This document shows, piece after piece, positions 1-64,000 of a stretch of 64,000 nucleotides of DNA. A model generated the notes under the pieces. The model saw only the letters and a list, made by a program, of their open reading frames with translations. It ran no database searches and was not told where the DNA came from. The stretch is taken from contig NZ_MTSZ01000003.1 of the NCBI RefSeq assembly GCF_002118315.1, positions 1 through 64,000 of the forward strand, written 5' to 3'. How positions within the stretch are numbered: the first letter of the stretch is position 1; each line of letters starts with the position of its first letter. The DNA is from Kiloniella majae (GTDB lineage: Bacteria > Pseudomonadota > Alphaproteobacteria > Kiloniellales > Kiloniellaceae). The position numbers and the translations under genes are program-made.

Positions 1-2
1 GA

Positions 3-452
3 CTACGCTTTACTCGCTCTTTCTTTGAAGGTCCCATCATAAGTCTCCAATATGTAAACTTATTTCAGGACGCGACAGAGCTTAGAAAAAAGCCAAATTA
101 TTTCTTCTCTCCTTTTAATCGTCTCTATGATTCTTTAGAGAGAGAAGGCAAGATAATAGATCAGCCATGTAACTTTTCCCGATACACTAAAACTTCAGAT
201 AGCTCGGAAATAACGGCATCATTTTTTCTGATCAATTTGAATTCGAGTAACCACGTGATAGGGAATTGTTTTTATCAATTTCTTGTTGTGACACTGGGAC
301 TCCTTCGGGTTCGGGAAATTGATGTTGATAGTGGTGTTTATTTTCATGCTAAAGATTTGGAAGCTCTTAACGTGCTCTATGATAAACGATTGCCTATTGG
401 TGCAAACCTAGATGAGGTGGAATTATTTCTTCAAGAGTTCTACGCGAATTGA
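3..452 (+). CDS. 3' end of an unrecognised protein gene (5' end outside window)
   Basis: The frame beginning at base 3 stays open to a TGA at 450-452, giving about 149 C-terminal residues. An internal TTG at 237 is not needed as a start, because the frame is open all the way to the window edge. The fragment is fairly hydrophilic, with aromatic-rich stretches and one short hydrophobic patch (FYQFLVVTLGLLRV), and ends LFLQEFYAN. No domain is recognised. The DNA is visibly AT-rich compared with the housekeeping genes further right, which may mean accessory DNA, but this is only an impression. Confidence 0.55.
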   Translation, partial: LRFTRSFFEGPIISLQYVNLFQDATELRKKPNYFFSPFNRLYDSLEREGKIIDQPCNFSRYTKTSDSSEITASFFLINLNSSNHVIGNCFYQFLVVTLGLLRVREIDVDSGVYFHAKDLEALNVLYDKRLPIGANLDEVELFLQEFYAN

Positions 453-474
453 ACCAAAAAGATCTGAAAAATAG

Positions 475-746
475 CTACAAATCCCGTCCCATAGAATAGA
501 ACTCATCGTTGGGGCGCATGGAGGTGAACTTGGCCATGCGGTTGCTTAGGCCGAAGAGAGCGGTTATGGCGGCGATGTTCCAGATATCTTCATCCGTGAA
601 GCCATGGGCTTGGAGCTTTTCAAAATCCTCGTCGTTTGTTGCCAGGGCATTGCCATTTCCCTCATTGACAGTATATGGCGAGAGTACGTATTCAATTTCC
701 CTGAGAAGCCCTGGAAATATTTTGTACGCCATTGCAAACTCATCAT
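475..746 (-). pseudogene. decayed 3' fragment of an AhpD/CMD-like peroxidase-related gene
   Basis: The last ~57 codons are nearly identical in protein sequence to the end of the intact gene at 2146-2721 (shared NDEDFEKLQAHGFTDEDIW and ITALFGLSNRMA). The two copies are in direct orientation 1.67 kb apart. Compared with the intact copy, 31 bases are missing between two GCATTG hexamers (intact copy 2318-2323 and 2349-2354), which shifts the frame. In another frame, the residues REMAM and a weak NxY match continue the homology upstream before it fades. The CxxC active-site region is absent. A frame can be drawn from 786 to 475, but its N-terminus is not homologous to the family, so this is called a pseudogene and not a short gene. 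Confidence 0.75.
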
Positions 747-803
747 CGAAACTACATCTTAAAGTTAAGATTAATTGATCTAGCACTATCGGAGAGATGT
801 GTT

Positions 804-2015
804 ATGAGACTTAATGCAGCCGTGTGGGTATCGGGCCTCGTCACCATCGCCGTAATCGTATTCACTTACTTAATCATGACAGGGGAGAGAGGCCTTTCCA
901 GGTCATCTGCACCAATGCGTGTTCTTGACATAACGCGTCTCAGTGATGAAAGAGTTCAACGTTTGGGCTGGTCTCCAGATAAGCTTACTACCGTCTTTGA
1001 TCATGTCGCAACACTCAGTACCGATAGTTTCGTCATTGTTACGAACAATGAAGTCGTAGGTGCATTCGGTGATCTCTCAAAACCATATGCCACCCACTCA
1101 ATGCGTAAGTCTTTCCTCAGCGCTCTTGTTAGTCAGCACCTTGGCAAGGAACAAGGGTATATTAACTTAGACGCTACACTGCAGGAGTTGGAGATTGATG
1201 ATACCCCCTCGCCACTTACGCCCCTTCAGAAGAAAGCTACAGTATTAAATCTACTCAGAAGCGTTTCAGGCATCAATCACCCTGCGGCGGCCTCGGGTGG
1301 ATTGCAAGCTGACATAAACAAACGATTGGGCCATTCAGAGAACAAACCTGGTACAGTATGGGCTTATAATAACTGGGATTATAATGCCTTAACGACGATT
1401 TTTGAAGATAGCACTGGCTTAGGAATAGCAACGGCTTTCAAAGAGGGTATTGCCAAACCTACAGGGATGAAGGACTTCGATGTTTCGGCAGTATCTTATG
1501 TCGTTGATACAGACATATCTATGCATAAGGCTGCAGCTTTCCGTATGTCGGCCCGGGACCTTGTTAAGTTTGGGCGGCTTTTCCTCAACAATGGTCGGGT
1601 GAATGATCGACAGATTTTACCAGCAAGCTGGGTAGATCGCGCAACAAAAGACTACACCGTCACTGGAATGAGCGGCCTGAGATGGGCGCATGGGTATTTA
1701 TGGTGGGTTCCTGGTCCTGAAACAGACTTGCCAGAAGGATCGTTTTGGGCTTGGGGGCTTGGAAATCAGGCTCTTTTTGTTGTGCCTGCATGGGACACGG
1801 TAATCGTTCATCAATCAGATTCTACCGAATTTTTAAAACGCTTCCTGCCAATGATCGAGGCTGGTGGTCATGAAGGAGAAAAAGCTCTCGAGAAGCTCAT
1901 TCTGTCATGCCGGGATAGCGACAACAGCAAGAGCGAATATTGCATCGAACATCGTTTTATCACTCGGCGTGAGTTTAACACGCTTATTTCTCTCATTGTA
2001 CAGGCACATACTTAA
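804..2015 (+). CDS. serine hydrolase, beta-lactamase (class C/AmpC-like) family, membrane-anchored
   Basis: A 403-residue protein. The start at ATG 804 is chosen over an upstream frame start at 732 because GGAGAG (791-796) sits at good spacing and the N-terminus then begins with a signal anchor (hydrophobic about residues 8-25). The SxxK motif is SMRK at S99-K102, a YNNWDYN segment supplies the YxN-type tyrosine, and HQSD near the C-terminus matches the third (KTG/HxG-like) motif. These mark the penicillin-binding/serine esterase fold acting in the periplasm. The substrate is unknown: esterase, D-amino peptidase or beta-lactam hydrolysis are all possible. It lies between the decayed and intact AhpD-like copies, on the opposite strand. 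Confidence 0.8.
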   Translation: MRLNAAVWVSGLVTIAVIVFTYLIMTGERGLSRSSAPMRVLDITRLSDERVQRLGWSPDKLTTVFDHVATLSTDSFVIVTNNEVVGAFGDLSKPYATHSMRKSFLSALVSQHLGKEQGYINLDATLQELEIDDTPSPLTPLQKKATVLNLLRSVSGINHPAAASGGLQADINKRLGHSENKPGTVWAYNNWDYNALTTIFEDSTGLGIATAFKEGIAKPTGMKDFDVSAVSYVVDTDISMHKAAAFRMSARDLVKFGRLFLNNGRVNDRQILPASWVDRATKDYTVTGMSGLRWAHGYLWWVPGPETDLPEGSFWAWGLGNQALFVVPAWDTVIVHQSDSTEFLKRFLPMIEAGGHEGEKALEKLILSCRDSDNSKSEYCIEHRFITRREFNTLISLIVQAHT

Positions 2016-2145
2016 CCCTTTTTCATGATGGAGGAATATGCACAGGAGCCTGTATAAGATAAAGAGTTTCTAAACAATGTCTTGTTTTAGCTAATCTCCC
2101 TAGCTGTGAGCATCTTTCCGTACATTTAGCTCTAGAGCGGGAAAG

Positions 2146-2721
2146 CTATATATCCCGCCCCATAGCATAGAACTCGTCATTCGGGCGCATGGAGGCGAAA
2201 TTGGCCATGCGGTTGCTCAGGCCGAAGAGGGCGGTTATGGCGGCGATATCCCAGATGTCTTCATCGGTGAAGCCGTGGGCTTGAAGCTTTTCAAAATCCT
2301 CGTCGTTGGTTGACTGGGCATTGTTGGAGACCTTGAGGGCAAAATTCAGCATTGCCATTTCTCTTGGGGAGATATCAGCTTTGCGATAGTTGGTGGCGAT
2401 TTGGTCGGCAATCAGGGAGTTTTTCGCCCGAATACGTAGAACCGCGCCATGGGCGACAACACAGTATTGGCAGGCATTGTCGCTGGAGGTTGCGACGATG
2501 ATCATCTCTCGATCTGCTTGGCTCAGGTTGCTCTCTTTATTCATCAAGGCATCATGATAGGCAAAGAAGGCGCGGAATTCTTCCGGTCGGTGGGCGAGCA
2601 CCAGAAATACGTTGGGAATAAAGCCTGCTTTTTCCTGAACGGCCAAAATCTTCTCTTTGATATCATCAGGAAGCGCATTCAATTCTGGCACGGGATAGCG
2701 GCTAATCGGGTGAGAAGACAT
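2146..2721 (-). CDS. peroxidase-related enzyme, AhpD/carboxymuconolactone decarboxylase family
   Basis: A 191-residue protein with the AhpD-type centre ACQYCVVAHG: a CxxC pair followed by His, as in alkylhydroperoxidase-like CMD proteins, which use a thiol pair to reduce peroxides. The length fits the family described as uncharacterised peroxidase-related enzymes. The start ATG at 2721 is preceded by AAGGAA. It is probably monocistronic, since yajQ on the same strand upstream has its own terminator. A frameshifted partial copy of its 3' half lies at 475-746. The exact electron donor and substrate cannot be deduced. Confidence 0.85.
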   Translation of the reverse strand: MSSHPISRYPVPELNALPDDIKEKILAVQEKAGFIPNVFLVLAHRPEEFRAFFAYHDALMNKESNLSQADREMIIVATSSDNACQYCVVAHGAVLRIRAKNSLIADQIATNYRKADISPREMAMLNFALKVSNNAQSTNDEDFEKLQAHGFTDEDIWDIAAITALFGLSNRMANFASMRPNDEFYAMGRDI

Positions 2722-2804
2722 TGATCTGTTTCCTTATTGAAGTGTGCGTTCGAGCAGAGAAGAGAGGATTGAGAGTGAAGAAGTGCGTGCTGTTGGTATC
2801 AGCT

Positions 2805-2833
2805 AAAAAAGCCCGACATGAATGCCGGGCTTT
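2805..2833 (-). terminator. rho-independent terminator of yajQ
   Basis: AAAGCCCG (2808-2815) pairs with CGGGCTTT (2826-2833) across a 10-base loop. Read leftward, the stem is followed by a U run from the A tract at 2805-2810. It lies 25 bases past the yajQ stop. Confidence 0.8.
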
Positions 2834-2857
2834 CGTAACTTTAGCTAGGCCTCAGTC

Positions 2858-3343
2858 TTAATCTCTGAAGTTTTCGAATTGTAGGGGCTGTTCGATGTTC
2901 AGTTCCTTAAGCATGGCGATGGCACCCTGAAGGTCGTCGCGTTTTTTACCGGTTATGCGGACTTCATCGCCCTGAACGGCCGCTTGTACTTTGAGTTTGG
3001 ACTGTTTAACGGCAGTGGTGATCTTTTTGGCCAGTTCGCGGTCAATGCCTTGTTTCAGCGTGATGTGCTGACGAACCATGTTACCGGATGCAGCTTCTTC
3101 TTTGCCAAAGTCCAGTGCCGCGGCGTCGATACCGCGGCGGGTAACATGACCTTTCAGCAGTTCTTGCATTTGGGTCAGTTTCAAATCGTCATCGGCCAGA
3201 ATGGTGATGACCTCGCCTTCAATGGTGATTTCACAGCTAGAGCCTTTGAAATCGTAGCGTTGGGTGACTTCCCGACGCACACCATCAAGCGCGTTGTTGA
3301 CTTCTGGCATATCGGTTTTGGAGACGATATCAAATGATGGCAT
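2858..3343 (-). CDS. yajQ: YajQ family nucleotide (cyclic di-GMP)-binding protein
   Basis: A 161-residue protein spanning the whole YajQ/DUF520 family: N-terminal MPSFDIVSKTD, then NALDGVRREVTQRYDFKG, and a C-terminal half with ITGKKRDDLQ and a terminal LQFENFRD. Family members bind c-di-GMP or nucleotides and can modulate transcription factors. That function is transferred from homologues. The start ATG at 3343 is preceded by AAGGAAG. It is followed by a clear terminator. The cyclase at 62 kb shows the organism makes c-di-GMP. Confidence 0.95.
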   Translation of the reverse strand: MPSFDIVSKTDMPEVNNALDGVRREVTQRYDFKGSSCEITIEGEVITILADDDLKLTQMQELLKGHVTRRGIDAAALDFGKEEAASGNMVRQHITLKQGIDRELAKKITTAVKQSKLKVQAAVQGDEVRITGKKRDDLQGAIAMLKELNIEQPLQFENFRD

Positions 3344-3434
3344 CGTGAATTCTTCCTTATTTATTGCTGTCAGTATTTACTGATATTTGACGTTATAGTG
3401 TGTTTTAAAGCGCGAGCAGTGGGGCAAAACAAAT

Positions 3435-3493
3435 CCCCGTACCGTCGGCATGCTATGTGTGATCACAAAGCAGAATAGCCGAACTGTACGGGG
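3435..3493 (-). terminator. long hairpin, probable terminator of the MCP gene
   Basis: CCCCGTAC with CGGC (3435-3449) pairs with GCCG and GTACGGGG (3478-3493) across a 28-base loop. Read leftward it is followed by ATTTGTTTT. It lies about 45 bases past the stop of the soluble chemoreceptor gene. The U tract is interrupted, so termination is likely but not certain. Confidence 0.55.
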
Positions 3494-3536
3494 GTTAAAA
3501 TATAAAAGTCTTCACTTTAACAGCTTGGATCGTTTG

Positions 3537-4688
3537 TTAGATAACGGCCCGGACGGATGAAAGGAAACTGTTTACCTCGGTGTTGAGAACCTCGCCCTGC
3601 TTTGCAAGCTCGGCAGAGGCGGTTAAGACGTCTTTTGATGCATGACCAGTTTCGACAGCACCTTGGGTTACCTTTTGGATATTGCTGGTGACTTCTGTCG
3701 TTCCGGCAGAGGCTTCGTCTACGTTGCGAGCGATTTCTCGTGTCGCGGCTCCCTGTTCTTCGATAGCGGCGGAAATGGCGGTGAAGCTTTCATTGATCTG
3801 CTCAATAACCGATTTGATTTTATCCACGGCAGCAACTGCATTGTTGGTGGCGTCCTGTACGCCTGAAATCTGTTGTGCGATTTCTTCGGTAGCTTTGGCC
3901 GACTGGTTAGCGAGGTTCTTTACCTCTGAAGCGACCACCGCAAAACCTTTCCCTGCCTCGCCGGCGCGTGCGGCTTCGATGGTTGCGTTGAGGGCAAGCA
4001 GGTTGGTTTGCTCGGCAATATCCTTGATCAGGTGCATCACTTCACCAATTTTTTGTGATGAATCTGACAGTGTTGAAATCATGGTCGCAGTTGCCTGTGC
4101 CTCTTTGACAGCCTCAATCGACACGCCAGAAGATTGAAGAACCTGCTGGTTGATTTCATTGATAGCACCGGACAGCTGATCCGCGGCCGAGGCAACGGTC
4201 TGGACGTTAACCGAAGCTTCTTCGGCTGCGGCGGCAACCACCGTGGCCTGTTCGCTTGTTTGGCTGGCTGTGCTGGTCATGGTCTCTGACGTGGCATTTA
4301 GCTCTGTCGAGGCTGAGGAGACAGTAGATACAATCGATCCCATCGAGGTTTGGAATTGATCGATAATATCAGAGAAAGTAGTGACCCTGGTCTCCATAGA
4401 ATCCATAGCCTGATTGATGGTTCTACTGGCGACACCAAAGGATCCGACCATGCCCTTTTCGGCAATACGGCGATAGTATTTATTCTGACTGGCATATTCC
4501 AGCGAAGCCGTTGCTTCGCGCATAAAAGCATCTGTACGGTCAATCATCAGGTTGACTGCGTGCATGACTTCTGCGGTTTTACCTTTTGATTTTATGTTGG
4601 TAATTCTGGCTTCGAAATCACCGTTGGAAACGGCGGTGCATACATCCAGTATTTGCTGCAGCTCTTTGTCGGAACATTTTCCAAACAT
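3537..4688 (-). CDS. soluble methyl-accepting chemotaxis protein (partner of adjacent PAS protein)
   Basis: A 383-residue chemoreceptor starting at ATG 4688, four bases after the stop of the PAS gene. A longer frame to 4937 would overlap that gene heavily and has a non-homologous N-terminus. There is no transmembrane segment. Residues about 1-110 form a HAMP-like/helical region with the sequence MIDRTDAF...KGMVGSFG typical of cytoplasmic Aer-like receptors. The rest is the MCP signalling coiled coil, with hairpin tip [23 protein letters not shown] in pieces around residues 245-265, where CheA/CheW bind. The input probably comes from the neighbouring PAS protein, an inference from the tight coupling of the two genes. 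Confidence 0.9.
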
Positions 4689-4692
4689 AACC

Positions 4693-5226
4693 TTACCCCG
4701 CTTTCCGCATGATTTTTGCAATAAATTCGTTATAGGCCAGCCCTTGATCCTGCAGGACACTGGCCAATTTGTTATAGGAATTTTCCAACCCGGTTTTTCT
4801 GTCCGATTTTTGTTCAATCGCCAGAAGTTCCCGGTATAGGGGGATAATTGTTTCATCCAGAATGGATCGATCCGGGACCCGCCGGTTGGAATGATATCCT
4901 GTAATTTTCCCTTGGGCATTCCTGCTGGGGGTAACATGGGCTATGACCCAGTAATGATCACCGTTTTTGGCACGGTTTTTTACGTAGGCGAATATCTCTT
5001 GCTGATTCTGCAAGGTATCCCACAAGAGCTTGAAAACTGATCGCGGCATATCAGGGTGACGAATTAGGCTGTGAGGCTGACCCAAGACGTCTTGTTCCTT
5101 GTAATCAGCGATGGCCAGGAAAGTTTGATTGGCATAGGTGATGCGGCCTTTCAGGTCGGTTTTGCTGACGATTATGTCATCATCGGCAAAAAAACGTTCC
5201 TTATTTGTAATGGGCAAATTCTTCAT
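4693..5226 (-). CDS. PAS-domain sensor protein (Aer-like input module)
   Basis: A 177-residue protein with an N-terminal PAS fold of the Aer type: [16 protein letters not shown], then [17 protein letters not shown] and [16 protein letters not shown]. This class usually binds FAD and reports redox or oxygen state. The flavin is inferred from family, not seen. The C-terminal ~50 residues are helical. ATG 5226 follows GAGG. The gene is cotranscribed with the soluble MCP immediately downstream. In many relatives PAS and MCP parts are fused in one chain; here they are two proteins. Confidence 0.88.
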
Positions 5227-5607
5227 TTGGACCTCGGCAAAGGGGTGGCAAAAATAGTGTAAGATCCAGTCGTACTGCGAGCACTAAAGTGAACGATTCG
5301 TTACGTTCAGTTTTCCTGGTTTAACGCACTTAGGTTTTGGTACCGCACATGTTAAGATTTTATGAAAAAAAGTCATGATTTCACATATATTTTTATGTAT
5401 AAAAAGGTATATGTGAAATATGGGTTTTCTGCGATTTTCGACCCTTCTTTTCCACGAAAAGAATAGCCTGTAATCCCTTAATAAATAACTACTTAAGGGA
5501 GAAATGTTATTGTTACAATCCCTTTTTAATTGTTTTTCGCGTTTTGCGGGTGCAGATTTTTACACAGAAATCTGATAGGGTTCTCAAAACTCGAAAAGGG
5601 GCTGATT
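5227..5607. promoter_or_regulatory. divergent intergenic region with two perfect dyads
   Basis: This 381-base non-coding stretch separates the PAS gene (left) from the MltF-like gene (right). It is AT-rich. ATTTCACATATA at 5378-5389 is exactly repeated in inverse at 5408-5419, with an 18-base spacer. TCCCTTAA at 5474-5481 is inverted at 5493-5500 with an 11-base spacer. Both could be operators or RNA hairpins in the leader of the rightward gene. No regulator can be assigned. Confidence 0.5.
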
Positions 5608-7053
5608 TTGTTTAGGTGTTTTTTTCTCGTAAAGCGTTCTTTAAAACTGATTGCTTTTCTTGGTTCTCTTGTTCTGTTTTTTCCAGATGCGCCGTCTGCG
5701 GCCCCGAGCCTTTTGATTGAATCCGGTGATAATTATGTGGGGGATCTGGATGCGTTAGTTGAAAAGCGTACTATCCGTGTTCTGGTAAATTACAGCCCGA
5801 CAAACTTCTTTATAGCTGACGGAAAACCACGCGGATTTGAATATGATTTGATGGAAGAGTTCCGTCAGTCGCTTCAAAAGCAAATCCCCAAAGATAAGTG
5901 GCCCATCGTTTTCATCTATAAACCTGTGGCTTTTGGCGATCTTCTTCCATTACTCGAAGCAGGTTACGGTGACATTGCTGTTGGAGGCCTGACCATTACC
6001 AAAGAGCGCAGGGAAAGTATCGACTTTACCAAGCCCTATTTGCAAAATGTTGCCGAAATTATTGTTGGAAGAGCTGATTTTCCTGCGATTGATAAGCTGG
6101 AAGATCTGTCCGGAAATGCCATTTTTATCAACCCGGAGAGTAGCTTTGCCGAGCATCTCGCGTTGATTAACCAAGATTTTGACAAGCGCGGTCTTTCACC
6201 TATCAAGATGATTCCTGCGAATACAAAATTAACCGATGAAGACATTTTACAGATGGTGAATTCGGGGATTGTTGATTTTACCATTGCCGACCTGCATGTT
6301 GCTCAAAATTGGGCGGAAATTCTGCCAAATTTGAGAGTTTATGAAGACATCACGATCCGAGACGACGGTAAACTTGCATGGGCCATTCGCAAAGATAGCC
6401 CACAATTGATGACGGCGATAAACAAATCAATGAAATCTGTGAAGAAGGGGAGCTTGCTCGGAAATATTTACTTCAAAAAATATTTTGAGCAAACAAAGTG
6501 GATCGAGAATCCTCTTCATAGCGGGGAGAGTAAAAAGCTGAAAACCAAGCGGAAGCTTTTTGAAAAATACGGTCTGGAGTACGGTATAGATTGGCTTGCA
6601 CTTGCCGCACTCGGTTATCAGGAATCAAGGCTGGATCAATCCGTCAAAAGCGATGCCGGGGCGATTGGTATAATGCAGGTTTTGCCAACAACGGCAGCCG
6701 GGAACCCGATTAATATCACGAATGTTGATGATATTGACGGTAATATTCATGCTGGTGCAAAATATCTTGCTCATCTGCGTGATGTTTATTTTGATGATCC
6801 TGATATTGCTGACGATGACCGTCTGGACTTTATGCTCGCGGCTTATAATGCGGGGCCAAACAAGGTTCAGTCCATGCGGGAGCAGGCTGCAAAAGAAGGG
6901 TTAAACCCTAACAAGTGGTTTTCCAATGTCGAGCAAATTGCGCGTAAGATTATCGGGCGCGAAACCGTAGATTATGTGGCGAATATTACAAAATACTACA
7001 GCGCCTATCGGCTTGCCTTTGACTATCATGTCAGTGATCTGGCCAAAGATTAG
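5608..7053 (+). CDS. MltF-like periplasmic protein: solute-binding domain plus lytic transglycosylase
   Basis: About 481 residues. The start is uncertain: TTG 5608 is chosen because AAGGGG lies seven bases upstream and a signal peptide follows (cleavage near PSAA); a TTG at 5530 gives a longer form. Residues ~40-310 are a family-3 solute-binding domain (TIRVLVNYSP, FEYDLMEEF, GGLTITKERRESIDFTKPY). The C-terminal ~150 residues are an SLT lytic transglycosylase domain with catalytic Glu in GYQESRLD, then GAIGIMQVLP and AAYNAGPN. MltF enzymes cleave peptidoglycan with 1,6-anhydro product formation and are outer-membrane associated. No lipobox Cys is evident here. Confidence 0.88.
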   Translation: MFRCFFLVKRSLKLIAFLGSLVLFFPDAPSAAPSLLIESGDNYVGDLDALVEKRTIRVLVNYSPTNFFIADGKPRGFEYDLMEEFRQSLQKQIPKDKWPIVFIYKPVAFGDLLPLLEAGYGDIAVGGLTITKERRESIDFTKPYLQNVAEIIVGRADFPAIDKLEDLSGNAIFINPESSFAEHLALINQDFDKRGLSPIKMIPANTKLTDEDILQMVNSGIVDFTIADLHVAQNWAEILPNLRVYEDITIRDDGKLAWAIRKDSPQLMTAINKSMKSVKKGSLLGNIYFKKYFEQTKWIENPLHSGESKKLKTKRKLFEKYGLEYGIDWLALAALGYQESRLDQSVKSDAGAIGIMQVLPTTAAGNPINITNVDDIDGNIHAGAKYLAHLRDVYFDDPDIADDDRLDFMLAAYNAGPNKVQSMREQAAKEGLNPNKWFSNVEQIARKIIGRETVDYVANITKYYSAYRLAFDYHVSDLAKD

Positions 7054-7075
7054 ACGTTTGTGCGCTATTAGAATT

Positions 7076-7564
7076 CTAGTCGTTTAAAACCGTGGGCCAG
7101 TTATTGTCGCCTTTTTGGATGTTGCCCGTAATATCTCGTTCCCATCGACTTTGAATATCAGCGCTATAGTTTAAATAGAGTTTATTATCGACAATTTTCC
7201 AGGCATGGGGATCTGTCGAGGCTGTATCTCCCTGTGCCACTGCCCAAGCGCAATAGCCGCCGTACTGTGGGGCAAAGGTCTCTGGCATTGCGATAAAGGT
7301 ATCCAGATTTTCCTTGCTGGAGAAGTACCAGGTTGCCCCCATCCACTCAGTTTTGTGATCTTTGGATCCTTCTACCGGCTTGCCCGCTTTAAAATAGGCG
7401 ACGGGATCATAGCCATTAATCGCAACAGAAGAGAGAAAGCTGGTGTAAACCGGGTCCTGCGCGGCATAGGACCTTGTCGGCACCGACATAAGAAAGGCCG
7501 CAGCAAACCCTGAACCTGTGACTTTCAGGAAATGGCGTCTGTTTATATCGTGGGAACGAGGCAT
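7076..7564 (-). CDS. Tat-exported YHS domain protein
   Basis: A 162-residue protein from ATG 7564, preceded by AGGAG. A longer frame to 7669 lacks a better start. The N-terminus has a twin-arginine signal (RRHFLKVTGSGFAAAF), implying export in folded form, possibly with a cofactor. The mature part is a YHS domain: INGYDPVAYFKAGKPVEG, WYFSSKENLDTF, QYGGYCAWAVAQG. YHS domains are thought to bind metal; a Cys is present in GGYCAWA. The gene converges with the MltF-like gene, leaving only 22 bases between them. The biochemical role is unknown. Confidence 0.85.
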   Translation of the reverse strand: MPRSHDINRRHFLKVTGSGFAAAFLMSVPTRSYAAQDPVYTSFLSSVAINGYDPVAYFKAGKPVEGSKDHKTEWMGATWYFSSKENLDTFIAMPETFAPQYGGYCAWAVAQGDTASTDPHAWKIVDNKLYLNYSADIQSRWERDITGNIQKGDNNWPTVLND

Positions 7565-7794
7565 TGTTTCTTCTCCTATTATCTTTGCTAACAAGATAAG
7601 TGGTGTCTGGATAAAGTACATATCACATTTCGTTGAGTAGCGGCTGTCGTGTGAGGATTTTTGGGACAAGATATTGTGTAGGGTATTCCCGATAATCTGT
7701 TCATGTACATCAATTTTTTTAATCCTGCTCTCTATACGGATCAGTCCGATTTGATTTAATGTCGGGGATCATAATTGGGCAGAAAGATTTAAGA

Positions 7795-8871
7795 ATGACA
7801 AATCAGAGAAAACGGTTACGTGATCTAGGGATAACAGTTGGTGATTTGCCTGTTGGTTCCCTGAATGCAATCACCGATGTTCCTGGTCTTGAAGTCGGGC
7901 ACTGTTCCGTTCTGAAAGATAGCCCATCAATCTTGCGCACGGGCGTAACGGCGATCTTGCCGCTGGGGAAAGAAAAGCTCTGGAGTCATGGTGTCTTTGC
8001 CGGATCAAGTGTCTTTAATGGTTATGGGGAAATGACGGGACGGGGTTGGTTGGAAGAAGCCGGACAACTGTCGTCTCCTATTCTTTTGACGTCTTATTAC
8101 GGGGTCGGCGCGGTTCACCGGGGAATCAGTCAGCTTTGTGATGACAAGGACACGCATAGTGGTACGCACCCGATTGTAGCTGAGACCTGGGATGGGTGGT
8201 TGAGTGATCCCAACGCCTTTGCTTTGACCACCCAGCATGTTGCCCATGCCATGGATGATGCTCATTCTGGTTCTGTGGAAGAGGGGTGTGTCGGTGGTGG
8301 AACGGGTATGGTTTGTCATGATTTCAAGGCGGGGATAGGGACGTCTTCTCGAAAGGTGAACATCTTGGGCGAAACCTATACCGTTGGTGTGCTGGTACAG
8401 GCGAATTATGGCGACCGTAAAGATTTTCGTGTTAACGGTGTTCCGGTTGGCGAGCAAATACCGAGCTCGGAAGTTCCTGTGCCAGATCATAAAAGAGTTC
8501 CCCATGTCGAAGATGGGTCAATCATTATCGTTGTCGCAACCGATGCGCCACTTTCATCCAAACAGTGTGATCGTCTTGCCCGACGAGCTACATTGGGATT
8601 AGGGCGAACAGGCGGTTTTGGTCATAACGGCAGTGGCGATTATGCCATCGCTTTCTCTACGGGGAATATTTTAAAGTTGCGCGAAGAGGGGATGCACGAA
8701 GGTTTAAAGATTATTCCAGAGAAAGACACCAATGTGCTTTTCCACGGCGTGGTTGAGGCCACCGAGGAAGCTATCGTTAATTCTCTATGCAAGGCGACAA
8801 CGACCATTGGCTATAAAGGGCGAGTTGTTCATGAGCTACCGCTAGAGCGACTTGCAGAGATTTTGAAATGA
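7795..8871 (+). CDS. P1 (DmpA/S58) family aminopeptidase
   Basis: About 358 residues from ATG 7795; an ATG at 7759 in frame adds 12 residues and cannot be excluded. The family is clear: NAITDVPGLEVGHCSV near the N-terminus, GCVGGGTGMVCHDFKAGIG, VLVQANYGDR, and the autoprocessing/nucleophile region DGSIIIVVATDAPL, where the chain is cleaved before Ser to yield alpha and beta subunits. Family members release N-terminal D- or L-residues or beta-amino acids from peptides. The exact specificity is not readable. No signal peptide is present, so it is probably cytoplasmic. Confidence 0.9.
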   Translation: MTNQRKRLRDLGITVGDLPVGSLNAITDVPGLEVGHCSVLKDSPSILRTGVTAILPLGKEKLWSHGVFAGSSVFNGYGEMTGRGWLEEAGQLSSPILLTSYYGVGAVHRGISQLCDDKDTHSGTHPIVAETWDGWLSDPNAFALTTQHVAHAMDDAHSGSVEEGCVGGGTGMVCHDFKAGIGTSSRKVNILGETYTVGVLVQANYGDRKDFRVNGVPVGEQIPSSEVPVPDHKRVPHVEDGSIIIVVATDAPLSSKQCDRLARRATLGLGRTGGFGHNGSGDYAIAFSTGNILKLREEGMHEGLKIIPEKDTNVLFHGVVEATEEAIVNSLCKATTTIGYKGRVVHELPLERLAEILK

Positions 8872-9009
8872 TTTTTACGCTATAAGTATATGGTTAAAAA
8901 GATAATTTATAGAAATAGGGTCATTAAAAGTCAGTAAAACTGTCATCATCAGTTGATATCGATTCTCACCATGAAAAAGTAAATATTTTGATTACATTGT
9001 GAGAGTATT

Positions 9010-10806
9010 ATGTTTACCGCTATAAAATCCCGAATTGATATCAAACTGATTATCGCTTTGATCACGGTGCTTGTGCCCTTGATGGCTGGACTGCTTTTCG
9101 GTTTTGAGCTTCTGATGAAAACCATCATGCAGAAAGAAGAGGCCCGTACCCAGCTTTTACGTGAAATGAATCAGACATTGCGGGCAGAAATTACAGACCT
9201 GCAAACAAGTTATCTTTCCATCGGGACCCATCTTGAAGTTAATGCCTCGAAAGAAATCGAAAACTGGGCTCTGTCTCAAGGGGCAAGCGTAACAATTCAT
9301 GATGGACGTAATGGCATTAAGGCGCGTTATAAAAAAAGAAATCAGCGCAGAGATCTGTCCAAGAACGGTTTCTTTGTTATTGATGAAGGCGTAGGGAAAC
9401 CTGCCGTGTCTCTGGGTGTTTTCGCCAGCAATAAATATCAGGACAAGGTAAAGGAATTTCGTTTTGACAGCCTTTCTGTTGCAGATATTGAGGGGGAAGT
9501 AGCGAGAATTTCTCAGGAAAATTCCGGTGACGATGCTTTGGGGCGCAAGGTTTTGTCCCTCAAGGGAATATTGGCGGATGCGACATTAGAAGCGGAACAG
9601 AAACGGATTGCTATTCTTGAGCATGTCGATGTTATTCGTGAAAAAGACGAAGAAGTAAAAGCTTTTGCTGATTTGGCATTTTTCATCTCAATTGGCCTCG
9701 GTAGTGTGGCGGTTATTTTGATTCTCGGTGTTATCTTTGGCGTAAATCGTAGTCTGGTAACCAAATCTCTGGTTCGCTTGCAAACAGCGGCTCGGGAAGT
9801 TGCTGATGGTGGAGATGTGAACTTACGCGAGACTGGCCGTGTTGATGAAATCGGCTCTCTTGCTCGCGGGATTGAACGTTTTCAACAGGCTAGAGAGGAA
9901 GCTGCTGTTCTGCGTGAAGAAAATGAGAGAGAGCGTTTACGTAATCAAAAGGCTGTTGAAGACAGACTTATCAATGTGGCATCACAACTTGAAAGTGGTA
10001 TGAACTCCAGCGTGAAAAGCGTTACTTTGCATGCGGATGATCTTGCCGTTATGTCCGATCAGCTACAAAACTTTGCGACGAACACCAACCAACAAGCCGG
10101 TGAAACAATCGAACTGGCAGATATCAATGCCAAAATGGCTGGTGAAATCAGGGAGCTTTCCGAAGATCTCATATCCTGTAGCTCGGAAATGTCGGAAGCT
10201 GTTGATCAGCAGATCAAGCTGACATCTTTGGCAACGAGAGATACTAAAGAGGCACATTCCACCGTTGAAGATCTTTATGAAACGGCTAATCAGGTGGAAG
10301 AAATTATTGAGATGATTCAAAAGATTGCCGGACAAACACACTTGTTGGCTTTGAACGCAACCATTGAAGCCTCGCGCGCCGGGGTGGCGGGGGCGGGTTT
10401 TGCTGTAGTGGCTGAAGAAGTCAAAAAGTTGTCTGCAGAAACATCACAGGCCACAGATGCAATTGCTGTCAGGGTTAAATCTATTCGTGATGTATCCGAG
10501 CAAGCCGCACAGGGCATTACCACTATCGAAGGGCGTATCAATCAGGTGGATCAATCAATGCGTGGCCTGGTGCAACTGTTTGAAGCGCAGTCAAATGCAT
10601 CGAACGGGATCGCCCGCTTTGTTAAGGACTCTGTGGAAAATGCCAACAAAGTATCCGGCAGTACGGCAGCCATGCGGGATGCTTCTCGAACCACTGGGGA
10701 TGCAACTGATAAATTGATGAAGACTTCTGATATGATCAAGTCAGCCTTAGGTCATATGCAGAACGACCTAAGGCTTATTCTAAACGCGGCATCATCGCCT
10801 GTTTAG
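9010..10806 (+). CDS. membrane methyl-accepting chemotaxis protein
   Basis: A 598-residue transmembrane chemoreceptor. TM1 spans about residues 12-35 and TM2 about 221-246, enclosing a ~185-residue periplasmic sensor. A HAMP domain follows (~247-300), then the MCP coiled coil with tip [18 protein letters not shown] near residue 445. That tip differs from the usual [18 protein letters not shown] by conservative changes (Q-T-H, S for A). No C-terminal CheR-docking pentapeptide is evident (ends AASSPV). The ligand is unknown. It is monocistronic, with 138 bases of AT-rich upstream DNA. Confidence 0.92.
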
Positions 10807-10900
10807 AGATTTTGTTTGCACTAAATTCAACTTAATGTGGAATAGGTTATTGGCGTCATATATCCTCTCTAAATAATCATAAAATTTAGGGAGCGATATC

Positions 10901-12394
10901 ATGGACCTCAAACTTGGACCTATTTTGAATTTGAGAACAGCAGAGGACGACTTTTGGGATCTGTCGATATTGGTTGTTTCTAAGACATCGACCGCAGACT
11001 TGGTCTTCAATCTGGAAAAAGGGAAATGTGTATCTCGTTCTACATTGTATGAAACAAAAGGCTTTGTTGCATCGCGGTTTGATATTCGTGTGCTACGCGA
11101 AAATGATCCTATAGAGGTTAAGTATTTTATTGGGTTTGATTTTTGGATGTTCAGTGTTCCTGCCCGCGATACTGATCCTCAAATGACCTTTCTTTCCTGT
11201 AATGGTTTTTCTTCCCCGAGTGAAATCAAAAAAGTGGATGATAAAAATGCTATGTGGAAGACCCTGCTCTTTCAGCATCGGGTGACGCCTTATAATTTGA
11301 TGATTATGGGCGGTGATCAGGTCTATGCCGATGAAATCTGGGAACGGTGTTCCGAGATTAAAAAGTGGGTTGAATTACCGAGGGGTGAACGCAGAAAACG
11401 TAAATTTACCGCTGTGATGCGGGATCAGGTCGATCGTTTCTATTTTGATCTCTATTGTCAGCGGTGGAAACAGCCTGTTGTGGCTGAGGCGCTCGCCTCT
11501 ATCCCCACCATTATGATGTGGGACGATCATGATATCTTCGATGGTTGGGGGTCCTATGCTGTCGAAGATCAGGAGTGCGAGGTTTATCAGGGAATCTTTA
11601 GTATAGCGCGTAAGTATTTTGGCCTGTTCCAACAGCAACTATCAATATCAGAGAACGAAAAGCATCCCGCATCTTTGCCGACCAAAGGTTTTTCGACGAT
11701 CCACCAGACTGGAAATTATCTGGTGCTTGCATTGGATGCTCGAACGGAAAGAACACAAAAGCAAGTTCTCTCTCGGGAAAGTTGGGATTTGATTTGGCAA
11801 TATCTTGATGGCTTGAAGTCTGTTGGCGAGGGGGGACCAAGGCATTTGCTCTTTGTCTCTCCAGTGCCTGTCGTACACGCGGATTTTGGGTCTATTGAAA
11901 GTCTCATGGGGTGGTTGCCGGGTGAGCAAGAACTGGAAGATGATTTAAGAGATCACTGGCAAAGCCCTAATCATCGTGCAGAGCGTTTGCGGATGATTCA
12001 TCGATTACTTGGACTCATGACTGATAAGTCTTGTCGTGTGACCATTCTTTCTGGCGATGTGCACGTTGCTTGTCTGGGCGTTATTGAAAGCGAGCGGGGA
12101 GAACCTGCCTCTGGGCGATCAAAGGTTATAAACCAGCTCACAGCCTCTGGAATTGTTCATCCTTCCCCACCAAAGCTGATGGGGTGGTTGTTAACGCAAT
12201 TAAGCGATGAAGTTGAGCCGATTGAGCAAGGCATTACAGCACGGATGATGGAGTTACCAACACAGCGAAGAAAATATATGCTTGCCCGGAATTTCCTGAG
12301 CCTGGAACCGGATAAGGAAAATCGCTTGTGGGCGAACTGGTATGTCGAAGGCTTGGATACCCCTGTTACAAAAGTAATCCATGCTATTGAGTGA
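10901..12394 (+). CDS. PhoD-like metallophosphatase, apparently cytoplasmic
   Basis: A 497-residue protein with the PhoD-like metal motifs in order: GGDQVYADEIW (~135), MMWDDHDIFDGWGSY (~205) and ILSGDVHVACLG (~385). These hold the dinuclear metal centre for phosphomono/diester cleavage. Bacterial PhoD enzymes are normally Tat-exported, but this one has no signal peptide (begins MDLKLGPILN). It belongs with the intracellular PhoD-like branch. ATG 10901 follows AGGGAGCGATATC. It is convergent with mgsA. The substrate is unknown. Confidence 0.85.
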   Translation: MDLKLGPILNLRTAEDDFWDLSILVVSKTSTADLVFNLEKGKCVSRSTLYETKGFVASRFDIRVLRENDPIEVKYFIGFDFWMFSVPARDTDPQMTFLSCNGFSSPSEIKKVDDKNAMWKTLLFQHRVTPYNLMIMGGDQVYADEIWERCSEIKKWVELPRGERRKRKFTAVMRDQVDRFYFDLYCQRWKQPVVAEALASIPTIMMWDDHDIFDGWGSYAVEDQECEVYQGIFSIARKYFGLFQQQLSISENEKHPASLPTKGFSTIHQTGNYLVLALDARTERTQKQVLSRESWDLIWQYLDGLKSVGEGGPRHLLFVSPVPVVHADFGSIESLMGWLPGEQELEDDLRDHWQSPNHRAERLRMIHRLLGLMTDKSCRVTILSGDVHVACLGVIESERGEPASGRSKVINQLTASGIVHPSPPKLMGWLLTQLSDEVEPIEQGITARMMELPTQRRKYMLARNFLSLEPDKENRLWANWYVEGLDTPVTKVIHAIE

Positions 12395-12423
12395 TATGTA
12401 TTTAACTGATTGGCCTACAGGTT

Positions 12424-12882
12424 TTAAACTGTGCGAGTGACGTACTCTTCGATCATGGGATGAGCTGGACGTTTTTGATAACCTTGCTCAGTAATGCCTC
12501 GAAGGATGAAATCAGCTGTTGTCCGGTTACAGGCAACAGGTGTCTCATAAAGGGTAGAAATTCTAATCAGGGCTTTGACATCAACATCGTGTGGCTGTGG
12601 AGTCATGGGGTCGACAAGAAAGAATAGCGCATCCAGTTCGTCGTTGGAAATGAGCGCACCAATTTGCAGATCGCCGCCAAGTGGCCCGCTTTTAAAGGCC
12701 GTTATGTCATGCTCAGGAAGGTTTTCTGCCAACAAGCGGCCTGTTGTTCCCGTTGCAACAATGCGAAACTCTTTAAGCTGTTCTTGGTTTTCGTCGGCCC
12801 ATTCTAAAAGAATTGGTTTCATTCGGTCGTGGGCAACCATTGCAATTGTGCGTTTGGGACTGTTGGCGGAACTGCTGGACAT
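12424..12882 (-). CDS. mgsA: methylglyoxal synthase
   Basis: A 152-residue protein, the size of the E. coli enzyme. It converts dihydroxyacetone phosphate to methylglyoxal and phosphate, a bypass that relieves phosphorylated sugar stress. Family motifs present: MVAHDRMKP, VATGTTGRLL, KSGPLGGDLQIGALI with the phosphate-binding glycines, and FLVDPMTPQPHDVDVKALIR. The start ATG 12882 follows AAGGAG; a frame to 12930 is longer than the family needs. The LysR gene upstream ends 34 bases before it on the same strand, so cotranscription is possible. Confidence 0.95.
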   Translation of the reverse strand: MSSSSANSPKRTIAMVAHDRMKPILLEWADENQEQLKEFRIVATGTTGRLLAENLPEHDITAFKSGPLGGDLQIGALISNDELDALFFLVDPMTPQPHDVDVKALIRISTLYETPVACNRTTADFILRGITEQGYQKRPAHPMIEEYVTRTV

Positions 12883-12916
12883 TATTATCTCCTTGTTTGT
12901 TGGGGATAATATCGCG

Positions 12917-13840
12917 TTAATAGAGACCATTGTCCAAGGAATTTTGCGAAGAAGTCAACCAGTCTCGCACACGTTCCGCCTGTGGGCTTAGCGGTTTATG
13001 GTTCGGCCATAAAACCCAAAAGTCTCCACCAAAGTGAACTGGCTTATCATCCAGCTTTACCAACAGACCGTGTTCTACGAGATGGTCAACCAGATGCCAC
13101 CAACCCAGGGCAATACCACCACCAGCCAGTGCTGCTTGGATAACTAGGGCGTAGTCATTCAGGCGTAAACCCTCGCCGTAATCTTTCCAGACCAACCCCT
13201 TTGCCTGAAACCATGTGTTCCAGTTTGGGCGGTCACGGTAAGGTTCTTCAAGATATATCAAGCGCCGTGCAGCTAACTCAACCGCGTCTTTCGGACGCCC
13301 GTTTTCAGAAAGATACCGAGGGCTGGCAACAGGGTATACTTCTTCACTGGCGATTTGAATGGCATCGTGACCGGGCCAATCGCCTGTGCCGCGTCGTATG
13401 CCCAGTGGAATCCCTTCGATTGCTGGGTCTATGTCCTTATCAGTGGTTTGTAATCGCAGATCAATTTCAGGGTTCTTGGCCCGGAGTGTGCCTAGTCTTG
13501 GCACGATCCAATAGTTGGCAAAGGCCGTTGAGCAAGAAAGCGTTATGCTGCCTTCACTATCCGAACGCGAGAGCTCTTCGGCAGAACGGTGAATATGGCC
13601 AAGACCCATGGTCACATCGTTGTGAAAGCGTTTACCCGCATTTGTCAGTTCAACCGAGCGATGCCCACGATAAAAAAGCTGCACATTCAATGCACTTTCA
13701 AGCTGTTTGATCGCGTAGCTTATCGCGGCTTGGCTGACATTGAGTTCTTCTGCAGCCCGGGCAAAGGATAAGTGCCTGCCTGCTGCTTCAAACGAGAAGA
13801 GGGACGCTGGAGATTGGATAAGTGATTTTAATTTTCGCAT
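12917..13840 (-). CDS. LysR-family regulator (GcvA/AmpR type), divergent from the mttB-like gene
   Basis: A 307-residue LysR regulator. The N-terminal winged helix (residues ~10-70) is clear: FEAAGRHLSFARAAEELNVSQAAISYAIKQLE. The effector domain has SCSTAFANYWIVPRLGTLRA and QAALAGGGIALGWWHLVD, matching the GcvA-like branch. It is divergent from the MttB-like gene with about 100 bases between, the usual layout for a LysR protein controlling both itself and the neighbouring catabolic operon. The effector is unknown, but a betaine or N-methyl amino acid would fit the cluster. Confidence 0.93.
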   Translation of the reverse strand: MRKLKSLIQSPASLFSFEAAGRHLSFARAAEELNVSQAAISYAIKQLESALNVQLFYRGHRSVELTNAGKRFHNDVTMGLGHIHRSAEELSRSDSEGSITLSCSTAFANYWIVPRLGTLRAKNPEIDLRLQTTDKDIDPAIEGIPLGIRRGTGDWPGHDAIQIASEEVYPVASPRYLSENGRPKDAVELAARRLIYLEEPYRDRPNWNTWFQAKGLVWKDYGEGLRLNDYALVIQAALAGGGIALGWWHLVDHLVEHGLLVKLDDKPVHFGGDFWVLWPNHKPLSPQAERVRDWLTSSQNSLDNGLY

Positions 13841-13848
13841 AAATTAAA

Positions 13849-13859
13849 CTTAGCCTAAG
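13849..13859. promoter_or_regulatory. short palindrome in the LysR/mttB-like divergent region
   Basis: CTTAG-C-CTAAG is a perfect dyad nine bases upstream of the LysR start. It could be part of a LysR binding site in the shared promoter region (13841-13942). It is short enough to occur by chance. Confidence 0.25.
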
Positions 13860-13942
13860 AATAAGATTTTTAGTCAGTCACAACTATATTGCATAAGTAT
13901 ACCATATGCCTATTCCTATTATTCTCGGAAGAAAGTAAGGCA

Positions 13943-15538
13943 ATGGAACAGTCGGTTGATCGTGTTGATAGTAATGAGCATCGCGTAGGAAGAGCTCGAA
14001 ATCGCGGACGTGCTGCCAGACAAGCAAGTCGAATGGATGGGGCAGGGCAGAATTCGCATCTGCAGACTCCCTTCATAAGTCGTAACATTCCAACCTATGA
14101 TCTGCTCAATGAAGAGAATCTGATAAAAATCGAGAAAGCCGCAGATACTATTCTGGCAGAGATAGGTATTGAGTTTCGAGAAGATCCCGAAACAGTAGAG
14201 CTATTTCGAAAAGCGGGCGGACAAGTCACAGATATTTCTGCGGACGCCTGGAATATCAAATTCGAACCCGGCATGATCCGCGAGCTTCTCAAAACGGCCC
14301 CCGAGCGTTTTACACAACATGCGAGAAATCCGGCGCAATCAGTGGAAATCGGTGGTGATGCAATGGTTTTTGCCCCGGCATATGGTTCACCTTTTGTGAT
14401 GGATATGGATAAGGGGCGGCGTTATGGAACCCTTGATGATTTTGAAAATTTTGTGAAATTGGCACAATCCAGCCCATGGCTTCACCATTCCGGAGGAACG
14501 ATCTGTGAGCCAACGGACATCCCCGTGAACAAACGGCATTTGGATATGGTTTATGCGCATATTCGCTATTCTGATCGACCGTTTCTGGGGTCGATCACGG
14601 CCCCTGAACGCGCTGAAGATAGCATTGAAATGTGCCGCATTCTGTTTGGCCCCGAGTTTGTTGATCAGAACTGTGTGATCATGGGGAACTTTAACTCTAC
14701 ATCGCCCTTGGTTTGGGATGGAATTTCAACCCAAGGCATTCGGGCTTACGCCGCCGCTGGCCAAGGCTCCATCCATTTGCCGTTTTTGCTTGGTGGGGCT
14801 GTCTGCCCGGTGACAATGCCAGGCGCGGTGGCGCAAGGCTTGGCTGAGTCCATGGTCGGATGCGCTTTGACACAACTTGTCAGACCCGGTGCCCCGGCCA
14901 TTTTGGCTTCTTTCTTGTCGTCCATGTCTCTGAGATCCGGTAGCCCGACTTTTGGAACGCCAGAACCGGCGCTGGGGAGCCTGGTCATGGGACAGTTGGC
15001 GCGTCGATTGAAATTACCTTTGCGTTGTGCGGGTAATTTCGCGACGTCAAAACTACCCGATGGTCAGGCTATGGTACAGGCCATGATGTCGATGATGTCT
15101 GCGGTACAGGGCGGGGTGAATTACGTATTGCATTCTGCGGGATTCCTCGATGGTTTGCTTTCAATGTCCTATGAGAAGTTCATTATGGATACCGATCTTT
15201 GCGGGGCATTACACGCTTACCTCAAAGGCCTTGAAATCAATGATGACACCTTGGGGATCTCTTCTTTGCGTGAAGGGGGGCCGGGACAGCATATGTTTGG
15301 CACGGCGCATACGCTTTCTCATTATGAAACGGCATACTGGGATACAGAGCTCAACGATGATCAGCCATTCGAAAGCTGGAGCGAGCAGGGCGGGGATGAT
15401 GCAATGGTCCGCGCCAATCGCAGATGGAAAAAGATATTGGCAGATTATCAGGCGCCGCATTTGGCCGAAGATACAGACAAAGCACTGCTTGATTTTATGA
15501 ACCGACGGAAAACTGAAATGAAAGATGCCTGGTATTAG
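13943..15538 (+). CDS. MttB-family methyltransferase (non-pyrrolysine trimethylamine methyltransferase family)
   Basis: A 531-residue protein. ATG 13943 is chosen (GTAAGG upstream); a start at 13889 adds 18 residues. The MttB superfamily TIM-barrel is recognised from the N-terminal NIPTYDLLNEENLIKIEKAA, HSGGTICEPTDIP, FLGSITAPERAEDS, the Gly-rich GGAVCPVTMPGAVAQGLAES, and LREGGPGQHMFGTAHT. There is no in-frame amber codon, so it belongs to the larger non-Pyl group (MtgB/MtpB-like), known to move a methyl group from glycine betaine or proline betaine to a corrinoid protein. No cognate corrinoid protein gene is in the window. It heads a probable operon with the enolase-superfamily enzyme and flavoprotein. 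Confidence 0.9.
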   Translation: MEQSVDRVDSNEHRVGRARNRGRAARQASRMDGAGQNSHLQTPFISRNIPTYDLLNEENLIKIEKAADTILAEIGIEFREDPETVELFRKAGGQVTDISADAWNIKFEPGMIRELLKTAPERFTQHARNPAQSVEIGGDAMVFAPAYGSPFVMDMDKGRRYGTLDDFENFVKLAQSSPWLHHSGGTICEPTDIPVNKRHLDMVYAHIRYSDRPFLGSITAPERAEDSIEMCRILFGPEFVDQNCVIMGNFNSTSPLVWDGISTQGIRAYAAAGQGSIHLPFLLGGAVCPVTMPGAVAQGLAESMVGCALTQLVRPGAPAILASFLSSMSLRSGSPTFGTPEPALGSLVMGQLARRLKLPLRCAGNFATSKLPDGQAMVQAMMSMMSAVQGGVNYVLHSAGFLDGLLSMSYEKFIMDTDLCGALHAYLKGLEINDDTLGISSLREGGPGQHMFGTAHTLSHYETAYWDTELNDDQPFESWSEQGGDDAMVRANRRWKKILADYQAPHLAEDTDKALLDFMNRRKTEMKDAWY

Positions 15539-15589
15539 AGGTTACTTTGTCAAATTGGATGGAAGTTGGGGAATTGATAAGGCCTGGTC

Positions 15590-16774
15590 ATGAAAATCAC
15601 AGATATTAAAGTCACTCATGTAAATGTACCTTTTGATGCGCCTTTCTGGTGGACAGCGGGGCTTTATCCCGGGGCATCAAAATCGATCATCGAAGTTTTC
15701 ACCGACGAAGGTGTTGTCGGGCTGGGCGAAGCACCGTGGTGGCATTTTGGTGAGATTATCAAGGAAGAGATTGCCCCAGCTCTTATCGGCGCTGATCCAT
15801 TGGATATTGCCAATTGTGAAGCGCGTTGTGTGCCGCCGTGGCAGATAACGGCAAATACAGGCGAAAACGCAATCTCAATTGCTTTTGGTGCGTTGGAACT
15901 GGCACTTTGGGATATTCGCGGAAAAGTCATGAATATGCCGCTCTATAAATTATTAGGTGGGGCAATCCGGAAAGAAATTCCCTTCACCGAGTATTTTGCT
16001 TTTCGGCCAGAAAATAATAGTGCTGGAGGGGAAATGACCCCCGAGGCCATTGTTGATTACTGTCTGAAGATGAAGGAAGAACACGGTTCTAGTTATTTTG
16101 AGGGTAAGCTTATTCAGGGAGATCCCGAGCTTGAAATCAAGACTGTGCGTCTTTTGAGAGAAGCACTTGGGGCTGATGCCATGTTGCGTCTTGATTCGAA
16201 TATGCAATGGTCGTTAACAACGGCACGTTGGGTCTTGAGAGAGCTTGAGCCCTATAACATCCGGAACTATGAAGACCCCGTTGCGACCTTTGAGGAAATG
16301 GCCGAATTGCGTCGTCATTCGATTATTCCGTTTTCGACTCACGTGCCGGATTTGCGGCGTGCAGTTGCTCTGGGCGCACCTGATTATTTTGTTTGTAATT
16401 TTGCTGCGCTTGGTGGCATTGGGAAAACAATGAAGTTCATTGCAGCCTGCGAAGCAATGGGCAAAGGCTTTTGGTGTTATTCAAATGATTTGGGTATTAT
16501 GACTGCGGCCTATCTGCATGTTGTTGCCGCAACACCGTGGATCACAGAACCTTCTCAATCGCTGTTTCGCTGGCAAATTGGAGATGTTATTGAAAATGGC
16601 CCCTTCCGACAGACAAATAACACCATAGCAGTACCGGAAGGACTTGGCTTGGGCGTAGAGCTGGATCCAGAAGCGATGAAGCGCTGGCATGGGCACTTTG
16701 TTGAACATGGCCCCATGAGCCATTTTAACGATCCAGATAATCCCGGTCTGTTTCGTCAATTGCCGCTTAATTAA
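15590..16774 (+). CDS. enolase-superfamily protein (mandelate racemase/glucarate dehydratase-like)
   Basis: A 394-residue enzyme of the mandelate racemase/muconate lactonising group. N-terminal capping domain ~1-125, then barrel. Predicted catalytic Lys173 (EGKLIQ), metal ligands Asp202 (LRLDSN) and Glu228 (NYEDP), and His261 (STHVPD), where glucarate dehydratase has Asn. The segment that in glucarate dehydratase reads SHSNN and supplies the catalytic His reads CYSND at 296-300, so Tyr297 replaces His. It may therefore be a racemase/epimerase using a single Lys side, or have a new activity. In related clusters such enzymes epimerise betaines of proline. It lies 51 bases downstream of the MttB-like gene, same strand. 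Confidence 0.85.
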   Translation: MKITDIKVTHVNVPFDAPFWWTAGLYPGASKSIIEVFTDEGVVGLGEAPWWHFGEIIKEEIAPALIGADPLDIANCEARCVPPWQITANTGENAISIAFGALELALWDIRGKVMNMPLYKLLGGAIRKEIPFTEYFAFRPENNSAGGEMTPEAIVDYCLKMKEEHGSSYFEGKLIQGDPELEIKTVRLLREALGADAMLRLDSNMQWSLTTARWVLRELEPYNIRNYEDPVATFEEMAELRRHSIIPFSTHVPDLRRAVALGAPDYFVCNFAALGGIGKTMKFIAACEAMGKGFWCYSNDLGIMTAAYLHVVAATPWITEPSQSLFRWQIGDVIENGPFRQTNNTIAVPEGLGLGVELDPEAMKRWHGHFVEHGPMSHFNDPDNPGLFRQLPLN

Positions 16775-16903
16775 CCAATTGAGCTGGGTAAAAAACGTCT
16801 GCCAAGCTTCAGCTTTGATATAACCTTAATGAAAACTCCGGACAGAAAAACAGGTAAAAGCCAGATAAAACTGAACCGGAACAAGAATAAACAGGAGAGA
16901 GAA

Positions 16904-18943
16904 ATGGCCAGTAATGATCCTTTGTTGCAGCCCTACAAGCTGAAGCATTTGACAATCAAAAACCGGATCATGACCACAAGCCATGAACCAGCTTACCCCG
17001 AAGACGGAATGCCCAAGGACCGTTACCGTGCCTATCATGAAGAGCGGGCAAAAGCAGGAGTTGGTATGACCATGACTGCGGGGTCGGCCGCCGTATCCCG
17101 TGATAGTCCGCCTGTGTTCAATAATGTGTTGGCTTACAAGGACGAGGTTGTCCCCTGGATGAAAAAAGTTACGGATGCATGTCATGAACATGGATGTGCC
17201 GTGATGATCCAGCTGACGCATTTGGGACGTAGAACAGGATGGAACAAAGGGGATTGGTTACCAGCCGTTGCACCATCGCACCACCGTGAAGCTTCGCACC
17301 GAGCTTTCCCGAAACAGATGGAAGACTGGGATATCCTTCGAATTATTGAGGATTATGCAGATGCGGCAGAACGAATGAAAGCTGCCGGACTGGATGGCAT
17401 TGAACTGGAAGCCTATGGTCATCTGATGGATCAGTTCTGGTCGCCGCGCACCAATACACTGGATGGTGAGTATGGCGGATCGCTGGAAAACAGAATGCGG
17501 TTTTCGCTCAATGTGCTTGAAGCTATTCGAAAGCGTGTAGGCGACAAGTTTATTGTTGGTATTCGTTATACCGCGGATGAAGCGGACAAGGATGGAATAT
17601 CTGTTGTAGAAGGAATTGAAATTTCAAAGCGTTTACAGCGTTCTGGGATGGTCGATTTTCTCAACGTTATTCGCGGGCATATTGATACAGATCCCGGCCT
17701 AACAGATGTCATTCCCGTACAGGGAATGAAATCAGCACCTCATCTGGATTTTGCCGGGGAAGTTAAAAAAGCCACAGGCATGCCAACCTTTCATGCTGCC
17801 CGTATTCCCGATGTTGCGACAGCGCGTTATGCAGTTGCCGAAGGGCTTTTGGATATGGTTGGCATGACCCGTGCTCACATGGCTGATCCACATATTGTAA
17901 AAAAAATCATGGCGGGTCGCGAAGATGATATTCGCCCATGTGTTGGGGCGACCTATTGTCTGGATCGCATTTATCAAGGCGGAGATGCCTTGTGCATACA
18001 CAACGCGGCGACGGGTCGGGAGCTGACAATGCCCCACGATATTCCGCCCGCTGATCAAAAACGTAAAGTTGTCATCGTCGGGGCAGGGCCTGCGGGGCTA
18101 GAGGCTGCGCGTGTTTCTGCTGAACGTGGGCATGACGTCGTTGTCTTTGAAGCTGCCCCGGAACCGGGAGGGCAAATTCGTTTGTCTGCGCAAAGTCAAC
18201 GGCGGGCCGAGATGATTTCGATCATTGATTGGCGCATGGCGCAATGTGCTGCGCGGGATGTCGAGTTTCGATTTAACACTTGGGCAGAGGCTATAGATAT
18301 TGAGGCGGAAAATCCGGACGTTGTCATTATTGCAACGGGTGGCTTACCCCATACAGAAGTTTTGAAAAGTGGTAATGAATTGGTGGTTTCCAGCTGGGAT
18401 ATCATTGCCGGTGATGTTAAGCCGGGACAGGATGTGTTGGTCTATGACGATGCTGGGGATCATGCTGGATTGCAGGCCGCGGAAGTCATTGCAAATACGG
18501 GTGCAAAAGTTGAAATTATGACACCGGACCGTAGTTTTGCACCTGATGTGATGGCAATGAATCTGGTCCCTTATATGCGGTCGATGCAAGAAAAGGACGT
18601 GACCTTTACCGTTACCTATCGCTTGAAGGATGTCGAGCGGAATGGCAACCGACTACGGGCCAAAATTGGTACTGATTATAGCGATCTAATCAAAGAAAAA
18701 AACTATGACCAGATTGTTGTCAATCATGGAACTATTCCGATGGATGAGATCTATTTTGATCTTAAACCTCGGTCAGTAAATCTTGGTGAGCTTGACCACA
18801 AAGCCTTTATTTATGGGCACCCACAAAGAATTGCCACCAATGCGGATGGCAAGTTTCAGCTGTTCAGAATTGGTGATGCGGTTGCCGCGCGAAATACCCA
18901 TGCGGCGATCTACGATGCGCTCAGGCTCGCAAAAGATTTATAA
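16904..18943 (+). CDS. TMADH/2,4-dienoyl-CoA reductase-type flavoprotein, N-methylproline demethylase-like
   Basis: A 679-residue protein from ATG 16904 (GGAGAG upstream). N-terminal old-yellow-enzyme FMN barrel (~1-375), with QLTHLGRR and GIELEAYGHLMDQFWSPRTN. An iron-sulfur segment CVGATYC...C follows: Cys346, Cys352 and Cys364 line up with TMADH Cys345, 351 and 364, while the fourth position is Ala349. A C-terminal FAD/NAD(P) domain begins with IVGAGPAGLEAA (~391). Related enzymes oxidatively demethylate N-methyl amines such as N-methylproline or dimethylglycine. It is the last gene of the catabolic operon, after a 129-base gap, and supports demethylation of a betaine by successive steps. 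Confidence 0.88.
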   Translation: MASNDPLLQPYKLKHLTIKNRIMTTSHEPAYPEDGMPKDRYRAYHEERAKAGVGMTMTAGSAAVSRDSPPVFNNVLAYKDEVVPWMKKVTDACHEHGCAVMIQLTHLGRRTGWNKGDWLPAVAPSHHREASHRAFPKQMEDWDILRIIEDYADAAERMKAAGLDGIELEAYGHLMDQFWSPRTNTLDGEYGGSLENRMRFSLNVLEAIRKRVGDKFIVGIRYTADEADKDGISVVEGIEISKRLQRSGMVDFLNVIRGHIDTDPGLTDVIPVQGMKSAPHLDFAGEVKKATGMPTFHAARIPDVATARYAVAEGLLDMVGMTRAHMADPHIVKKIMAGREDDIRPCVGATYCLDRIYQGGDALCIHNAATGRELTMPHDIPPADQKRKVVIVGAGPAGLEAARVSAERGHDVVVFEAAPEPGGQIRLSAQSQRRAEMISIIDWRMAQCAARDVEFRFNTWAEAIDIEAENPDVVIIATGGLPHTEVLKSGNELVVSSWDIIAGDVKPGQDVLVYDDAGDHAGLQAAEVIANTGAKVEIMTPDRSFAPDVMAMNLVPYMRSMQEKDVTFTVTYRLKDVERNGNRLRAKIGTDYSDLIKEKNYDQIVVNHGTIPMDEIYFDLKPRSVNLGELDHKAFIYGHPQRIATNADGKFQLFRIGDAVAARNTHAAIYDALRLAKDL

Positions 18944-18957
18944 GGAAAATTATACGC

Positions 18958-19656
18958 TTAGGGATCTACCGATTTATCCTGTTTGAGCTTCTCGTGGATA
19001 ACATTTTGGGCTGATTCCAAGTGTTTTACGAGGAGCTCTTTTGCCTTGTCTCCATCGCGGTCGATACAAGCTGTAATCAGTTGTTGGTGTTCTGCATTGC
19101 TTCGGGTTTGAGATGATGGTTCTTTTAGGCTCAATCTCAAATAGCGTTCTGATGTTGTAAAGAGAATGGTTTGAAATTTATACCCGATGGTTTCTTTGGC
19201 GCCAGATAGAATGATTTCGTGAAACTGACGGTTAAGCTCGCCCAGTTCTTTCTGGTTTGTTGACTGAGCTTCGCGGGTAATCAGATTTTGCGCGCCACTT
19301 AAATCTTCATCCGTAAGGTTCGGGATTGATAGCTGTAACAAATGCGGCTCGATCACTTTTCTAAGTTCAAAGATTTCAATCATTTCCCGAATTGAACCGG
19401 GAAGAACCCGTGCGCCTCTGTTCCGCTCAAAGCTAATAAGGTTTTCACCTTCCAATGTTCGTAAAGCTTCTCTGACCGGGATTTTGCTGACGCCCATTGA
19501 ATCGGCGGCTGTATCTTGCCGGACGAGGCTGTGCGGGGGCAGGGTGCCTGAGATAATCGCTTCACGTAGGACGTTGGCGACAAAAACAGGAGTCGATACC
19601 TGCTCATCAGTAAAACGAGAGACGATGCTTTTTAAGTCGCTGTGATCACTAGTCAT
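18958..19656 (-). CDS. GntR-family transcriptional regulator (FadR/FCD subgroup)
   Basis: A 232-residue regulator. The N-terminal winged helix reads VLREAIISGTLPPHSLVRQ then MGVSKIPVREALRTLEGENLI. The C-terminal all-helical FCD ligand domain includes FELRKVIEPHLLQLSI, LNRQFHEIILSGA and AEHQQLITACIDRDGDKA, with the metal/ligand His positions typical of the group. It converges with the flavoprotein gene (14-base gap) and follows the DMT permease gene on the minus strand. It probably controls the surrounding catabolic genes, an inference from position. Confidence 0.92.
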   Translation of the reverse strand: MTSDHSDLKSIVSRFTDEQVSTPVFVANVLREAIISGTLPPHSLVRQDTAADSMGVSKIPVREALRTLEGENLISFERNRGARVLPGSIREMIEIFELRKVIEPHLLQLSIPNLTDEDLSGAQNLITREAQSTNQKELGELNRQFHEIILSGAKETIGYKFQTILFTTSERYLRLSLKEPSSQTRSNAEHQQLITACIDRDGDKAKELLVKHLESAQNVIHEKLKQDKSVDP

Positions 19657-19668
19657 AGAGTGTTTTTA

Positions 19669-19686
19669 TCAAACCTTCTCGTTTGA
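19669..19686. promoter_or_regulatory. candidate operator upstream of the GntR gene
   Basis: TCAAAC (19669-19674) and GTTTGA (19681-19686) form a 6-6-6 dyad 13 bases upstream of the GntR start, suitable for a dimeric regulator acting on its own gene. No second copy was found elsewhere in the cluster. Confidence 0.3.
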
Positions 19687-19740
19687 AATGCTTTGGTAGC
19701 CTTATCGGACTATAATACACAAAATCTGAAGATTAATATC

Positions 19741-20646
19741 TCACGAAGATTGCGGAAGCCTTTTACGATAGATGCCCATCCCAATCAAACAGCCCGTGAT
19801 AATGATGATCGCGCCGAGCGCAGTGTACCAGCTCAAGTGTTCGCCAAAGAGCAGAAAGCCTAACAGAGCAGAGAACAAGATCGAGCTATAGGTTAAAGGT
19901 GTCAGCAGAATCACATCTGCTTTTCTGAAGGCAAACAGATTAAGCGCTTGTCCGAGAATGGCAATTGGTCCCATAAGAAGAACGGGCCACCAGCTATCCA
20001 AACCTTGCCATTGTCCCCATATGAGGGACGGGGTCAACAACAAGAGACTTGCAAGGCCGTTTACGTACAACAGAGTTACGGGGATAGCTTCGCGTTCACT
20101 GACAAATTTTATAACGATTATCTCAACGGCCATACAACATGCGGCAAGTAATGCAATAAGAGCCGCAGAGCTAAAGAAGGAACTTTGCCCTCCTTCCGCG
20201 CTTTGAGAGGCAACAAGGCTTGCTCCGAAAATCGTGATGATGATCGACGCCCAATGGCGGGGAAGAACCCGTTCACCTAATATTATCCCTGCAAGAACAA
20301 GGACGATGGCCCCATTGGAGAAGCTGATAGTTATGACATCAGCAAGGGGGATTTGTGAGGCGGCAATGACGACACAGGCAACAGAGCCAATGCCTGCAAT
20401 TGATCGTCCGATGTGTAAAAGGCCGAAACTACTTTTGAGACTGTTTCCTTTGTAGTGCCACCGCCATACCGTCGGCAGCAGAAAGATTAATCCCCCTGTA
20501 TAGCGGATAAAAACGATCTGGAACCATTGCAGGTCTGTGGCGGCGCCTTTGGGAAGAGCAAACATGGCTGAGAAAAGAAAGGCAGCAAACAGCACGGCCA
20601 ACATCGCCTGAAAGTTTGTTTTATTCTGGTTTGCGTGCGCGAACAT
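19741..20646 (-). CDS. DMT-superfamily (EamA) transporter
   Basis: A 301-residue inner-membrane protein with ten predicted helices in two EamA repeats (first about 14-145, second about 155-295). Typical family segments are PLADVITISFSNGAIVLVLAG and ADVILLTPLTYSSILFSALLGF. Members export or import small metabolites such as amino acids. Its position beside the catabolic operon suggests transport of a pathway compound, but nothing in sequence fixes direction or substrate. ATG 20646 is preceded by AGGAAAG. The leader contains a 15-base tandem duplication. Confidence 0.88.
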   Translation of the reverse strand: MFAHANQNKTNFQAMLAVLFAAFLFSAMFALPKGAATDLQWFQIVFIRYTGGLIFLLPTVWRWHYKGNSLKSSFGLLHIGRSIAGIGSVACVVIAASQIPLADVITISFSNGAIVLVLAGIILGERVLPRHWASIIITIFGASLVASQSAEGGQSSFFSSAALIALLAACCMAVEIIVIKFVSEREAIPVTLLYVNGLASLLLLTPSLIWGQWQGLDSWWPVLLMGPIAILGQALNLFAFRKADVILLTPLTYSSILFSALLGFLLFGEHLSWYTALGAIIIITGCLIGMGIYRKRLPQSS

Positions 20647-20656
20647 TTGTCTTTCC

Positions 20657-20686
20657 TATAGTTCTTCGGCCTATAGTTCTTTGGCC
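20657..20686. repeat. 15-base tandem duplication in the EamA gene leader
   Basis: TATAGTTCTTCGGCC at 20657-20671 is followed directly by TATAGTTCTTTGGCC at 20672-20686, one mismatch. It lies 10-40 bases upstream of the permease start codon, so it will be in the 5' leader or promoter. It could come from replication slippage or be a doubled binding site. Confidence 0.6.
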
Positions 20687-20788
20687 TTAGCTCGTGTGAT
20701 TTCTCGTATTTCTATAAATAGATCTATTCATATATGTATGATATAAAAATTATTGTAATTATGATGTTCATTATTGAATAGGTGTGTA

Positions 20789-21694
20789 ATGCTTAAATCC
20801 CCTTATGATTGGGATGATATAAGGGTCTTTCTTTCTGTTTATGAAATGAGGTCCTTTTCTGCTGCGGCAAGAGAATTGGGCATTAGCCAACCTACTGTAG
20901 GGCGCAGAATAAAATCATTGGAAGATGGATTGAAGAATCGTCTGTTCGAGCGATTGTCCGAAGGTCTATCCCCTACCGAAGCCGGTGTGATGTTGGCGTC
21001 AAAAGCCTTTCCCATGGCTGAGGCCGCTGAAACATTAAATCGCCAAAGCACACTTTTGGCGGCTGATTCTGTTGGCACCGTCAGAGTTTCGATGAATGAA
21101 CAGGCCGGGATGTTACTGTCGAAGCATGTCCATCACATTAGAAAAACACTGCCCGGGATCGAACTGGAACTAATCACGACGCACGTGGAGGCGAGTCTTT
21201 CAAGGCGCGAAGCGGATTTGCTCATTCGTTTTTGCAAACCCAAGCAAGGCAATCTCTATACGCAGAAGTTAACAGAGATGCCCTTTGCTGTCTTTGCCTC
21301 CAGGGCAAGTGACGTTGCTCCTCTGCCCCAAGAGGAAGATTTGGGGGCATGGCTTTGGCAAAAAGATTTACCATGGGTCGGATGGGATGAAGAACATGCC
21401 TATCAACCCGATGCAACATGGATGCGGTCAACGCTTAAAATGGTGACGCCTGTTATTCGGATTAATCATGCGATGATGATGCAAACAATGCTGAGGGAAA
21501 ATCTAGGTGTTGGATTGTTACCTTCCGCGGCTGGTGATCATGACATTCAACTGAAAAGATTAACGCCAGATATTCCGGGGTTGGTTTCAAACCTTTACCT
21601 GATCGTGCATGGTGATTTGCGCTTTGTTCCCGCCATTAGATCGGTCATGAATGAGCTTCTGAAAATCTTTAAGACCGCACACGTTATAAACTAG
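20789..21694 (+). CDS. LysR-family regulator
   Basis: A 301-residue regulator from ATG 20789; an upstream TTG at 20774 would add five residues. The N-terminal helix-turn-helix is FLSVYEMRSFSAAARELGISQPTVGRRIKSLE, followed by an effector domain that ends MLRENLGVGLLPSAAGDHD. It is divergent from the EamA permease with a 142-base shared promoter region, suggesting it controls that gene. The ligand is unknown. Confidence 0.93.
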   Translation: MLKSPYDWDDIRVFLSVYEMRSFSAAARELGISQPTVGRRIKSLEDGLKNRLFERLSEGLSPTEAGVMLASKAFPMAEAAETLNRQSTLLAADSVGTVRVSMNEQAGMLLSKHVHHIRKTLPGIELELITTHVEASLSRREADLLIRFCKPKQGNLYTQKLTEMPFAVFASRASDVAPLPQEEDLGAWLWQKDLPWVGWDEEHAYQPDATWMRSTLKMVTPVIRINHAMMMQTMLRENLGVGLLPSAAGDHDIQLKRLTPDIPGLVSNLYLIVHGDLRFVPAIRSVMNELLKIFKTAHVIN

Positions 21695-21889
21695 TGGAAT
21701 AAATCATTCTTGAAGTCGTTTGGTGACAGGAATTCATAAATAGGTCACATGCCTTTCATCCTGTTGATATTTTTCTGACGTATCTATCCCCGTGATATGA
21801 AACACGATCATATAGATCCAGAAATATAAAACCGGACACACAAATCCTATCATCCTTAAACAGATAGTTGTTCACAAAGGCTTTGAATA

Positions 21890-22462
21890 ATGGCGCAAAA
21901 ACCAGTTCATATACTTTTTCTAAGTACGGCTAATTCCGCTAGAAGTTTAATTGCAGAGACGCTTCTGAGGGATTTTGGGGGCGGGCGTGTTCGATCTTTT
22001 AGCGCGGGAACGCAGCCTGATGGACAAATGTTGCCAATGGTCGATCAGTTTCTTGAAGCCAAAGGATATGACACTGCAGGTCTTTTCTCAAAGACACATA
22101 AACTTTTTATGGAAGATGGGGCCCCGGATATTGATCTTGTTATTAGCATTAGCGCGCCGGATGAAAATCAACCTGTTCTAGGTCCGTTGGGTGCTTTGAG
22201 AGTACACTGGCAAATGCCGAGTATTCACGCGCTGAAAGCATCTTCGGATCAAAAAAACTTTATTAGAACTATTTATAAGCAGTTGGAAGATTCTATCTGT
22301 CAGGCATTACAGCCGTCATGGGATGGTTTGTCCGTACGCGATGTCCAACGCCTTTTTGAACAGGTTGGGCCGGTCACTCAGAATAGTGATAAGTCCTATG
22401 ACGCGATTGTTCCTGAGCGCTACTTTGGGGATTTTGCGGGTACAGAATTGGCCTTGGCTTAA
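21890..22462 (+). CDS. ArsC/low-molecular-weight phosphatase-like protein lacking catalytic cysteines
   Basis: A 190-residue protein with the fold signature of thioredoxin-type arsenate reductases and LMW tyrosine phosphatases. The CX5R loop, however, reads FLSTANSARS: Ser12 takes the place of the nucleophilic Cys, while Arg18 is kept. The redox Cys region, usually VCDxADExCP, reads ISAPDENQPVL. The only Cys in the chain is near the C-terminus in DSICQAL, outside both sites. It is therefore probably not an arsenate reductase; a phosphate-binding pseudoenzyme or altered chemistry is likelier. No ars genes are nearby. Monocistronic. Confidence 0.8.
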   Translation: MAQKPVHILFLSTANSARSLIAETLLRDFGGGRVRSFSAGTQPDGQMLPMVDQFLEAKGYDTAGLFSKTHKLFMEDGAPDIDLVISISAPDENQPVLGPLGALRVHWQMPSIHALKASSDQKNFIRTIYKQLEDSICQALQPSWDGLSVRDVQRLFEQVGPVTQNSDKSYDAIVPERYFGDFAGTELALA

Positions 22463-22552
22463 TATTAGTTCCTATTAAATCATAACGGTCAGTCCTCTGT
22501 CAGAAAGCCCTTGTATAACCACGATATATTTTCGTTGTTTAATGAGGGACTC

Positions 22553-23455
22553 ATGCTTAGGCACCGCTCTATATTTTTTTATATGTCTTCATCTGTAGCT
22601 AGAGGCACAGGTGTTAAGGCAATCAATGTTATTCAAACCAAGCTGACAAAGTTTGTACTGTTCACGTCTGTTGTGTTTTTGAGCCTTGCCTCGCCGACCA
22701 AAGCTGATGATCAAGCTGGAGCAGGTAGTACAAAACTAGATAACTTCGTGGATGCAGCACTAAGTGACTGGGATTTTACTATTGGTGCGGGGGCCGGGTT
22801 TGGACCTGATTATGAAGGTTCAGACGATTATGGTGTCGGGGCAATGCCCGTTCTTGAAGCATCCTGGCGAGACGACACGTTTTTTGTCTCGGTTGATCGT
22901 GGCATTGGTGCAACTTTACTGCGTTCAGAGCATTTTAGCGGTGGCGTTTCCTTGAATTACGATTGGGGCCGGGATGAAGGTGATAACTCTGCTCTTAGAG
23001 GGTTAGGAGATGTTGAAGCCGGGCTTGAGGGGACTGCGTTTGCTGAAATTGATCTGGGAACGTATGCGTTCGAGTTAGATATTACGCAGGATCTAAGCGG
23101 TGAAGACAAAGGTCTTTTGGCTAATTTTAGTGCCGAATATCGTCATAGCTTTTTTGATGAGCGTCTTTGGATCTCAGCGGGGCCATCTGTTAGCTGGGCA
23201 TCAGAAGATTATATGCAATCCTATTTTGGCGTGAACAATAAGCAAGCTTCCAGAAGTAGATATAGCCAACACGATACCGATGCGGGCTTCAAGGATGTCG
23301 GATTAAATTTGGGTGCCATGTATAGCTTTGATGAGAACTGGGCCATGATCGGGTCCGTGGGCTATGCGCGTTTGTTGGGTGATGCAGCCGATAGTCCTTT
23401 CGTTGAAAGTGAGAACCAGTTCTCTGGTGGCCTTGCGATTACCTATAATTTCTAA
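22553..23455 (+). CDS. MipA/OmpV-family outer-membrane protein
   Basis: About 300 residues. ATG 22553 is chosen for the GAGGGA just upstream; ATG 22583 is an alternative, and 22511 would give a longer form. A hydrophobic segment KFVLFTSVVFLSLASPTKA is a late signal peptide. The mature part has the MipA signature: FTIGAGAGFGPDYEGSDDY, SVDRGIGATLL, alternating beta strands, and a C-terminal aromatic ...SGGLAITYNF, as in outer-membrane barrels. Members act as scaffold or osmo-related porins. A strong terminator follows. Confidence 0.88.
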   Translation: MLRHRSIFFYMSSSVARGTGVKAINVIQTKLTKFVLFTSVVFLSLASPTKADDQAGAGSTKLDNFVDAALSDWDFTIGAGAGFGPDYEGSDDYGVGAMPVLEASWRDDTFFVSVDRGIGATLLRSEHFSGGVSLNYDWGRDEGDNSALRGLGDVEAGLEGTAFAEIDLGTYAFELDITQDLSGEDKGLLANFSAEYRHSFFDERLWISAGPSVSWASEDYMQSYFGVNNKQASRSRYSQHDTDAGFKDVGLNLGAMYSFDENWAMIGSVGYARLLGDAADSPFVESENQFSGGLAITYNF

Positions 23456-23494
23456 CGCACTTATTTTGGAACAGGATTTTCGATCCGCCAACTG

Positions 23495-23535
23495 TCCCGG
23501 AAGTTTTTTGATTAGAGCTTCCGGGAACTTTTTTG
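23495..23535 (+). terminator. rho-independent terminator after the MipA/OmpV gene
   Basis: TCCCGGAAG (23495-23503) pairs perfectly with CTTCCGGGA (23518-23526) across a 14-base loop and is followed by ACTTTTTT. It lies 40 bases past the stop codon. Confidence 0.88.
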
Positions 23536-23604
23536 AAACAAAAGTTATGTCCTAAAATTCTTGTGCTATACTTTAAAGACAGCAGAACACAAGGAGGATG
23601 ATAA

Positions 23605-24129
23605 ATGCTATTTTCCGGTGATTTCAGGGGCGCAGTTTATCAAAGTGATAGCGGTTCTGGCTCAGGGCAAACAGGGGGATCTTCTGGGGGAACTTCCGGC
23701 GGGGCGGTTAAGGATATTCTAGCCGATAAAGGTGGCGAAATTCATACAATCACGACAGGTCACACTGTTCAGGAGGTCATCGACACCCTGAATTCTTTTA
23801 AAATTGGTGCTTTAGTCGTTGCGGATGATGATAAGCGTCCAATTGGTATTGTATCCGAGCGTGATGTTGTAGTTGGAATCGGGCAAAAAGGAAAAGAACT
23901 TTTTGCGGATAAGGTTGATACAATTATGACAGCCAATCCTGTGTGCTGTGCACCGGATGCGCGTGTACACGAGGTAATGCAAAAAATGACCGATGGCCGT
24001 TTTCGCCACATGCCTGTTGTCTCTGATGGCAAGTTATGCGGTATGATTTCTATCGGCGATGTGGTGCGTAAACGCCTTCTAGAGCTAGAGTATGAAAATG
24101 AACAGATGATGGCTTATATGTCGGGCTAA
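23605..24129 (+). CDS. CBS-domain pair protein with Gly/Ser-rich N-terminus
   Basis: A 174-residue protein beginning at ATG 23605 with an unusually strong AGGAGG ribosome site. Residues ~13-35 are a low-complexity Gly/Ser/Thr linker (SGSGSGQTGGSSGGTSGG). Two CBS domains follow (about 36-95 and 103-160): VQEVIDTLNSFKIGALVV, GIVSERDVVVGI, then VHEVMQKMTDGRFRHMPVV and GMISIGDVVRKRL. CBS pairs bind adenine nucleotides and act as energy sensors. Stand-alone alphaproteobacterial copies are common, but the flexible leader is not usual. Function unknown. Confidence 0.88.
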   Translation: MLFSGDFRGAVYQSDSGSGSGQTGGSSGGTSGGAVKDILADKGGEIHTITTGHTVQEVIDTLNSFKIGALVVADDDKRPIGIVSERDVVVGIGQKGKELFADKVDTIMTANPVCCAPDARVHEVMQKMTDGRFRHMPVVSDGKLCGMISIGDVVRKRLLELEYENEQMMAYMSG

Positions 24130-24166
24130 ATCTGTTATGATAAACATCTGGTTGGGTTTTATAAAT

Positions 24167-24205
24167 AAGCGGTGGACTCTATAGCTGAGCCCACCGCTTT
24201 GTTGC
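24167..24205 (+). terminator. terminator after the CBS-domain gene
   Basis: AAGCGGTGG-A-CTC (24167-24179) pairs with GAG-C-CCACCGCTT (24187-24199), one A-C mismatch and a 7-base loop, followed by TTGTTGCTTT. The U tract is imperfect. Confidence 0.65.
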
Positions 24206-24266
24206 TTTATTGCCTGCTGTTTTTGCAAGGCTGATTTTCAGGATATGGTCCTTTAATCAGGTGTGT

Positions 24267-25082
24267 TTACTGTGGCATGTCTTGGGTATGAACCCAAATC
24301 AATCCACCTTCTTCGACCTGTGCTTCTGACCCATCCGGTGCTGGTAATGTTTTGCCGTTATCAACTAAAGCAGCAAAACCCCACCACCCTGCTTTTGGCA
24401 TTGCGTAGTTAAAGACACCGTTTTTGTCGGCACGAACAACCTGGGTAATAAAAGGTGTCGCAGGAACATCAACCTTTCCTTCACCCCGATACTCGATTTC
24501 TATGAGCGCGTGGGGTTCCGGTTGTCCGTTATTGAGGACCTGACCGGAAAAAAGATTATTGGTCCACAGGCCATAGGGTCTGCTCAGGGGAATAATTTCA
24601 ACAGGTAATCCGACAGGATCTTCCCATCCATTTTCCAGACCATGGGCATTCACAACAACTTTTGTGTAGTGGATAATCATCGCCTGTTCTTCAGGTTCCC
24701 AATAAGGTTTGGGAACGAGGTAAAAACTGTAATCTCCGGCACGTTTTATTTTGTGGTCTGCCTTATAGGACGTGGCATTCGCAGGATTGAGTTTTCCCTC
24801 TAATTTTGTGGCTTGAAGAGATTTGGTTAAGTCGTATTTTTTGCCAGCGATTTGAACGCCAAATAAATCAGGACGTTCCATCTCCATAAGTGGTGCTCCC
24901 TCCATAGGATGCGTAAAACGTATATCAAATGAAAAGTCATTTTCAGCACTCTTGGTTATCAGGGGAGAAGAGGGAATTAACTCGATGAAATGAGCGATGG
25001 CCTTCTGAGAGAAAAGTGTTGTTAAGGAAATAGTTAAGAGAAGAACTCGCGAGAGTCTTTTTTCTTTAGATCGTATAAACAT
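24267..25082 (-). CDS. DUF4198 (NikK-like) periplasmic protein under a cobalamin riboswitch
   Basis: A 271-residue secreted protein. ATG 25082 follows AAGGCG; a frame to 25127 has a poorer start. The signal peptide ends at KAIA-HF, so the mature N-terminus is His-Phe, as in its paralogue at 26705 (AHFQL). DUF4198 features: FTHPMEG, YSFYLVPKPYWEPEE, LPVEIIPLSRPYG and AGWWGFAALVDNG. Such proteins are the K component of nickel/cobalt ECF importers and probably handle metal in the periplasm. This copy is not next to transporter genes, but a cobalamin riboswitch directly upstream (~25180-25470) implies repression by B12. Confidence 0.85.
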   Translation of the reverse strand: MFIRSKEKRLSRVLLLTISLTTLFSQKAIAHFIELIPSSPLITKSAENDFSFDIRFTHPMEGAPLMEMERPDLFGVQIAGKKYDLTKSLQATKLEGKLNPANATSYKADHKIKRAGDYSFYLVPKPYWEPEEQAMIIHYTKVVVNAHGLENGWEDPVGLPVEIIPLSRPYGLWTNNLFSGQVLNNGQPEPHALIEIEYRGEGKVDVPATPFITQVVRADKNGVFNYAMPKAGWWGFAALVDNGKTLPAPDGSEAQVEEGGLIWVHTQDMPQ

Positions 25083-25179
25083 GGTACGCGCCTTGTCTAA
25101 AAAAGTTATGACAATGACAGTGCACATTTAGGTACTGATTTTTAAATCAGCATAAACGCGCCTTGCCAGTATCGACAGG

Positions 25180-25470
25180 CACGTCACTCGACGGAAAACC
25201 GCCCCAATGAACACCCCGTTCATCAGACAGGTGACGTTAAATCGGCAGGTCTCCTGGCTTACAACATAAGAGCATTGTCCCTTCCCGATATGAACATCTA
25301 GAGATTTGAATGCCTCTAAAAAATACCAGTGGTTATAACAAGCTTTAAGCTGTTTACAGTTGCGGGGGCAGCCACGGTTCAAGATCCCCTGATGGGTAAA
25401 TCTCTCCGTGTTCCCTATTATCTTCGGATCAAATTTTCATCCGAAGAACCGATTCCGGCGCAGTGTGTCT
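25180..25470 (-). promoter_or_regulatory. cobalamin (AdoCbl) riboswitch, leftward
   Basis: On the minus strand, the P2 hairpin TCTTCGGAT/ATCCGAAGA (25421-25447) is followed by GGGAACACGG, then the core GCTGCCCCCGCAACTGTAA (ends near 25353) and the B12 box AGCCAGGAGACCTGCC (near 25245-25260). Boundaries are approximate. It covers most of the 433-base gap between the TetR stop and the DUF4198 start. It should lower expression of the DUF4198 gene when cobalamin is plentiful. Bases 25352-25415 are the exact inverse of 26325-26388 in the rightward riboswitch. Confidence 0.93.
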
Positions 25471-25515
25471 TTTTCGTACAGGCAGATCAATTTAATTGTG
25501 CCTCGATAGACAGGA

Positions 25516-26103
25516 TTAAATTTTACCACCGGTCATTTTACTGTCTGCAAGAAGAGATCTTGTTTGGATAGAAGCCAGATCACGCGCCCAGCTATCCGGT
25601 GCATCGGGAAACAGGCTATAGAATCCGATGTAGCCTGTGTAATCGATGACAGCGTAATTACGGGCCGCGTCCTCAGACAGATCAGAAGCTTTTTGATACA
25701 TATCGGCCAGAATGTTAATGCGCATTTCATCGACTTTAGAGACGACGTCTCTGACTTGATTATCGGCCTGTGCCCACGAACGTATAGCGAGATCTACGGC
25801 AAGATCTTTTTCAAAGGCGAGGTTGAAGAGCATTTCATATTTGGCCTCGGGATCTTCGACGCTATTAATTTCTTCAAAGATGTCTTTCGTGAAATCCTTT
25901 TCCCAAAAGGCAAGTAACTCTTGTTTGAAGGCCGCAAAATTTTTGAAGTGGTGATAAAAGCTGCCTTTGGTTAACTGAAGTTTCTGACATAACCGGGGAA
26001 TATTAAGTGTCTGAAAGCCTTCTTTGGACAAAATTTCCATGGCGGCATTAAGCCAGCTTTGACCGCTGGGGATCGTTTTTGACATGGCTTGTGAAGAAGT
26101 CAT
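25516..26103 (-). CDS. TetR-family transcriptional regulator
   Basis: A regulator of about 195 residues; starts at 26127, 26103 or 26085 are all possible because no clear ribosome site decides. The N-terminal helix-turn-helix reads AAMEILSKEGFQTLNIPRLCQKLQLTKGSFYHHFKN. The C-terminal ligand domain is helical and not specific. It sits between the two cobalamin riboswitches, 40 bases upstream of the leftward one on the same strand, so read-through into the DUF4198 gene is possible. A perfect dyad at 26133-26152 just upstream is a likely autoregulatory operator. Confidence 0.9.
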   Translation of the reverse strand: MTSSQAMSKTIPSGQSWLNAAMEILSKEGFQTLNIPRLCQKLQLTKGSFYHHFKNFAAFKQELLAFWEKDFTKDIFEEINSVEDPEAKYEMLFNLAFEKDLAVDLAIRSWAQADNQVRDVVSKVDEMRINILADMYQKASDLSEDAARNYAVIDYTGYIGFYSLFPDAPDSWARDLASIQTRSLLADSKMTGGKI

Positions 26104-26132
26104 TACTTGTACTCGCATCGAAGTCATTTAAA

Positions 26133-26152
26133 GGCATACTCATAAGTATGCC
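26133..26152. promoter_or_regulatory. candidate TetR operator
   Basis: GGCATACT (26133-26140) and AGTATGCC (26145-26152) form a perfect 8-base inverted repeat with a 4-base spacer, the geometry of many TetR operators. It lies 30 bases upstream of the chosen TetR start, and also upstream of the rightward riboswitch, so it could act on both genes. Confidence 0.5.
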
Positions 26153-26289
26153 GATTGGGGGGAGATGCCAAGTGAATTACCAAGTTAAATTCTTTATTAA
26201 GCCCCAAATCGATGATTGGATTCTGCCTGATCTTTTGAAATCTTGGGCTTGCAGGATTTTCTTTCTCCGCATAAACTCGCTGCATGCAT

Positions 26290-26530
26290 GGTTCCCCATG
26301 GATGAAGTCGTCCGGGGATTAAAAGGGAACACGGAGAGATTTACCCATCAGGGGATCTTGAACCGTGGCTGCCCCCGCAACTGTAAACGGTGAGTTCTTA
26401 CCAATTATGACCACTGGTATGGCCGAAAAGGTTTGGTACCGGGAAGGTTTGGTGATTGAGCAACGATCCGTGAGCCAGGAGACCTGCCGGCATAATGTCA
26501 CTAAACCAAAGGGCGGGGAGTACCATTGGT
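26290..26530 (+). promoter_or_regulatory. cobalamin (AdoCbl) riboswitch, rightward
   Basis: In order: a P2 hairpin of CCCC/GGGG (26294-26318), AAAAGGGAACACGG from 26321, the core GCTGCCCCCGCAACTGTAA (26368-26386), and the B12 box AGCCAGGAGACCTGCC (26473-26488). A conserved downstream segment then resembles the leftward copy (CATTGG...TCCGT...CGTGCC), with a small ACGGA/TCCGT hairpin that may belong to the switching platform. Boundaries are approximate. The rest of the 600-base gap from 26104 to 26704 holds the TetR dyad and about 170 bases of leader with no other clear signal. It controls the downstream metal-transport operon. Confidence 0.95.
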
Positions 26531-26704
26531 GACGGACATCCGTTTGTGGCGTGCCTTTGAGCCGAGCTGCTGGAATAAGTGTAATCAGTAATACCTGTTT
26601 ATGCTTTGACGAGATGTCTTACGTATCTCTCGCAATCCAATCAGCTTAATTTAGGAACGTTGTCTTCAGTGTGTACATTGAAGATAGGGGATAGTTAGAA
26701 CGTG

Positions 26705-27493
26705 ATGAAAAAAGTTCTTTTTTGTGGGGTTGTTGCCGCTGGATTGGCAACATTTATTTCTGGGGCGCAGGCACATTTCCAGTTGATCTTTACGCCTGAA
26801 ACAATGCTTGAAAAAGGTGGGGAATTAACGCTGAAGATGCCGTTCACACACCCGGCAGAATCTGGCCATGTGATGGAAATGGGTACACCAGAAGAGTTTT
26901 ATGTTATTCGCAAGGGGAAAAAGAAAGATCTGATGGATAGCTTGAATGTTATCGAATGGACCAGCAGCGAAAATACAGGCAAGGCCTACGAAGCCTCTGT
27001 GAAATTACGCGGTCTTGGTGATAACGTTTTTGTTCTGAAGCCAACGCCATTTTATGAGGCAAGCGAAGATATTTTTATCCAGCAAATTACAAAGTCTTAT
27101 GTAAATGTCGGTGATCTGCCAACTGATTGGGCAGAACCTCAGGGGTTAAAAACAGAAATTCGTCCTCTGACAAAGCCTTATAATGTTATTTCCGGGGGAA
27201 CTTTTTCCGGGGTGGTGTTGTCCGAGGGAAAACCTGTTCCTTTTGCCGAGATCGAAATTGAATATCTCAACTATCCGGCGGATCCGGAAAACAATCGCTT
27301 TGAAAGCGAAGGCAAGATTTCTTCACCTGTTCATGCAATTTTAGCGGATGCATCCGGCACTTTCACCTTTGGTATTCCCGAAGAAGGGTTTTGGGGCTTT
27401 GCAGCTCTTGGTGTGGGGCCGGATAAAGAGCATGAAGGCAAAGAGCTTTCACAGGATGCAGTTATCTGGGTTCAGGCCAGAGATATTGATTAG
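26705..27493 (+). CDS. DUF4198 periplasmic component (NikK-like) of ECF metal importer
   Basis: A 262-residue secreted protein; ATG 26705 directly follows an in-frame GTG at 26702. The signal peptide is cleaved after GAQA to leave His-Phe-Gln. DUF4198 hallmarks: MPFTHPAESGHVMEMGTPE, VFVLKPTPFYE, GLKTEIRPLTKPYN and EEGFWGFAALGVGP. It is the first gene of a five-gene operon in the order K-M-L-Q-O. In these systems K and L are accessory extracytoplasmic components that take the place of CbiN/NikN. A metal ligand role for the mature N-terminal His is inferred. Confidence 0.88.
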   Translation: MKKVLFCGVVAAGLATFISGAQAHFQLIFTPETMLEKGGELTLKMPFTHPAESGHVMEMGTPEEFYVIRKGKKKDLMDSLNVIEWTSSENTGKAYEASVKLRGLGDNVFVLKPTPFYEASEDIFIQQITKSYVNVGDLPTDWAEPQGLKTEIRPLTKPYNVISGGTFSGVVLSEGKPVPFAEIEIEYLNYPADPENNRFESEGKISSPVHAILADASGTFTFGIPEEGFWGFAALGVGPDKEHEGKELSQDAVIWVQARDID

Positions 27494-27505
27494 GGATAAG
27501 TAACG

Positions 27506-28303
27506 ATGCACATCGTTGATGGTGCCTTATCAAATCCAGTTCTCATCGGTGGCGGTGTTATTGCCGCTGCCGGTGTGGCCTATAGCCTGAAAAAGCTGGA
27601 ACCGGAAGATTTACCCCGCGTTGGGGTCCTATCTGCTGTTTTTTTCGTGGTTTCCTTGATTCATGTGCCGCTTGGATTTTCTTCTGTTCATCTTATCTTA
27701 AACGGGCTGTTAGGTATTATTCTGGGATGGGCGGCTTTTCCTGCACTCGTCGTTGCCTTGCTGCTGCAGGCCGTTTTCTTTGGCTTTGGCGGATTGACCG
27801 TATTGGGCGTGAATGCTGTGAATATCGCTTTTCCCGCCGTAATGGTCTTCTTTATCTGTCGGTGGGGGATTACCGCTCAACAACAGAACCTAGCCAAGCT
27901 TGTGGCTGATGTGCTGTTTGCTATTTTCTTTATTCTGTCTATTTGGGCGGGTGTTTCTCTTTATGAAGCCTACCAAACCGAAGGGGCAACATGGCGTGTT
28001 TCTGTCAATAGTATCTCCTTGGCACTTTTTGCTCTGGTGATGATTTATGGTTATATCCTGTATCGCCGGAAAACCTTGTCTGTTGCCGGGTTTTGGGGGT
28101 TTTTGGGTGGATCTTTATCGATCTTCTTTACCGCTGTTATGGTTGCGATTTCGCTGGCTCTGTCCGGAGATGAATTTGCCAAGGCGGCGGAATTTGTCAT
28201 TGTGGCGCACTTCCCGGTTATGGCGGTGGAAGGCATTTTGACAGCTGCGACTATTCAATTAATTACAAAAGTTAAACCGGAGCTGATCAATGCTGTGCGG
28301 TAA
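27506..28303 (+). CDS. cbiM: ECF transporter S component CbiM/NikM (cobalt/nickel)
   Basis: A 265-residue membrane protein. The N-terminus MHIVDGALS carries the invariant Met-His-Ile-x-Asp-Gly that threads into the core and provides metal ligands in CbiM/NikM. About seven helices follow, including IHVPLGFSSVHLILNGLLGIILG and LLQAVFFGFGGLTVLGVNA. It gives the system substrate specificity. Sequence alone does not separate Co from Ni; the cobalamin riboswitch upstream favours cobalt. It starts 12 bases after the DUF4198 gene and overlaps the next gene by 14 bases. Confidence 0.93.
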   Translation: MHIVDGALSNPVLIGGGVIAAAGVAYSLKKLEPEDLPRVGVLSAVFFVVSLIHVPLGFSSVHLILNGLLGIILGWAAFPALVVALLLQAVFFGFGGLTVLGVNAVNIAFPAVMVFFICRWGITAQQQNLAKLVADVLFAIFFILSIWAGVSLYEAYQTEGATWRVSVNSISLALFALVMIYGYILYRRKTLSVAGFWGFLGGSLSIFFTAVMVAISLALSGDEFAKAAEFVIVAHFPVMAVEGILTAATIQLITKVKPELINAVR

Positions 28304-28931
28304 ATTAAGATTTGCAGCATGTATGCTTGCATCATTTCTTTTGCTTGGCCTTTATTCCAATGCATGGGCACACAAAGTTATTTCTGCGGCTTATCCAGAT
28401 GGAAATCTGATTGAAGGTGAAATCGGGTTCTCCAATGGGGATATGGCGAAAAACCTTCTTGTCGAAGTCTTTGACCCTGAAGATAACAAGCTGGGTGAAA
28501 CGACAACGGATGAAGAAGGTTTCTTTGTCTTCACAGCTACAAAAAAGGTTGATCATATTTTTCGCGCAAATTTAAGTGCGGGGCATATTGCGACGCTCAC
28601 AGTAACTGCAGACGAGCTGCCTGATAATCTCGAAGGTGGTGGTGTTGCTGAGACCTCATCGAGCCAAGAAGCTGTATCTTCTGAAGAAGATGCAGCCGTT
28701 CCGTCGAATTTATCTGATACAAATGCTCAACTCGTGGTGATTAATCAGGTTGCGTTAGAGCAGCTCGTTTCAAAAACCTCAAAAGAAGTTCGGTCTTTAC
28801 GAAAAGAGCTGGCGCAATATAAAGAAGAACGTCGCATGCAGGATATCCTGGGGGGCATAGGCTATATCCTTGGGATCTTTGGTATAGCATCTTTCCTTCT
28901 CGGTCGCTTCAAGACAACTAAGGGCGCGTAA
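28290..28931 (+). CDS. NikL-like extracytoplasmic component of ECF metal importer
   Basis: A 213-residue protein. The signal peptide ends at NAWA-HK, again leaving His at the mature N-terminus. A beta-rich carboxypeptidase-regulatory-like domain follows (GNLIEGEIGFSNGD, LVEVFDPEDNKLGETTTDEEGFFVF), then an acidic Ser-rich linker, a coiled region and a C-terminal membrane helix (IGYILGIFGIASFLLG). This matches the NikL layout. The gene overlaps cbiM by 14 bases, implying coupled translation and a shared complex. Confidence 0.82.
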   Translation: MLCGKLRFAACMLASFLLLGLYSNAWAHKVISAAYPDGNLIEGEIGFSNGDMAKNLLVEVFDPEDNKLGETTTDEEGFFVFTATKKVDHIFRANLSAGHIATLTVTADELPDNLEGGGVAETSSSQEAVSSEEDAAVPSNLSDTNAQLVVINQVALEQLVSKTSKEVRSLRKELAQYKEERRMQDILGGIGYILGIFGIASFLLGRFKTTKGA

Positions 28932-28932
28932 C

Positions 28933-29718
28933 ATGACACAGGTTTTGGGCGAAGTTTCGCAATCCTGGACTGTTAAGAATGATCAGAGCAGATCTGAAGC
29001 ATTTTTGAAGAGTCTGGACCCACGCGTTCGCCTTGTTTCCTGTGTATCCTTTGCGTTTCTTATTTCAGCAATGCACGATTTGGGTGCCCTTACCCTTGCA
29101 CTTGGTATCGGGTTGGGGCTTTCTCTATCATCACGCTTGCCGCTATGGACAACAATCCGCAAGGTTATTGTTGTCGACTCATTCATTGTTGTTTTGATGC
29201 TGACACTCCCCTTTACGATGCCAGGGGAAACCCTTTTCTCTGTCTGGGGATGGGATGCCAGCAAAGAAGGCCTCTATCGCGCAGCAGAGGTTGGGCTCAA
29301 AGCCAATGCGATCTTGTTTTCCCTGATGGGATTAGTTGGCATTATGGAACCATCTGTCCTGGGGCATGCACTCTATCGCCTTAAAGTGCCAGCAAAGCTG
29401 GTACATCTTTTCCTTTTTACGGTGCGTTACATCGATGTGTTCTACAAAGAATACAAAACGATGCGTATGGCGATGAAAGCCCGTGGCTTTGTTCCCCGGA
29501 CGAATATCCATACACTCAGATCCATTGGATATTTGATCGGTATGATGTTGGTCCGAAGCCTTGAGAGATCGGATCGTATTATGGAAGCAATGAAATGTCG
29601 GGGCTTCGACGGACGGTTCCATATTCTTAATAATATGAAGATAGAAACACGCGACCGTATTTTTGCCGGTTGTGCGGCGGCGGTTATTTTGAGCCTGATG
29701 GCTGTGGAGTATTTTTGA
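28933..29718 (+). CDS. cbiQ: ECF transporter transmembrane T component CbiQ
   Basis: A 261-residue membrane protein with about five helices. The two cytoplasmic coupling motifs are present: MRMAMKARGF and IMEAMKCRGF, each with the Arg-Gly that contacts the ATPase. It follows the NikL-like gene by one base and its stop overlaps the cbiO start (TGATG). It joins the S component CbiM to the ATPase CbiO. Confidence 0.93.
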   Translation: MTQVLGEVSQSWTVKNDQSRSEAFLKSLDPRVRLVSCVSFAFLISAMHDLGALTLALGIGLGLSLSSRLPLWTTIRKVIVVDSFIVVLMLTLPFTMPGETLFSVWGWDASKEGLYRAAEVGLKANAILFSLMGLVGIMEPSVLGHALYRLKVPAKLVHLFLFTVRYIDVFYKEYKTMRMAMKARGFVPRTNIHTLRSIGYLIGMMLVRSLERSDRIMEAMKCRGFDGRFHILNNMKIETRDRIFAGCAAAVILSLMAVEYF

Positions 29719-30377
29719 TGGCGTCGCTAATTTCGCTACGTGGTCTGCATTTTTCCTATGCAAGTGGATTGGATGTCCTCAAGGGAGTGGATTTTGAACT
29801 CAATGCAGGGGATCGTGTGGCCTTAACAGGTAGTAATGGCGCTGGTAAGAGCACCCTCCTTCGCTTGATAAATGGTTTGGAAACTCCCAATAGTGGTGAA
29901 ATTCATGCTTTTGGTGCGGTAAGGCGACAAGAAAAAGATTTCCGTGATGTCCGGGTGCGTGCCGGACTGGTTTTCCAAGATCCCGATGATCAGCTTTTCT
30001 GCCCAACGGTTGCCGAAGATCTTGCCTTTGGTCCCTTGAATTTGGGGAAATCATCCGAAGAAGTCGGCGAGATCGTTGGGCGCACACTGGAACTTTTGAG
30101 GCTGGAACATCTGGCGGATAGAATTACGCACAAGCTGTCTGGTGGTCAAAAGCGTCTTGTTGCCCTAGCAACTGTTATGGCCTTGGAGCCTGAAGTTCTT
30201 TTGCTAGATGAGCCGACAAATGATTTGGATAGGGATACGAAACAGCATTTGATCTCGCTTCTGACAGAGCTTCCACAAGCCATGATCATTGTGTCGCACA
30301 ACCATCATTTCCTGAACAGGGTTGCGACCCGGCAGGTTGAACTTTCAGATGGTGTTCTTATGGAACAGGCGGCCTGA
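29718..30377 (+). CDS. cbiO: ECF transporter ATPase CbiO
   Basis: A 219-residue ABC ATPase from ATG 29718, which overlaps the cbiQ stop; a start at 29670 would add residues with no family match. Walker A is GSNGAGKSTLL, Q-loop VFQDPDDQLF, signature LSGGQ, Walker B VLLLDEPTNDLD, and a switch His in IVSHNHHF. It powers metal uptake. It is shorter than typical 270-residue CbiO chains because it lacks the extra C-terminal segment. It is the last gene of the operon; the next 267 bases hold no gene and only weak inverted repeats (TTACTGCC 30395-30402 with GGCAGTAA 30449-30456). Confidence 0.93.
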   Translation: MASLISLRGLHFSYASGLDVLKGVDFELNAGDRVALTGSNGAGKSTLLRLINGLETPNSGEIHAFGAVRRQEKDFRDVRVRAGLVFQDPDDQLFCPTVAEDLAFGPLNLGKSSEEVGEIVGRTLELLRLEHLADRITHKLSGGQKRLVALATVMALEPEVLLLDEPTNDLDRDTKQHLISLLTELPQAMIIVSHNHHFLNRVATRQVELSDGVLMEQAA

Positions 30378-30644
30378 TTATCTCGGTTTACCAATTACTG
30401 CCATAATTATACCTACTCCTTGTCATTATTGATTGCTATCTTCTGGTAGGCAGTAAAAGTCGTGTGAAAAATAGTCTTATTTTAATGCGGCTTGATCTTA
30501 TCAGTTGATATCTTGTAGTGCTGGATTTTTGGGTAATAAAAAAATCGTTAGTGACGCAAGGTTATAATTAACTTTTAACTAGTTATGTCGTAGGATAAGA
30601 AAAGCTTCCCAGCGACTAATCTGTTATAAGAGAAAGGCAGTCGG

Positions 30645-31820
30645 TTGTTTTCGACGTCCTCAGAGTACCGTTCCTTTTTAAAGAACTTTCAAAAATTCGT
30701 TTTTGTCGCTTTCACTTTATGTTTATCCATCTTCTCGAGTATAAGTTTTGCTCAAGATACACCTGTATTTCGAATAGGAACCGGGGCCACCATTGGAAAT
30801 TATTTTCCATTGGGAGGTATTATTGCCAGTTCTATTAGCAAACCTGTTGGATCCCGAGCATGTGAAAAAGGCGGTAGCTGTGGTGTTGATGGCCTTTTGT
30901 CCGTCAGTGTCTCGACACAGGGATCTGTCTCTAATGTCATTGGTATCTCGAATGGCACGCTTGAAGGGGGTTTTGCACAAGCTGATGTCGTCTTCTGGGC
31001 ACTTCGGGGCGAACATGTTTTTCGGACACGCGGGGCGATTGGCAACCTGCGAAGTGTTGCTAATCTTTACCCGGAAGCAATGCATCTTGTTGTTGGTATC
31101 AACAGTGGTATTCGTACGCTCGAAGATCTTGCTGAGAAAAAGATCTCTATCGGACCAGCTGGGTCCGGTACAAATGCTGCGGCTCAGTTGTTGCTGGAAA
31201 CCCGGGGTGTCAGAGTTCCGAAGGACAATATGTTCACCTTGTCTGATAGCGAATCATACGAAGCAATAACAAGCGGTGAAATTGACGCTTTCTTTATTAT
31301 TGCGGGTACACCAGCCCGGTTGGTGACGGTTCTGACTGAACGACACAAGGCAAGGCTTCTCTCCCTCAGTAAAACAGATGTAGAAATTTTGGAAGAAATC
31401 TATCCTTTCTTTTCCGGTGGGACGATTGGCGTGGGAACCTATAAGAATACATCTGATACTTTGGCATTGATGGTTCCGGCGCAGTTTTTGGTGCGTGAGG
31501 ATTTGGATGCAGATTTGATTTATGGGATAACCAAAGCATTATGGCATGAATCAACCGCTGCAAACCTTGCTAAAGGCCATTCGCTGGGACGTTTCATTAC
31601 CAAAGAAACTGCATTGGATGGATTGATCCTGCCTTTGCATCCGGGGGCAAAAAGATTTTATCAAGAAATAGGTATGATCCCGGAAGAGGAAGAAACCTTT
31701 GAAGATGAAATTTTAGATGAAGAGTCGGAGGGGGCTGTCGAAGATAATCAGGCAGTGGATATCAACGGTACATCAACAGGTAATGAGCTAGTCGATAATG
31801 AAGAGGCCGTTGACGAATAA
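30645..31820 (+). CDS. TAXI-family TRAP solute-binding protein with acidic C-terminal tail
   Basis: A 391-residue secreted protein from TTG 30645 (AAAGG upstream); the signal peptide ends SISFA-QD. The TAXI domain is clear: FRIGTGATIGNYFPLGG, SNGTLEGGFAQADVVFWAL, KKISIGPAGSGTNAAAQLLL and GEIDAFFIIAGTPA. TRAP binding proteins deliver substrates such as dicarboxylates or amino acids to a DctQM-type permease, but no permease gene is adjacent. The last ~45 residues are an unusual Glu/Asp-rich tail (EEEETFEDEILDEESEG). Substrate unknown. Confidence 0.88.
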   Translation: MFSTSSEYRSFLKNFQKFVFVAFTLCLSIFSSISFAQDTPVFRIGTGATIGNYFPLGGIIASSISKPVGSRACEKGGSCGVDGLLSVSVSTQGSVSNVIGISNGTLEGGFAQADVVFWALRGEHVFRTRGAIGNLRSVANLYPEAMHLVVGINSGIRTLEDLAEKKISIGPAGSGTNAAAQLLLETRGVRVPKDNMFTLSDSESYEAITSGEIDAFFIIAGTPARLVTVLTERHKARLLSLSKTDVEILEEIYPFFSGGTIGVGTYKNTSDTLALMVPAQFLVREDLDADLIYGITKALWHESTAANLAKGHSLGRFITKETALDGLILPLHPGAKRFYQEIGMIPEEEETFEDEILDEESEGAVEDNQAVDINGTSTGNELVDNEEAVDE

Positions 31821-32070
31821 CTCATATCAGCAGCTTTTGTTTCTGAGCTAATCAAGAAACTCTGGACCCAAACAGTTCTAATTTGGTTACGTCGATTAAG
31901 CCTTCGGGATTTTTCAAGAATTTTGTCACAGATTTATAGCGTCTCGATTATCATGCCTTGAGGGGTAAAAAAAACTGTGCACTCACCCCATCTGACTGTA
32001 ATATCTACGGCATTCTTTTCTATGTGAGCGTCATCTTGCTACTCACTATCCGGTAATTTATAGGTAAAAT

Positions 32071-33450
32071 ATGAGTTTTCAGCTGACTGATTCTGCATCA
32101 AAGCAGACTATTCCTTTAGTATTTTTGAATAAAAAGAAATTTGACGAACAACGCCAAGATGGTGTCGACGGAACATCGTGGATGGCGGCCAATGGATTTA
32201 AGGCAGATGAAGGGGCCGTTTGTTCTCTTCCAGATCAAAAGGGTGATATCAAAGCTGTTGTCGTCGGACTTGGGGATCGTGATGTTCCCGGCATCTGGAC
32301 GGTCGCAGGTTTGAACCATAACCTGCCGGAAGGCAGCTATTGTCTTAAAGATGATCTTCCTGCCGATATTGCAACAGAGGTTGCGTTGGGCTGGGCGATC
32401 GGGACGTACCAATTCACGCGCTATAAAGAGAGCAATAAAATCCTGTCGACACTGGTTTGGCCAAAGGGGGCGGATCAGACGCAGGTTAATGCCCTTGCCA
32501 GTGGTGTCCATCTGACACGGGATCTTATCAACACACCGAGTAACGATATGGGGCCGGAAGAGCTTGCTACAGCAGCATCTCAACTGGCTGGTGAGTACGA
32601 AGCTGATTGTAATGTTATTGTTGGTGACAACCTCATAGAGGCAAATTACCCGGCGATTTACGAAGTCGGTAAAGCTTCTGTGCGGGCGCCTCGGTTGATT
32701 GATTTCAGATGGGGGGATACAGGACCCAAGGTGACATTGGTGGGTAAAGGCGTTTGCTTTGATACCGGTGGTCTGGATCTGAAATCGCCCGCTGGTATGC
32801 TGTTAATGAAAAAGGACATGGGCGGTGCCGCACATGTGTTGGGGATTGCCGCAGCTATCATGCAAAGTGATCTGCGGTGCCAGTTACGTGTTCTTATTCC
32901 TGCTGTTGAAAATGCTGTTGCGGGGAATGCTTTCAGACCATCTGACATCATTAAAACACGGAAAGGTCTAACTGTTGAGGTCGGGAACACCGATGCCGAG
33001 GGGCGTTTGGTTCTATGTGATGCTCTTGCTGAAGCAAGTCGTGCCAAGCCAGATCTGATTATTGATTTTGCCACCTTAACAGGTGCGGCGCGAGTGGCGC
33101 TGGGCACTGATCTACCCGCGATGTTCTGTAACGATGATGCGACCGCAGAAAAGCTACGCCAGCATTCTGTCGAGACTGGGGATGAAGTTTGGCGTATGCC
33201 GTTGCATCAACCTTACCGTAAAATGCTGGATAGCAAGATTGCTGATCTGAACAATGTTGCCACAGGTCCCTACGCAGGTGCGATTACGGCGGCTTTGTAT
33301 CTGCAGGAATTTGTTGAGAAAGATATTCCGTGGGCACACTTTGATGTCATGGCCTATAACAATGCATCCTCACCCGGCAAGCCGGAAGGTGGAGAAGCTC
33401 TTGGTCTGAGAGCTGTTTATGCCATGATCAAAGAAATGGTTGGGAAATAA
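32071..33450 (+). CDS. leucyl aminopeptidase family (M17) protein
   Basis: A 459-residue cytosolic metallopeptidase. The M17 catalytic half has GKGVCFDTGGLDLK, LLMKKDMGGAAHV and the signature NTDAEGRLVL, with the Lys, Asp and Glu ligands for two metals and the catalytic Arg. The N-terminal domain is shorter than in PepA, resembling the PepB-like alphaproteobacterial form. It removes N-terminal residues during peptide turnover. It stands alone. The 250 bases upstream (31821-32070) hold no gene and no clear signal. Confidence 0.93.
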   Translation: MSFQLTDSASKQTIPLVFLNKKKFDEQRQDGVDGTSWMAANGFKADEGAVCSLPDQKGDIKAVVVGLGDRDVPGIWTVAGLNHNLPEGSYCLKDDLPADIATEVALGWAIGTYQFTRYKESNKILSTLVWPKGADQTQVNALASGVHLTRDLINTPSNDMGPEELATAASQLAGEYEADCNVIVGDNLIEANYPAIYEVGKASVRAPRLIDFRWGDTGPKVTLVGKGVCFDTGGLDLKSPAGMLLMKKDMGGAAHVLGIAAAIMQSDLRCQLRVLIPAVENAVAGNAFRPSDIIKTRKGLTVEVGNTDAEGRLVLCDALAEASRAKPDLIIDFATLTGAARVALGTDLPAMFCNDDATAEKLRQHSVETGDEVWRMPLHQPYRKMLDSKIADLNNVATGPYAGAITAALYLQEFVEKDIPWAHFDVMAYNNASSPGKPEGGEALGLRAVYAMIKEMVGK

Positions 33451-33591
33451 ATCACGAATGGCACAGATACTTTTTTGCATCTCTTTTATGCACTTCTGGG
33501 TTGCTTATTGAGATTGGGAAAATTCTCTTATTTTGTGCTAATGTTCTTTTGAATTTGGTTTTAATAACTGTCTTACAGATGGAGTATGACA

Positions 33592-34038
33592 ATGTTCAAT
33601 AAAATCCTTTGTGCGGTTGATGGTTCCGAGCACAGCATGCGTGCTGTCTCAAAAGCTGCAGCCCTGGCCCTTAAGTTCGAAGGCGAGCTTGTTTTCCTAA
33701 CAGTTGCAAAGGCTGTGAAAATGAATGAAGGGCTGCGTCGCTTTATGGAGGTTGAGCATGTGTCTGGTCAGGACGCGCAATATGTTCTTGATTCCTTTAG
33801 TCAGGAAGTCCTTAGCGAAGCAAAGGAAATTGCGAAAAAGGTTGGGGTGGAGAACATCAAGACCGAAGTCAAAGTTGGCCCGCCTGCCCGAACGATTGTT
33901 GAGTTTGCCGATAAGAATAAAATTGATGCGATTGTGATGGGAAGCCGTGGGCACGGAGATCTTGAATCTCTTCTTCTCGGATCTGTGTCTCATAAAGTTG
34001 CAAGTTTGAGTAAAGTGACCTGCGTTACTGTTCGGTAA
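33592..34038 (+). CDS. universal stress protein (UspA family)
   Basis: A 148-residue protein with a single Usp domain: FNKILCAVDGSEHSMRAV at the N-terminus and the ATP-binding signature GSRGHGDLESLLLGSVSHKV near the C-terminus (G2xG9xGS/T pattern), which marks the nucleotide-binding branch. ATG 33592 is preferred to 33586 because GGAG then has normal spacing. It is upstream of a small MarR gene in the same direction, 50 bases apart. Confidence 0.92.
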   Translation: MFNKILCAVDGSEHSMRAVSKAAALALKFEGELVFLTVAKAVKMNEGLRRFMEVEHVSGQDAQYVLDSFSQEVLSEAKEIAKKVGVENIKTEVKVGPPARTIVEFADKNKIDAIVMGSRGHGDLESLLLGSVSHKVASLSKVTCVTVR

Positions 34039-34088
34039 GGTAGCTTTCATAGAAGCTTTTTGCAGGAATGTCTTGAGTTCGATCAGGA

Positions 34089-34472
34089 TTGTGTTCTAGA
34101 ATCATTGCGATTGCGGAACGTTTGGGAACGATCGTGGACATACCAGCGAAACAGGCTTTAGAATTATGGCGAGGCGTAATGGTCACAGCTCTGCAAAAGG
34201 GGCTACCGGACCTGACGTCTCGCCAATTTACTTTATTGCTCCATGTCTATCTCAAAGATCAGGCGCATACAGTCCGCGGCTTGGCCGAAGAGCTCAATAT
34301 GTCAAAACCGGCCGTAACGCGCGCTTTGGATCGTTTGGGGAAATATGATTTTGTTCGCCGTAAAACAGATGAGAATGATCGGCGGTCAATTCTTGTTCAG
34401 CGGACGATCAAAGGATCTGTTTATCTACGCGAGTTTGGCGATATGGTCGAAGATTACGCAGAAGAAGTTTAA
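34089..34472 (+). CDS. MarR-family regulator
   Basis: About 127 residues; start uncertain (TTG 34089, or GTG 34134 which would give 112 residues). The winged helix is clear: LTSRQFTLLLHVYLKDQAHTVRGLAEELNMSKPAVTRALDRL, followed by the wing RRKTDENDRRSILVQRT. It is short for the family (usually ~140-150) with an abbreviated C-terminal dimer helix. Targets are unknown; the neighbouring stress protein gene is one candidate. Confidence 0.85.
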   Translation: MCSRIIAIAERLGTIVDIPAKQALELWRGVMVTALQKGLPDLTSRQFTLLLHVYLKDQAHTVRGLAEELNMSKPAVTRALDRLGKYDFVRRKTDENDRRSILVQRTIKGSVYLREFGDMVEDYAEEV

Positions 34473-34574
34473 GTCTTACGAAGTTTGAGTTTGGGAAGTC
34501 TGGACTTAGAACATTTAAACAGAGATTTTCCGGTGACTCAAAACGATGTACTCGAAGATCGGGCATAACTAGAT

Positions 34575-35504
34575 TTAATATCCTCGTTTCATATCCACAA
34601 CGTTCAATAAATCTTCCCCGCTTTCAAAGCGCCGGATACCGTCAGCGACATTTCGTGCGCTAGAGCTTGGATGTGTCGTGCTGGCGGCATGGGGTGTGAT
34701 GGTGATTTTAGGGTGTTCCCAAAAGGGGTGATTTTTATCCAGTGGTTCTGATTTGAACACATCGAGAGTTGCTTCTGACAGATGGTCTGAATCCAGTGCT
34801 TCTATCAAGTCTTCTTCCACTAGATGACCGCCTCTTGCTGCGTTTATAACGCTCGCTTCTTTGGGGAGCATGGCAAAAAGATCTTTATTGAGGATATCTT
34901 CTGTTTCGTCCGTAAGAGGCAACAAGCAAACCAATATTTCGGTTGTTTTTAGGAAGTCTTCAAGTTGTTCTGCCCCAGCATAGGTTTTTATCCCCGGCCG
35001 TTCACGGTGTGTCCTGCTCCATCCTGCGACGTCAAAGCCGAGATAACTGAGCTTTCCTGCTACATCTGATCCCAAGACGCCCATGCCCATAATGCCAACC
35101 CGTCTATCCCAGGTTACAGGTGGTTCATGTAACGTCCACTCTTTACGGTTTTGCTGTTCACGATACAGCCGCATGCTTTTGTGGTGATTGAGAACAGTCA
35201 TGACGACGTACTCTGTCATGCCCGACGTCAAAGACGAATCAACCATCCGCACAACGGGGACGTTTACCGGTAAATCCGGATCCGAGGCGAGATGATCAAT
35301 GCCGGCCCCCAGCGAGAAAATAACTTTCAGATTGGGAAGAGTTTTGAGCAGCCCTGCGGGGGGGCGCCAGACAAGGGCGTATTCAATATCTTCTTTATTT
35401 CCAATTTCTGACAACAGACGCATATCAAGATCTGGAATTTCAGCGAGTAGATACTTACGCCATAAGTCCAGCCTGTCTGTCTCGGAAATAAAAAGCAGTG
35501 CCAT
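34575..35504 (-). CDS. ghrA: glyoxylate/hydroxypyruvate reductase A-like 2-hydroxyacid dehydrogenase
   Basis: A 309-residue NAD(P)-dependent dehydrogenase of the GhrA branch. The nucleotide fold has VGIMGMGVLGSDVA, the substrate Arg is in INAARGGHLVEED, and the catalytic His in ITPHAAS. The N-terminal LVWRPPAGLLKTLPNLKVIFSLGAGIDHL is typical of GhrA. It reduces glyoxylate or hydroxypyruvate. ATG 35504 follows AGAGGC. It stands apart from its neighbours; 160 bases toward the yejF-like stop contain a small hairpin (35606-35628) without a U tract. Confidence 0.88.
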   Translation of the reverse strand: MALLFISETDRLDLWRKYLLAEIPDLDMRLLSEIGNKEDIEYALVWRPPAGLLKTLPNLKVIFSLGAGIDHLASDPDLPVNVPVVRMVDSSLTSGMTEYVVMTVLNHHKSMRLYREQQNRKEWTLHEPPVTWDRRVGIMGMGVLGSDVAGKLSYLGFDVAGWSRTHRERPGIKTYAGAEQLEDFLKTTEILVCLLPLTDETEDILNKDLFAMLPKEASVINAARGGHLVEEDLIEALDSDHLSEATLDVFKSEPLDKNHPFWEHPKITITPHAASTTHPSSSARNVADGIRRFESGEDLLNVVDMKRGY

Positions 35505-35662
35505 TAAAAGCCTCTAATAATCAGTCTGTTGAATAGACAGTGTAGGGGATGGGGGAAAGGGATGGCAATCCGGCAACAAAAGTTTTTTATTTCGCAGGGG
35601 GTTATCTCCAGAAAATATCTCTCTGGAGTCCTGTGAAACTTTATCGTGACGTAGAGTGTTTT

Positions 35663-37324
35663 CTAAGCACTTATCGCTTCTTGATTGACAACCTCCAGAT
35701 CAAAAGCGGCTTTGATCAAGGCCTGAGTATAGGCGGTTTGTGGAGCTTCAAAAATTTCCTTTGCCGTACCGGTCTCGACTGCTTTGCCATCTTTCATGAC
35801 GATGACATTATCTGCCAGTGTGCGGACCACCTTTAAATCGTGGCTTATGAAAAGATAGGTGAGGTTATGTTTGACTTGTAGGCTGCGCAGTAGGTCGACG
35901 ATCTGTGCCTGAACAGACATATCAAGCGCCGAAGTGGGTTCGTCCAGCACTAGAAAACGAGGTTTCAGGACCATGGCACGAGCGATCGCAATTCTTTGGC
36001 GTTGCCCCCCTGAAAACTCATGAGGATAACGGTGGCGATTTTCCGGATTAAGACCAACTTCGTTTAAGGCCTCTACAATCAACGCTTCTCTTTCTTTGGC
36101 GTTGCCGCCCAGTCGGTGAACCTTCAGCCCTTCTTCTATAATTTGTCCTATAGAGAGACGAGGACTGAGTGATCCGTAAGGGTCCTGGAAAACAATTTGC
36201 ATTTCCTGCCGAAGTGATCTGAGTTGTGATCCCTTGGTCTTGGCAATGGACTTTCCGTCAAAACGGATTGCGCCTTTACTTGATATCAAACGCAAGAGGG
36301 CAAGGCCTAAAGTTGTCTTTCCAGATCCTGATTCGCCGACAATGCCAATTGTATGCCCCTGTTGCAGGGTGAGGGATATGCCATCAACAGCCTTGATGTA
36401 ACTGACGGTTCTTCGCAATATTCCTCGCTTAACCGGGAAGTGAACCTTGATATCTTCACAGGCCATTATTTCTGGAGCTTCAGAATTGGCTTCGACAGGT
36501 TTTCCCTGAGGTTCTGCCGCGAGTAATTCCTGGGTATAAGCATGTTCTGGCTGCGAGAAGATTTTTTCTGTCGGGCCTTGCTCGACAATTTGCCCCTCTG
36601 TCATGACGCAAACACGGTCAGCCATTTTTCTGACAATACCAAGGTCATGGGTAATCAACAGAATAGACATGCCCAGCTTGTCTTGGAGCTCTTTCAATAG
36701 TTCAAGAATTTGCGCCTGAATGGTGACGTCCAGCGCCGTTGTTGGTTCATCTGCAATCAAAAGATCCGGTTCATTGGCGAGTGCCATGGCGATCATGACA
36801 CGTTGGCGCTGTCCTCCAGACAGCTCGTGTGGATAGGATTTGAGACGTCCGGCCGGGTTTTTGATGCCGACCAGTTTCAGAAGCTCGAGAGTACGTTTCC
36901 GTGCTTCTATCTTACTCATGCCCTTATGCACAAAAAGGACTTCGTTGATTTGCTTCTCGATTGTATGTAGCGGGTTCAACGATGTCATGGGTTCCTGAAA
37001 GATAATCGAAATCTTGTTCCCACGGATATCCCGCATGGTGGCATCATCAGCACCAATGATTTCCTTGCCCCTGTACTTTATAGAGCTTCCTTGTGGATGC
37101 TGGGCCTGAGGGTAAGGCAGTAATTGCAATATGGACAGTGCGCTGACGGATTTTCCTGATCCGGACTCTCCCACAAGAGCAACCGTTTGCCCTTCCATTA
37201 ACTTGTAAGTAATGCCTGCGACAGCATCGACAGTTTCTTCTTCCCCGTGAAACTGTACCGAAAGGCTGGTGATGTCCAAGAGAGCTTGTTCTTCTTCGGT
37301 GGAATTATCAACGAGAACACTCAT
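35663..37324 (-). CDS. yejF: peptide ABC transporter ATPase, dual-domain (YejF-like)
   Basis: A 553-residue protein with two complete ABC ATPase domains. First domain: Walker [13 protein letters not shown] (~55), signature LSGGQRQRV, Walker [13 protein letters not shown]. Second: Walker [13 protein letters not shown] (~330), signature [12 protein letters not shown], Walker [13 protein letters not shown]. This fused arrangement is that of YejF/DppDF-type peptide importers. Its ATG overlaps the stop of the upstream permease gene (ATGA at 37321-37324). It is the last gene of a four-gene yejABEF operon. Confidence 0.93.
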
Positions 37325-38388
37325 GAGCGATCTCCATTAAAAAGCTTTCTGGGGTCAAAGGCATCACGGACCGCTTCACCAATAAACACCAAGAGGCTGA
37401 GCATTATCGCGAGCGAGACAAAGGCGGTTAAGCCTAACCACGGTGCTTGAAGGTTTGCCTTCCCTTGAGCGAGGAGTTCGCCCAGAGATGCTGATCCTGC
37501 TGGAAGACCTAGCCCAAGAAAATCAAGAGAAGTTAGCCCCGTAATTGCTGCCGTTAACGTGAAGGGGAGAAAGGTAAGTGTCGCAACAATAGCATTGGGG
37601 AGAATATGGCGGTACATGATCATTCTATCGCTAACCCCCAGCGCTTTTGCCGACCTGATGTAGTCATAGTTTCGTACTTTGAGAAACTCGGCCCTGACGA
37701 CACCAACAAAGCCGACCCAACTAAAGAGCATTAAGATACCCAGAAGCGTCCAGAAACTTGGCACGAGAACGGAGCTGACAATAATGAGAATATAGAGGGT
37801 TGGAAGACCGCTCCAAATTTCAATAAAACGCTGGGCAATGAGATCAAGAACACCCCCAAAGTAACCTTGGATAGCGCCAGCTGTTACACCGATAACGGCG
37901 CTGATTGCTGTTAATAACAGGCCAAATAAAATTGATATACGCATACCGTAGAGAAGACGAGCAACAACATCCCGAGCCTGATCGTCTGTCCCGAGCCAAT
38001 GATCAAAATCAGGGGCAGAAGGCGCGGGCGTGGGGAGCTTGTAGGCCACAGTTTTGTAGTTGTATTGAATTAGCGGCCAGATCATCCATCCCTTAGCTGA
38101 AATCAGGTTTTGAACATAGGGATCGTGATAATCCGTTTCTGTTTTGAATTCTCCACCAAAATGAGTTTCAGGTAGAGCTTGCACAATCGGGAAATATGCT
38201 TGGTCGTCATAGAAAACGATAATCGGTTTATCATTGGCAATGATTTCTGCGAGCAGGCTCAATCCGAAAAGAACAATAAAAATCCAAAGAGACCAATATC
38301 CACGGCGATTTTTTTTGAAATTCTGCAACCGCCTTTGATTCATCGGGGCGAGTGTTATGCCAAATAATTTTTGTGAATCACCTCGCAT
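37321..38388 (-). CDS. yejE: peptide ABC transporter permease (YejE-like)
   Basis: A 355-residue inner-membrane permease from ATG 38388, just after an in-frame TTG at 38391. One N-terminal helix (SLWIFIVLFGLSLLAEIIA) is followed by a long periplasmic segment rich in aromatic residues, then a BPD permease domain with about five helices and the EAA-type loop around RSAKALGVSDRMIMYRHILPN. The long periplasmic loop is typical of YejE. It overlaps yejF by four bases. Confidence 0.92.
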   Translation of the reverse strand: MRGDSQKLFGITLAPMNQRRLQNFKKNRRGYWSLWIFIVLFGLSLLAEIIANDKPIIVFYDDQAYFPIVQALPETHFGGEFKTETDYHDPYVQNLISAKGWMIWPLIQYNYKTVAYKLPTPAPSAPDFDHWLGTDDQARDVVARLLYGMRISILFGLLLTAISAVIGVTAGAIQGYFGGVLDLIAQRFIEIWSGLPTLYILIIVSSVLVPSFWTLLGILMLFSWVGFVGVVRAEFLKVRNYDYIRSAKALGVSDRMIMYRHILPNAIVATLTFLPFTLTAAITGLTSLDFLGLGLPAGSASLGELLAQGKANLQAPWLGLTAFVSLAIMLSLLVFIGEAVRDAFDPRKLFNGDRS

Positions 38389-38391
38389 CAA

Positions 38392-39489
38392 TCATCCCTC
38401 TCTACTTTCAAAGTCAATTCTGGGATCGACAAGCATGTAAGCAAGATCACCAATGATATTCATAAGCAGCCCAACAAGGGTGAAGAAGTAAAGTGTGCCA
38501 AAAATAATAGGATAATCACGATTGAAAACCGCTTCAAAGCCTAGGCGACCTAGACCATCCAGAGAGAAGATAACTTCGATTAATACTGATCCCGTAAAGA
38601 GAACACCAATGAAGCTTGCGGGGAAGGCTGCAATGACGATGAGCATGGCATTTCGGAAGACATGACCGTAAAGAACGCGGCTTTCCGTCAGGCCTTTTGC
38701 CCGTGCCGTTGTGACGTATTGCTGACCAATCTGATCCAGAAACGAATTCTTGGTCAGCATTGTCAAACTGGCGAAACCACCGATCACCATAGCTGTGACA
38801 GGCAGAATGATGTGATGCAGATAGTCAAGTATCTTATTGGGTGTCGAAAGCTCATCCCAGTTATCTGATGTCAATCCACTAAGAGGGAAGATTGTAAGGT
38901 AACTGCCCCCGGCAAACACAACGAGTAGAAGAACTGCAAAGATAAATCCGGGAATGGCATAGCCAACGATAATGATGCCACTGGTCCAGATATCAAAAGA
39001 AGATCCATCGCGAATGGCCTTCTTTATGCCAAGAGGAATAGAGATCAGATATACAAGTAATGTGGTCCAGAGTCCCAGAGAAATAGAAACAGGCATTTTG
39101 TCGATAACAAGGTCAATAACTTGCCGATCCCGAAAGAAACTCTCGCCAAAATCGAAGGTTAAATAGTTACCCATCATGACGATAAACTGTTCATGTAAGG
39201 GCTTATCCAGGCCAAATTGTGCTTCGAGTTCTTTGATTAGTTCTGGGTCCAGCCCTTGTGCGCCTTTATACTTGCTGGTGTTCGCGGCTTCCGTATCACT
39301 GACCGGGGCCAGATCATCTTTGTTTTGAGTTATGCGTTCTGATATTTCTGCGCCTTGGCCTGACAGCTTGGCGAGAACCTGCTCTACTGGTCCACCTGGA
39401 GCAAGCTGAATGATGGCGAAATTCAAAATCATGATTCCCAGAAGTGTTGGGATCATCAGTAAAAGTCTGCGAACAATATAGGCCAGCAT
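38392..39489 (-). CDS. yejB: peptide ABC transporter permease (YejB-like)
   Basis: A 365-residue permease. N-terminal [20 protein letters not shown], then LAPGGPVEQ, a periplasmic insertion, and a permease core containing the EAA loop [24 protein letters not shown]. The match to the YejB/DppB type is clear. Its ATG overlaps the stop of yejA (TAATG at 39487-39491), implying translational coupling. Confidence 0.93.
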
Positions 39490-41597
39490 TAGATTTGCCC
39501 CCTGTTACGTCGACGTCTTCGAATAAGCCAGCGACCAATAATCAACAGGCTGATGCCGAGTGCATAGGGCCGCCAGTTATCTTTTTTGAAAAAAGCATTG
39601 GGATCGGCGAAGATCTGAAAGGTGAAAAGATCTTTCAGTGTTTTGGGGTTCAGGCCCAGTTTTTCGAAGTTATTCAAAAAGGTATCAACAATTAACGGAT
39701 CAAAAAATGGCTCATTAGTTTCTGATGTTTCGGTAACGGGTGGTTCATTAGTTTTAGTCGCGTCAGCTTCTTGTGTAAGTTCGTTCTTTGCCATTGAGGT
39801 CATCAATGCAGCTTCTTTATCGCTATCAAACCACCAATAAGATGTACTGGTTCCACGCCAGGGCGTTACTTCAGGGTGTGAAAATTTATCCCAGTAAAGC
39901 ACACGATCATCTTCGGTATGGAACTGTGGAATAACGTAATAACCCCAGAGTAAAACCCTGTCGAGGGCTCTAACGGTTGCGACCAATTCCTTACGATCAT
40001 CAGCATTCGCGATGGCTTCTACCAGTTCATCGATAACAGGATCTTTGATGCCTGCAAAATTGCCGCTTCCCTTTTTATCTGCGGTTTCGCTTGTCCAAAA
40101 TCCACGCTGCTCTGTGCCGGGGGTGATGCTGGCAGAAAGTTTAATAATAACGATATCGTAGTCAAAATCTCTGATACGGTTTATGTATTGGGATCGATCA
40201 ACAAGCCGAATTCTGGCATCGATACCAAGCTTGCTTAAACTTGTTACGAAGGGAAGTATGGTTCTTTCCATGCCTTTGGATGAAACGAGCATTTCAAAGG
40301 CCATCTGCTCGCCGGTTTTATTATTTACCAGTTTCAGGTCCTTTACGACCCAACCTGCTTCGGCGAGAAGTTCGAAAGCTTTGCGATAGTTATGCCGGGG
40401 CCATCCATTTCCATCAGATGTGGGGACATGAAATGTTTCGGTAAAAAGGCTATCAGGTATTTTGCCGCGATACTGTTCGAGTATTTCCAACTCGCGACCC
40501 TTGGGAATTCCTGTTGAAGATAATTCTGAGTTTCCAAAATAATTTGTTGTGCGTGTTAACAGACCGAAAGATAAATTCTTATTGGACCATTCAAAGTCAT
40601 AGACATATCCGATGGCTTCTCTGACTTTAGGATCTTTGAAAATGTCCCGACGCGTGTTGTAGAAAAAACCCTGAATTCCCTGAGGGCGTTTATGAGGGAT
40701 TGATTCTTTTTTAAGCCAGCCCTTCGTTATAGCAGGGACATCATAATCTTGTGCCCAGGCGCTAGATGAACGTTCGTTCCGATAGTCTATTTCCCCTGAT
40801 TTGATCGCAAGCTTGATGACATCATCATCATGATAGTAGGTGGACTTTATCTTATCGAAATTATCCTGCCCTTTGTTTACAGGTAGATCTTTTCCCCAGT
40901 AATCTTTTACGCGTTCTTGGACTACATATCGGCCAGCTTCAAAGTCGGTTATTTTATAGGGGCCACTTCCCAGAGGTGGTTCGAGCGTGCTTTTGGAAAA
41001 ATCTCTGCTTTCCCAATAATGCTTGGCAAGGATTGGTAAAGATCCGGCACGAATGGGGAATTCTCTGTTCCCCGGTTCACCCGAAGTAAACTTAACCTGA
41101 TTATCTCCGACCTTTTCGACATTCTTTAGGATGGCGTAATAGTTTTTTACGTAAGGTCCGGCGTCATTGCGTATCGTTTCCCATGAAAAGATAACATCGT
41201 CGACTGTTATGGGAACGCCGTCGTGCCATTTTGCTTCTGGGCGCAGGGTGAAGATGACCCAGGATCTGTCTTCCGGCCATTCAAGACTTTCAGCGATTAA
41301 TCCATATGCGCTGGCTGCTTCATCAGCACTCGAGACTAAGAGGCTTTCTGGCGTAAAGCCTGGACCAGGGACCCCCTTAATAATGTAGGGGTTAAAGCTG
41401 TCAAAGGTGCCTTCGCTGGCAATACGAATCTCACCACCTTTTGGCGCATCAGGATTTACATAATTAAAATGGGTGAAGTCAGCGGGGTAACTTGGTTCCC
41501 CATGAATCGCGATGCCGTGGGATTTTGTCGTTTGTGCGGTAGCTGAAAACGGCAAGAAGACGCAGAGGACAAAGTTGACCAGAAAGAGTGCGCGCAT
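39489..41597 (-). CDS. yejA: YejA-like peptide-binding protein with C-terminal membrane anchor
   Basis: A 702-residue extracytoplasmic protein with signal peptide (~1-21, ATAQ). Residues ~25-600 are a family-5 solute-binding domain: [53 protein letters not shown]-like [16 protein letters not shown]. YejA homologues usually stop near 600 residues. Here a Thr/Glu-rich linker follows, then a predicted membrane helix at about 675-691 ([17 protein letters not shown]) and a terminal [10 protein letters not shown]. This would tether the binding protein in the inner membrane with the basic tail in the cytoplasm. It heads the yejABEF operon. Confidence 0.9.
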
Positions 41598-41818
41598 CGT
41601 CTTGTCATAACCCCCGGAATATTTGTTTAGAGGGCGAAGGCCCCTAGGTGGACAGTCTGAGGTGTTTTGGTTTTATGATCAAGGACTTCGTTAACCATTT
41701 TTCGTACCTCAAACAAAGTTGAACGAGGATATTGGCAGGTGAGTAATGAAAAATGGTTAACAAAACTAAATTCAATTTTAGGGTGAGGTGACCATAAAGG
41801 CTGATAGAACCTCTATGA

Positions 41819-43231
41819 TTAAGCTTCAGGTCGTTCTGCTGGAGTAGAGGAAAAAGGCAAAGACAGGACATAAATACTCAGTGCTGCGATAATGCCAGGA
41901 AAGCCTTCATACACAGTTGCATTCAACCCGGTTTCCCGCCATAGGAGGGCAACGCCCATCCCTACGGCCATCATAACCAATGTAGTGGCTTGAGAAGGAC
42001 GTCCGCCAAGTGCCAAGACAATGACAACAGGCCCAATAGAGCAGGCAAGAGCAGACCAGGCAAAAATAACAAGGGTAAAAACATTAGCAGATGCGACAAG
42101 CCCCAAAACCAAGGCCAGGATAACGACTATGGCTGTTGCAATTCGACGGGCACCGATACCACGACCAACAATTTTGAAGTCTTCGCTCAAAACAGCGGAG
42201 CAGCTTAAAATTTGACTATCAGCTGTGGACATTGCAGCTGCGAAGACGCCACCAATGATGATCCCTACGGCAAATCCGGGTAACAGAACGTCAGCTAACA
42301 TAGGTAAAACCAGCTCGGCATCCAAAGAGCCTGTATCTGGTATATATAACCTCGCAGCTAAACCTACTGTTATTGAAACCAATAGGAAGATACCGCTCCA
42401 GGTAAAATAAATTACACCGGTTTTGCGAATGTGGTCGGGGTTATCCAACGCCATAAATCGCACCATAACGTGGGGTTGCCCCACAACGCCAATCCCATTG
42501 AAAAGCCATCCAAAACCAAAAAGTGCCATTGCTTCTAAAGACCCGAAGCGCTCACTTCCCAAGTCCAAGAAAGAAGGCGACACATTATTAAGGGCCTCAT
42601 GAAAAGGAACGAGACCTCCATTGGCGACAATGGCGGAAACCAAAAGCAAAGCCATTGCAAACATCATTAGAATGGATTGCCCCGCATCAGTCCAAATCGA
42701 AGCTCTTAATCCGCCTGTAAAGCAATAGGTAAGTATGACGCCGGCACCGACAATCGATCCGACATAATACTCCCATCCAAAGAGGACATGAAGAGCTTTA
42801 CTACCAGCATTGAATTGTGCGGCTGCGTAGGTCAGAAGGAAGACGAGCGTGATAAGGGCTACAGTAACGCGAAGGATGCGATAATTTCCCCCAGGCCAAA
42901 GGGAGATAAGTTCTGCAAAGCTTAAAGCGCCTGTTCGGGCTGTGGCTTCACTGACCTTCTTGTGAACAAAAAAGAAGGCCAGAAGATCGCCAAAAAAGAA
43001 ACCAAAGGCAATCCATATCGCAGAAAGACCGTGGGTATAAACATATCCCATCAGCCCAATAAATATATATCCGCTATATTTGGTCGCGGCAGCAGAAAGC
43101 GCTGTTAGAAGGGGAGAAACATCCCTTTCCGCCAGTAGATAATCTTGTTTTGTTGGAGAGGACCATCTTGAGGACCAAATGCCGATAATGGCAAACAAGC
43201 CAAGACAAAGCACAAAACTTATAATGTCCAT
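41819..43231 (-). CDS. sodium:solute symporter (SSS/PutP-like)
   Basis: A 470-residue membrane protein with about 13 helices. ATG 43231 (GGGGA upstream) is preferred to TTG 43255. Family features: ISFVLCLGLFAIIGIWSSR, LSAAATKYSGYIFIGLMGY, YCFTGGLRASIWTDAGQS and AAAMSTADSQILSCSAVLSED, where the STAD segment forms part of the Na2 site. It imports an organic solute with sodium; proline-like substrates are common but unproven here. It is upstream of the yej operon on the same strand, with a 221-base gap (41598-41818) that shows no further gene. Confidence 0.9.
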   Translation of the reverse strand: MDIISFVLCLGLFAIIGIWSSRWSSPTKQDYLLAERDVSPLLTALSAAATKYSGYIFIGLMGYVYTHGLSAIWIAFGFFFGDLLAFFFVHKKVSEATARTGALSFAELISLWPGGNYRILRVTVALITLVFLLTYAAAQFNAGSKALHVLFGWEYYVGSIVGAGVILTYCFTGGLRASIWTDAGQSILMMFAMALLLVSAIVANGGLVPFHEALNNVSPSFLDLGSERFGSLEAMALFGFGWLFNGIGVVGQPHVMVRFMALDNPDHIRKTGVIYFTWSGIFLLVSITVGLAARLYIPDTGSLDAELVLPMLADVLLPGFAVGIIIGGVFAAAMSTADSQILSCSAVLSEDFKIVGRGIGARRIATAIVVILALVLGLVASANVFTLVIFAWSALACSIGPVVIVLALGGRPSQATTLVMMAVGMGVALLWRETGLNATVYEGFPGIIAALSIYVLSLPFSSTPAERPEA

Positions 43232-43354
43232 CAAGAGATCCCCGTAAAAACTCAATCATCCAATGTGCGTAAATATGTACAATAAATGTTATTGTTGCAA
43301 AGAACTTGCACAGGACACAGAGGCTAGAGAATACATATCCAGATTATCTTGCTG

Positions 43355-44152
43355 CTATGCGTTGATCAGTTTGCAAACTTCTTGATGCACACGAACATCG
43401 CCAGCTGCGATGACTTTACCATCAGAATGCATGCCAAGGGCATTGCCTTCCCAATCCGTCATGATCCCCCCCGCACCAGTGAGGATAGGGACTTGCGCCA
43501 GAAAATCATAGACCCCCATACCAGCCTCAACCGTTAGATCAATCAAACCACTACTAACGAGGCCATAGTTATAACAATCTCCTCCGAAGAGAGACATTTT
43601 GGTATTTTTGCGAACCCTGTCGAACTTTGGAAACTCATCTTCTTTGAATAGATGGGGCGAGGTGGTTGCAATTGTGGCGTCAGATAGTTTGGCACAATCG
43701 CGTGTGGTTGCCTCAGTGATACCCCTGAAATCCTTAAAAAGGGTTTTGTGTCCTGTTGCACCGACCCAGCGTTCCCCCAGAACAGGCATTGCCAGAATAC
43801 CCATGATAGGCTGGTTGTTACGCAAAAGAGCAACAAGGGTACCAAAAATAGCATGCCCGGAAATAAAACTCCGAGTGCCGTCTATTGGATCCAGTGCCCA
43901 GACAAATTCTGCATCCAGTTTTTCCGATCCATGTTCCTCGCCAACAATCCCATGATCTGGATAGGCAGTGTTGATGAGGTCACGCATGGCGCTTTCTGCA
44001 TTTCTGTCTGCGATCGTAACCGGTGAGTCATCGCTTTTCCCCTCAATATCAAGTGGCTGCCTGAAATGTTTGAGGATAACGTCCTGCGCTGCGTCGCAAA
44101 GCTTTTCGCCAAGCTGTATAAATTCATTGGGACAAAGGAAATCGGAACTCAT
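43355..44152 (-). CDS. hisN: inositol-monophosphatase-family histidinol-phosphatase
   Basis: A 265-residue Mg-dependent phosphatase of the IMPase fold. Metal motifs: GEEHG (Glu), WALDPIDGTRSFISG, and a C-terminal GVYDFLAQVPILTGAGG. The central GGDCYNYGLVSSG is characteristic of the HisN branch, which dephosphorylates L-histidinol phosphate in histidine synthesis in many alphaproteobacteria. No other his genes are nearby, so activity on another sugar phosphate cannot be excluded. It lies downstream of the cytochrome c gene, with a terminator between. Confidence 0.82.
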   Translation of the reverse strand: MSSDFLCPNEFIQLGEKLCDAAQDVILKHFRQPLDIEGKSDDSPVTIADRNAESAMRDLINTAYPDHGIVGEEHGSEKLDAEFVWALDPIDGTRSFISGHAIFGTLVALLRNNQPIMGILAMPVLGERWVGATGHKTLFKDFRGITEATTRDCAKLSDATIATTSPHLFKEDEFPKFDRVRKNTKMSLFGGDCYNYGLVSSGLIDLTVEAGMGVYDFLAQVPILTGAGGIMTDWEGNALGMHSDGKVIAAGDVRVHQEVCKLINA

Positions 44153-44221
44153 TGTATGGGGATCCTGTTTGAAATCTGATTTAGCTCGTCGTAATCAAAT
44201 TTTTCTTTTAGTTGCGGGACA

Positions 44222-44252
44222 TAAAAAAGGCGACCCGTTGGGCCGCCTTTTC
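44222..44252 (-). terminator. terminator after the cytochrome c gene
   Basis: AAGGCG-A-CCC (44227-44236) pairs with GGG-C-CGCCTT (44240-44249), one A-C mismatch and a 3-base loop. Read leftward it is followed by the U run from AAAAAA at 44223-44228. It lies 20 bases past the cytochrome stop. Confidence 0.75.
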
Positions 44253-44271
44253 GAAGACTTAAATTCTCAGC

Positions 44272-44814
44272 TTACTCAGGTAGAGCCGCCGGATTGTCAC
44301 TTTGCTCACGCATGTAGGCGATCAGGTTCGCACGGGCATCAACTTTTTTGAGGCCTGCAAAACCCATCTTTGTTCCCGGTGCAAAAGCTTTTGGCTTGGT
44401 CAGGAATTCGTTGAGAGCTTCATAGTCCCATGTTTCAGTATTCATTGCAGTTAGGGCATCAGAGTAAGAATAACCATCTACCGCAGCACGTTGTGCGCCA
44501 ACAATACCCCAAAGCGCAGGGCCAACTTTGTTTGCTCCCCCACTTTCAATCGTGTGGCAGGAAGCACATTTCTTAAATCCTTTTGCGCCTGCAGCAACAT
44601 CAGCAGAAGCAAGAAGGGCGCTTACAGGTTCAATAACCGGGCCAGCAGGGGCTGTAGATGCTACTTCAGCACCGCTATCAGCGACTTCAACCTTATAGGC
44701 ATTTTCTTCCAAATCTTTTGGTTGGTAGAGCATATTTGCTGCAAAACCAGATGCCATTAAGATGATGCCGGCAGTTAGTACTGAGGCAAAAGCCTTATTA
44801 TTCTCTAAAGACAT
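44272..44814 (-). CDS. membrane-anchored class I cytochrome c (CycM/c552-like)
   Basis: A 180-residue protein from ATG 44814 (AGGAAG upstream). An uncleaved N-terminal anchor (SVLTAGIILMASGFAANML) is followed by an Ala/Pro linker and one cytochrome c domain with haem-binding CASCH (~84-88), GPALWGIVG and axial Met in GTKMGFAGL. It fits membrane-bound CycM-type carriers between the bc1 complex and oxidases. The gene is divergent from kdsB; the 248 bases between hold an AT-rich inverted structure (44926-44981) and presumably both promoters. Confidence 0.9.
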   Translation of the reverse strand: MSLENNKAFASVLTAGIILMASGFAANMLYQPKDLEENAYKVEVADSGAEVASTAPAGPVIEPVSALLASADVAAGAKGFKKCASCHTIESGGANKVGPALWGIVGAQRAAVDGYSYSDALTAMNTETWDYEALNEFLTKPKAFAPGTKMGFAGLKKVDARANLIAYMREQSDNPAALPE

Positions 44815-44925
44815 TCTTCCTGACCCTTTGGGCTTATATTTGAATTTCCGGCAGACAATAGCGTTCTGAAGCCAAGCATTCAATAGTTTCAATTGATTTT
44901 TGCCAAGCTTAAGCAGATTTTTTGA

Positions 44926-44981
44926 ATAGTTATAGTGAAAAAAGCGCAAAGCACTTTGTTTCGAAGCTTTTTCTTAACTAT
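44926..44981. repeat. AT-rich inverted structure between cytochrome c and kdsB genes
   Basis: Nested imperfect inverted repeats: ATAGTT (44926-44931) with AACTAT (44976-44981), GAAAAA-GC (44937-44945) with GCTTTTTC (44966-44973), and an inner CAAAG/CTTTG hairpin. It may be a cruciform or RNA hairpin in the divergent promoter region. Function not known. Confidence 0.35.
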
Positions 44982-45062
44982 GTTAGCGCGAAGAAAAGGA
45001 TTCTCTCCGTAAACAAAGCAGAGATGAATCCACGCGTTAAATTCAATTGTTAAAGGCCTTTC

Positions 45063-45821
45063 ATGTCCTGTCCGCAAAATCCTGTTGTTCTTATCCCTGC
45101 CCGTATGGCTTCTTCGCGCCTGCCAAATAAACCTTTGGCTGATATTGCTGGCTTGCCGATGATTGCCCAGTGTTATAACCGCGCGGTTGAAGCTGAACTC
45201 GGACCTGTTGTGGTTGCTTGCGCAGAACAGGAGATTGCGGACGCAATTGAAAAAATCGGCGGATATGCTGTTTTAACAGACCCTGATCATCCTTCTGGCT
45301 CAGATCGGATTCACGAGGCCCTGCAAAAGTTTGACCCGGAAAAAAAATACGATGCAATCATCAATGTGCAGGGGGATTTACCCACTGTTGAGCCGAGGTT
45401 GATCAGGCAAACGTTTGAGCTTTTGGCAACGAAGGGCGTCGATATCGGCACCTTGGCAGTTGAAATTTCTGAATTGGCTGAGCGAGATAACCCAAACGTT
45501 GTAAAGGCTGTCGCTGGCTTTGAAGAGGGGCAAACGGTCTCGCGCGCCCTTTATTTTACAAGAAGCAAGTCGCCTTGGGATGAGGGGAATGATGATCAAC
45601 CTCTCTATCATCATATTGGTATGTATGCCTATCGCCGGGAAGCTTTGGAAAAGTTTGTTACCCTGCCTGCATCGCCTTTGGAAAAACGTGAAAGATTAGA
45701 ACAGCTTCGAGCACTGGAATCCGGTATGCGTATTGATGTTGCTCTCGTTGACACTGTTCCTCTCGGGGTTGATACTCCTGCGGATCTTGAGAAGGCGAGG
45801 CAGATTCTCGCAGGATCTTGA
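45063..45821 (+). CDS. kdsB: 3-deoxy-manno-octulosonate cytidylyltransferase
   Basis: A 252-residue enzyme that joins Kdo to CMP for lipopolysaccharide core synthesis. N-terminal [20 protein letters not shown] binds the nucleotide; [17 protein letters not shown] and [16 protein letters not shown] carry the metal-binding Asp and substrate residues; [16 protein letters not shown] and [19 protein letters not shown] complete the family. It is followed after 91 bases by pheA on the same strand. Confidence 0.95.
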
Positions 45822-45912
45822 GAGCTTTGAAGATCCAGGTGGTGGTATAACCAACGACCTGATTGAGCTGAGAAGCCAAAAACGATTAACAATATTATTA
45901 AGGCCTAAACCA

Positions 45913-46761
45913 ATGACCGATGCTGATAATCTGATCGCCTTTCAAGGCGTTAAAGGTGCAAACTCTGACATAGCCTGTCGTGCGGTATTTCCAGATATGG
46001 AAACACTGCCGTGCTACTCGTTTGAGGACACCTTTGCAGCAGTTCGGAATGGGAAAGCCCGCCTTGCAATGATTCCGATTGAAAATTCCAGTGCGGGACG
46101 CGTGGCCGATAATCACCATTTGATGCCAGAATCGGGATTACACATTATCGGTGAACACTATCAGAAAATTGAACATCAATTGCTTGCCCCTAAAGGCGCG
46201 ACCCTGGAAGGCTTACGTCAGGTTCACTCTCATGTTCAGGCTTTGGCGCAGTGTCGTGAGTTCCTGCGAGAACACGATATAGAGCCGATTGTTGCCGCTG
46301 ATACAGCAGGGGCTGCCGAGCAGGTTTCGTTGTGGAACAACAAGGATGTTGGTGCTATCGCAACCTCTATGGCTGGCGAAATATACGGCCTCGAAACATT
46401 GGGCACGGATGTAAACGATAACGCAGATAACACCACCCGCTTTTTGATTATGGCGCGGGACCCGATTGATCCCGATCCTAAGGGCGGTATGGTTGTGACG
46501 ACCTTCGTTTTTAAAGTACGATCAGTTCCTGCGGCGCTTTACAAAGCTTTGGGTGGCTTTGCAACGAATGGTGTCAATATTACCAAGCTTGAAAGCTATA
46601 TTACGGATGGAAGCTTTTCTGTGGCGCAGTTTTATGCGGATGTGGAGGGGCACCCATCAGAACGTCTGGTACGATTGGCGCTGGAAGAACTGAGCTTTTT
46701 CTCGAAAGAAGTTAAAATACTGGGGGTTTACCCTGCCAATTCTTTCAGGACACCATCTTGA
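45913..46761 (+). CDS. pheA: prephenate dehydratase
   Basis: A 282-residue monofunctional enzyme; ATG 45913 begins the homologous chain (LIAFQGVKGANSD), while a longer frame reaching into kdsB is an overlap. The catalytic domain includes MIPIENSSAGRVADNHHLM, KIEHQLLAPKGA and the Thr-Arg-Phe motif in NTTRFLIMARD. A C-terminal ACT domain with GVNITKLESYI gives phenylalanine feedback control. It converts prephenate to phenylpyruvate. A terminator shared with the convergent nudC follows. Confidence 0.95.
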   Translation: MTDADNLIAFQGVKGANSDIACRAVFPDMETLPCYSFEDTFAAVRNGKARLAMIPIENSSAGRVADNHHLMPESGLHIIGEHYQKIEHQLLAPKGATLEGLRQVHSHVQALAQCREFLREHDIEPIVAADTAGAAEQVSLWNNKDVGAIATSMAGEIYGLETLGTDVNDNADNTTRFLIMARDPIDPDPKGGMVVTTFVFKVRSVPAALYKALGGFATNGVNITKLESYITDGSFSVAQFYADVEGHPSERLVRLALEELSFFSKEVKILGVYPANSFRTPS

Positions 46762-46794
46762 TATTTAAAGCTTCACTGAGATTGAAGACAAAAG

Positions 46795-46823
46795 AAAAAC
46801 TGGGTTTTAAAGCCCAGTTTTTT
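46795..46823 (+). terminator. bidirectional terminator between pheA and nudC
   Basis: AAACTGGG (46797-46804) pairs with CCCAGTTT (46813-46820), then TTTTT rightward and AAAAA leftward (46793-46799). The stem can serve both convergent genes. Confidence 0.85.
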
Positions 46824-46837
46824 AATTTGAGTTGAAG

Positions 46838-47761
46838 TTATTTCTCTTTCAACCAGTCATCAACAAGAACGCGGGAAATAGAGTCCTTACGTGGAAGGTT
46901 GAAGGTTTCGTCTTCGGGAGAAGCAAGTAGTTCGTCGCGGTGAAACCATCTGGCTGCTTCAATTTCATTTGAATCCAGAACCAGGGGATCGTGCCGCGAT
47001 CCTTCTGCAGTAAAGCCTACCATTAAAGAAGCGGGGAAAGGCCAAGGTTGGGACGAATGGTATTGAACATTCCTGACTGGGATGCCAACTTCTTCTTTTA
47101 CTTCCCGAATAACGGTCTGTTCGAGGCTTTCGCCAATCTCAAGGAAGCCAGCTAAAACAGAGTGCCCTCCCGGACGCCACCCAGCATTGCGGGCAAGCAG
47201 GCACCAGTCGCCGTCGGTGACACGCATAATAACGGCAGGGTCGGTGCGCGGATAGTGGAGCTTGCCACAGTTGCTGCCCGTGCATTCCAGAACGTGTCCC
47301 CCTTCTGTCGATCGGGTTGGGTTGCCGCAATGGCCGCAAAAACGATGATGTTTGTGCCAATGGTTAAGGCCACGTGCATAGGCCATGATTGCGGCGTCTT
47401 CTTTGTTTAGAAGTGACCAATGGTCCCGTAAATCAAGAAAAGTGCCTTGCGAAAATTCCAGAGGCGAAAGCTTCGGGGGTGATTCACCGTGGGGCAACAT
47501 GGCAGCCAGAACAGGCCTGTTGTCACGAAGACCCAGAAAAACGATCTCTTCCGCCTGATCAAAAATTTCCCCGGCATGACTGGCGGGAATAAAATAGGGC
47601 TCGATACTATCGCTGGAAGTAAATAGCCCCATATGACGCCAGACAATGGCCACGAGACTGTCAGGAGAGCTTCGATAGCTTTGTAGAGTGTCGGGATGAA
47701 CGCGCAGATGAGCAGCACGGTCAAGCTCGGACGAAGAATAGATATGTAATTTTGTGGTCAT
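46838..47761 (-). CDS. nudC: NAD(+) diphosphatase / RNA deNADding hydrolase
   Basis: A 307-residue Nudix hydrolase starting at ATG 47761 (a frame to 47809 has a poor start). The central zinc ribbon has Cys pairs CGHCG and CTGSNC, followed by YPRTDPAVI, typical of NudC. The Nudix box is GFLEIGESLEQTVIREVKEE, ending in the metal-binding Glu residues. It hydrolyses NAD(H) to NMN(H) and AMP and can remove NAD caps from RNA. It converges with pheA. Confidence 0.93.
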   Translation of the reverse strand: MTTKLHIYSSSELDRAAHLRVHPDTLQSYRSSPDSLVAIVWRHMGLFTSSDSIEPYFIPASHAGEIFDQAEEIVFLGLRDNRPVLAAMLPHGESPPKLSPLEFSQGTFLDLRDHWSLLNKEDAAIMAYARGLNHWHKHHRFCGHCGNPTRSTEGGHVLECTGSNCGKLHYPRTDPAVIMRVTDGDWCLLARNAGWRPGGHSVLAGFLEIGESLEQTVIREVKEEVGIPVRNVQYHSSQPWPFPASLMVGFTAEGSRHDPLVLDSNEIEAARWFHRDELLASPEDETFNLPRKDSISRVLVDDWLKEK

Positions 47762-47835
47762 GATCAGAGGGTGTACCAGAGACGCCGATCTGTAAACATT
47801 TAGAACCATCTAAAATTAATTTCCTGCAAAAGGGC

Positions 47836-47864
47836 TTGCGTTCGCGGCGGAGAAGTCCGATATA
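47836..47864 (+). promoter_or_regulatory. probable promoter of the SRP RNA gene
   Basis: TTGCGT (47836-47841) and GATATA (47859-47864) are spaced by 17 bases, and the SRP RNA begins about 5 bases further. The boxes are only a partial sigma-70 match. Confidence 0.4.
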
Positions 47865-47865
47865 G

Positions 47866-47970
47866 GGGGCGAGAGGTTGGCTATGGGCGTAGCGCTCGCC
47901 AACCCGGTCAGGTCCGGAAGGAAGCAGCCGTAACGAGTTAGCCGCGGGTCGTGGTTCAGCCTCTCACCTT
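47866..47970 (+). ncRNA. ffs: small bacterial signal recognition particle RNA (4.5S)
   Basis: The conserved SRP domain IV loop GGTCAGGTCCGGAAGGAAGC is present (47906-47925). The ends pair as one long rod: bases 47868-47879 (GGCGAGAGGTTG) with 47957-47968 (CAGCCTCTCACC), allowing G-U. Length about 100 nt. It binds Ffh for cotranslational membrane targeting. The position just upstream of dnaX-ybaB-recR is common in alphaproteobacteria. A terminator lies shortly after it. Confidence 0.95.
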
Positions 47971-47996
47971 CTATGCTTATGATAAGTAGCTGTATT

Positions 47997-48020
47997 AACG
48001 AGCTTTTGGCTCGTTTTTTT
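47997..48020 (+). terminator. terminator of the SRP RNA gene
   Basis: AACGAGC (47997-48003) pairs with GCTCGTT (48009-48015) around TTTTG and is followed by an unbroken T run. It separates ffs from dnaX, which starts 100 bases on. Confidence 0.9.
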
Positions 48021-48119
48021 ATGTCCAGTTTCCTCTTTTTCAAGAACTTTGCTGTGGATGATTGCCTTGATGCTTCAATGGGGTAAAGTGGGGCTAATCG
48101 AGATAAATCTAGCAGTGGT

Positions 48120-50027
48120 ATGAGCGATATTTCTACAGAATCAGGGGACTCGGAAAACGAATCCAACGCGGCTTATCAGGTCTTGGCGCGAAAGTATCGA
48201 CCTGCCTCTTTCAGTGACCTCTACGGACAGGATGCCCTTGTTCAAACAATAACAAATGCGATTGTTACAGATCGTCTGGCCCATGCGTTCATTTTGACCG
48301 GTGTTCGTGGTGTTGGGAAGACGACATCAGCCCGTATCATCGCCAAAGCGCTCAACTGTATAGGTGCTGATGGACAAGGTGGCCCGACGGCTGATCCTTG
48401 CGGTGTGTGCGAGAGCTGTACATCTATTGCCCAAGATCGCCATGTCGATGTGATGGAAATGGATGCGGCGAGCCGTACAGGCGTGGGTGACATCCGTGAG
48501 TTGATTGAATCTGTTCGCTATCGCCCGGTTTCTGCCCGCAAGAAAGTATACATCATCGATGAGGTTCACATGCTTTCTAACAGTGCCTTTAACGCGCTGT
48601 TGAAAACACTGGAAGAACCACCAGAGCACGTTGTTTTTATTTTTGCGACGACAGAAATTCGTAAAGTACCTGTAACGGTTCTCTCACGCTGTCAGCGCTT
48701 TGATCTCAGACGTTTGGAACATGAGGAGCTCATCAAGCTTTTCATAATGATCCTTGGGAAAGAGAAAATCGGATTTGAGGAAGAAGCCATTGGCCTTCTT
48801 GCTCGTGCGGCTGATGGTTCTGCGCGTGATGGCTTGTCTCTTTTGGATCAAGCTATTGCCTTGGGTGGCGGTGAAAAAATAGAAAGCGAACCTATTCGCC
48901 ATATGCTTGGTATGGCGGATCGAACCCGTATTTTCGATCTTTATGATGCTTTGATGCAGGGCGACTGCCCGGAATCCCTGAATATTTTGTCTGATCTCTA
49001 CAACGGGGGGGCTGAACCTCTTGTTGTCATGAAAGATCTTTTGGAACTGAGCCATCTTTTGACGCGTGCCAAACTGGTTCCCCAAACTCTGGAGGCACCG
49101 GGTATACCCGAGGCCGAGCGCGTTCGAGGTGGCGAGATGTGTGCAAAACTCTCGATGCCGCTTTTGGCGCGAACCTGGCAAATGCTGTTGAAGGGATTGG
49201 GTGAAATTCAAATTGCGCCCCATCCTTTGCAGGCAACTGAGATGGTCATTATCCGTCTGGCTTATGCGAGTAATCTTCCTACGCCGGGGGACCTCATAAA
49301 AAAGCTCCAGGACGCTCCAGCGGGTAACGCCCCTGCTGGCGGCGTCCAAAACAGAGTTGGCGGTGAAGGCACAAGAATAACAACGGGCTCACAAATATCG
49401 GCCCGTGGAATGGTAAGTGGTGGTCAGGCTGTCGCGGTAGATCCCGGTGTTGCTGTTTCATCTGGAACTGTAACAAAACCAGAACTAGTGGTGGATAATA
49501 CTTCTTCGAATGTGGAATTTGAAGAAGAGGTTTATGCCTCGCCGCAAACCTTCCGGGATGTCATTAATCTTGCACGGGATAGGGGCGAGAGAATTCTATC
49601 TGCCTATCTTGGGAATGATGTTCATCTAATTCGCTTTAACCCCGGCGAAATAGAATATAAACCTGCTGAGAATGCGCCTCGTGATTTATCCGCAAAAATT
49701 CAACGTCATCTGAGTGAGTGGACGGGCGATAAGTGGAAAGTTACTGAGACTGCGAAAGAGGGTGTTGATACCATTCGAGCGCAGGAAAAGCAGATCAATC
49801 AGGCGCTTGACGATAAGGCGATGCAAGATCCGCTTGTTTTATCTGTTCTCAAATTATTCCCAGGTACAAAATTAATCAGCCGAAAAGGCTTGATGCCTGA
49901 CAACTATGTAGTAGAAGGCGTGGATGAAAAGTCCTTGATTGATCAGATCATGGACCCAGATATGGAAGATCCGGATCTTGATGATGCGGAGTTGCTACAG
50001 CGTCTTAATAATGGAGATGAAATCTGA
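48120..50027 (+). CDS. dnaX: DNA polymerase III subunit gamma/tau
   Basis: A 635-residue clamp-loader ATPase. N-terminal [20 protein letters not shown] is diagnostic. Walker A is [13 protein letters not shown] (~58), a four-Cys zinc module contains NCIG...PCGVCESC, Walker B/DEAH-like IIDEVHMLS, and sensor SRCQRFD. The C-terminal ~250 residues are the variable tau tail that contacts the polymerase and helicase. No clear A-rich slippery site producing a short gamma form was noticed. Its stop overlaps the ybaB start (ATGA-type at 50025-50029). Confidence 0.95.
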
Positions 50028-50350
50028 TGAAAAATTTGGCCGGCTTAATGAAGCAAGCTCAGCAAATGCAGAGCAAAATGGCAGAAATGCAAGAAGCGTT
50101 GGCTGACTTGGAAATCGAAGGTGCTGCTGGCGCAGGTATGGTCAAAGTGGTTATGAGCGGCAAATATAACCTGCGTTCTATCAAAATCGATCCATCGCTT
50201 GTTAATGCTGATGATGTTGAAGTTCTCGAAGACTTGATCCTGGCAGCAGTGAATGACGCAAGTTCAAAAGTTGAAGTGACCACACAGGAAAAAATGCAAG
50301 ACGTGACCGGCGGTCTTAATCTTCCTGCAGGCATGAAACTACCTTTCTAG
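50027..50350 (+). CDS. ybaB: YbaB/EbfC nucleoid-associated protein
   Basis: A 107-residue DNA-binding protein: [22 protein letters not shown] forms the N-terminal helix, [18 protein letters not shown] the central sheet, and the C-terminus ends [13 protein letters not shown]. It forms tweezer-like dimers. Translational coupling to dnaX and close spacing to recR (10 bases) show a dnaX-ybaB-recR operon. Confidence 0.95.
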
Positions 50351-50360
50351 GTCTGCATGC

Positions 50361-50957
50361 ATGGCTAAAACCGAGATTGATCGCCTGACACAACTTCTTT
50401 CGCGCTTACCCGGACTTGGACCTAGGTCAGCGCGAAGGGCAGTGCTTTTTTTAATGAAGAAGCGCGAAAGTCTGATGTTGCCTTTGGCCAAGGCAATGAC
50501 TGATGCGGCTTCAAGCATTACAAACTGTCAGACATGCGGAAATCTCGATACTGAAAACCCCTGCGCCATTTGTCAAAGCCCCAAAAGAGACCACAGTAAG
50601 ATCTGTGTCGTTGAAGAAGTTGGTGACCTCTGGGCTTTGGAGCGAAGTGGTGCTTTTAAGGGGATGTACCATGTCTTGGGGGGAACACTGTCCGCGCTTG
50701 ATGGGCGTGGCCCAGCGCAACTTAATGTTAACCAGTTGTTGGATCGTGCTGGCGAAATACATGTGCAGGAAATCATTCTTGCCCTGAGTGCGACAGTAGA
50801 TGGGCAAACAACAGGGCATTATCTCACAGAATGTCTGGCCGGATACGAAGTTGATGTTTCCAAACTTGCCCATGGTGTTCCCGTAGGGGGAAGTCTGGAT
50901 TATCTTGATGACGGAACTCTCACTGCAGCATTAAAAGCACGGCGATCAACCGGCTAA
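50361..50957 (+). CDS. recR: recombination mediator RecR
   Basis: A 198-residue protein. The N-terminal helix-hairpin-helix ([19 protein letters not shown]), a Cys4 zinc motif (CQTCGNL...CAICQS) and a Toprim domain ([32 protein letters not shown]) are all complete. With RecO and RecF it loads RecA at single-stranded gaps. Last gene of the dnaX operon. Confidence 0.95.
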
Positions 50958-51076
50958 GTTATTGATCAAGATATGTGCTGCTGAGTTATTCTTCAATTAG
51001 TAATTGCAAGTAGATATAATTCTCAATACGTAATAGATGCCGAAGCTTATCTATTGCATTATATTTGTGGGGAAAT

Positions 51077-51661
51077 ATGTCTAAGTTTGCGTTATCTGTA
51101 TCAGCAGCTTCGTTGTTGATCTTAAGTGCTTGTCAAACAACAACTGGTGGCTGGACAGATTGGGAGGGAATTCCGAAAAATGAAGCTGTGCTTAGCTGGA
51201 ATCAAACCAAAAATGCTTCTCTTTATGCTCGAAAAGTGACCCATAGTGGTACCTATCAGGAAGAATGGATTTGGGATGATGGTAGTATGTTGGTTACAAA
51301 AGCGGGGCATGCTCGCCATTATAGAATTAAGATAGATCAAAAAGAGTTTGGTAAACTGATGTCAGATTGGAATGATTTTGAGAAAAGCGCCCCAAAACTC
51401 AATCCCTCCGAAGTAAAAATCCTGACTAATCAGTATGGCAGGTTTTACTATGCTGAATTAGAAAATGATAAAAACGCAGAGTGTATTACTTTTATGCAGA
51501 CAATAAAATCACCGACACCAGCGGGCTATAATCACACTCCTCACCCTACAGGTTTCTTTATGGGGTTTGACTGTGGCGATGGGCGTTTTACTGTTTCTGA
51601 TGTCGCAAATTTTGCGAATACTCTGAGTTACAAAAAAGGTCATATCAAAACTTTAAATTAA
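51077..51661 (+). CDS. putative lipoprotein of unknown function
   Basis: A 194-residue protein from ATG 51077 (GGGGA five bases upstream). The signal peptide ends in a lipobox LILSAC, so Cys18 should be lipidated and the protein anchored in a membrane facing the periplasm. The mature part is rich in aromatic residues (WTDWEGIP, EEWIWDDGSM, GFFMGFDCGDGRF), with two Cys near the end that might form a disulfide. No family is recognised. Upstream, 107 bases separate it from recR. Confidence 0.75.
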   Translation: MSKFALSVSAASLLILSACQTTTGGWTDWEGIPKNEAVLSWNQTKNASLYARKVTHSGTYQEEWIWDDGSMLVTKAGHARHYRIKIDQKEFGKLMSDWNDFEKSAPKLNPSEVKILTNQYGRFYYAELENDKNAECITFMQTIKSPTPAGYNHTPHPTGFFMGFDCGDGRFTVSDVANFANTLSYKKGHIKTLN

Positions 51662-51775
51662 TTTTCTTCGGATTAAAGGCGATGTTTTGTATCTTATTGT
51701 TGACATGCTTTTGTCGTAATCAAACAGCATCTTGGCAATCAATCGAAATAACTTCAAAGCTGAGGAGCTAACATA

Positions 51776-53212
51776 ATGACCCCCTCAAGATTATTTTCTG
51801 CTACCTGTTTTGCAGGTGCTTTATTGGGTGTTTTCTCTTTGAGCACTCTTGCCAGTGCTCAAGAGACTCCAATCGGTGCAGATACTAATCAATCTACGGA
51901 GTTGGTTTTCTACAGTAATAACCTTGGGCAAGTGAGTCAGACGCGTCGCAGTAAGCTGTCAGCAGGCGGCAGTACTTTGGCGCTGGAAGATGTTAGTCCT
52001 CACCTTTTACTTGATAGTCTTTTTATCGCGGGAGAGGGGCTTCGTGTTCGAGAACAGCGTCTCGATCAACAAATCCTCTCTCCGCAGCGGCTCTTGGAAG
52101 CTTCTTTAGGTAAAACCGTCACCTTGATTCGTACCAATCCGGAAACAGGTGAGGAACGTGAATTAAAAGCCGATGTTTTGGCTGTTCGTGAGGGCGTCGT
52201 TCTCAGAGTTGAAGATAAAATTGAAACCGGTGTTTCTGGACGCCTTGTATATGATTCAATTCCAGAAGGTTTAAGGTCAGGACCAACTCTTCTTGCTGTC
52301 GTCGAGAGTGCAGAAGCTGGCAACAAAGATCTCAAATTGACTTATTTGACCGGTGGTTTGGATTGGCGGGTAACCTATGTTGCTGATCTGGACCCCAGTG
52401 GTGAAAAATTATCATTGAAGGCAATGGCGACTTTAACAAATCAAACTGGTGTTGAGTTCGTAGATGCTGATGTCCGGCTGGTAGCAGGTAATGTAAAACG
52501 TGTTCAATCTGCACCTGCGCCGAGGATGGCCATGATGGGGGCGGAGAGCGATATGATGTACTCAGAGGCAAAAACAGCAATGCCTCAGCGTCAATCCGTA
52601 GCTGATCGGGATGTCTATCGACTGCCGGGTAAGATTGATATTGGTGGCATCGAAACGAAACAGGTGACGTTACTTGAAAATGATGCTGTTGAAATTGAAA
52701 AACGATATCGTTTTCAACAATTGATCCAGCCCTATCCAGGTGCTGATGAAACTGGTCGTCAGCAAGCAGACATCGTTTTAAAAACAGAAAACACGGAAGA
52801 CAAAGGACTTGGACAACCTCTTCCCGGAGGCACAATCCGTGTTTATCAACAGGTTAAAGATGCAAATTTATCCATTTTTATGGGCGAAGAACATATGCGG
52901 GCAGTTCCCAAGGGCGAAGAAGTTGAACTGGTCATCGGCTCTGCCAATCAAGTGACTGGAAGCGGCAAGCAACTCTCCTATGAAAATCTCTCTCGTAATA
53001 GCTACCAGTTGACGCAGGAAATTACTCTGAGAAATAGCGGTGACAAAGCAGTGTCCGTTGACGTTGTAGGAAACATGCCACGAAACTGGAAGATTTTGAA
53101 CGAAAGCGTCAAACACGAGAAAAAGTCAGCGAACAAGGTTATCTGGACGCTTGATATCCCGGCTGAAGGTAAAGTTTCTTTTGACTACAAACTAAGAGTT
53201 TCTAACGAGTAA
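51776..53212 (+). CDS. DUF4139 domain-containing secreted protein
   Basis: A 478-residue protein with a signal peptide (ends LASAQ). ATG 51776 follows GAGGAG. The DUF4139 region is recognised from ELVFYSNNLGQVSQTRR, LLAVVESAEAGNKDLKLTYLTGGLDWRVTY in pieces, and a C-terminal beta-rich part with ITLRNSGDKAVSVDVVGNMP and VSFDYKLRVSNE. The N-terminal DUF4140 coiled coil present in many relatives is absent. Function is unknown in the family. It converges with rmuC. Confidence 0.85.
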   Translation: MTPSRLFSATCFAGALLGVFSLSTLASAQETPIGADTNQSTELVFYSNNLGQVSQTRRSKLSAGGSTLALEDVSPHLLLDSLFIAGEGLRVREQRLDQQILSPQRLLEASLGKTVTLIRTNPETGEERELKADVLAVREGVVLRVEDKIETGVSGRLVYDSIPEGLRSGPTLLAVVESAEAGNKDLKLTYLTGGLDWRVTYVADLDPSGEKLSLKAMATLTNQTGVEFVDADVRLVAGNVKRVQSAPAPRMAMMGAESDMMYSEAKTAMPQRQSVADRDVYRLPGKIDIGGIETKQVTLLENDAVEIEKRYRFQQLIQPYPGADETGRQQADIVLKTENTEDKGLGQPLPGGTIRVYQQVKDANLSIFMGEEHMRAVPKGEEVELVIGSANQVTGSGKQLSYENLSRNSYQLTQEITLRNSGDKAVSVDVVGNMPRNWKILNESVKHEKKSANKVIWTLDIPAEGKVSFDYKLRVSNE

Positions 53213-53240
53213 GCTTTATTTAAGATTTTAGGTTATAGAT

Positions 53241-54749
53241 CTATCGATCAGAAAGATCATCAGCAAGAAGTGTTGGTTCTTCTTGCTGAACGTCTTCTGT
53301 ATCTTCGCTTTCCAGAAACTCTGTCAGGCTACCTGGCAGAGTTTTATTGGTTTTTGCGCCCATTTTTTGAAGTTGATCGACCTGCTTGACGATGTTGCCC
53401 CTACCATTGGACAGCTTTTTGAAGGCTTCATCGTGGCTATGCTGTGCTTTGGTCAGGAAGTCTCCAACCTTGTTCAAATCTTCTGCAAAGCCCACAAACT
53501 TGTCATAGAGTTTTCCTGCTCTTTCGGCAATTTTCTGGGCATTTTGATTTTGGTCTTCATAACGCCAGATATTTTCGACTGTTCTCAAGGCGAGCAAGAG
53601 CGTTGAGGGGGTTACAATGACAACATTCTTTTCCAAGGCTTGCCCTACGAGATCGGGCTGATGCTGGACAGCTGCACTGAAGGCGCCTTCAATGGGCATG
53701 AAGAGCAGAACGTAATCAAGCGAACGTATAGTTTCCAGATCGTGGTAGGATTTTTGTGACAGGTCTTTTACGTGATTTTGGATCGATGTGACATGTTCGG
53801 AAAGAGCGATGCTTTTTTGATCTTCTTCTTCAAAAGAATGAAAACGTTCATAAGCCGTTAGGGATACTTTTGAATCAATCACAATGTCTTTGCCATTGGG
53901 CAGATGAACAATGACGTCAGGGCGGTAGCGTTTTCCTTCTTCCGTATTCATTGATTGTTGAACGTCGTATTCCCGCCCTTTACTCAAGCCGGATTTCTCA
54001 AGAACCATTTCCAGGATCATTTCCCCCCAGGCTCCCTGGGTTTGACTTTGTCCTTTGAGTGCTTTTGTCAGGTTATTGGTATCTTCGCTGACCTGTTTGT
54101 TGAGATCCGCCAACCTTTGTACTTCTTTATGAAGAGAGAAGCGTTCTTTTGATTCCTTGTCATAGGTTTCTTCAACACGTTTTTGGAAACCCTGAATGTT
54201 TTCTTTCAAAGGATTCAAAAGTGTTTCCAGACCTTTTTTGTTTTGCTCGGTAAACTTCTGTGATTTTTCATCTAGAATACGGTTCGCGAGGTTCTCAAAC
54301 TGTTCGGTAAGCTTTATCCGAGCTTCGTCCAGAATTTGTAACTTCTCCGTTTGCGCTTCACGTTCTTTGGCGAGTGTTGTTCGCATTTCAGCTTTTTCGG
54401 CTTCTAAGCGTGCCATGAGGTTTCGTAAACTCAGATTGTCCTGTTCAAGTGTTTTTATTTGGTTGGTCAATTCCGGAATACGTGATGCTTTTTGTTCTTC
54501 AGTGGCTGCGCGAGTTGTGGCATCGCTGTAGGCTTCATGCAGTTCTTCTCGCTCAGTGCGTAGTTTTATGTACTCTACCTGCTGCTTTTCAAGCTCCTGA
54601 GATAGCTCTTGTTTCCTGTCTGCAAGGCTTTGGTTTAGGGCGCCTAATTCGGAAACCTGCCCCCTTGTTTTGAGATTAAAAAGAAGGCCGATGATAAGAG
54701 CGATACCGAAACCAGCGGTGCCGCCAGTCAGGAGAACAGTGAGATCCAT
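53241..54749 (-). CDS. rmuC: DNA recombination protein RmuC
   Basis: A 502-residue protein. N-terminal membrane helix (VLLTGGTAGFGIALIIGLLF), a long coiled coil (~25-200), then the RmuC nuclease-like domain: GAWGEMILEMVLEKSGL, RYRPDVIVHLPNGKDIVIDSK in pieces, and YVLLFMPIEGAFSAA. RmuC limits DNA inversions and can act on phage or plasmid DNA. It is followed by an acidic tail. It is divergent from def with a 206-base gap that has no other gene. Confidence 0.93.
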   Translation of the reverse strand: MDLTVLLTGGTAGFGIALIIGLLFNLKTRGQVSELGALNQSLADRKQELSQELEKQQVEYIKLRTEREELHEAYSDATTRAATEEQKASRIPELTNQIKTLEQDNLSLRNLMARLEAEKAEMRTTLAKEREAQTEKLQILDEARIKLTEQFENLANRILDEKSQKFTEQNKKGLETLLNPLKENIQGFQKRVEETYDKESKERFSLHKEVQRLADLNKQVSEDTNNLTKALKGQSQTQGAWGEMILEMVLEKSGLSKGREYDVQQSMNTEEGKRYRPDVIVHLPNGKDIVIDSKVSLTAYERFHSFEEEDQKSIALSEHVTSIQNHVKDLSQKSYHDLETIRSLDYVLLFMPIEGAFSAAVQHQPDLVGQALEKNVVIVTPSTLLLALRTVENIWRYEDQNQNAQKIAERAGKLYDKFVGFAEDLNKVGDFLTKAQHSHDEAFKKLSNGRGNIVKQVDQLQKMGAKTNKTLPGSLTEFLESEDTEDVQQEEPTLLADDLSDR

Positions 54750-54955
54750 AGGTTATCCAGTTGAGTGTAAAAAGAGCATTTCGCGATTCGAAGGTAAGTC
54801 TAGCATGGGCTTGTGGGCTTCGTCAGTAAGGGCTTTTGATCAAGGCTTTGCTTGACCTGACGGCTATGAGGCAATACCTAAGAGAAAAGGGCTGAAGCTT
54901 CTCAATTTAGGGGCATCAGCATATCAACTTCAATATGTGAAAATAGCGAGTAATC

Positions 54956-55474
54956 ATGGCTATTCTTGATATCGTCATTGCCCCGGATCCGGTTCTTAAG
55001 GTCGTTTGTGAACCAGTCAAAGAAGTGAACGATGAAATTAGTGAGCTGCTGACCAATATGCTTGAGACAATGTATAAAGCACCGGGGATCGGCCTCGCTG
55101 CCTGTCAGGTTGGTGTGACCAAGCGGGTTATTGTTGTCGATGTCAGCGATGATAAAGAAGAAAATCAGCCTTATTGTATGGTAAACCCTGAAATCACTTG
55201 GGAATCAGACGAGTATTCGGTTTATCAGGAAGGTTGTCTTTCTTTACCTGAACAGTATGCAGATGTGGAGCGTCCGGCTGCGATCAAGATGACTTATCTT
55301 GATGAGACAGGGAAGAAGGTCGAGCTTGAAGCTGATGGATTGTTGGCAACCTGTATCCAGCATGAAATTGATCATCTTGATGGTGTACTTTTTGTCGATC
55401 ATATCTCAAAGCTAAAGCGCGGCATGATTATGAAGAAGCTGAAGAAAGTCGTCGCGGCAAAGGAAGCGGGATAA
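54956..55474 (+). CDS. def: peptide deformylase
   Basis: A 172-residue metalloenzyme that removes the formyl group from nascent proteins. Motif 1 reads GIGLAACQVGV, where the consensus has Pro in place of the Cys. Motif 2 is EGCLSLP with the metal Cys, and motif 3 QHEIDHLDG with two metal His and the catalytic Glu. Downstream are fmt and truA, a common alphaproteobacterial group. Confidence 0.95.
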   Translation: MAILDIVIAPDPVLKVVCEPVKEVNDEISELLTNMLETMYKAPGIGLAACQVGVTKRVIVVDVSDDKEENQPYCMVNPEITWESDEYSVYQEGCLSLPEQYADVERPAAIKMTYLDETGKKVELEADGLLATCIQHEIDHLDGVLFVDHISKLKRGMIMKKLKKVVAAKEAG

Positions 55475-55549
55475 TCGCTTGGTTTGCCTGCGGCTCGTAG
55501 CGCGGATTTAAGCAAACAACATGATAAAGAACGAAACAAGGAACATGGG

Positions 55550-56503
55550 ATGAAACCGTTACGTATCGTTTTTATGGGAACCCCGGATTTTTCCGTTCCT
55601 TGTTTGCAGTCCCTGGCGGAAAAAGGGCACGAGATTGTCGCTGTCTATAGCCAGCCACCGCGCCCAGCTGGACGAGGGCAGAAAGAAAAGCTGTCCCCTG
55701 TTCACGCCTATGCCGCCGATCAGGGCTGGCCTGCCTTTACACCCAAGACATTCCGGAGTTCTGATGTTCAAGATGCTTTCAGAGAACACAATGCTGATGT
55801 GGCTGTGGTGGTTGCCTATGGCCTTATCTTGCCGACAGAAGCCTTATATGCACCGAAAATGGGATGCGTAAATGTGCATGCTTCACTGTTGCCCCGTTGG
55901 CGCGGGGCGGCACCTATCCAGCGGGCGATTGAAGCGGGTGATGCTGAAAGTGGTGTTTGCATTATGCAGATGGTTGAAGAGCTTGACGCGGGTGATGTCA
56001 TTCTCGAAGGTCGCATCGATATTACAGCAACAACAACGGCATCTACGTTGCATGATGCACTTTCGGTGCTTGGTGGAAAGTTGATTGTTGAAGCTCTTGA
56101 TGGTCTTGAGAACGGTGCTTTGCTGCCAACAGCACAACCCGAAGAAGGTGTGACCTACGCCAAAAAATTATCCCGTGATGAAAGCGAATTGGACTGGACG
56201 CAACCAGCCCAAAGCCTTGAACGGAAAGTACGTGCCTTGACCCCTTGGCCGGGAGTGCATTTCACCTATCAAGGGGATCGTTTTAAGGTTCAGCAAGTTT
56301 CTTTTGTTGAGAAGGCTCAAACCGCGGTGCCGGGAACCTTACTCGATGATGATCTATTGGTTGCTTGTGGAGAGAACGCACTTCGAATTGAGCGATTGCA
56401 GCGTCCCGGCAAAGGCGTGATGGATCGCAAAGCATTCCTGAACGGGTTTCCTCTCAAAAGGGGAACAGATTTGACGCAGGCGAATGAGGGTAAAGGCAGA
56501 TAA
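55550..56503 (+). CDS. fmt: methionyl-tRNA formyltransferase
   Basis: A 317-residue enzyme from ATG 55550 (GGAACATGGG upstream); a frame start at 55484 adds residues unlike the family. RIVFMGTPDFSVP begins the Rossmann domain; NVHASLLPRWRGAAPIQRAI contains the catalytic Asn-His region; QMVEELDAGDVI follows; the C-terminal OB-like domain has VRALTPWPGVHF. It formylates initiator Met-tRNA, complementary to def. Its TAA overlaps the truA ATG. Confidence 0.95.
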   Translation: MKPLRIVFMGTPDFSVPCLQSLAEKGHEIVAVYSQPPRPAGRGQKEKLSPVHAYAADQGWPAFTPKTFRSSDVQDAFREHNADVAVVVAYGLILPTEALYAPKMGCVNVHASLLPRWRGAAPIQRAIEAGDAESGVCIMQMVEELDAGDVILEGRIDITATTTASTLHDALSVLGGKLIVEALDGLENGALLPTAQPEEGVTYAKKLSRDESELDWTQPAQSLERKVRALTPWPGVHFTYQGDRFKVQQVSFVEKAQTAVPGTLLDDDLLVACGENALRIERLQRPGKGVMDRKAFLNGFPLKRGTDLTQANEGKGR

Positions 56504-57303
56504 TGCCTCGTTATAAACTGACTATTGAATATGACGGAACAGATTTTTTTGGCTGGCAGCGCCAAAAGGAACAAATCTCTGTTCAGGAAGTTTTGGAAGA
56601 AGCTATTTTCAAGTTCAGTGGTGAGCGAATACAAGTTTTTGCCTCGGGACGGACGGATAGTGGGGTGCATGCCCTTGGGCAAGTTGCATCTATGGACCTG
56701 GAAAAGAATTTTCCTGCTCACAAAGTCAGAGAAGCCATTAATTTTCATATCCGCCCGGCTAAGGTAGCCGTGCTGAATGTGGAAATTGTCGATGGTGATT
56801 TTCATGCAAGGTTTTCCGCAACGGAACGAAGTTACCTCTATCGTATCATTAACCGTCGGGCACACCTTGTTCTTGATCATAATAAAGCGTGGTTTGTTCC
56901 CCAGAAATTGGACGTGAACGCGATGCATGAGGCGGCACAGGTTCTGGTTGGGGTTCACGATTTTACGTCTTTTCGCGCCAAGGATTGTCAGGCGAAGTCT
57001 CCGGTTAAATCCATTAACCAGATTTCAGTCACCCGGCATGGCGAAGAAATTCGTATCGAACTATCTGCTCGTTCATTCCTCTATCACCAAGTGCGAAACA
57101 TCACGGGGTCTTTAAAGAAGGTCGGGATAGGAAAGTGGACAAAAGAAGATCTTAAACGGGTCTTGGAAGCAAAAGATCGCGGTCAGGCTGGGGAGATGGC
57201 TCCGGCTTGGGGGCTGTATTTTGTATCGGTTGGTTTTGATCCTCTATCTGAAGATGATGTTGCTCATGATCCGACTGTTGGGAAAAATTCTACGGTGCAG
57301 TGA
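56503..57303 (+). CDS. truA: tRNA pseudouridine(38-40) synthase
   Basis: A 266-residue enzyme: LTIEYDGTDFFGWQRQ at the N-terminus, catalytic Asp in ASGRTDSGVHALGQVA, HARFSATERSYLYRI, and YHQVRNITGSLKKVG. It makes pseudouridine in the tRNA anticodon arm. It overlaps fmt by one base (TAATG). The 210 bases downstream (57304-57513) are AT-rich and show no gene. Confidence 0.95.
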   Translation: MPRYKLTIEYDGTDFFGWQRQKEQISVQEVLEEAIFKFSGERIQVFASGRTDSGVHALGQVASMDLEKNFPAHKVREAINFHIRPAKVAVLNVEIVDGDFHARFSATERSYLYRIINRRAHLVLDHNKAWFVPQKLDVNAMHEAAQVLVGVHDFTSFRAKDCQAKSPVKSINQISVTRHGEEIRIELSARSFLYHQVRNITGSLKKVGIGKWTKEDLKRVLEAKDRGQAGEMAPAWGLYFVSVGFDPLSEDDVAHDPTVGKNSTVQ

Positions 57304-57513
57304 TTCAACTCCGACAAACTAAGTTCATACATATACTCTTTTTGAAATTTTACCTGTTGTTTCTTTCAACCACGCCAAAGCTTATTTTCTATCCGGTTTC
57401 ATCTTTCTCGATGTGATCATATTCAACTCATTTGCTGATTATTTAAATATATGAATTTAGATGAATTTCTTCAGGATATTGTTTTATTTATATAAATCCA
57501 AAAGGCAGGATTA

Positions 57514-58359
57514 ATGAAAGTTAGTTTTATCAAAGCTTTTATCATCTTTTTAAATATCATTTTTATTGAAGGGACTCATGCTCAGGATTCAAGGTCCTTC
57601 GAAATACCGCGCTCAGGAATTCATGAAATAAAGTCAGAGGTTTTAGGGCGAGCCTATGATGTCTTCATCCAGTTACCACGAGGATATCATGAAAATATCC
57701 AGCAATATTACCCTGTAATATATAGCAACGACGGGCCCTATCCTTTTCAAATCGCTGCTGGTGTTATGCGTCTGGCTGCGCCGGGTAAAGCAATTCTTGT
57801 TGGTGTTTCGTTTGCTAAAAATGAAGATGGCATGTCCAGTCGGGTAAGAGATTTGACACCTGTTCAAAATAAAAGTTGGGTTAAGTACCAAACAGGTGGG
57901 GCAAAAAAGTACTTCCAATTCTTAGAAGCTGAAGTGATTTCTTTTGTAGAAGAGAATTACAGAACGAATAGCACCCGAATATTTACAGGGCAATCTCTGG
58001 GAGGTTCCTTTGGCACGTGGGTTTTACTCACAAAACCAGAATTGTTTTCTCATTACATTCTGACAAGTCCTTCGCTCTGGTTTAAGGACAATATGATCTT
58101 TGACATAGAAAAAAGTTATGCAAAAGAAAACAAAGATCTGGCCGCCAAGGTATATTTTGCAGTTGGGGAGTTTGAGACCAGAGAAAAAGGGATGCGGAAT
58201 GATATGGTTCAGGATTTGCACAACTTTACAGAGCGACAAATTTCGAGGAATTATGAAAGCTTCGAAATGAGGAGTGAGGTTATTAAAGGCACAACACATG
58301 AGACGACCTATCCTGTGGGTTTTATCAAAGGCCTGTTATGGTTTTTAGATGATCTTTAG
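57514..58359 (+). CDS. secreted alpha/beta-hydrolase (esterase D/Fes-like)
   Basis: A 281-residue protein with a signal peptide (ends GTHAQ). Residues ~30-275 form an alpha/beta-hydrolase of the putative esterase type: YPVIYSNDGPYPF, nucleophile Ser in FTGQSLGGSFGTW, HYILTSPSLWF, and a terminal His in GTTHETTYPVGF. Relatives include siderophore and acyl esterases; no siderophore genes are here. The gene is noticeably AT-rich compared with truA and dapE around it, which hints at acquired DNA. Confidence 0.85.
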   Translation: MKVSFIKAFIIFLNIIFIEGTHAQDSRSFEIPRSGIHEIKSEVLGRAYDVFIQLPRGYHENIQQYYPVIYSNDGPYPFQIAAGVMRLAAPGKAILVGVSFAKNEDGMSSRVRDLTPVQNKSWVKYQTGGAKKYFQFLEAEVISFVEENYRTNSTRIFTGQSLGGSFGTWVLLTKPELFSHYILTSPSLWFKDNMIFDIEKSYAKENKDLAAKVYFAVGEFETREKGMRNDMVQDLHNFTERQISRNYESFEMRSEVIKGTTHETTYPVGFIKGLLWFLDDL

Positions 58360-58397
58360 CTCAAAATAATATTGAAAAATTAAATTCTGAGGTAGTA

Positions 58398-58973
58398 TTA
58401 CAAATACATCATGCCCTGATTAAGAGCGAGTATCGCCTGTGCCAGAACAATATTGAAAAAGACAAAGGCTGTGGCAGAAAACCAGCCTGTTTCGAGTGTT
58501 ATTTTGGTCATATAGGCTTGTGCCGCCAGAATATATAACAGGCTCATCAAAGAGAGAAAGCTTGCTAAAGCATCAGGTAAAATATGGCTTTGTATGAGAA
58601 TAACCAAGAGAAAGAAAATTAGAGATTGCCATACTTGAAGCCAATTATAATGGACTATAAAAATACCAAACTGTTTCTCTTTTTTGTGTAGAACTAACAG
58701 CAGATGCATCATGACTGGATAGGCAACCCAGCTAATGATGTAGAAAAGTGAATCGATAAGAAGCAGAGCAAAGAGATCTATTGTTGGCGGTGTTTCCAGT
58801 GGCTGAGCAATGCTTATATAAATTGTACTGGGTAAGCAGAGAACAGCGGCAAAAAAGGATTTCCAGAAGAGCCCTGGAGTGACAGTTTTTGGCGTTATTT
58901 GCGCGCTGTTGAAGCGCATATACTGCAGGGCGATGCCAAGATTGAGTTTTATTTCTGCGAGAGTTGGGATCAC
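58398..58973 (-). CDS. hypothetical multi-pass membrane protein
   Basis: A 191-residue protein with about five hydrophobic segments (for example FFAAVLCLPSTIYISIA, LFALLLIDSLFYIISWVAY, SLIFFLLVILIQS, WFSATAFVFFNIVLAQAIL). It begins with GTG 58973, which overlaps the dapE stop (GTGA), so it is translated from the dapE message. No recognised catalytic motif. Alphaproteobacterial dapE genes often have such a partner; its role is unknown. Confidence 0.72.
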   Translation of the reverse strand: MIPTLAEIKLNLGIALQYMRFNSAQITPKTVTPGLFWKSFFAAVLCLPSTIYISIAQPLETPPTIDLFALLLIDSLFYIISWVAYPVMMHLLLVLHKKEKQFGIFIVHYNWLQVWQSLIFFLLVILIQSHILPDALASFLSLMSLLYILAAQAYMTKITLETGWFSATAFVFFNIVLAQAILALNQGMMYL

Positions 58974-60133
58974 GCTTTGAAATATCCCTTCAGCATTGTT
59001 TCATAGATTCTGGATAAATCTTCCAGTTCCTGAACTGTACAGTGTTCATCCACTTTATGAGCAGTATCGTTTAAGAGGCCAAATTCAGCAACTGTCGCGT
59101 AATCTTTGATAAAACGCGCATCTGATGTACCACCGGATGTGCCTAATTCAGTTTCCACGCCGGTTACATCCAAAATTGAGCTGCTTATCAGATCGCTGAG
59201 GGGACCAGGGGGGCATAAAAATGACTCTCCCGACACGCGAATTTTCAGGTCGTAGTCAAAATCGGCCCGGTGCAGACGTTCTCGTACCCAATCTTCAACT
59301 TGTTGAGAAGTATAGAGATCATTAAAACGCACGTTGAAGTTGGCGGCAATCTCTGCCGGGATAACGTTTGTTGCCGGATTCCCCACATCAACACTTGTCA
59401 ACTGAAGACTGGAAGGAGGGAAGTGTTCTGTACCGCTATCCAAAGGCTCCTGCAGCAAGTTGTGCAGCATGTTGATAGCGGGGTGTAATGGGTTGTTGGC
59501 CAATTGTGGATAGGCCGTATGTCCTTGAATGCCGCGGACGGTGAGCGCGAAATTCATTGATCCACGGCGGCCAATTTTGACCATATCGCCGAGAATAGTA
59601 TTACTGGTTGGTTCGCCGACGAGACAAACGTCCATCTTCTCGCCTTTGTCAGTCATCCAGTCGAGAACTTTGCGGGTACCGTTCAGACCAAGACCTTCTT
59701 CATCCCCTGTTATAATCAGGTTCAGTGAACCATTCAGGTTTTGGCCTTCAGGCGAATTCAAGAAGCGGGTTAAAGCTGCAACGTAGGCTCCGATTGAGCC
59801 CTTCATATCTACGGTGCCGCGACCAATTAGTTTACCATTAACGACACTTCCACCAAAGGGATCAACGCTCCAGGCATTTGCATCGCCAACGGGAACCACA
59901 TCGGTGTGCCCTCCATAGCCAAATACAGGTCCACTCTTTCCCAATCGGGCATAGAGATTATCGACGCCATATGTTTCTTCACAGCTAAAGGGAAGACGAT
60001 GGCACTCAAACCCAAGGGGATTGAGAAGTGATTCCATGAGGTCGAGAGCCCCGCCTTCCTCTGGGGTGACAGAGGGGCATTGGATAAGTGCCCGGCTGAC
60101 TTCTAAGGCAGAGGCAGGGTTCTCGACAGTCAT
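58970..60133 (-). CDS. dapE: succinyl-diaminopimelate desuccinylase
   Basis: A 387-residue di-zinc M20 peptidase-family enzyme. Motifs: FGYGGHTDVVPVGD with the first metal His and Asp, VDMKGSIGAYVAAL, ITGDEEGLGLNGT with catalytic Glu-Glu, and the C-terminal GTSGGTSDARFIKDY. It removes succinate from N-succinyl-LL-diaminopimelate in lysine and peptidoglycan synthesis. It lies 20 bases after dapD. Confidence 0.95.
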   Translation of the reverse strand: MTVENPASALEVSRALIQCPSVTPEEGGALDLMESLLNPLGFECHRLPFSCEETYGVDNLYARLGKSGPVFGYGGHTDVVPVGDANAWSVDPFGGSVVNGKLIGRGTVDMKGSIGAYVAALTRFLNSPEGQNLNGSLNLIITGDEEGLGLNGTRKVLDWMTDKGEKMDVCLVGEPTSNTILGDMVKIGRRGSMNFALTVRGIQGHTAYPQLANNPLHPAINMLHNLLQEPLDSGTEHFPPSSLQLTSVDVGNPATNVIPAEIAANFNVRFNDLYTSQQVEDWVRERLHRADFDYDLKIRVSGESFLCPPGPLSDLISSSILDVTGVETELGTSGGTSDARFIKDYATVAEFGLLNDTAHKVDEHCTVQELEDLSRIYETMLKGYFKA

Positions 60134-60153
60134 TTATTTTGCTCCGGTCTTAT

Positions 60154-60996
60154 TTAGTCGCGCAAGAGATCGTTGATTGATGTTTTCGAGCGCGTGCGCT
60201 CATCAACACGCTTTACAATAACAGCACAGTAAAGGTTTGGCCCGGGTGTTCCATCCGCAAGAGGTTTACCGGGCAGTGTCCCGGAAACAACCACGGAATA
60301 AGCGGGAACGCGACCCATGAAAATTTCACCAGTTTCACGATCAATAATTTTAGTGGATGCGCCGATATAAACCCCCATGGAGAGGACGGAACCCTCTTCG
60401 ACAATAACGCCTTCAGCAACTTCAGCGCGGGCACCAATGAAGCAGTTATCTTCAATAATGACCGGGCCAGCCTGTAGAGGTTCCAAAACGCCCCCGATAC
60501 CTGTTCCGCCGGACAGGTGAACGTTTTTACCAATTTGTGCGCAAGAACCAACGGTTGCCCAAGTATCAACCATGGTGCCGCTATCAACATAGGCACCCAG
60601 ATTGACAAAGCTTGGCATCAGGACAGCACCAGGGGCAATATAGGCAGAACGGCGTACGATACTGCCGGGGACAGCACGGAAGCCCGCAGATGCAAACTGT
60701 TCGCCTGACCAGCCTTCAAATTTTGACGGTACTTTATCCCACCAGTTTGTTGCTTCACCAGGGCCGCCAGCAATAAGCGACATGTCGTTGAGACGGAATG
60801 ACAAGAGGACGGCTTTTTTTAGCCATTGATTGACGATCCAACCGTCAGGACCTTTCTCTGCTACGCGACGCTGACCTGAATCCATAAGCATAAGAGCTTC
60901 GTCTACGGCTTCGCGAACTTCACCTGTTGTTGTGGCGTTTACCTGGTCTCTATTTTCCCAGGCACTTTCAATGGTATTCTGGATATCAGCGTTCAT
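60154..60996 (-). CDS. dapD: 2,3,4,5-tetrahydropyridine-2,6-dicarboxylate N-succinyltransferase
   Basis: A 281-residue left-handed beta-helix enzyme from ATG 60996; ATG 61011 would add five residues. The N-terminal helical domain is followed by hexapeptide repeats: [59 protein letters not shown]. It succinylates tetrahydrodipicolinate, the step before DapC/DapE. First gene of a dapD-dapE-membrane protein operon. Confidence 0.95.
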
Positions 60997-61184
60997 AATG
61001 ATATGTCCCATCGTCGACTATTATTTGATTGAGCCCTCACGGCTTTGGGGGGACAATGCGGCAGAGGTTATTCCCTTGTCAAACGCTTACAGGCCTAGAA
61101 GCGGATGTTATACGATTCACCTCTTCTCAGGTGCGGTATTTAAGTCGTTTTTATGGATCGTTTGATGTCGTACAGTTTCAGAAT

Positions 61185-61856
61185 TTATAAGGCATTTAGC
61201 CATTTAACCAGATCATCAGTATGATGATGGATGAAATCGGCAACCTCTCCTTCTTCATTTGTAGCACCAACCGATGCCCAATCTGTATCCGTTTTAATCC
61301 ATACTGTCGTCATTCCCATCTCGGCGGCAGGCTTTAGATTTTTGGCAGAGTCTTCAAAAAACACTGATCGCTTTGGGTCTATCCCGTGTTTCTTTATGAT
61401 GTCGTCATAAGGGAATTGCGCCGGCTTCGGAATGTAGTCTGCATCTGCAATATCGTAAATGCCTTCGAAATGGTGGCTAACGCCCAAGCGATCCATCACG
61501 TTAGAGGCATGAATGTTGGATGCATTGGTAAAGATAAGTTTTCTGCCCGGTAGATTGGTTAATGCTTTACTGAGAGCCTCGTTCGGAGAAATTACGCCAA
61601 AATCAATATCGTGTACATAGTTCAGATAGCGATCAGGTGTAAGATCATGATTGACCATGAGGCCTTTGAGTGTGGTGCCATATCGGTGGAAATAATCTTT
61701 TTGAACTTTTTTTGCTTCAACAGGATCCAGGCTAAGAAACTCCTGAATAAAACTTCCCATACGTTGTTCAATTTGTCCGAACAAATTGGACGAGGCAGGA
61801 TAGAGCGTATTATCCAGATCAAATAACCAAACATCTCTGTCGTCTAAACTTGCCAT
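61185..61856 (-). CDS. HAD-family pyrimidine 5'-nucleotidase (SDT1/PhoN-like)
   Basis: A 223-residue HAD hydrolase starting at ATG 61856 (GGAAG upstream). Motif I WLFDLDNTLYPAS holds the nucleophile Asp, motif II IFTNAS, motif III Lys in YIPKPAQFPYD, motif IV FFEDSAKNLKPA. The sequence PASSNLFGQIEQRMG is characteristic of the pyrimidine 5'-nucleotidase branch, which commonly neighbours dapD in alphaproteobacteria. It likely dephosphorylates pyrimidine nucleotides. The substrate is inferred from family. Confidence 0.88.
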   Translation of the reverse strand: MASLDDRDVWLFDLDNTLYPASSNLFGQIEQRMGSFIQEFLSLDPVEAKKVQKDYFHRYGTTLKGLMVNHDLTPDRYLNYVHDIDFGVISPNEALSKALTNLPGRKLIFTNASNIHASNVMDRLGVSHHFEGIYDIADADYIPKPAQFPYDDIIKKHGIDPKRSVFFEDSAKNLKPAAEMGMTTVWIKTDTDWASVGATNEEGEVADFIHHHTDDLVKWLNAL

Positions 61857-62060
61857 TTTGTTACTTCCAACTGTCAAACGTTTCATTGCTTACTACAGAA
61901 TCCCTAGTCAGATTTTTGCGATTAGCCAAGCGAGAATCGTCTTTGCAGATTTAAATATGCAAAATTAGAAGTTTAAGTCGGTGTTAACTGTGCTGATTTA
62001 GACTTGGGCAGGAATAACTTCTGCGAGCTGCTGTGAAAGCATCACCAGGAAAAGAATAAC

Positions 62061-63764
62061 ATGAACAAGAGTGGTAATTTGCCGAATAAAACCGATAAGG
62101 AACAGTGGGGTGTTACAATTCCTGGCGGGCCCTTTTCAGACTTTCCTGGGGCTGTACTTTTTGTTGAAAGAAATGGCACCGTTTCCAGCGCGAATGAGCA
62201 AGCTGATTTGCTTTGCACCTTTATCAAACGTGGTGGATCAGAAGAGTATCACGACGCCCTGCAATCAGCACTGAGCGGACGAGCGGCTCAAGTGAATCCT
62301 TTGCTGGTTCGTGCAGGACGTGATGAGGCAAGTAGGGTTCTGGGTGCCTTTGATCTTGCTCTGTTGCCTTGGTCCGATGGCGCATCAGCTCTTCTACTTG
62401 GCCGTAATATTTCTCTGGAACGAAACCTTCGTGCTGCACTTATTGAATCCAGACAACGCTACCGTGATCTTTTGGAAGCCGCCTGCGACTTTGCCTGGGA
62501 AACAGATAAAGAAGGGAAGATTAGCTTTATCACGCCCGAAGGGGGCGTGGGGTTCTCAGCTGCAGAGCTATCAGGATCAGATGCTGTAGGTCTTTTTGCT
62601 GACCCGTCATCAATTATCACTAATCCCTTTTCTTGCAGAGTCCCTTGCGAGGAAGAAGAGATATGGCTCAAAGACAGCTTTGGTGACGAACGTTGTTTAC
62701 TCGTGACGTCGATGCCCCTTTGGGGAGATTATGAGACATGGCATGGGAACCGGGGCTTTTGTCGTGATATCACTAAGTTACGTCATGACGAACTATTACA
62801 GGCAAACGAAATTCATCGGGAGCGGGTGTATAATCGAATCCTGGAAATTGCCCGTAGCGAAATGGTGCCGATGCGTATGTTGGTATCTGTTGCATCTTGT
62901 TTGATCCCGGCACTACCGGTTGATGCCGTTATGATTAGCCATTTTGATGGGGAAATCTGGCAAAGCGTTGCGGAAGAAGGCGAAGCCCTGCAACTGGACG
63001 CGATTGCCCGGGTACAGGCTGCGTTGCAAATGGGCGAAACCGTTTATCAGGAAACCAGCTCTGACGGTGTTCTGGTTGCTGTAAGCACAAAATTCCGTGG
63101 TCAAGTAAACGGTTCTATATGTCTGTGGCGTAAAGGTGGGCGGGTGTCCTGGTCACCGGGTGAAGGTGAACTTCTTGAACGGATTCAGGTTCAGATTGGT
63201 ATTTCTTTACAGCAATTTGGCCACCACAAAGAACTGCAGGCCCTTTCCAGTACAGATCCGTTAACGGGACTTTTGAATCGACGTCATTTTGAGCATCTGC
63301 TGAATGGCTTTGTCGAAGATAACCTAGGAGATGAAAGAACACATTTATTACTCTATCTTGATCTGGATAATTTCAAGTATGTAAATGATGCTTATGGGCA
63401 TCAGGAGGGCGATAAGGTTCTCAAAGATTTTGCTGAGGTTTTAAAAGGCAAAACAAGGCGCAACGACTGGATTTCCCGTCTGGGTGGGGATGAATTTGTT
63501 TTGTTTTTACCTGCAGTTCCTGAAAATGAGGCAACAGGAAAGGCGCAGGACCTTCTTGAGGCATTGATCCCGGCCTTTTCAAGGGATGATGATCCCGAGT
63601 GGTCATTGAGTGCTTCAGTTGGAGGGTATCTGTTCACTGCACGGGAAGGGGTGGATTTAGCTGATTTGCTGCTTCATGCGGATGAAGCTATGTATCGTGT
63701 AAAGAGATCTGGTAAAAACGGCGTTTATGTCGTGAAAGAACAAAATGATGAGGTTGGAGCATGA
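62061..63764 (+). CDS. PAS/GAF diguanylate cyclase (GGDEF)
   Basis: A 567-residue soluble cyclase. An N-terminal PAS-like region (~20-120), a second PAS (~130-240: RYRDLLEAACDFAWETDKEGKISF), a GAF-like region (~260-385) and a C-terminal GGDEF domain (~400-560) with STDPLTGLLNRRHFEHL and active site RLGGDEFVLF. The inhibitory I-site RRND lies five residues before GGDEF, so product inhibition is expected. It makes cyclic di-GMP from GTP. The stop overlaps the next gene's ATG by four bases. Confidence 0.92.
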   Translation: MNKSGNLPNKTDKEQWGVTIPGGPFSDFPGAVLFVERNGTVSSANEQADLLCTFIKRGGSEEYHDALQSALSGRAAQVNPLLVRAGRDEASRVLGAFDLALLPWSDGASALLLGRNISLERNLRAALIESRQRYRDLLEAACDFAWETDKEGKISFITPEGGVGFSAAELSGSDAVGLFADPSSIITNPFSCRVPCEEEEIWLKDSFGDERCLLVTSMPLWGDYETWHGNRGFCRDITKLRHDELLQANEIHRERVYNRILEIARSEMVPMRMLVSVASCLIPALPVDAVMISHFDGEIWQSVAEEGEALQLDAIARVQAALQMGETVYQETSSDGVLVAVSTKFRGQVNGSICLWRKGGRVSWSPGEGELLERIQVQIGISLQQFGHHKELQALSSTDPLTGLLNRRHFEHLLNGFVEDNLGDERTHLLLYLDLDNFKYVNDAYGHQEGDKVLKDFAEVLKGKTRRNDWISRLGGDEFVLFLPAVPENEATGKAQDLLEALIPAFSRDDDPEWSLSASVGGYLFTAREGVDLADLLLHADEAMYRVKRSGKNGVYVVKEQNDEVGA

Positions 63765-64000
63765 CGAAACCAACTGATTCATCAAAGGGTGGTAAGGGAA
63801 TGCAAGTAGCACTGGCGTATGAAGACGCAAAGGAAATGGCTGAAAGCAAGGATAATGAGGTTAGATTATCCTTGGCTAGTCGTAAGGATATTCAGCCGGA
63901 AATTCTCTATTATCTGGCTGATGACGATGATGCGAATGTACGCCAGGCCATTGCGTCTAATGAATTAACGCCTAAACAGGCTGACTTGTTACTTGCCAAG
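63761..64000 (+). CDS. DUF2336 family protein, 5' part (runs off window)
   Basis: The first 80 codons of a gene starting ATG 63761, overlapping the cyclase stop (ATGA). After a Ser/Gly/Lys-rich leader the chain reads YEDAKEMAESKDNEVRLSLA, then ILYYLADDDDANVRQAIASN, a HEAT-like helical repeat typical of DUF2336 proteins of alphaproteobacteria. The family is linked to c-di-GMP and cell-envelope functions only by context. The 3' end lies beyond the window. Confidence 0.75.
   Translation, partial: MTKPTDSSKGGKGMQVALAYEDAKEMAESKDNEVRLSLASRKDIQPEILYYLADDDDANVRQAIASNELTPKQADLLLAK

Follow-up and report, generated by a model that had tools for sequence, protein, structure and literature searches.

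A P4-L4 arm that tends to stay matched between two old, divergently oriented cobalamin riboswitches of Kiloniella

Two outward-facing cobalamin riboswitches, here called A and B, form an old pair at a locus shared by Kiloniella genomes, and the core of A resembles the core of B from the same genome more closely than it resembles the B cores of other genomes. The excess lies in the P4-L4 arm, and the flanks of the core, taken as a whole, do not have it. Intermittent short-tract gene conversion (or template switching) between the two cores is the best explanation of this pattern, and we consider it probable. Gene conversion had already been proposed in the initial annotation of the window (the whole 64,000-nt stretch of Kiloniella majae contig NZ_MTSZ01000003.1 that was analysed); the support for it comes from changes that mark a genome and are common to both of its copies, that is, from data of relatives beyond the window.

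In the window, positions 25352-25415 are the exact reverse complement of 26325-26388 (64 of 64 bases), which confirms the perfect inverted repeat reported in the initial annotation. A repeat search extended the arms to 25352-25420 and 26320-26388 (69 nt, 99% complementary), and 899 nt separate these extended arms. A search with a 14-base seed found two inverted repeats with a length of 30 nt or above in the window, of which this is the longer, and outside the pair the next best match in the K. majae genome across most of the 69-mer was 79%. The second repeat, at 25231-25262 and 26470-26501 (32 nt, 84%), consists of the 3' conserved blocks of A (minus strand) and B (plus strand), which serve as an internal control without excess. 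Riboswitch A (25227..25468, minus strand, 97.6 bits) and riboswitch B (26271..26505, plus strand, 109.2 bits) are full-length matches to RF00174, covering model positions 1-189, and each repeat arm is the middle of one of them. The curated gathering threshold of RF00174, 31.5 bits, was exceeded by all 16 A and B copies of eight genomes, and five RF00174 matches are present in the K. majae genome. Arm A (25352..25415, minus strand) and arm B (26325..26388, plus strand) both start at the GGGAA box and end where P6 begins. The extent first given for the repeat, from P3 to the start of P6, is slightly too wide, as the exact part starts just after the P3 hairpin. The arms include the P4-P4a-L4 arm, at 26330..26368 (plus strand) in B, where it folds at -15.7 kcal/mol (z -3.23), and at 25372..25410 (minus strand) in A, a position mapped from B. 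P4 bears an extra hairpin here, P4a, which is an insertion relative to the RF00174 model.

Riboswitch A stands upstream of a solitary gene for a DUF4198 protein (24267..25127, minus strand), which may be NikK-like. Riboswitch B probably heads a cobalt-uptake operon, composed of a second DUF4198 gene (26702..27493), the substrate-specific component CbiM (27506..28303), a NikL-family ECF transporter subunit (28290..28931, NF058648), CbiQ (28933..29718, TIGR02454) and a CbiO-like ABC ATPase (29670..30377), all on the plus strand. The last of these is given as the open reading frame listed; its true start is probably further in, and it scores under the cut-off of the curated cbiO model. The gene of a TetR-family regulator (25516..26127, minus strand) occupies the space between A and B and shares the strand of A. 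The DUF4198 proteins of A and B have 33.6% identity to each other in the K. majae genome and 30.8-34.9% in comparisons within each of the eight genomes (blastp), and they are indeed well diverged, as had been noticed from the window. No literature joining a cobalamin riboswitch with DUF4198 was found among open-licence papers. The available text of one survey describes, for five proteobacteria, NikK1ML1QO operons predicted for cobalt that neighbour B12 genes or follow B12 riboswitches, and it also describes orphan NikK (PMC2667541). The Kiloniella locus is like the NikKMLQO and CbiMNQO systems in that K-like (the DUF4198 genes, by this reading), M, L, Q and O genes stand together, and it differs from them by the additional solitary DUF4198 gene, which points in the opposite direction and has a riboswitch of its own. 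B12 would repress the genes downstream of both A and B, because this is the rule suggested by the riboswitch family and because operons of the same type were reported with B12 riboswitches in that text (PMC2667541).

The order A/DUF4198, TetR, B/DUF4198-CbiM-NikL-CbiQ-CbiO was found in eight of the nine Kiloniella genomes searched, that of the window included, with neighbours followed as far as the stretches reach. In the ninth genome (G006, 77% complete) neither the pair nor the TetR gene was found. The tests described below cover these eight genomes with G006 omitted, and thus one genus and no population data. Outside the core, A and B of one genome have a mean identity over eight genomes of 0.514 on the 5' side and 0.562 on the 3' side, which bears out the earlier remark that the riboswitches differ substantially outside the repeat. 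The mean A-A and B-B identities of the flanks are 0.67-0.89, versus 0.51-0.56 for A-B, and fewer Fitch steps are needed when the flanks of the two copies are kept apart (83 versus 215, and 213 versus 391). In the flank trees the B flanks form one clade with support of 100, and a tree with A and B separated is as likely as the best tree. The DUF4198 copies of the relatives each share 65-96% identity with their counterparts in the window, and the protein tree parts B from A with support of 100. Because the flanks and the DUF4198 genes have diverged in all eight genomes, these alignments and trees place the origin of the pair before that of these Kiloniella species and exclude a recent duplication.

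The spacer between A and B measures 411-961 nt in seven of the eight genomes (869 nt in G002). In G004 it reaches 3427 nt, because TetR and riboswitch A are separated there by genes for an EamA transporter and a GntR/aminotransferase (L049:4469-6907). The shortest spacer, 411 nt, belongs to G001, in which TetR is only a remnant with two stops (L046:4260-4496, plus strand) and the cores of A and B are identical. The TetR gene, or its remnant in G001, is on the strand of A in 8/8 genomes and only this orientation of the spacer was found, so that the suggestion that the TetR segment is prone to inversion gained no support. When the P1/P2 arms of A were paired in silico with those of B, asking if an inversion would break the switches, the A5-B3 combination was at least as stable as the native one in most genomes, and the B5-A3 combination was weaker than native in most genomes (the B5 arm of G008 was taken too short).

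The relevant null for the identity of A and B is shared ancestry plus constraint, and not chance. Perfect identity alone is weak evidence under this null, because the core of A in a clade-1 genome is already 0.906-0.984 identical to the B of another clade-1 genome, and because another cobalamin riboswitch can be just as uniform. The core of this control riboswitch, C1:456718, does not differ from those of its orthologues in four relatives (5/5 clade-1 genomes). Being invariant, it says nothing on tracking, yet it demonstrates that a core can be frozen by constraint alone. The comparison within and between genomes is more informative, since copies that evolved independently after an old duplication should give A no greater similarity to its own B than to the B of other genomes. 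Over 64 core columns (column 66, a one-base insertion in the B of G003, was omitted) the A-B identity was 0.928 within and 0.868 between genomes, and only 4 of the 40320 possible A-B pairings reached the observed value. As many as 30240/40320 pairings did so for the 5' flank and 26219/40320 for the 3' flank, where identities within and between genomes were 0.514 versus 0.519 and 0.562 versus 0.564; gap-free flank columns likewise gave no excess (0.507 versus 0.517 and 0.568 versus 0.581). The initial annotation had held that substitutions tracking species would refute conversion; this was backwards, as such substitutions are the signature of concerted evolution.

Because the permutation ignores relatedness, a null simulation was added in which both copies evolved independently down the species tree, with each site limited to the bases seen there and with rates set by parsimony. 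The observed core excess of 0.059 (null standard deviation 0.008) was reached in 0/4000 replicates, and also in 0/4000 when the rates were raised 1.3-fold, when G002 and G003 were dropped, or when the 3' sides of stems were removed. It was kept in all eight leave-one-out runs (0/1500 each), and it survived both a star tree within clade 1 and the omission of G003. In clade 1 alone it was reached by 1/4000 simulations and by 4/120 permutations.

The homogenisation is only partial, because separate A and B clades remain acceptable for the core in the AU test (p = 0.0845) and because the Fitch steps are even (50 with the copies separate, 51 with the copies paired by genome). The maximum-likelihood tree of the core mixes the copies with low support. 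A is closest to its own B in G000 (the K. majae genome), G001, G003 and G007, the A of G002 ties with the B of G003, and the A of G004, G005 and G008 is nearer to the B of another genome than to its own. Some core bases differ between A and B in six of the eight genomes, and in G001 the two copies are identical over all 64 columns.

The excess sits in one part of the core. It amounts to +0.08 to +0.11 in five 20-column windows between columns 56 and 108, which hold P4, the P4a hairpin and L4, and to about zero in P5-L5, which barely varies. In the alignable 3' block, three windows gave -0.003 to 0.000, and the gap-rich windows of the 3' flank scatter in both directions (+0.060 at columns 128-148, +0.097 at 176-196, -0.099 at 144-164 and -0.059 in another). 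Of the 64 core columns, 39 show no variation among the 16 copies. The 64-nt identity is therefore a mixture of columns that never vary and an arm that tends to stay matched, with A and B tending to change together across genomes. The claim that perfect identity goes beyond functional constraint stands for the P4-L4 arm only and fails for the invariant columns.

The P4-P4a arm is a real helix. Its positions are paired in 98.6% of cells and yet its sequence varies; therefore the structure does not require equal sequence in A and B. Cells with a double change number 16, against 4.9 in shuffles, and the covariation score is 0.343 against 0.230 and above that of all slid versions. Two of the five covariation measures were not above shuffles, namely the count of base pairs showing a double change (5; 52/500 shuffles as high) and that of pair types (14; 466/500). 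Shared changes, defined as departures from the clade-1 majority that are present in both copies of one genome, were found at column 73 in G000, column 94 in G005, column 69 in G007 and columns 73, 86 and 92 in G008. G002 shares seven such columns and G003 eight, the eighth (column 92) being absent from G002. G004 has no shared change, with two private changes in A and two in B. The marker bases of G000, G005 and G007 are also present in the other clade (T at column 73 in G008, G at columns 69 and 94 in G002 and G003), and each of these terminal shared changes is a single recurring base, so that parallel mutation is possible for each of them taken singly.

Repeated RNA genes such as rRNA operons undergo concerted evolution by gene conversion, and their copies are more alike within than between genomes. 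A similar process would act in the Kiloniella riboswitches. These two old, divergent switches carry the same P4-L4-P5 core in inverted orientation, and non-crossover transfer of a short core segment from one switch to the other would have occurred in several lineages. The copied piece would span at least the co-changing positions of P4-L4, columns 69-94, or about 25 nt. In many genomes both switches would thereby come to hold a version of the arm peculiar to that genome; divergence would go on in P1-P3, P6 and the expression platforms. Non-crossover copying between the inverted arms is the simplest account of the core excess, and we infer that RecA-dependent conversion or polymerase template switching produced it; at a spacing of about 0.9 kb the former may be likelier than the latter. 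The homogenisation appears intermittent because G004 shares nothing, because the A of G004, G005 and G008 is nearer to a foreign B, and because the marker bases recur.

Other explanations of the matched cores carry much less weight. Strict functional constraint alone, under which both aptamers need the same 64 nt and no copying takes place, we regard as improbable. It agrees with the 39 core columns that never vary, with the core of the other riboswitch that is identical in 5/5 clade-1 genomes and with the occurrence, by eye, of the arm's ACCCATCAGGGA in riboswitches from other genera of the family. But the arm does vary between genomes, and its variants match within a genome far beyond independence; a fixed constraint predicts no such genome-specific matching and is disfavoured by the pairing test. 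Co-selection, in which a species-specific trans factor (TetR acting on the DNA, or else an RNA or a protein that recognises P4a) forces matched changes, seems to us equally improbable, and we know of no trans factor of such kind. The P4a DNA is near-palindromic by eye, like an operator, and lies on both sides of tetR. Yet the cores of G001 are identical over 64 columns in a genome where tetR is a two-stop remnant and the same search gave no other match, and the shared changes include wobble and loop positions, which are most easily read as copies.

A recent inverted duplication of one riboswitch, also raised in the initial annotation, would readily give a perfect 64-nt repeat, but it deserves almost no credence: the same divergent pair, with its diverged flanks and DUF4198 paralogues, is present in 8/9 genomes, and the synteny, the flank tree and the DUF4198 tree refute it. 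Hardly more credible is an assembly artefact that collapsed near-identical arms into one consensus. The Kiloniella assemblies are at draft level, in 20 to 440 contigs; on the other hand the repeat arms are shorter than ordinary sequencing reads, differing A and B bases are retained in most of the genomes, and the signal does not depend on any one of them. Short-tract copying between A and B therefore remains our preferred explanation.

The available part of one study describes cobalamin riboswitches in which L4 and L6 form a tertiary contact and selectivity is set by two peripheral domains (PMC10907184). The riboswitch A of G002, G003 and G008 (L047:3875-4085, minus strand; L048:4516-4725, plus strand; L052:1800-1984, minus strand) lacks the CCACTGG...GGGAAGG boxes of the P6 extension, which B retains, and these three copies score 57-72 bits, versus 89-98 bits for A in the other five genomes; the absence of these boxes may change their cobalamin selectivity. 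A further riboswitch of G003 (L103:3240-3456, minus strand) has a core that resembles A and B (0.80-0.88), with the CCCCC of L5 interrupted (GCGCCCGC), and the gene downstream of it (L103:1927-2769, minus strand) encodes CbtA (PF09490). In G008, two cobalamin riboswitches in direct orientation (L054:2639-2868 and 4319-4537, plus strand) are 1.7 kb apart, and one of them has CCCCGCAACTG repeated. In the results of a search of 58 genomes, read by eye, other RF00174 pairs at most 5 kb apart occur in G010, G011, G017, G008 (C55) and G036. The pairs of G010, G011 and G017 were rejected as further cases, their L4 arms being unlike by eye, and so was the direct pair of G008 just described (C55), which is 0.896 identical over its whole length, as an ordinary duplicate. 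The window also holds a bacterial small SRP RNA at 47871-47968 (plus strand; RF00169, 61.2 bits).

As compared to rRNA operons, the Kiloniella case concerns a tract of less than 100 nt in regulatory leaders, with freely diverged flanks and a homogenisation that is only partial. As compared to the RF00174 family as modelled, it concerns two outward-facing copies with a common evolving arm. No earlier report of gene conversion, concerted evolution or homogenisation between riboswitch copies was found among open-licence papers. In yeast, template switching homogenises the arms of inverted repeats, one arm serving as template for the other, and variations of a few bases suffice, according to the available text of PMC8604942. 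That text deals with arms of at least 7 bp and spacers of at most 70 bp, unlike the spacers of Kiloniella given above (411-961 nt, and 3427 nt in G004), and it reports inversion of the spacer, which was not seen in the eight Kiloniella genomes. It is conceivable, but we think unlikely, that the divergent arrangement is kept because it allows each B12 sensor to overwrite the P4-L4 arm of the other and so keeps their ligand response in step, with a conversion that depends on distance and fails when the spacer is longer. G004 is alone among the eight genomes in having a 3.4-kb spacer; all four of its core changes are private to one copy, and as a single case this fits such distance dependence.

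Copies of a riboswitch are usually treated as evolving independently, and aptamer trees are read accordingly. With partial concerted evolution inside an aptamer, copying between neighbours can distort covariation counts, consensus models and subtype trees. The Kiloniella locus, with eight genomes and varied spacers, one of them enlarged, may serve as a natural system for asking how short inverted homology sustains conversion in bacteria.
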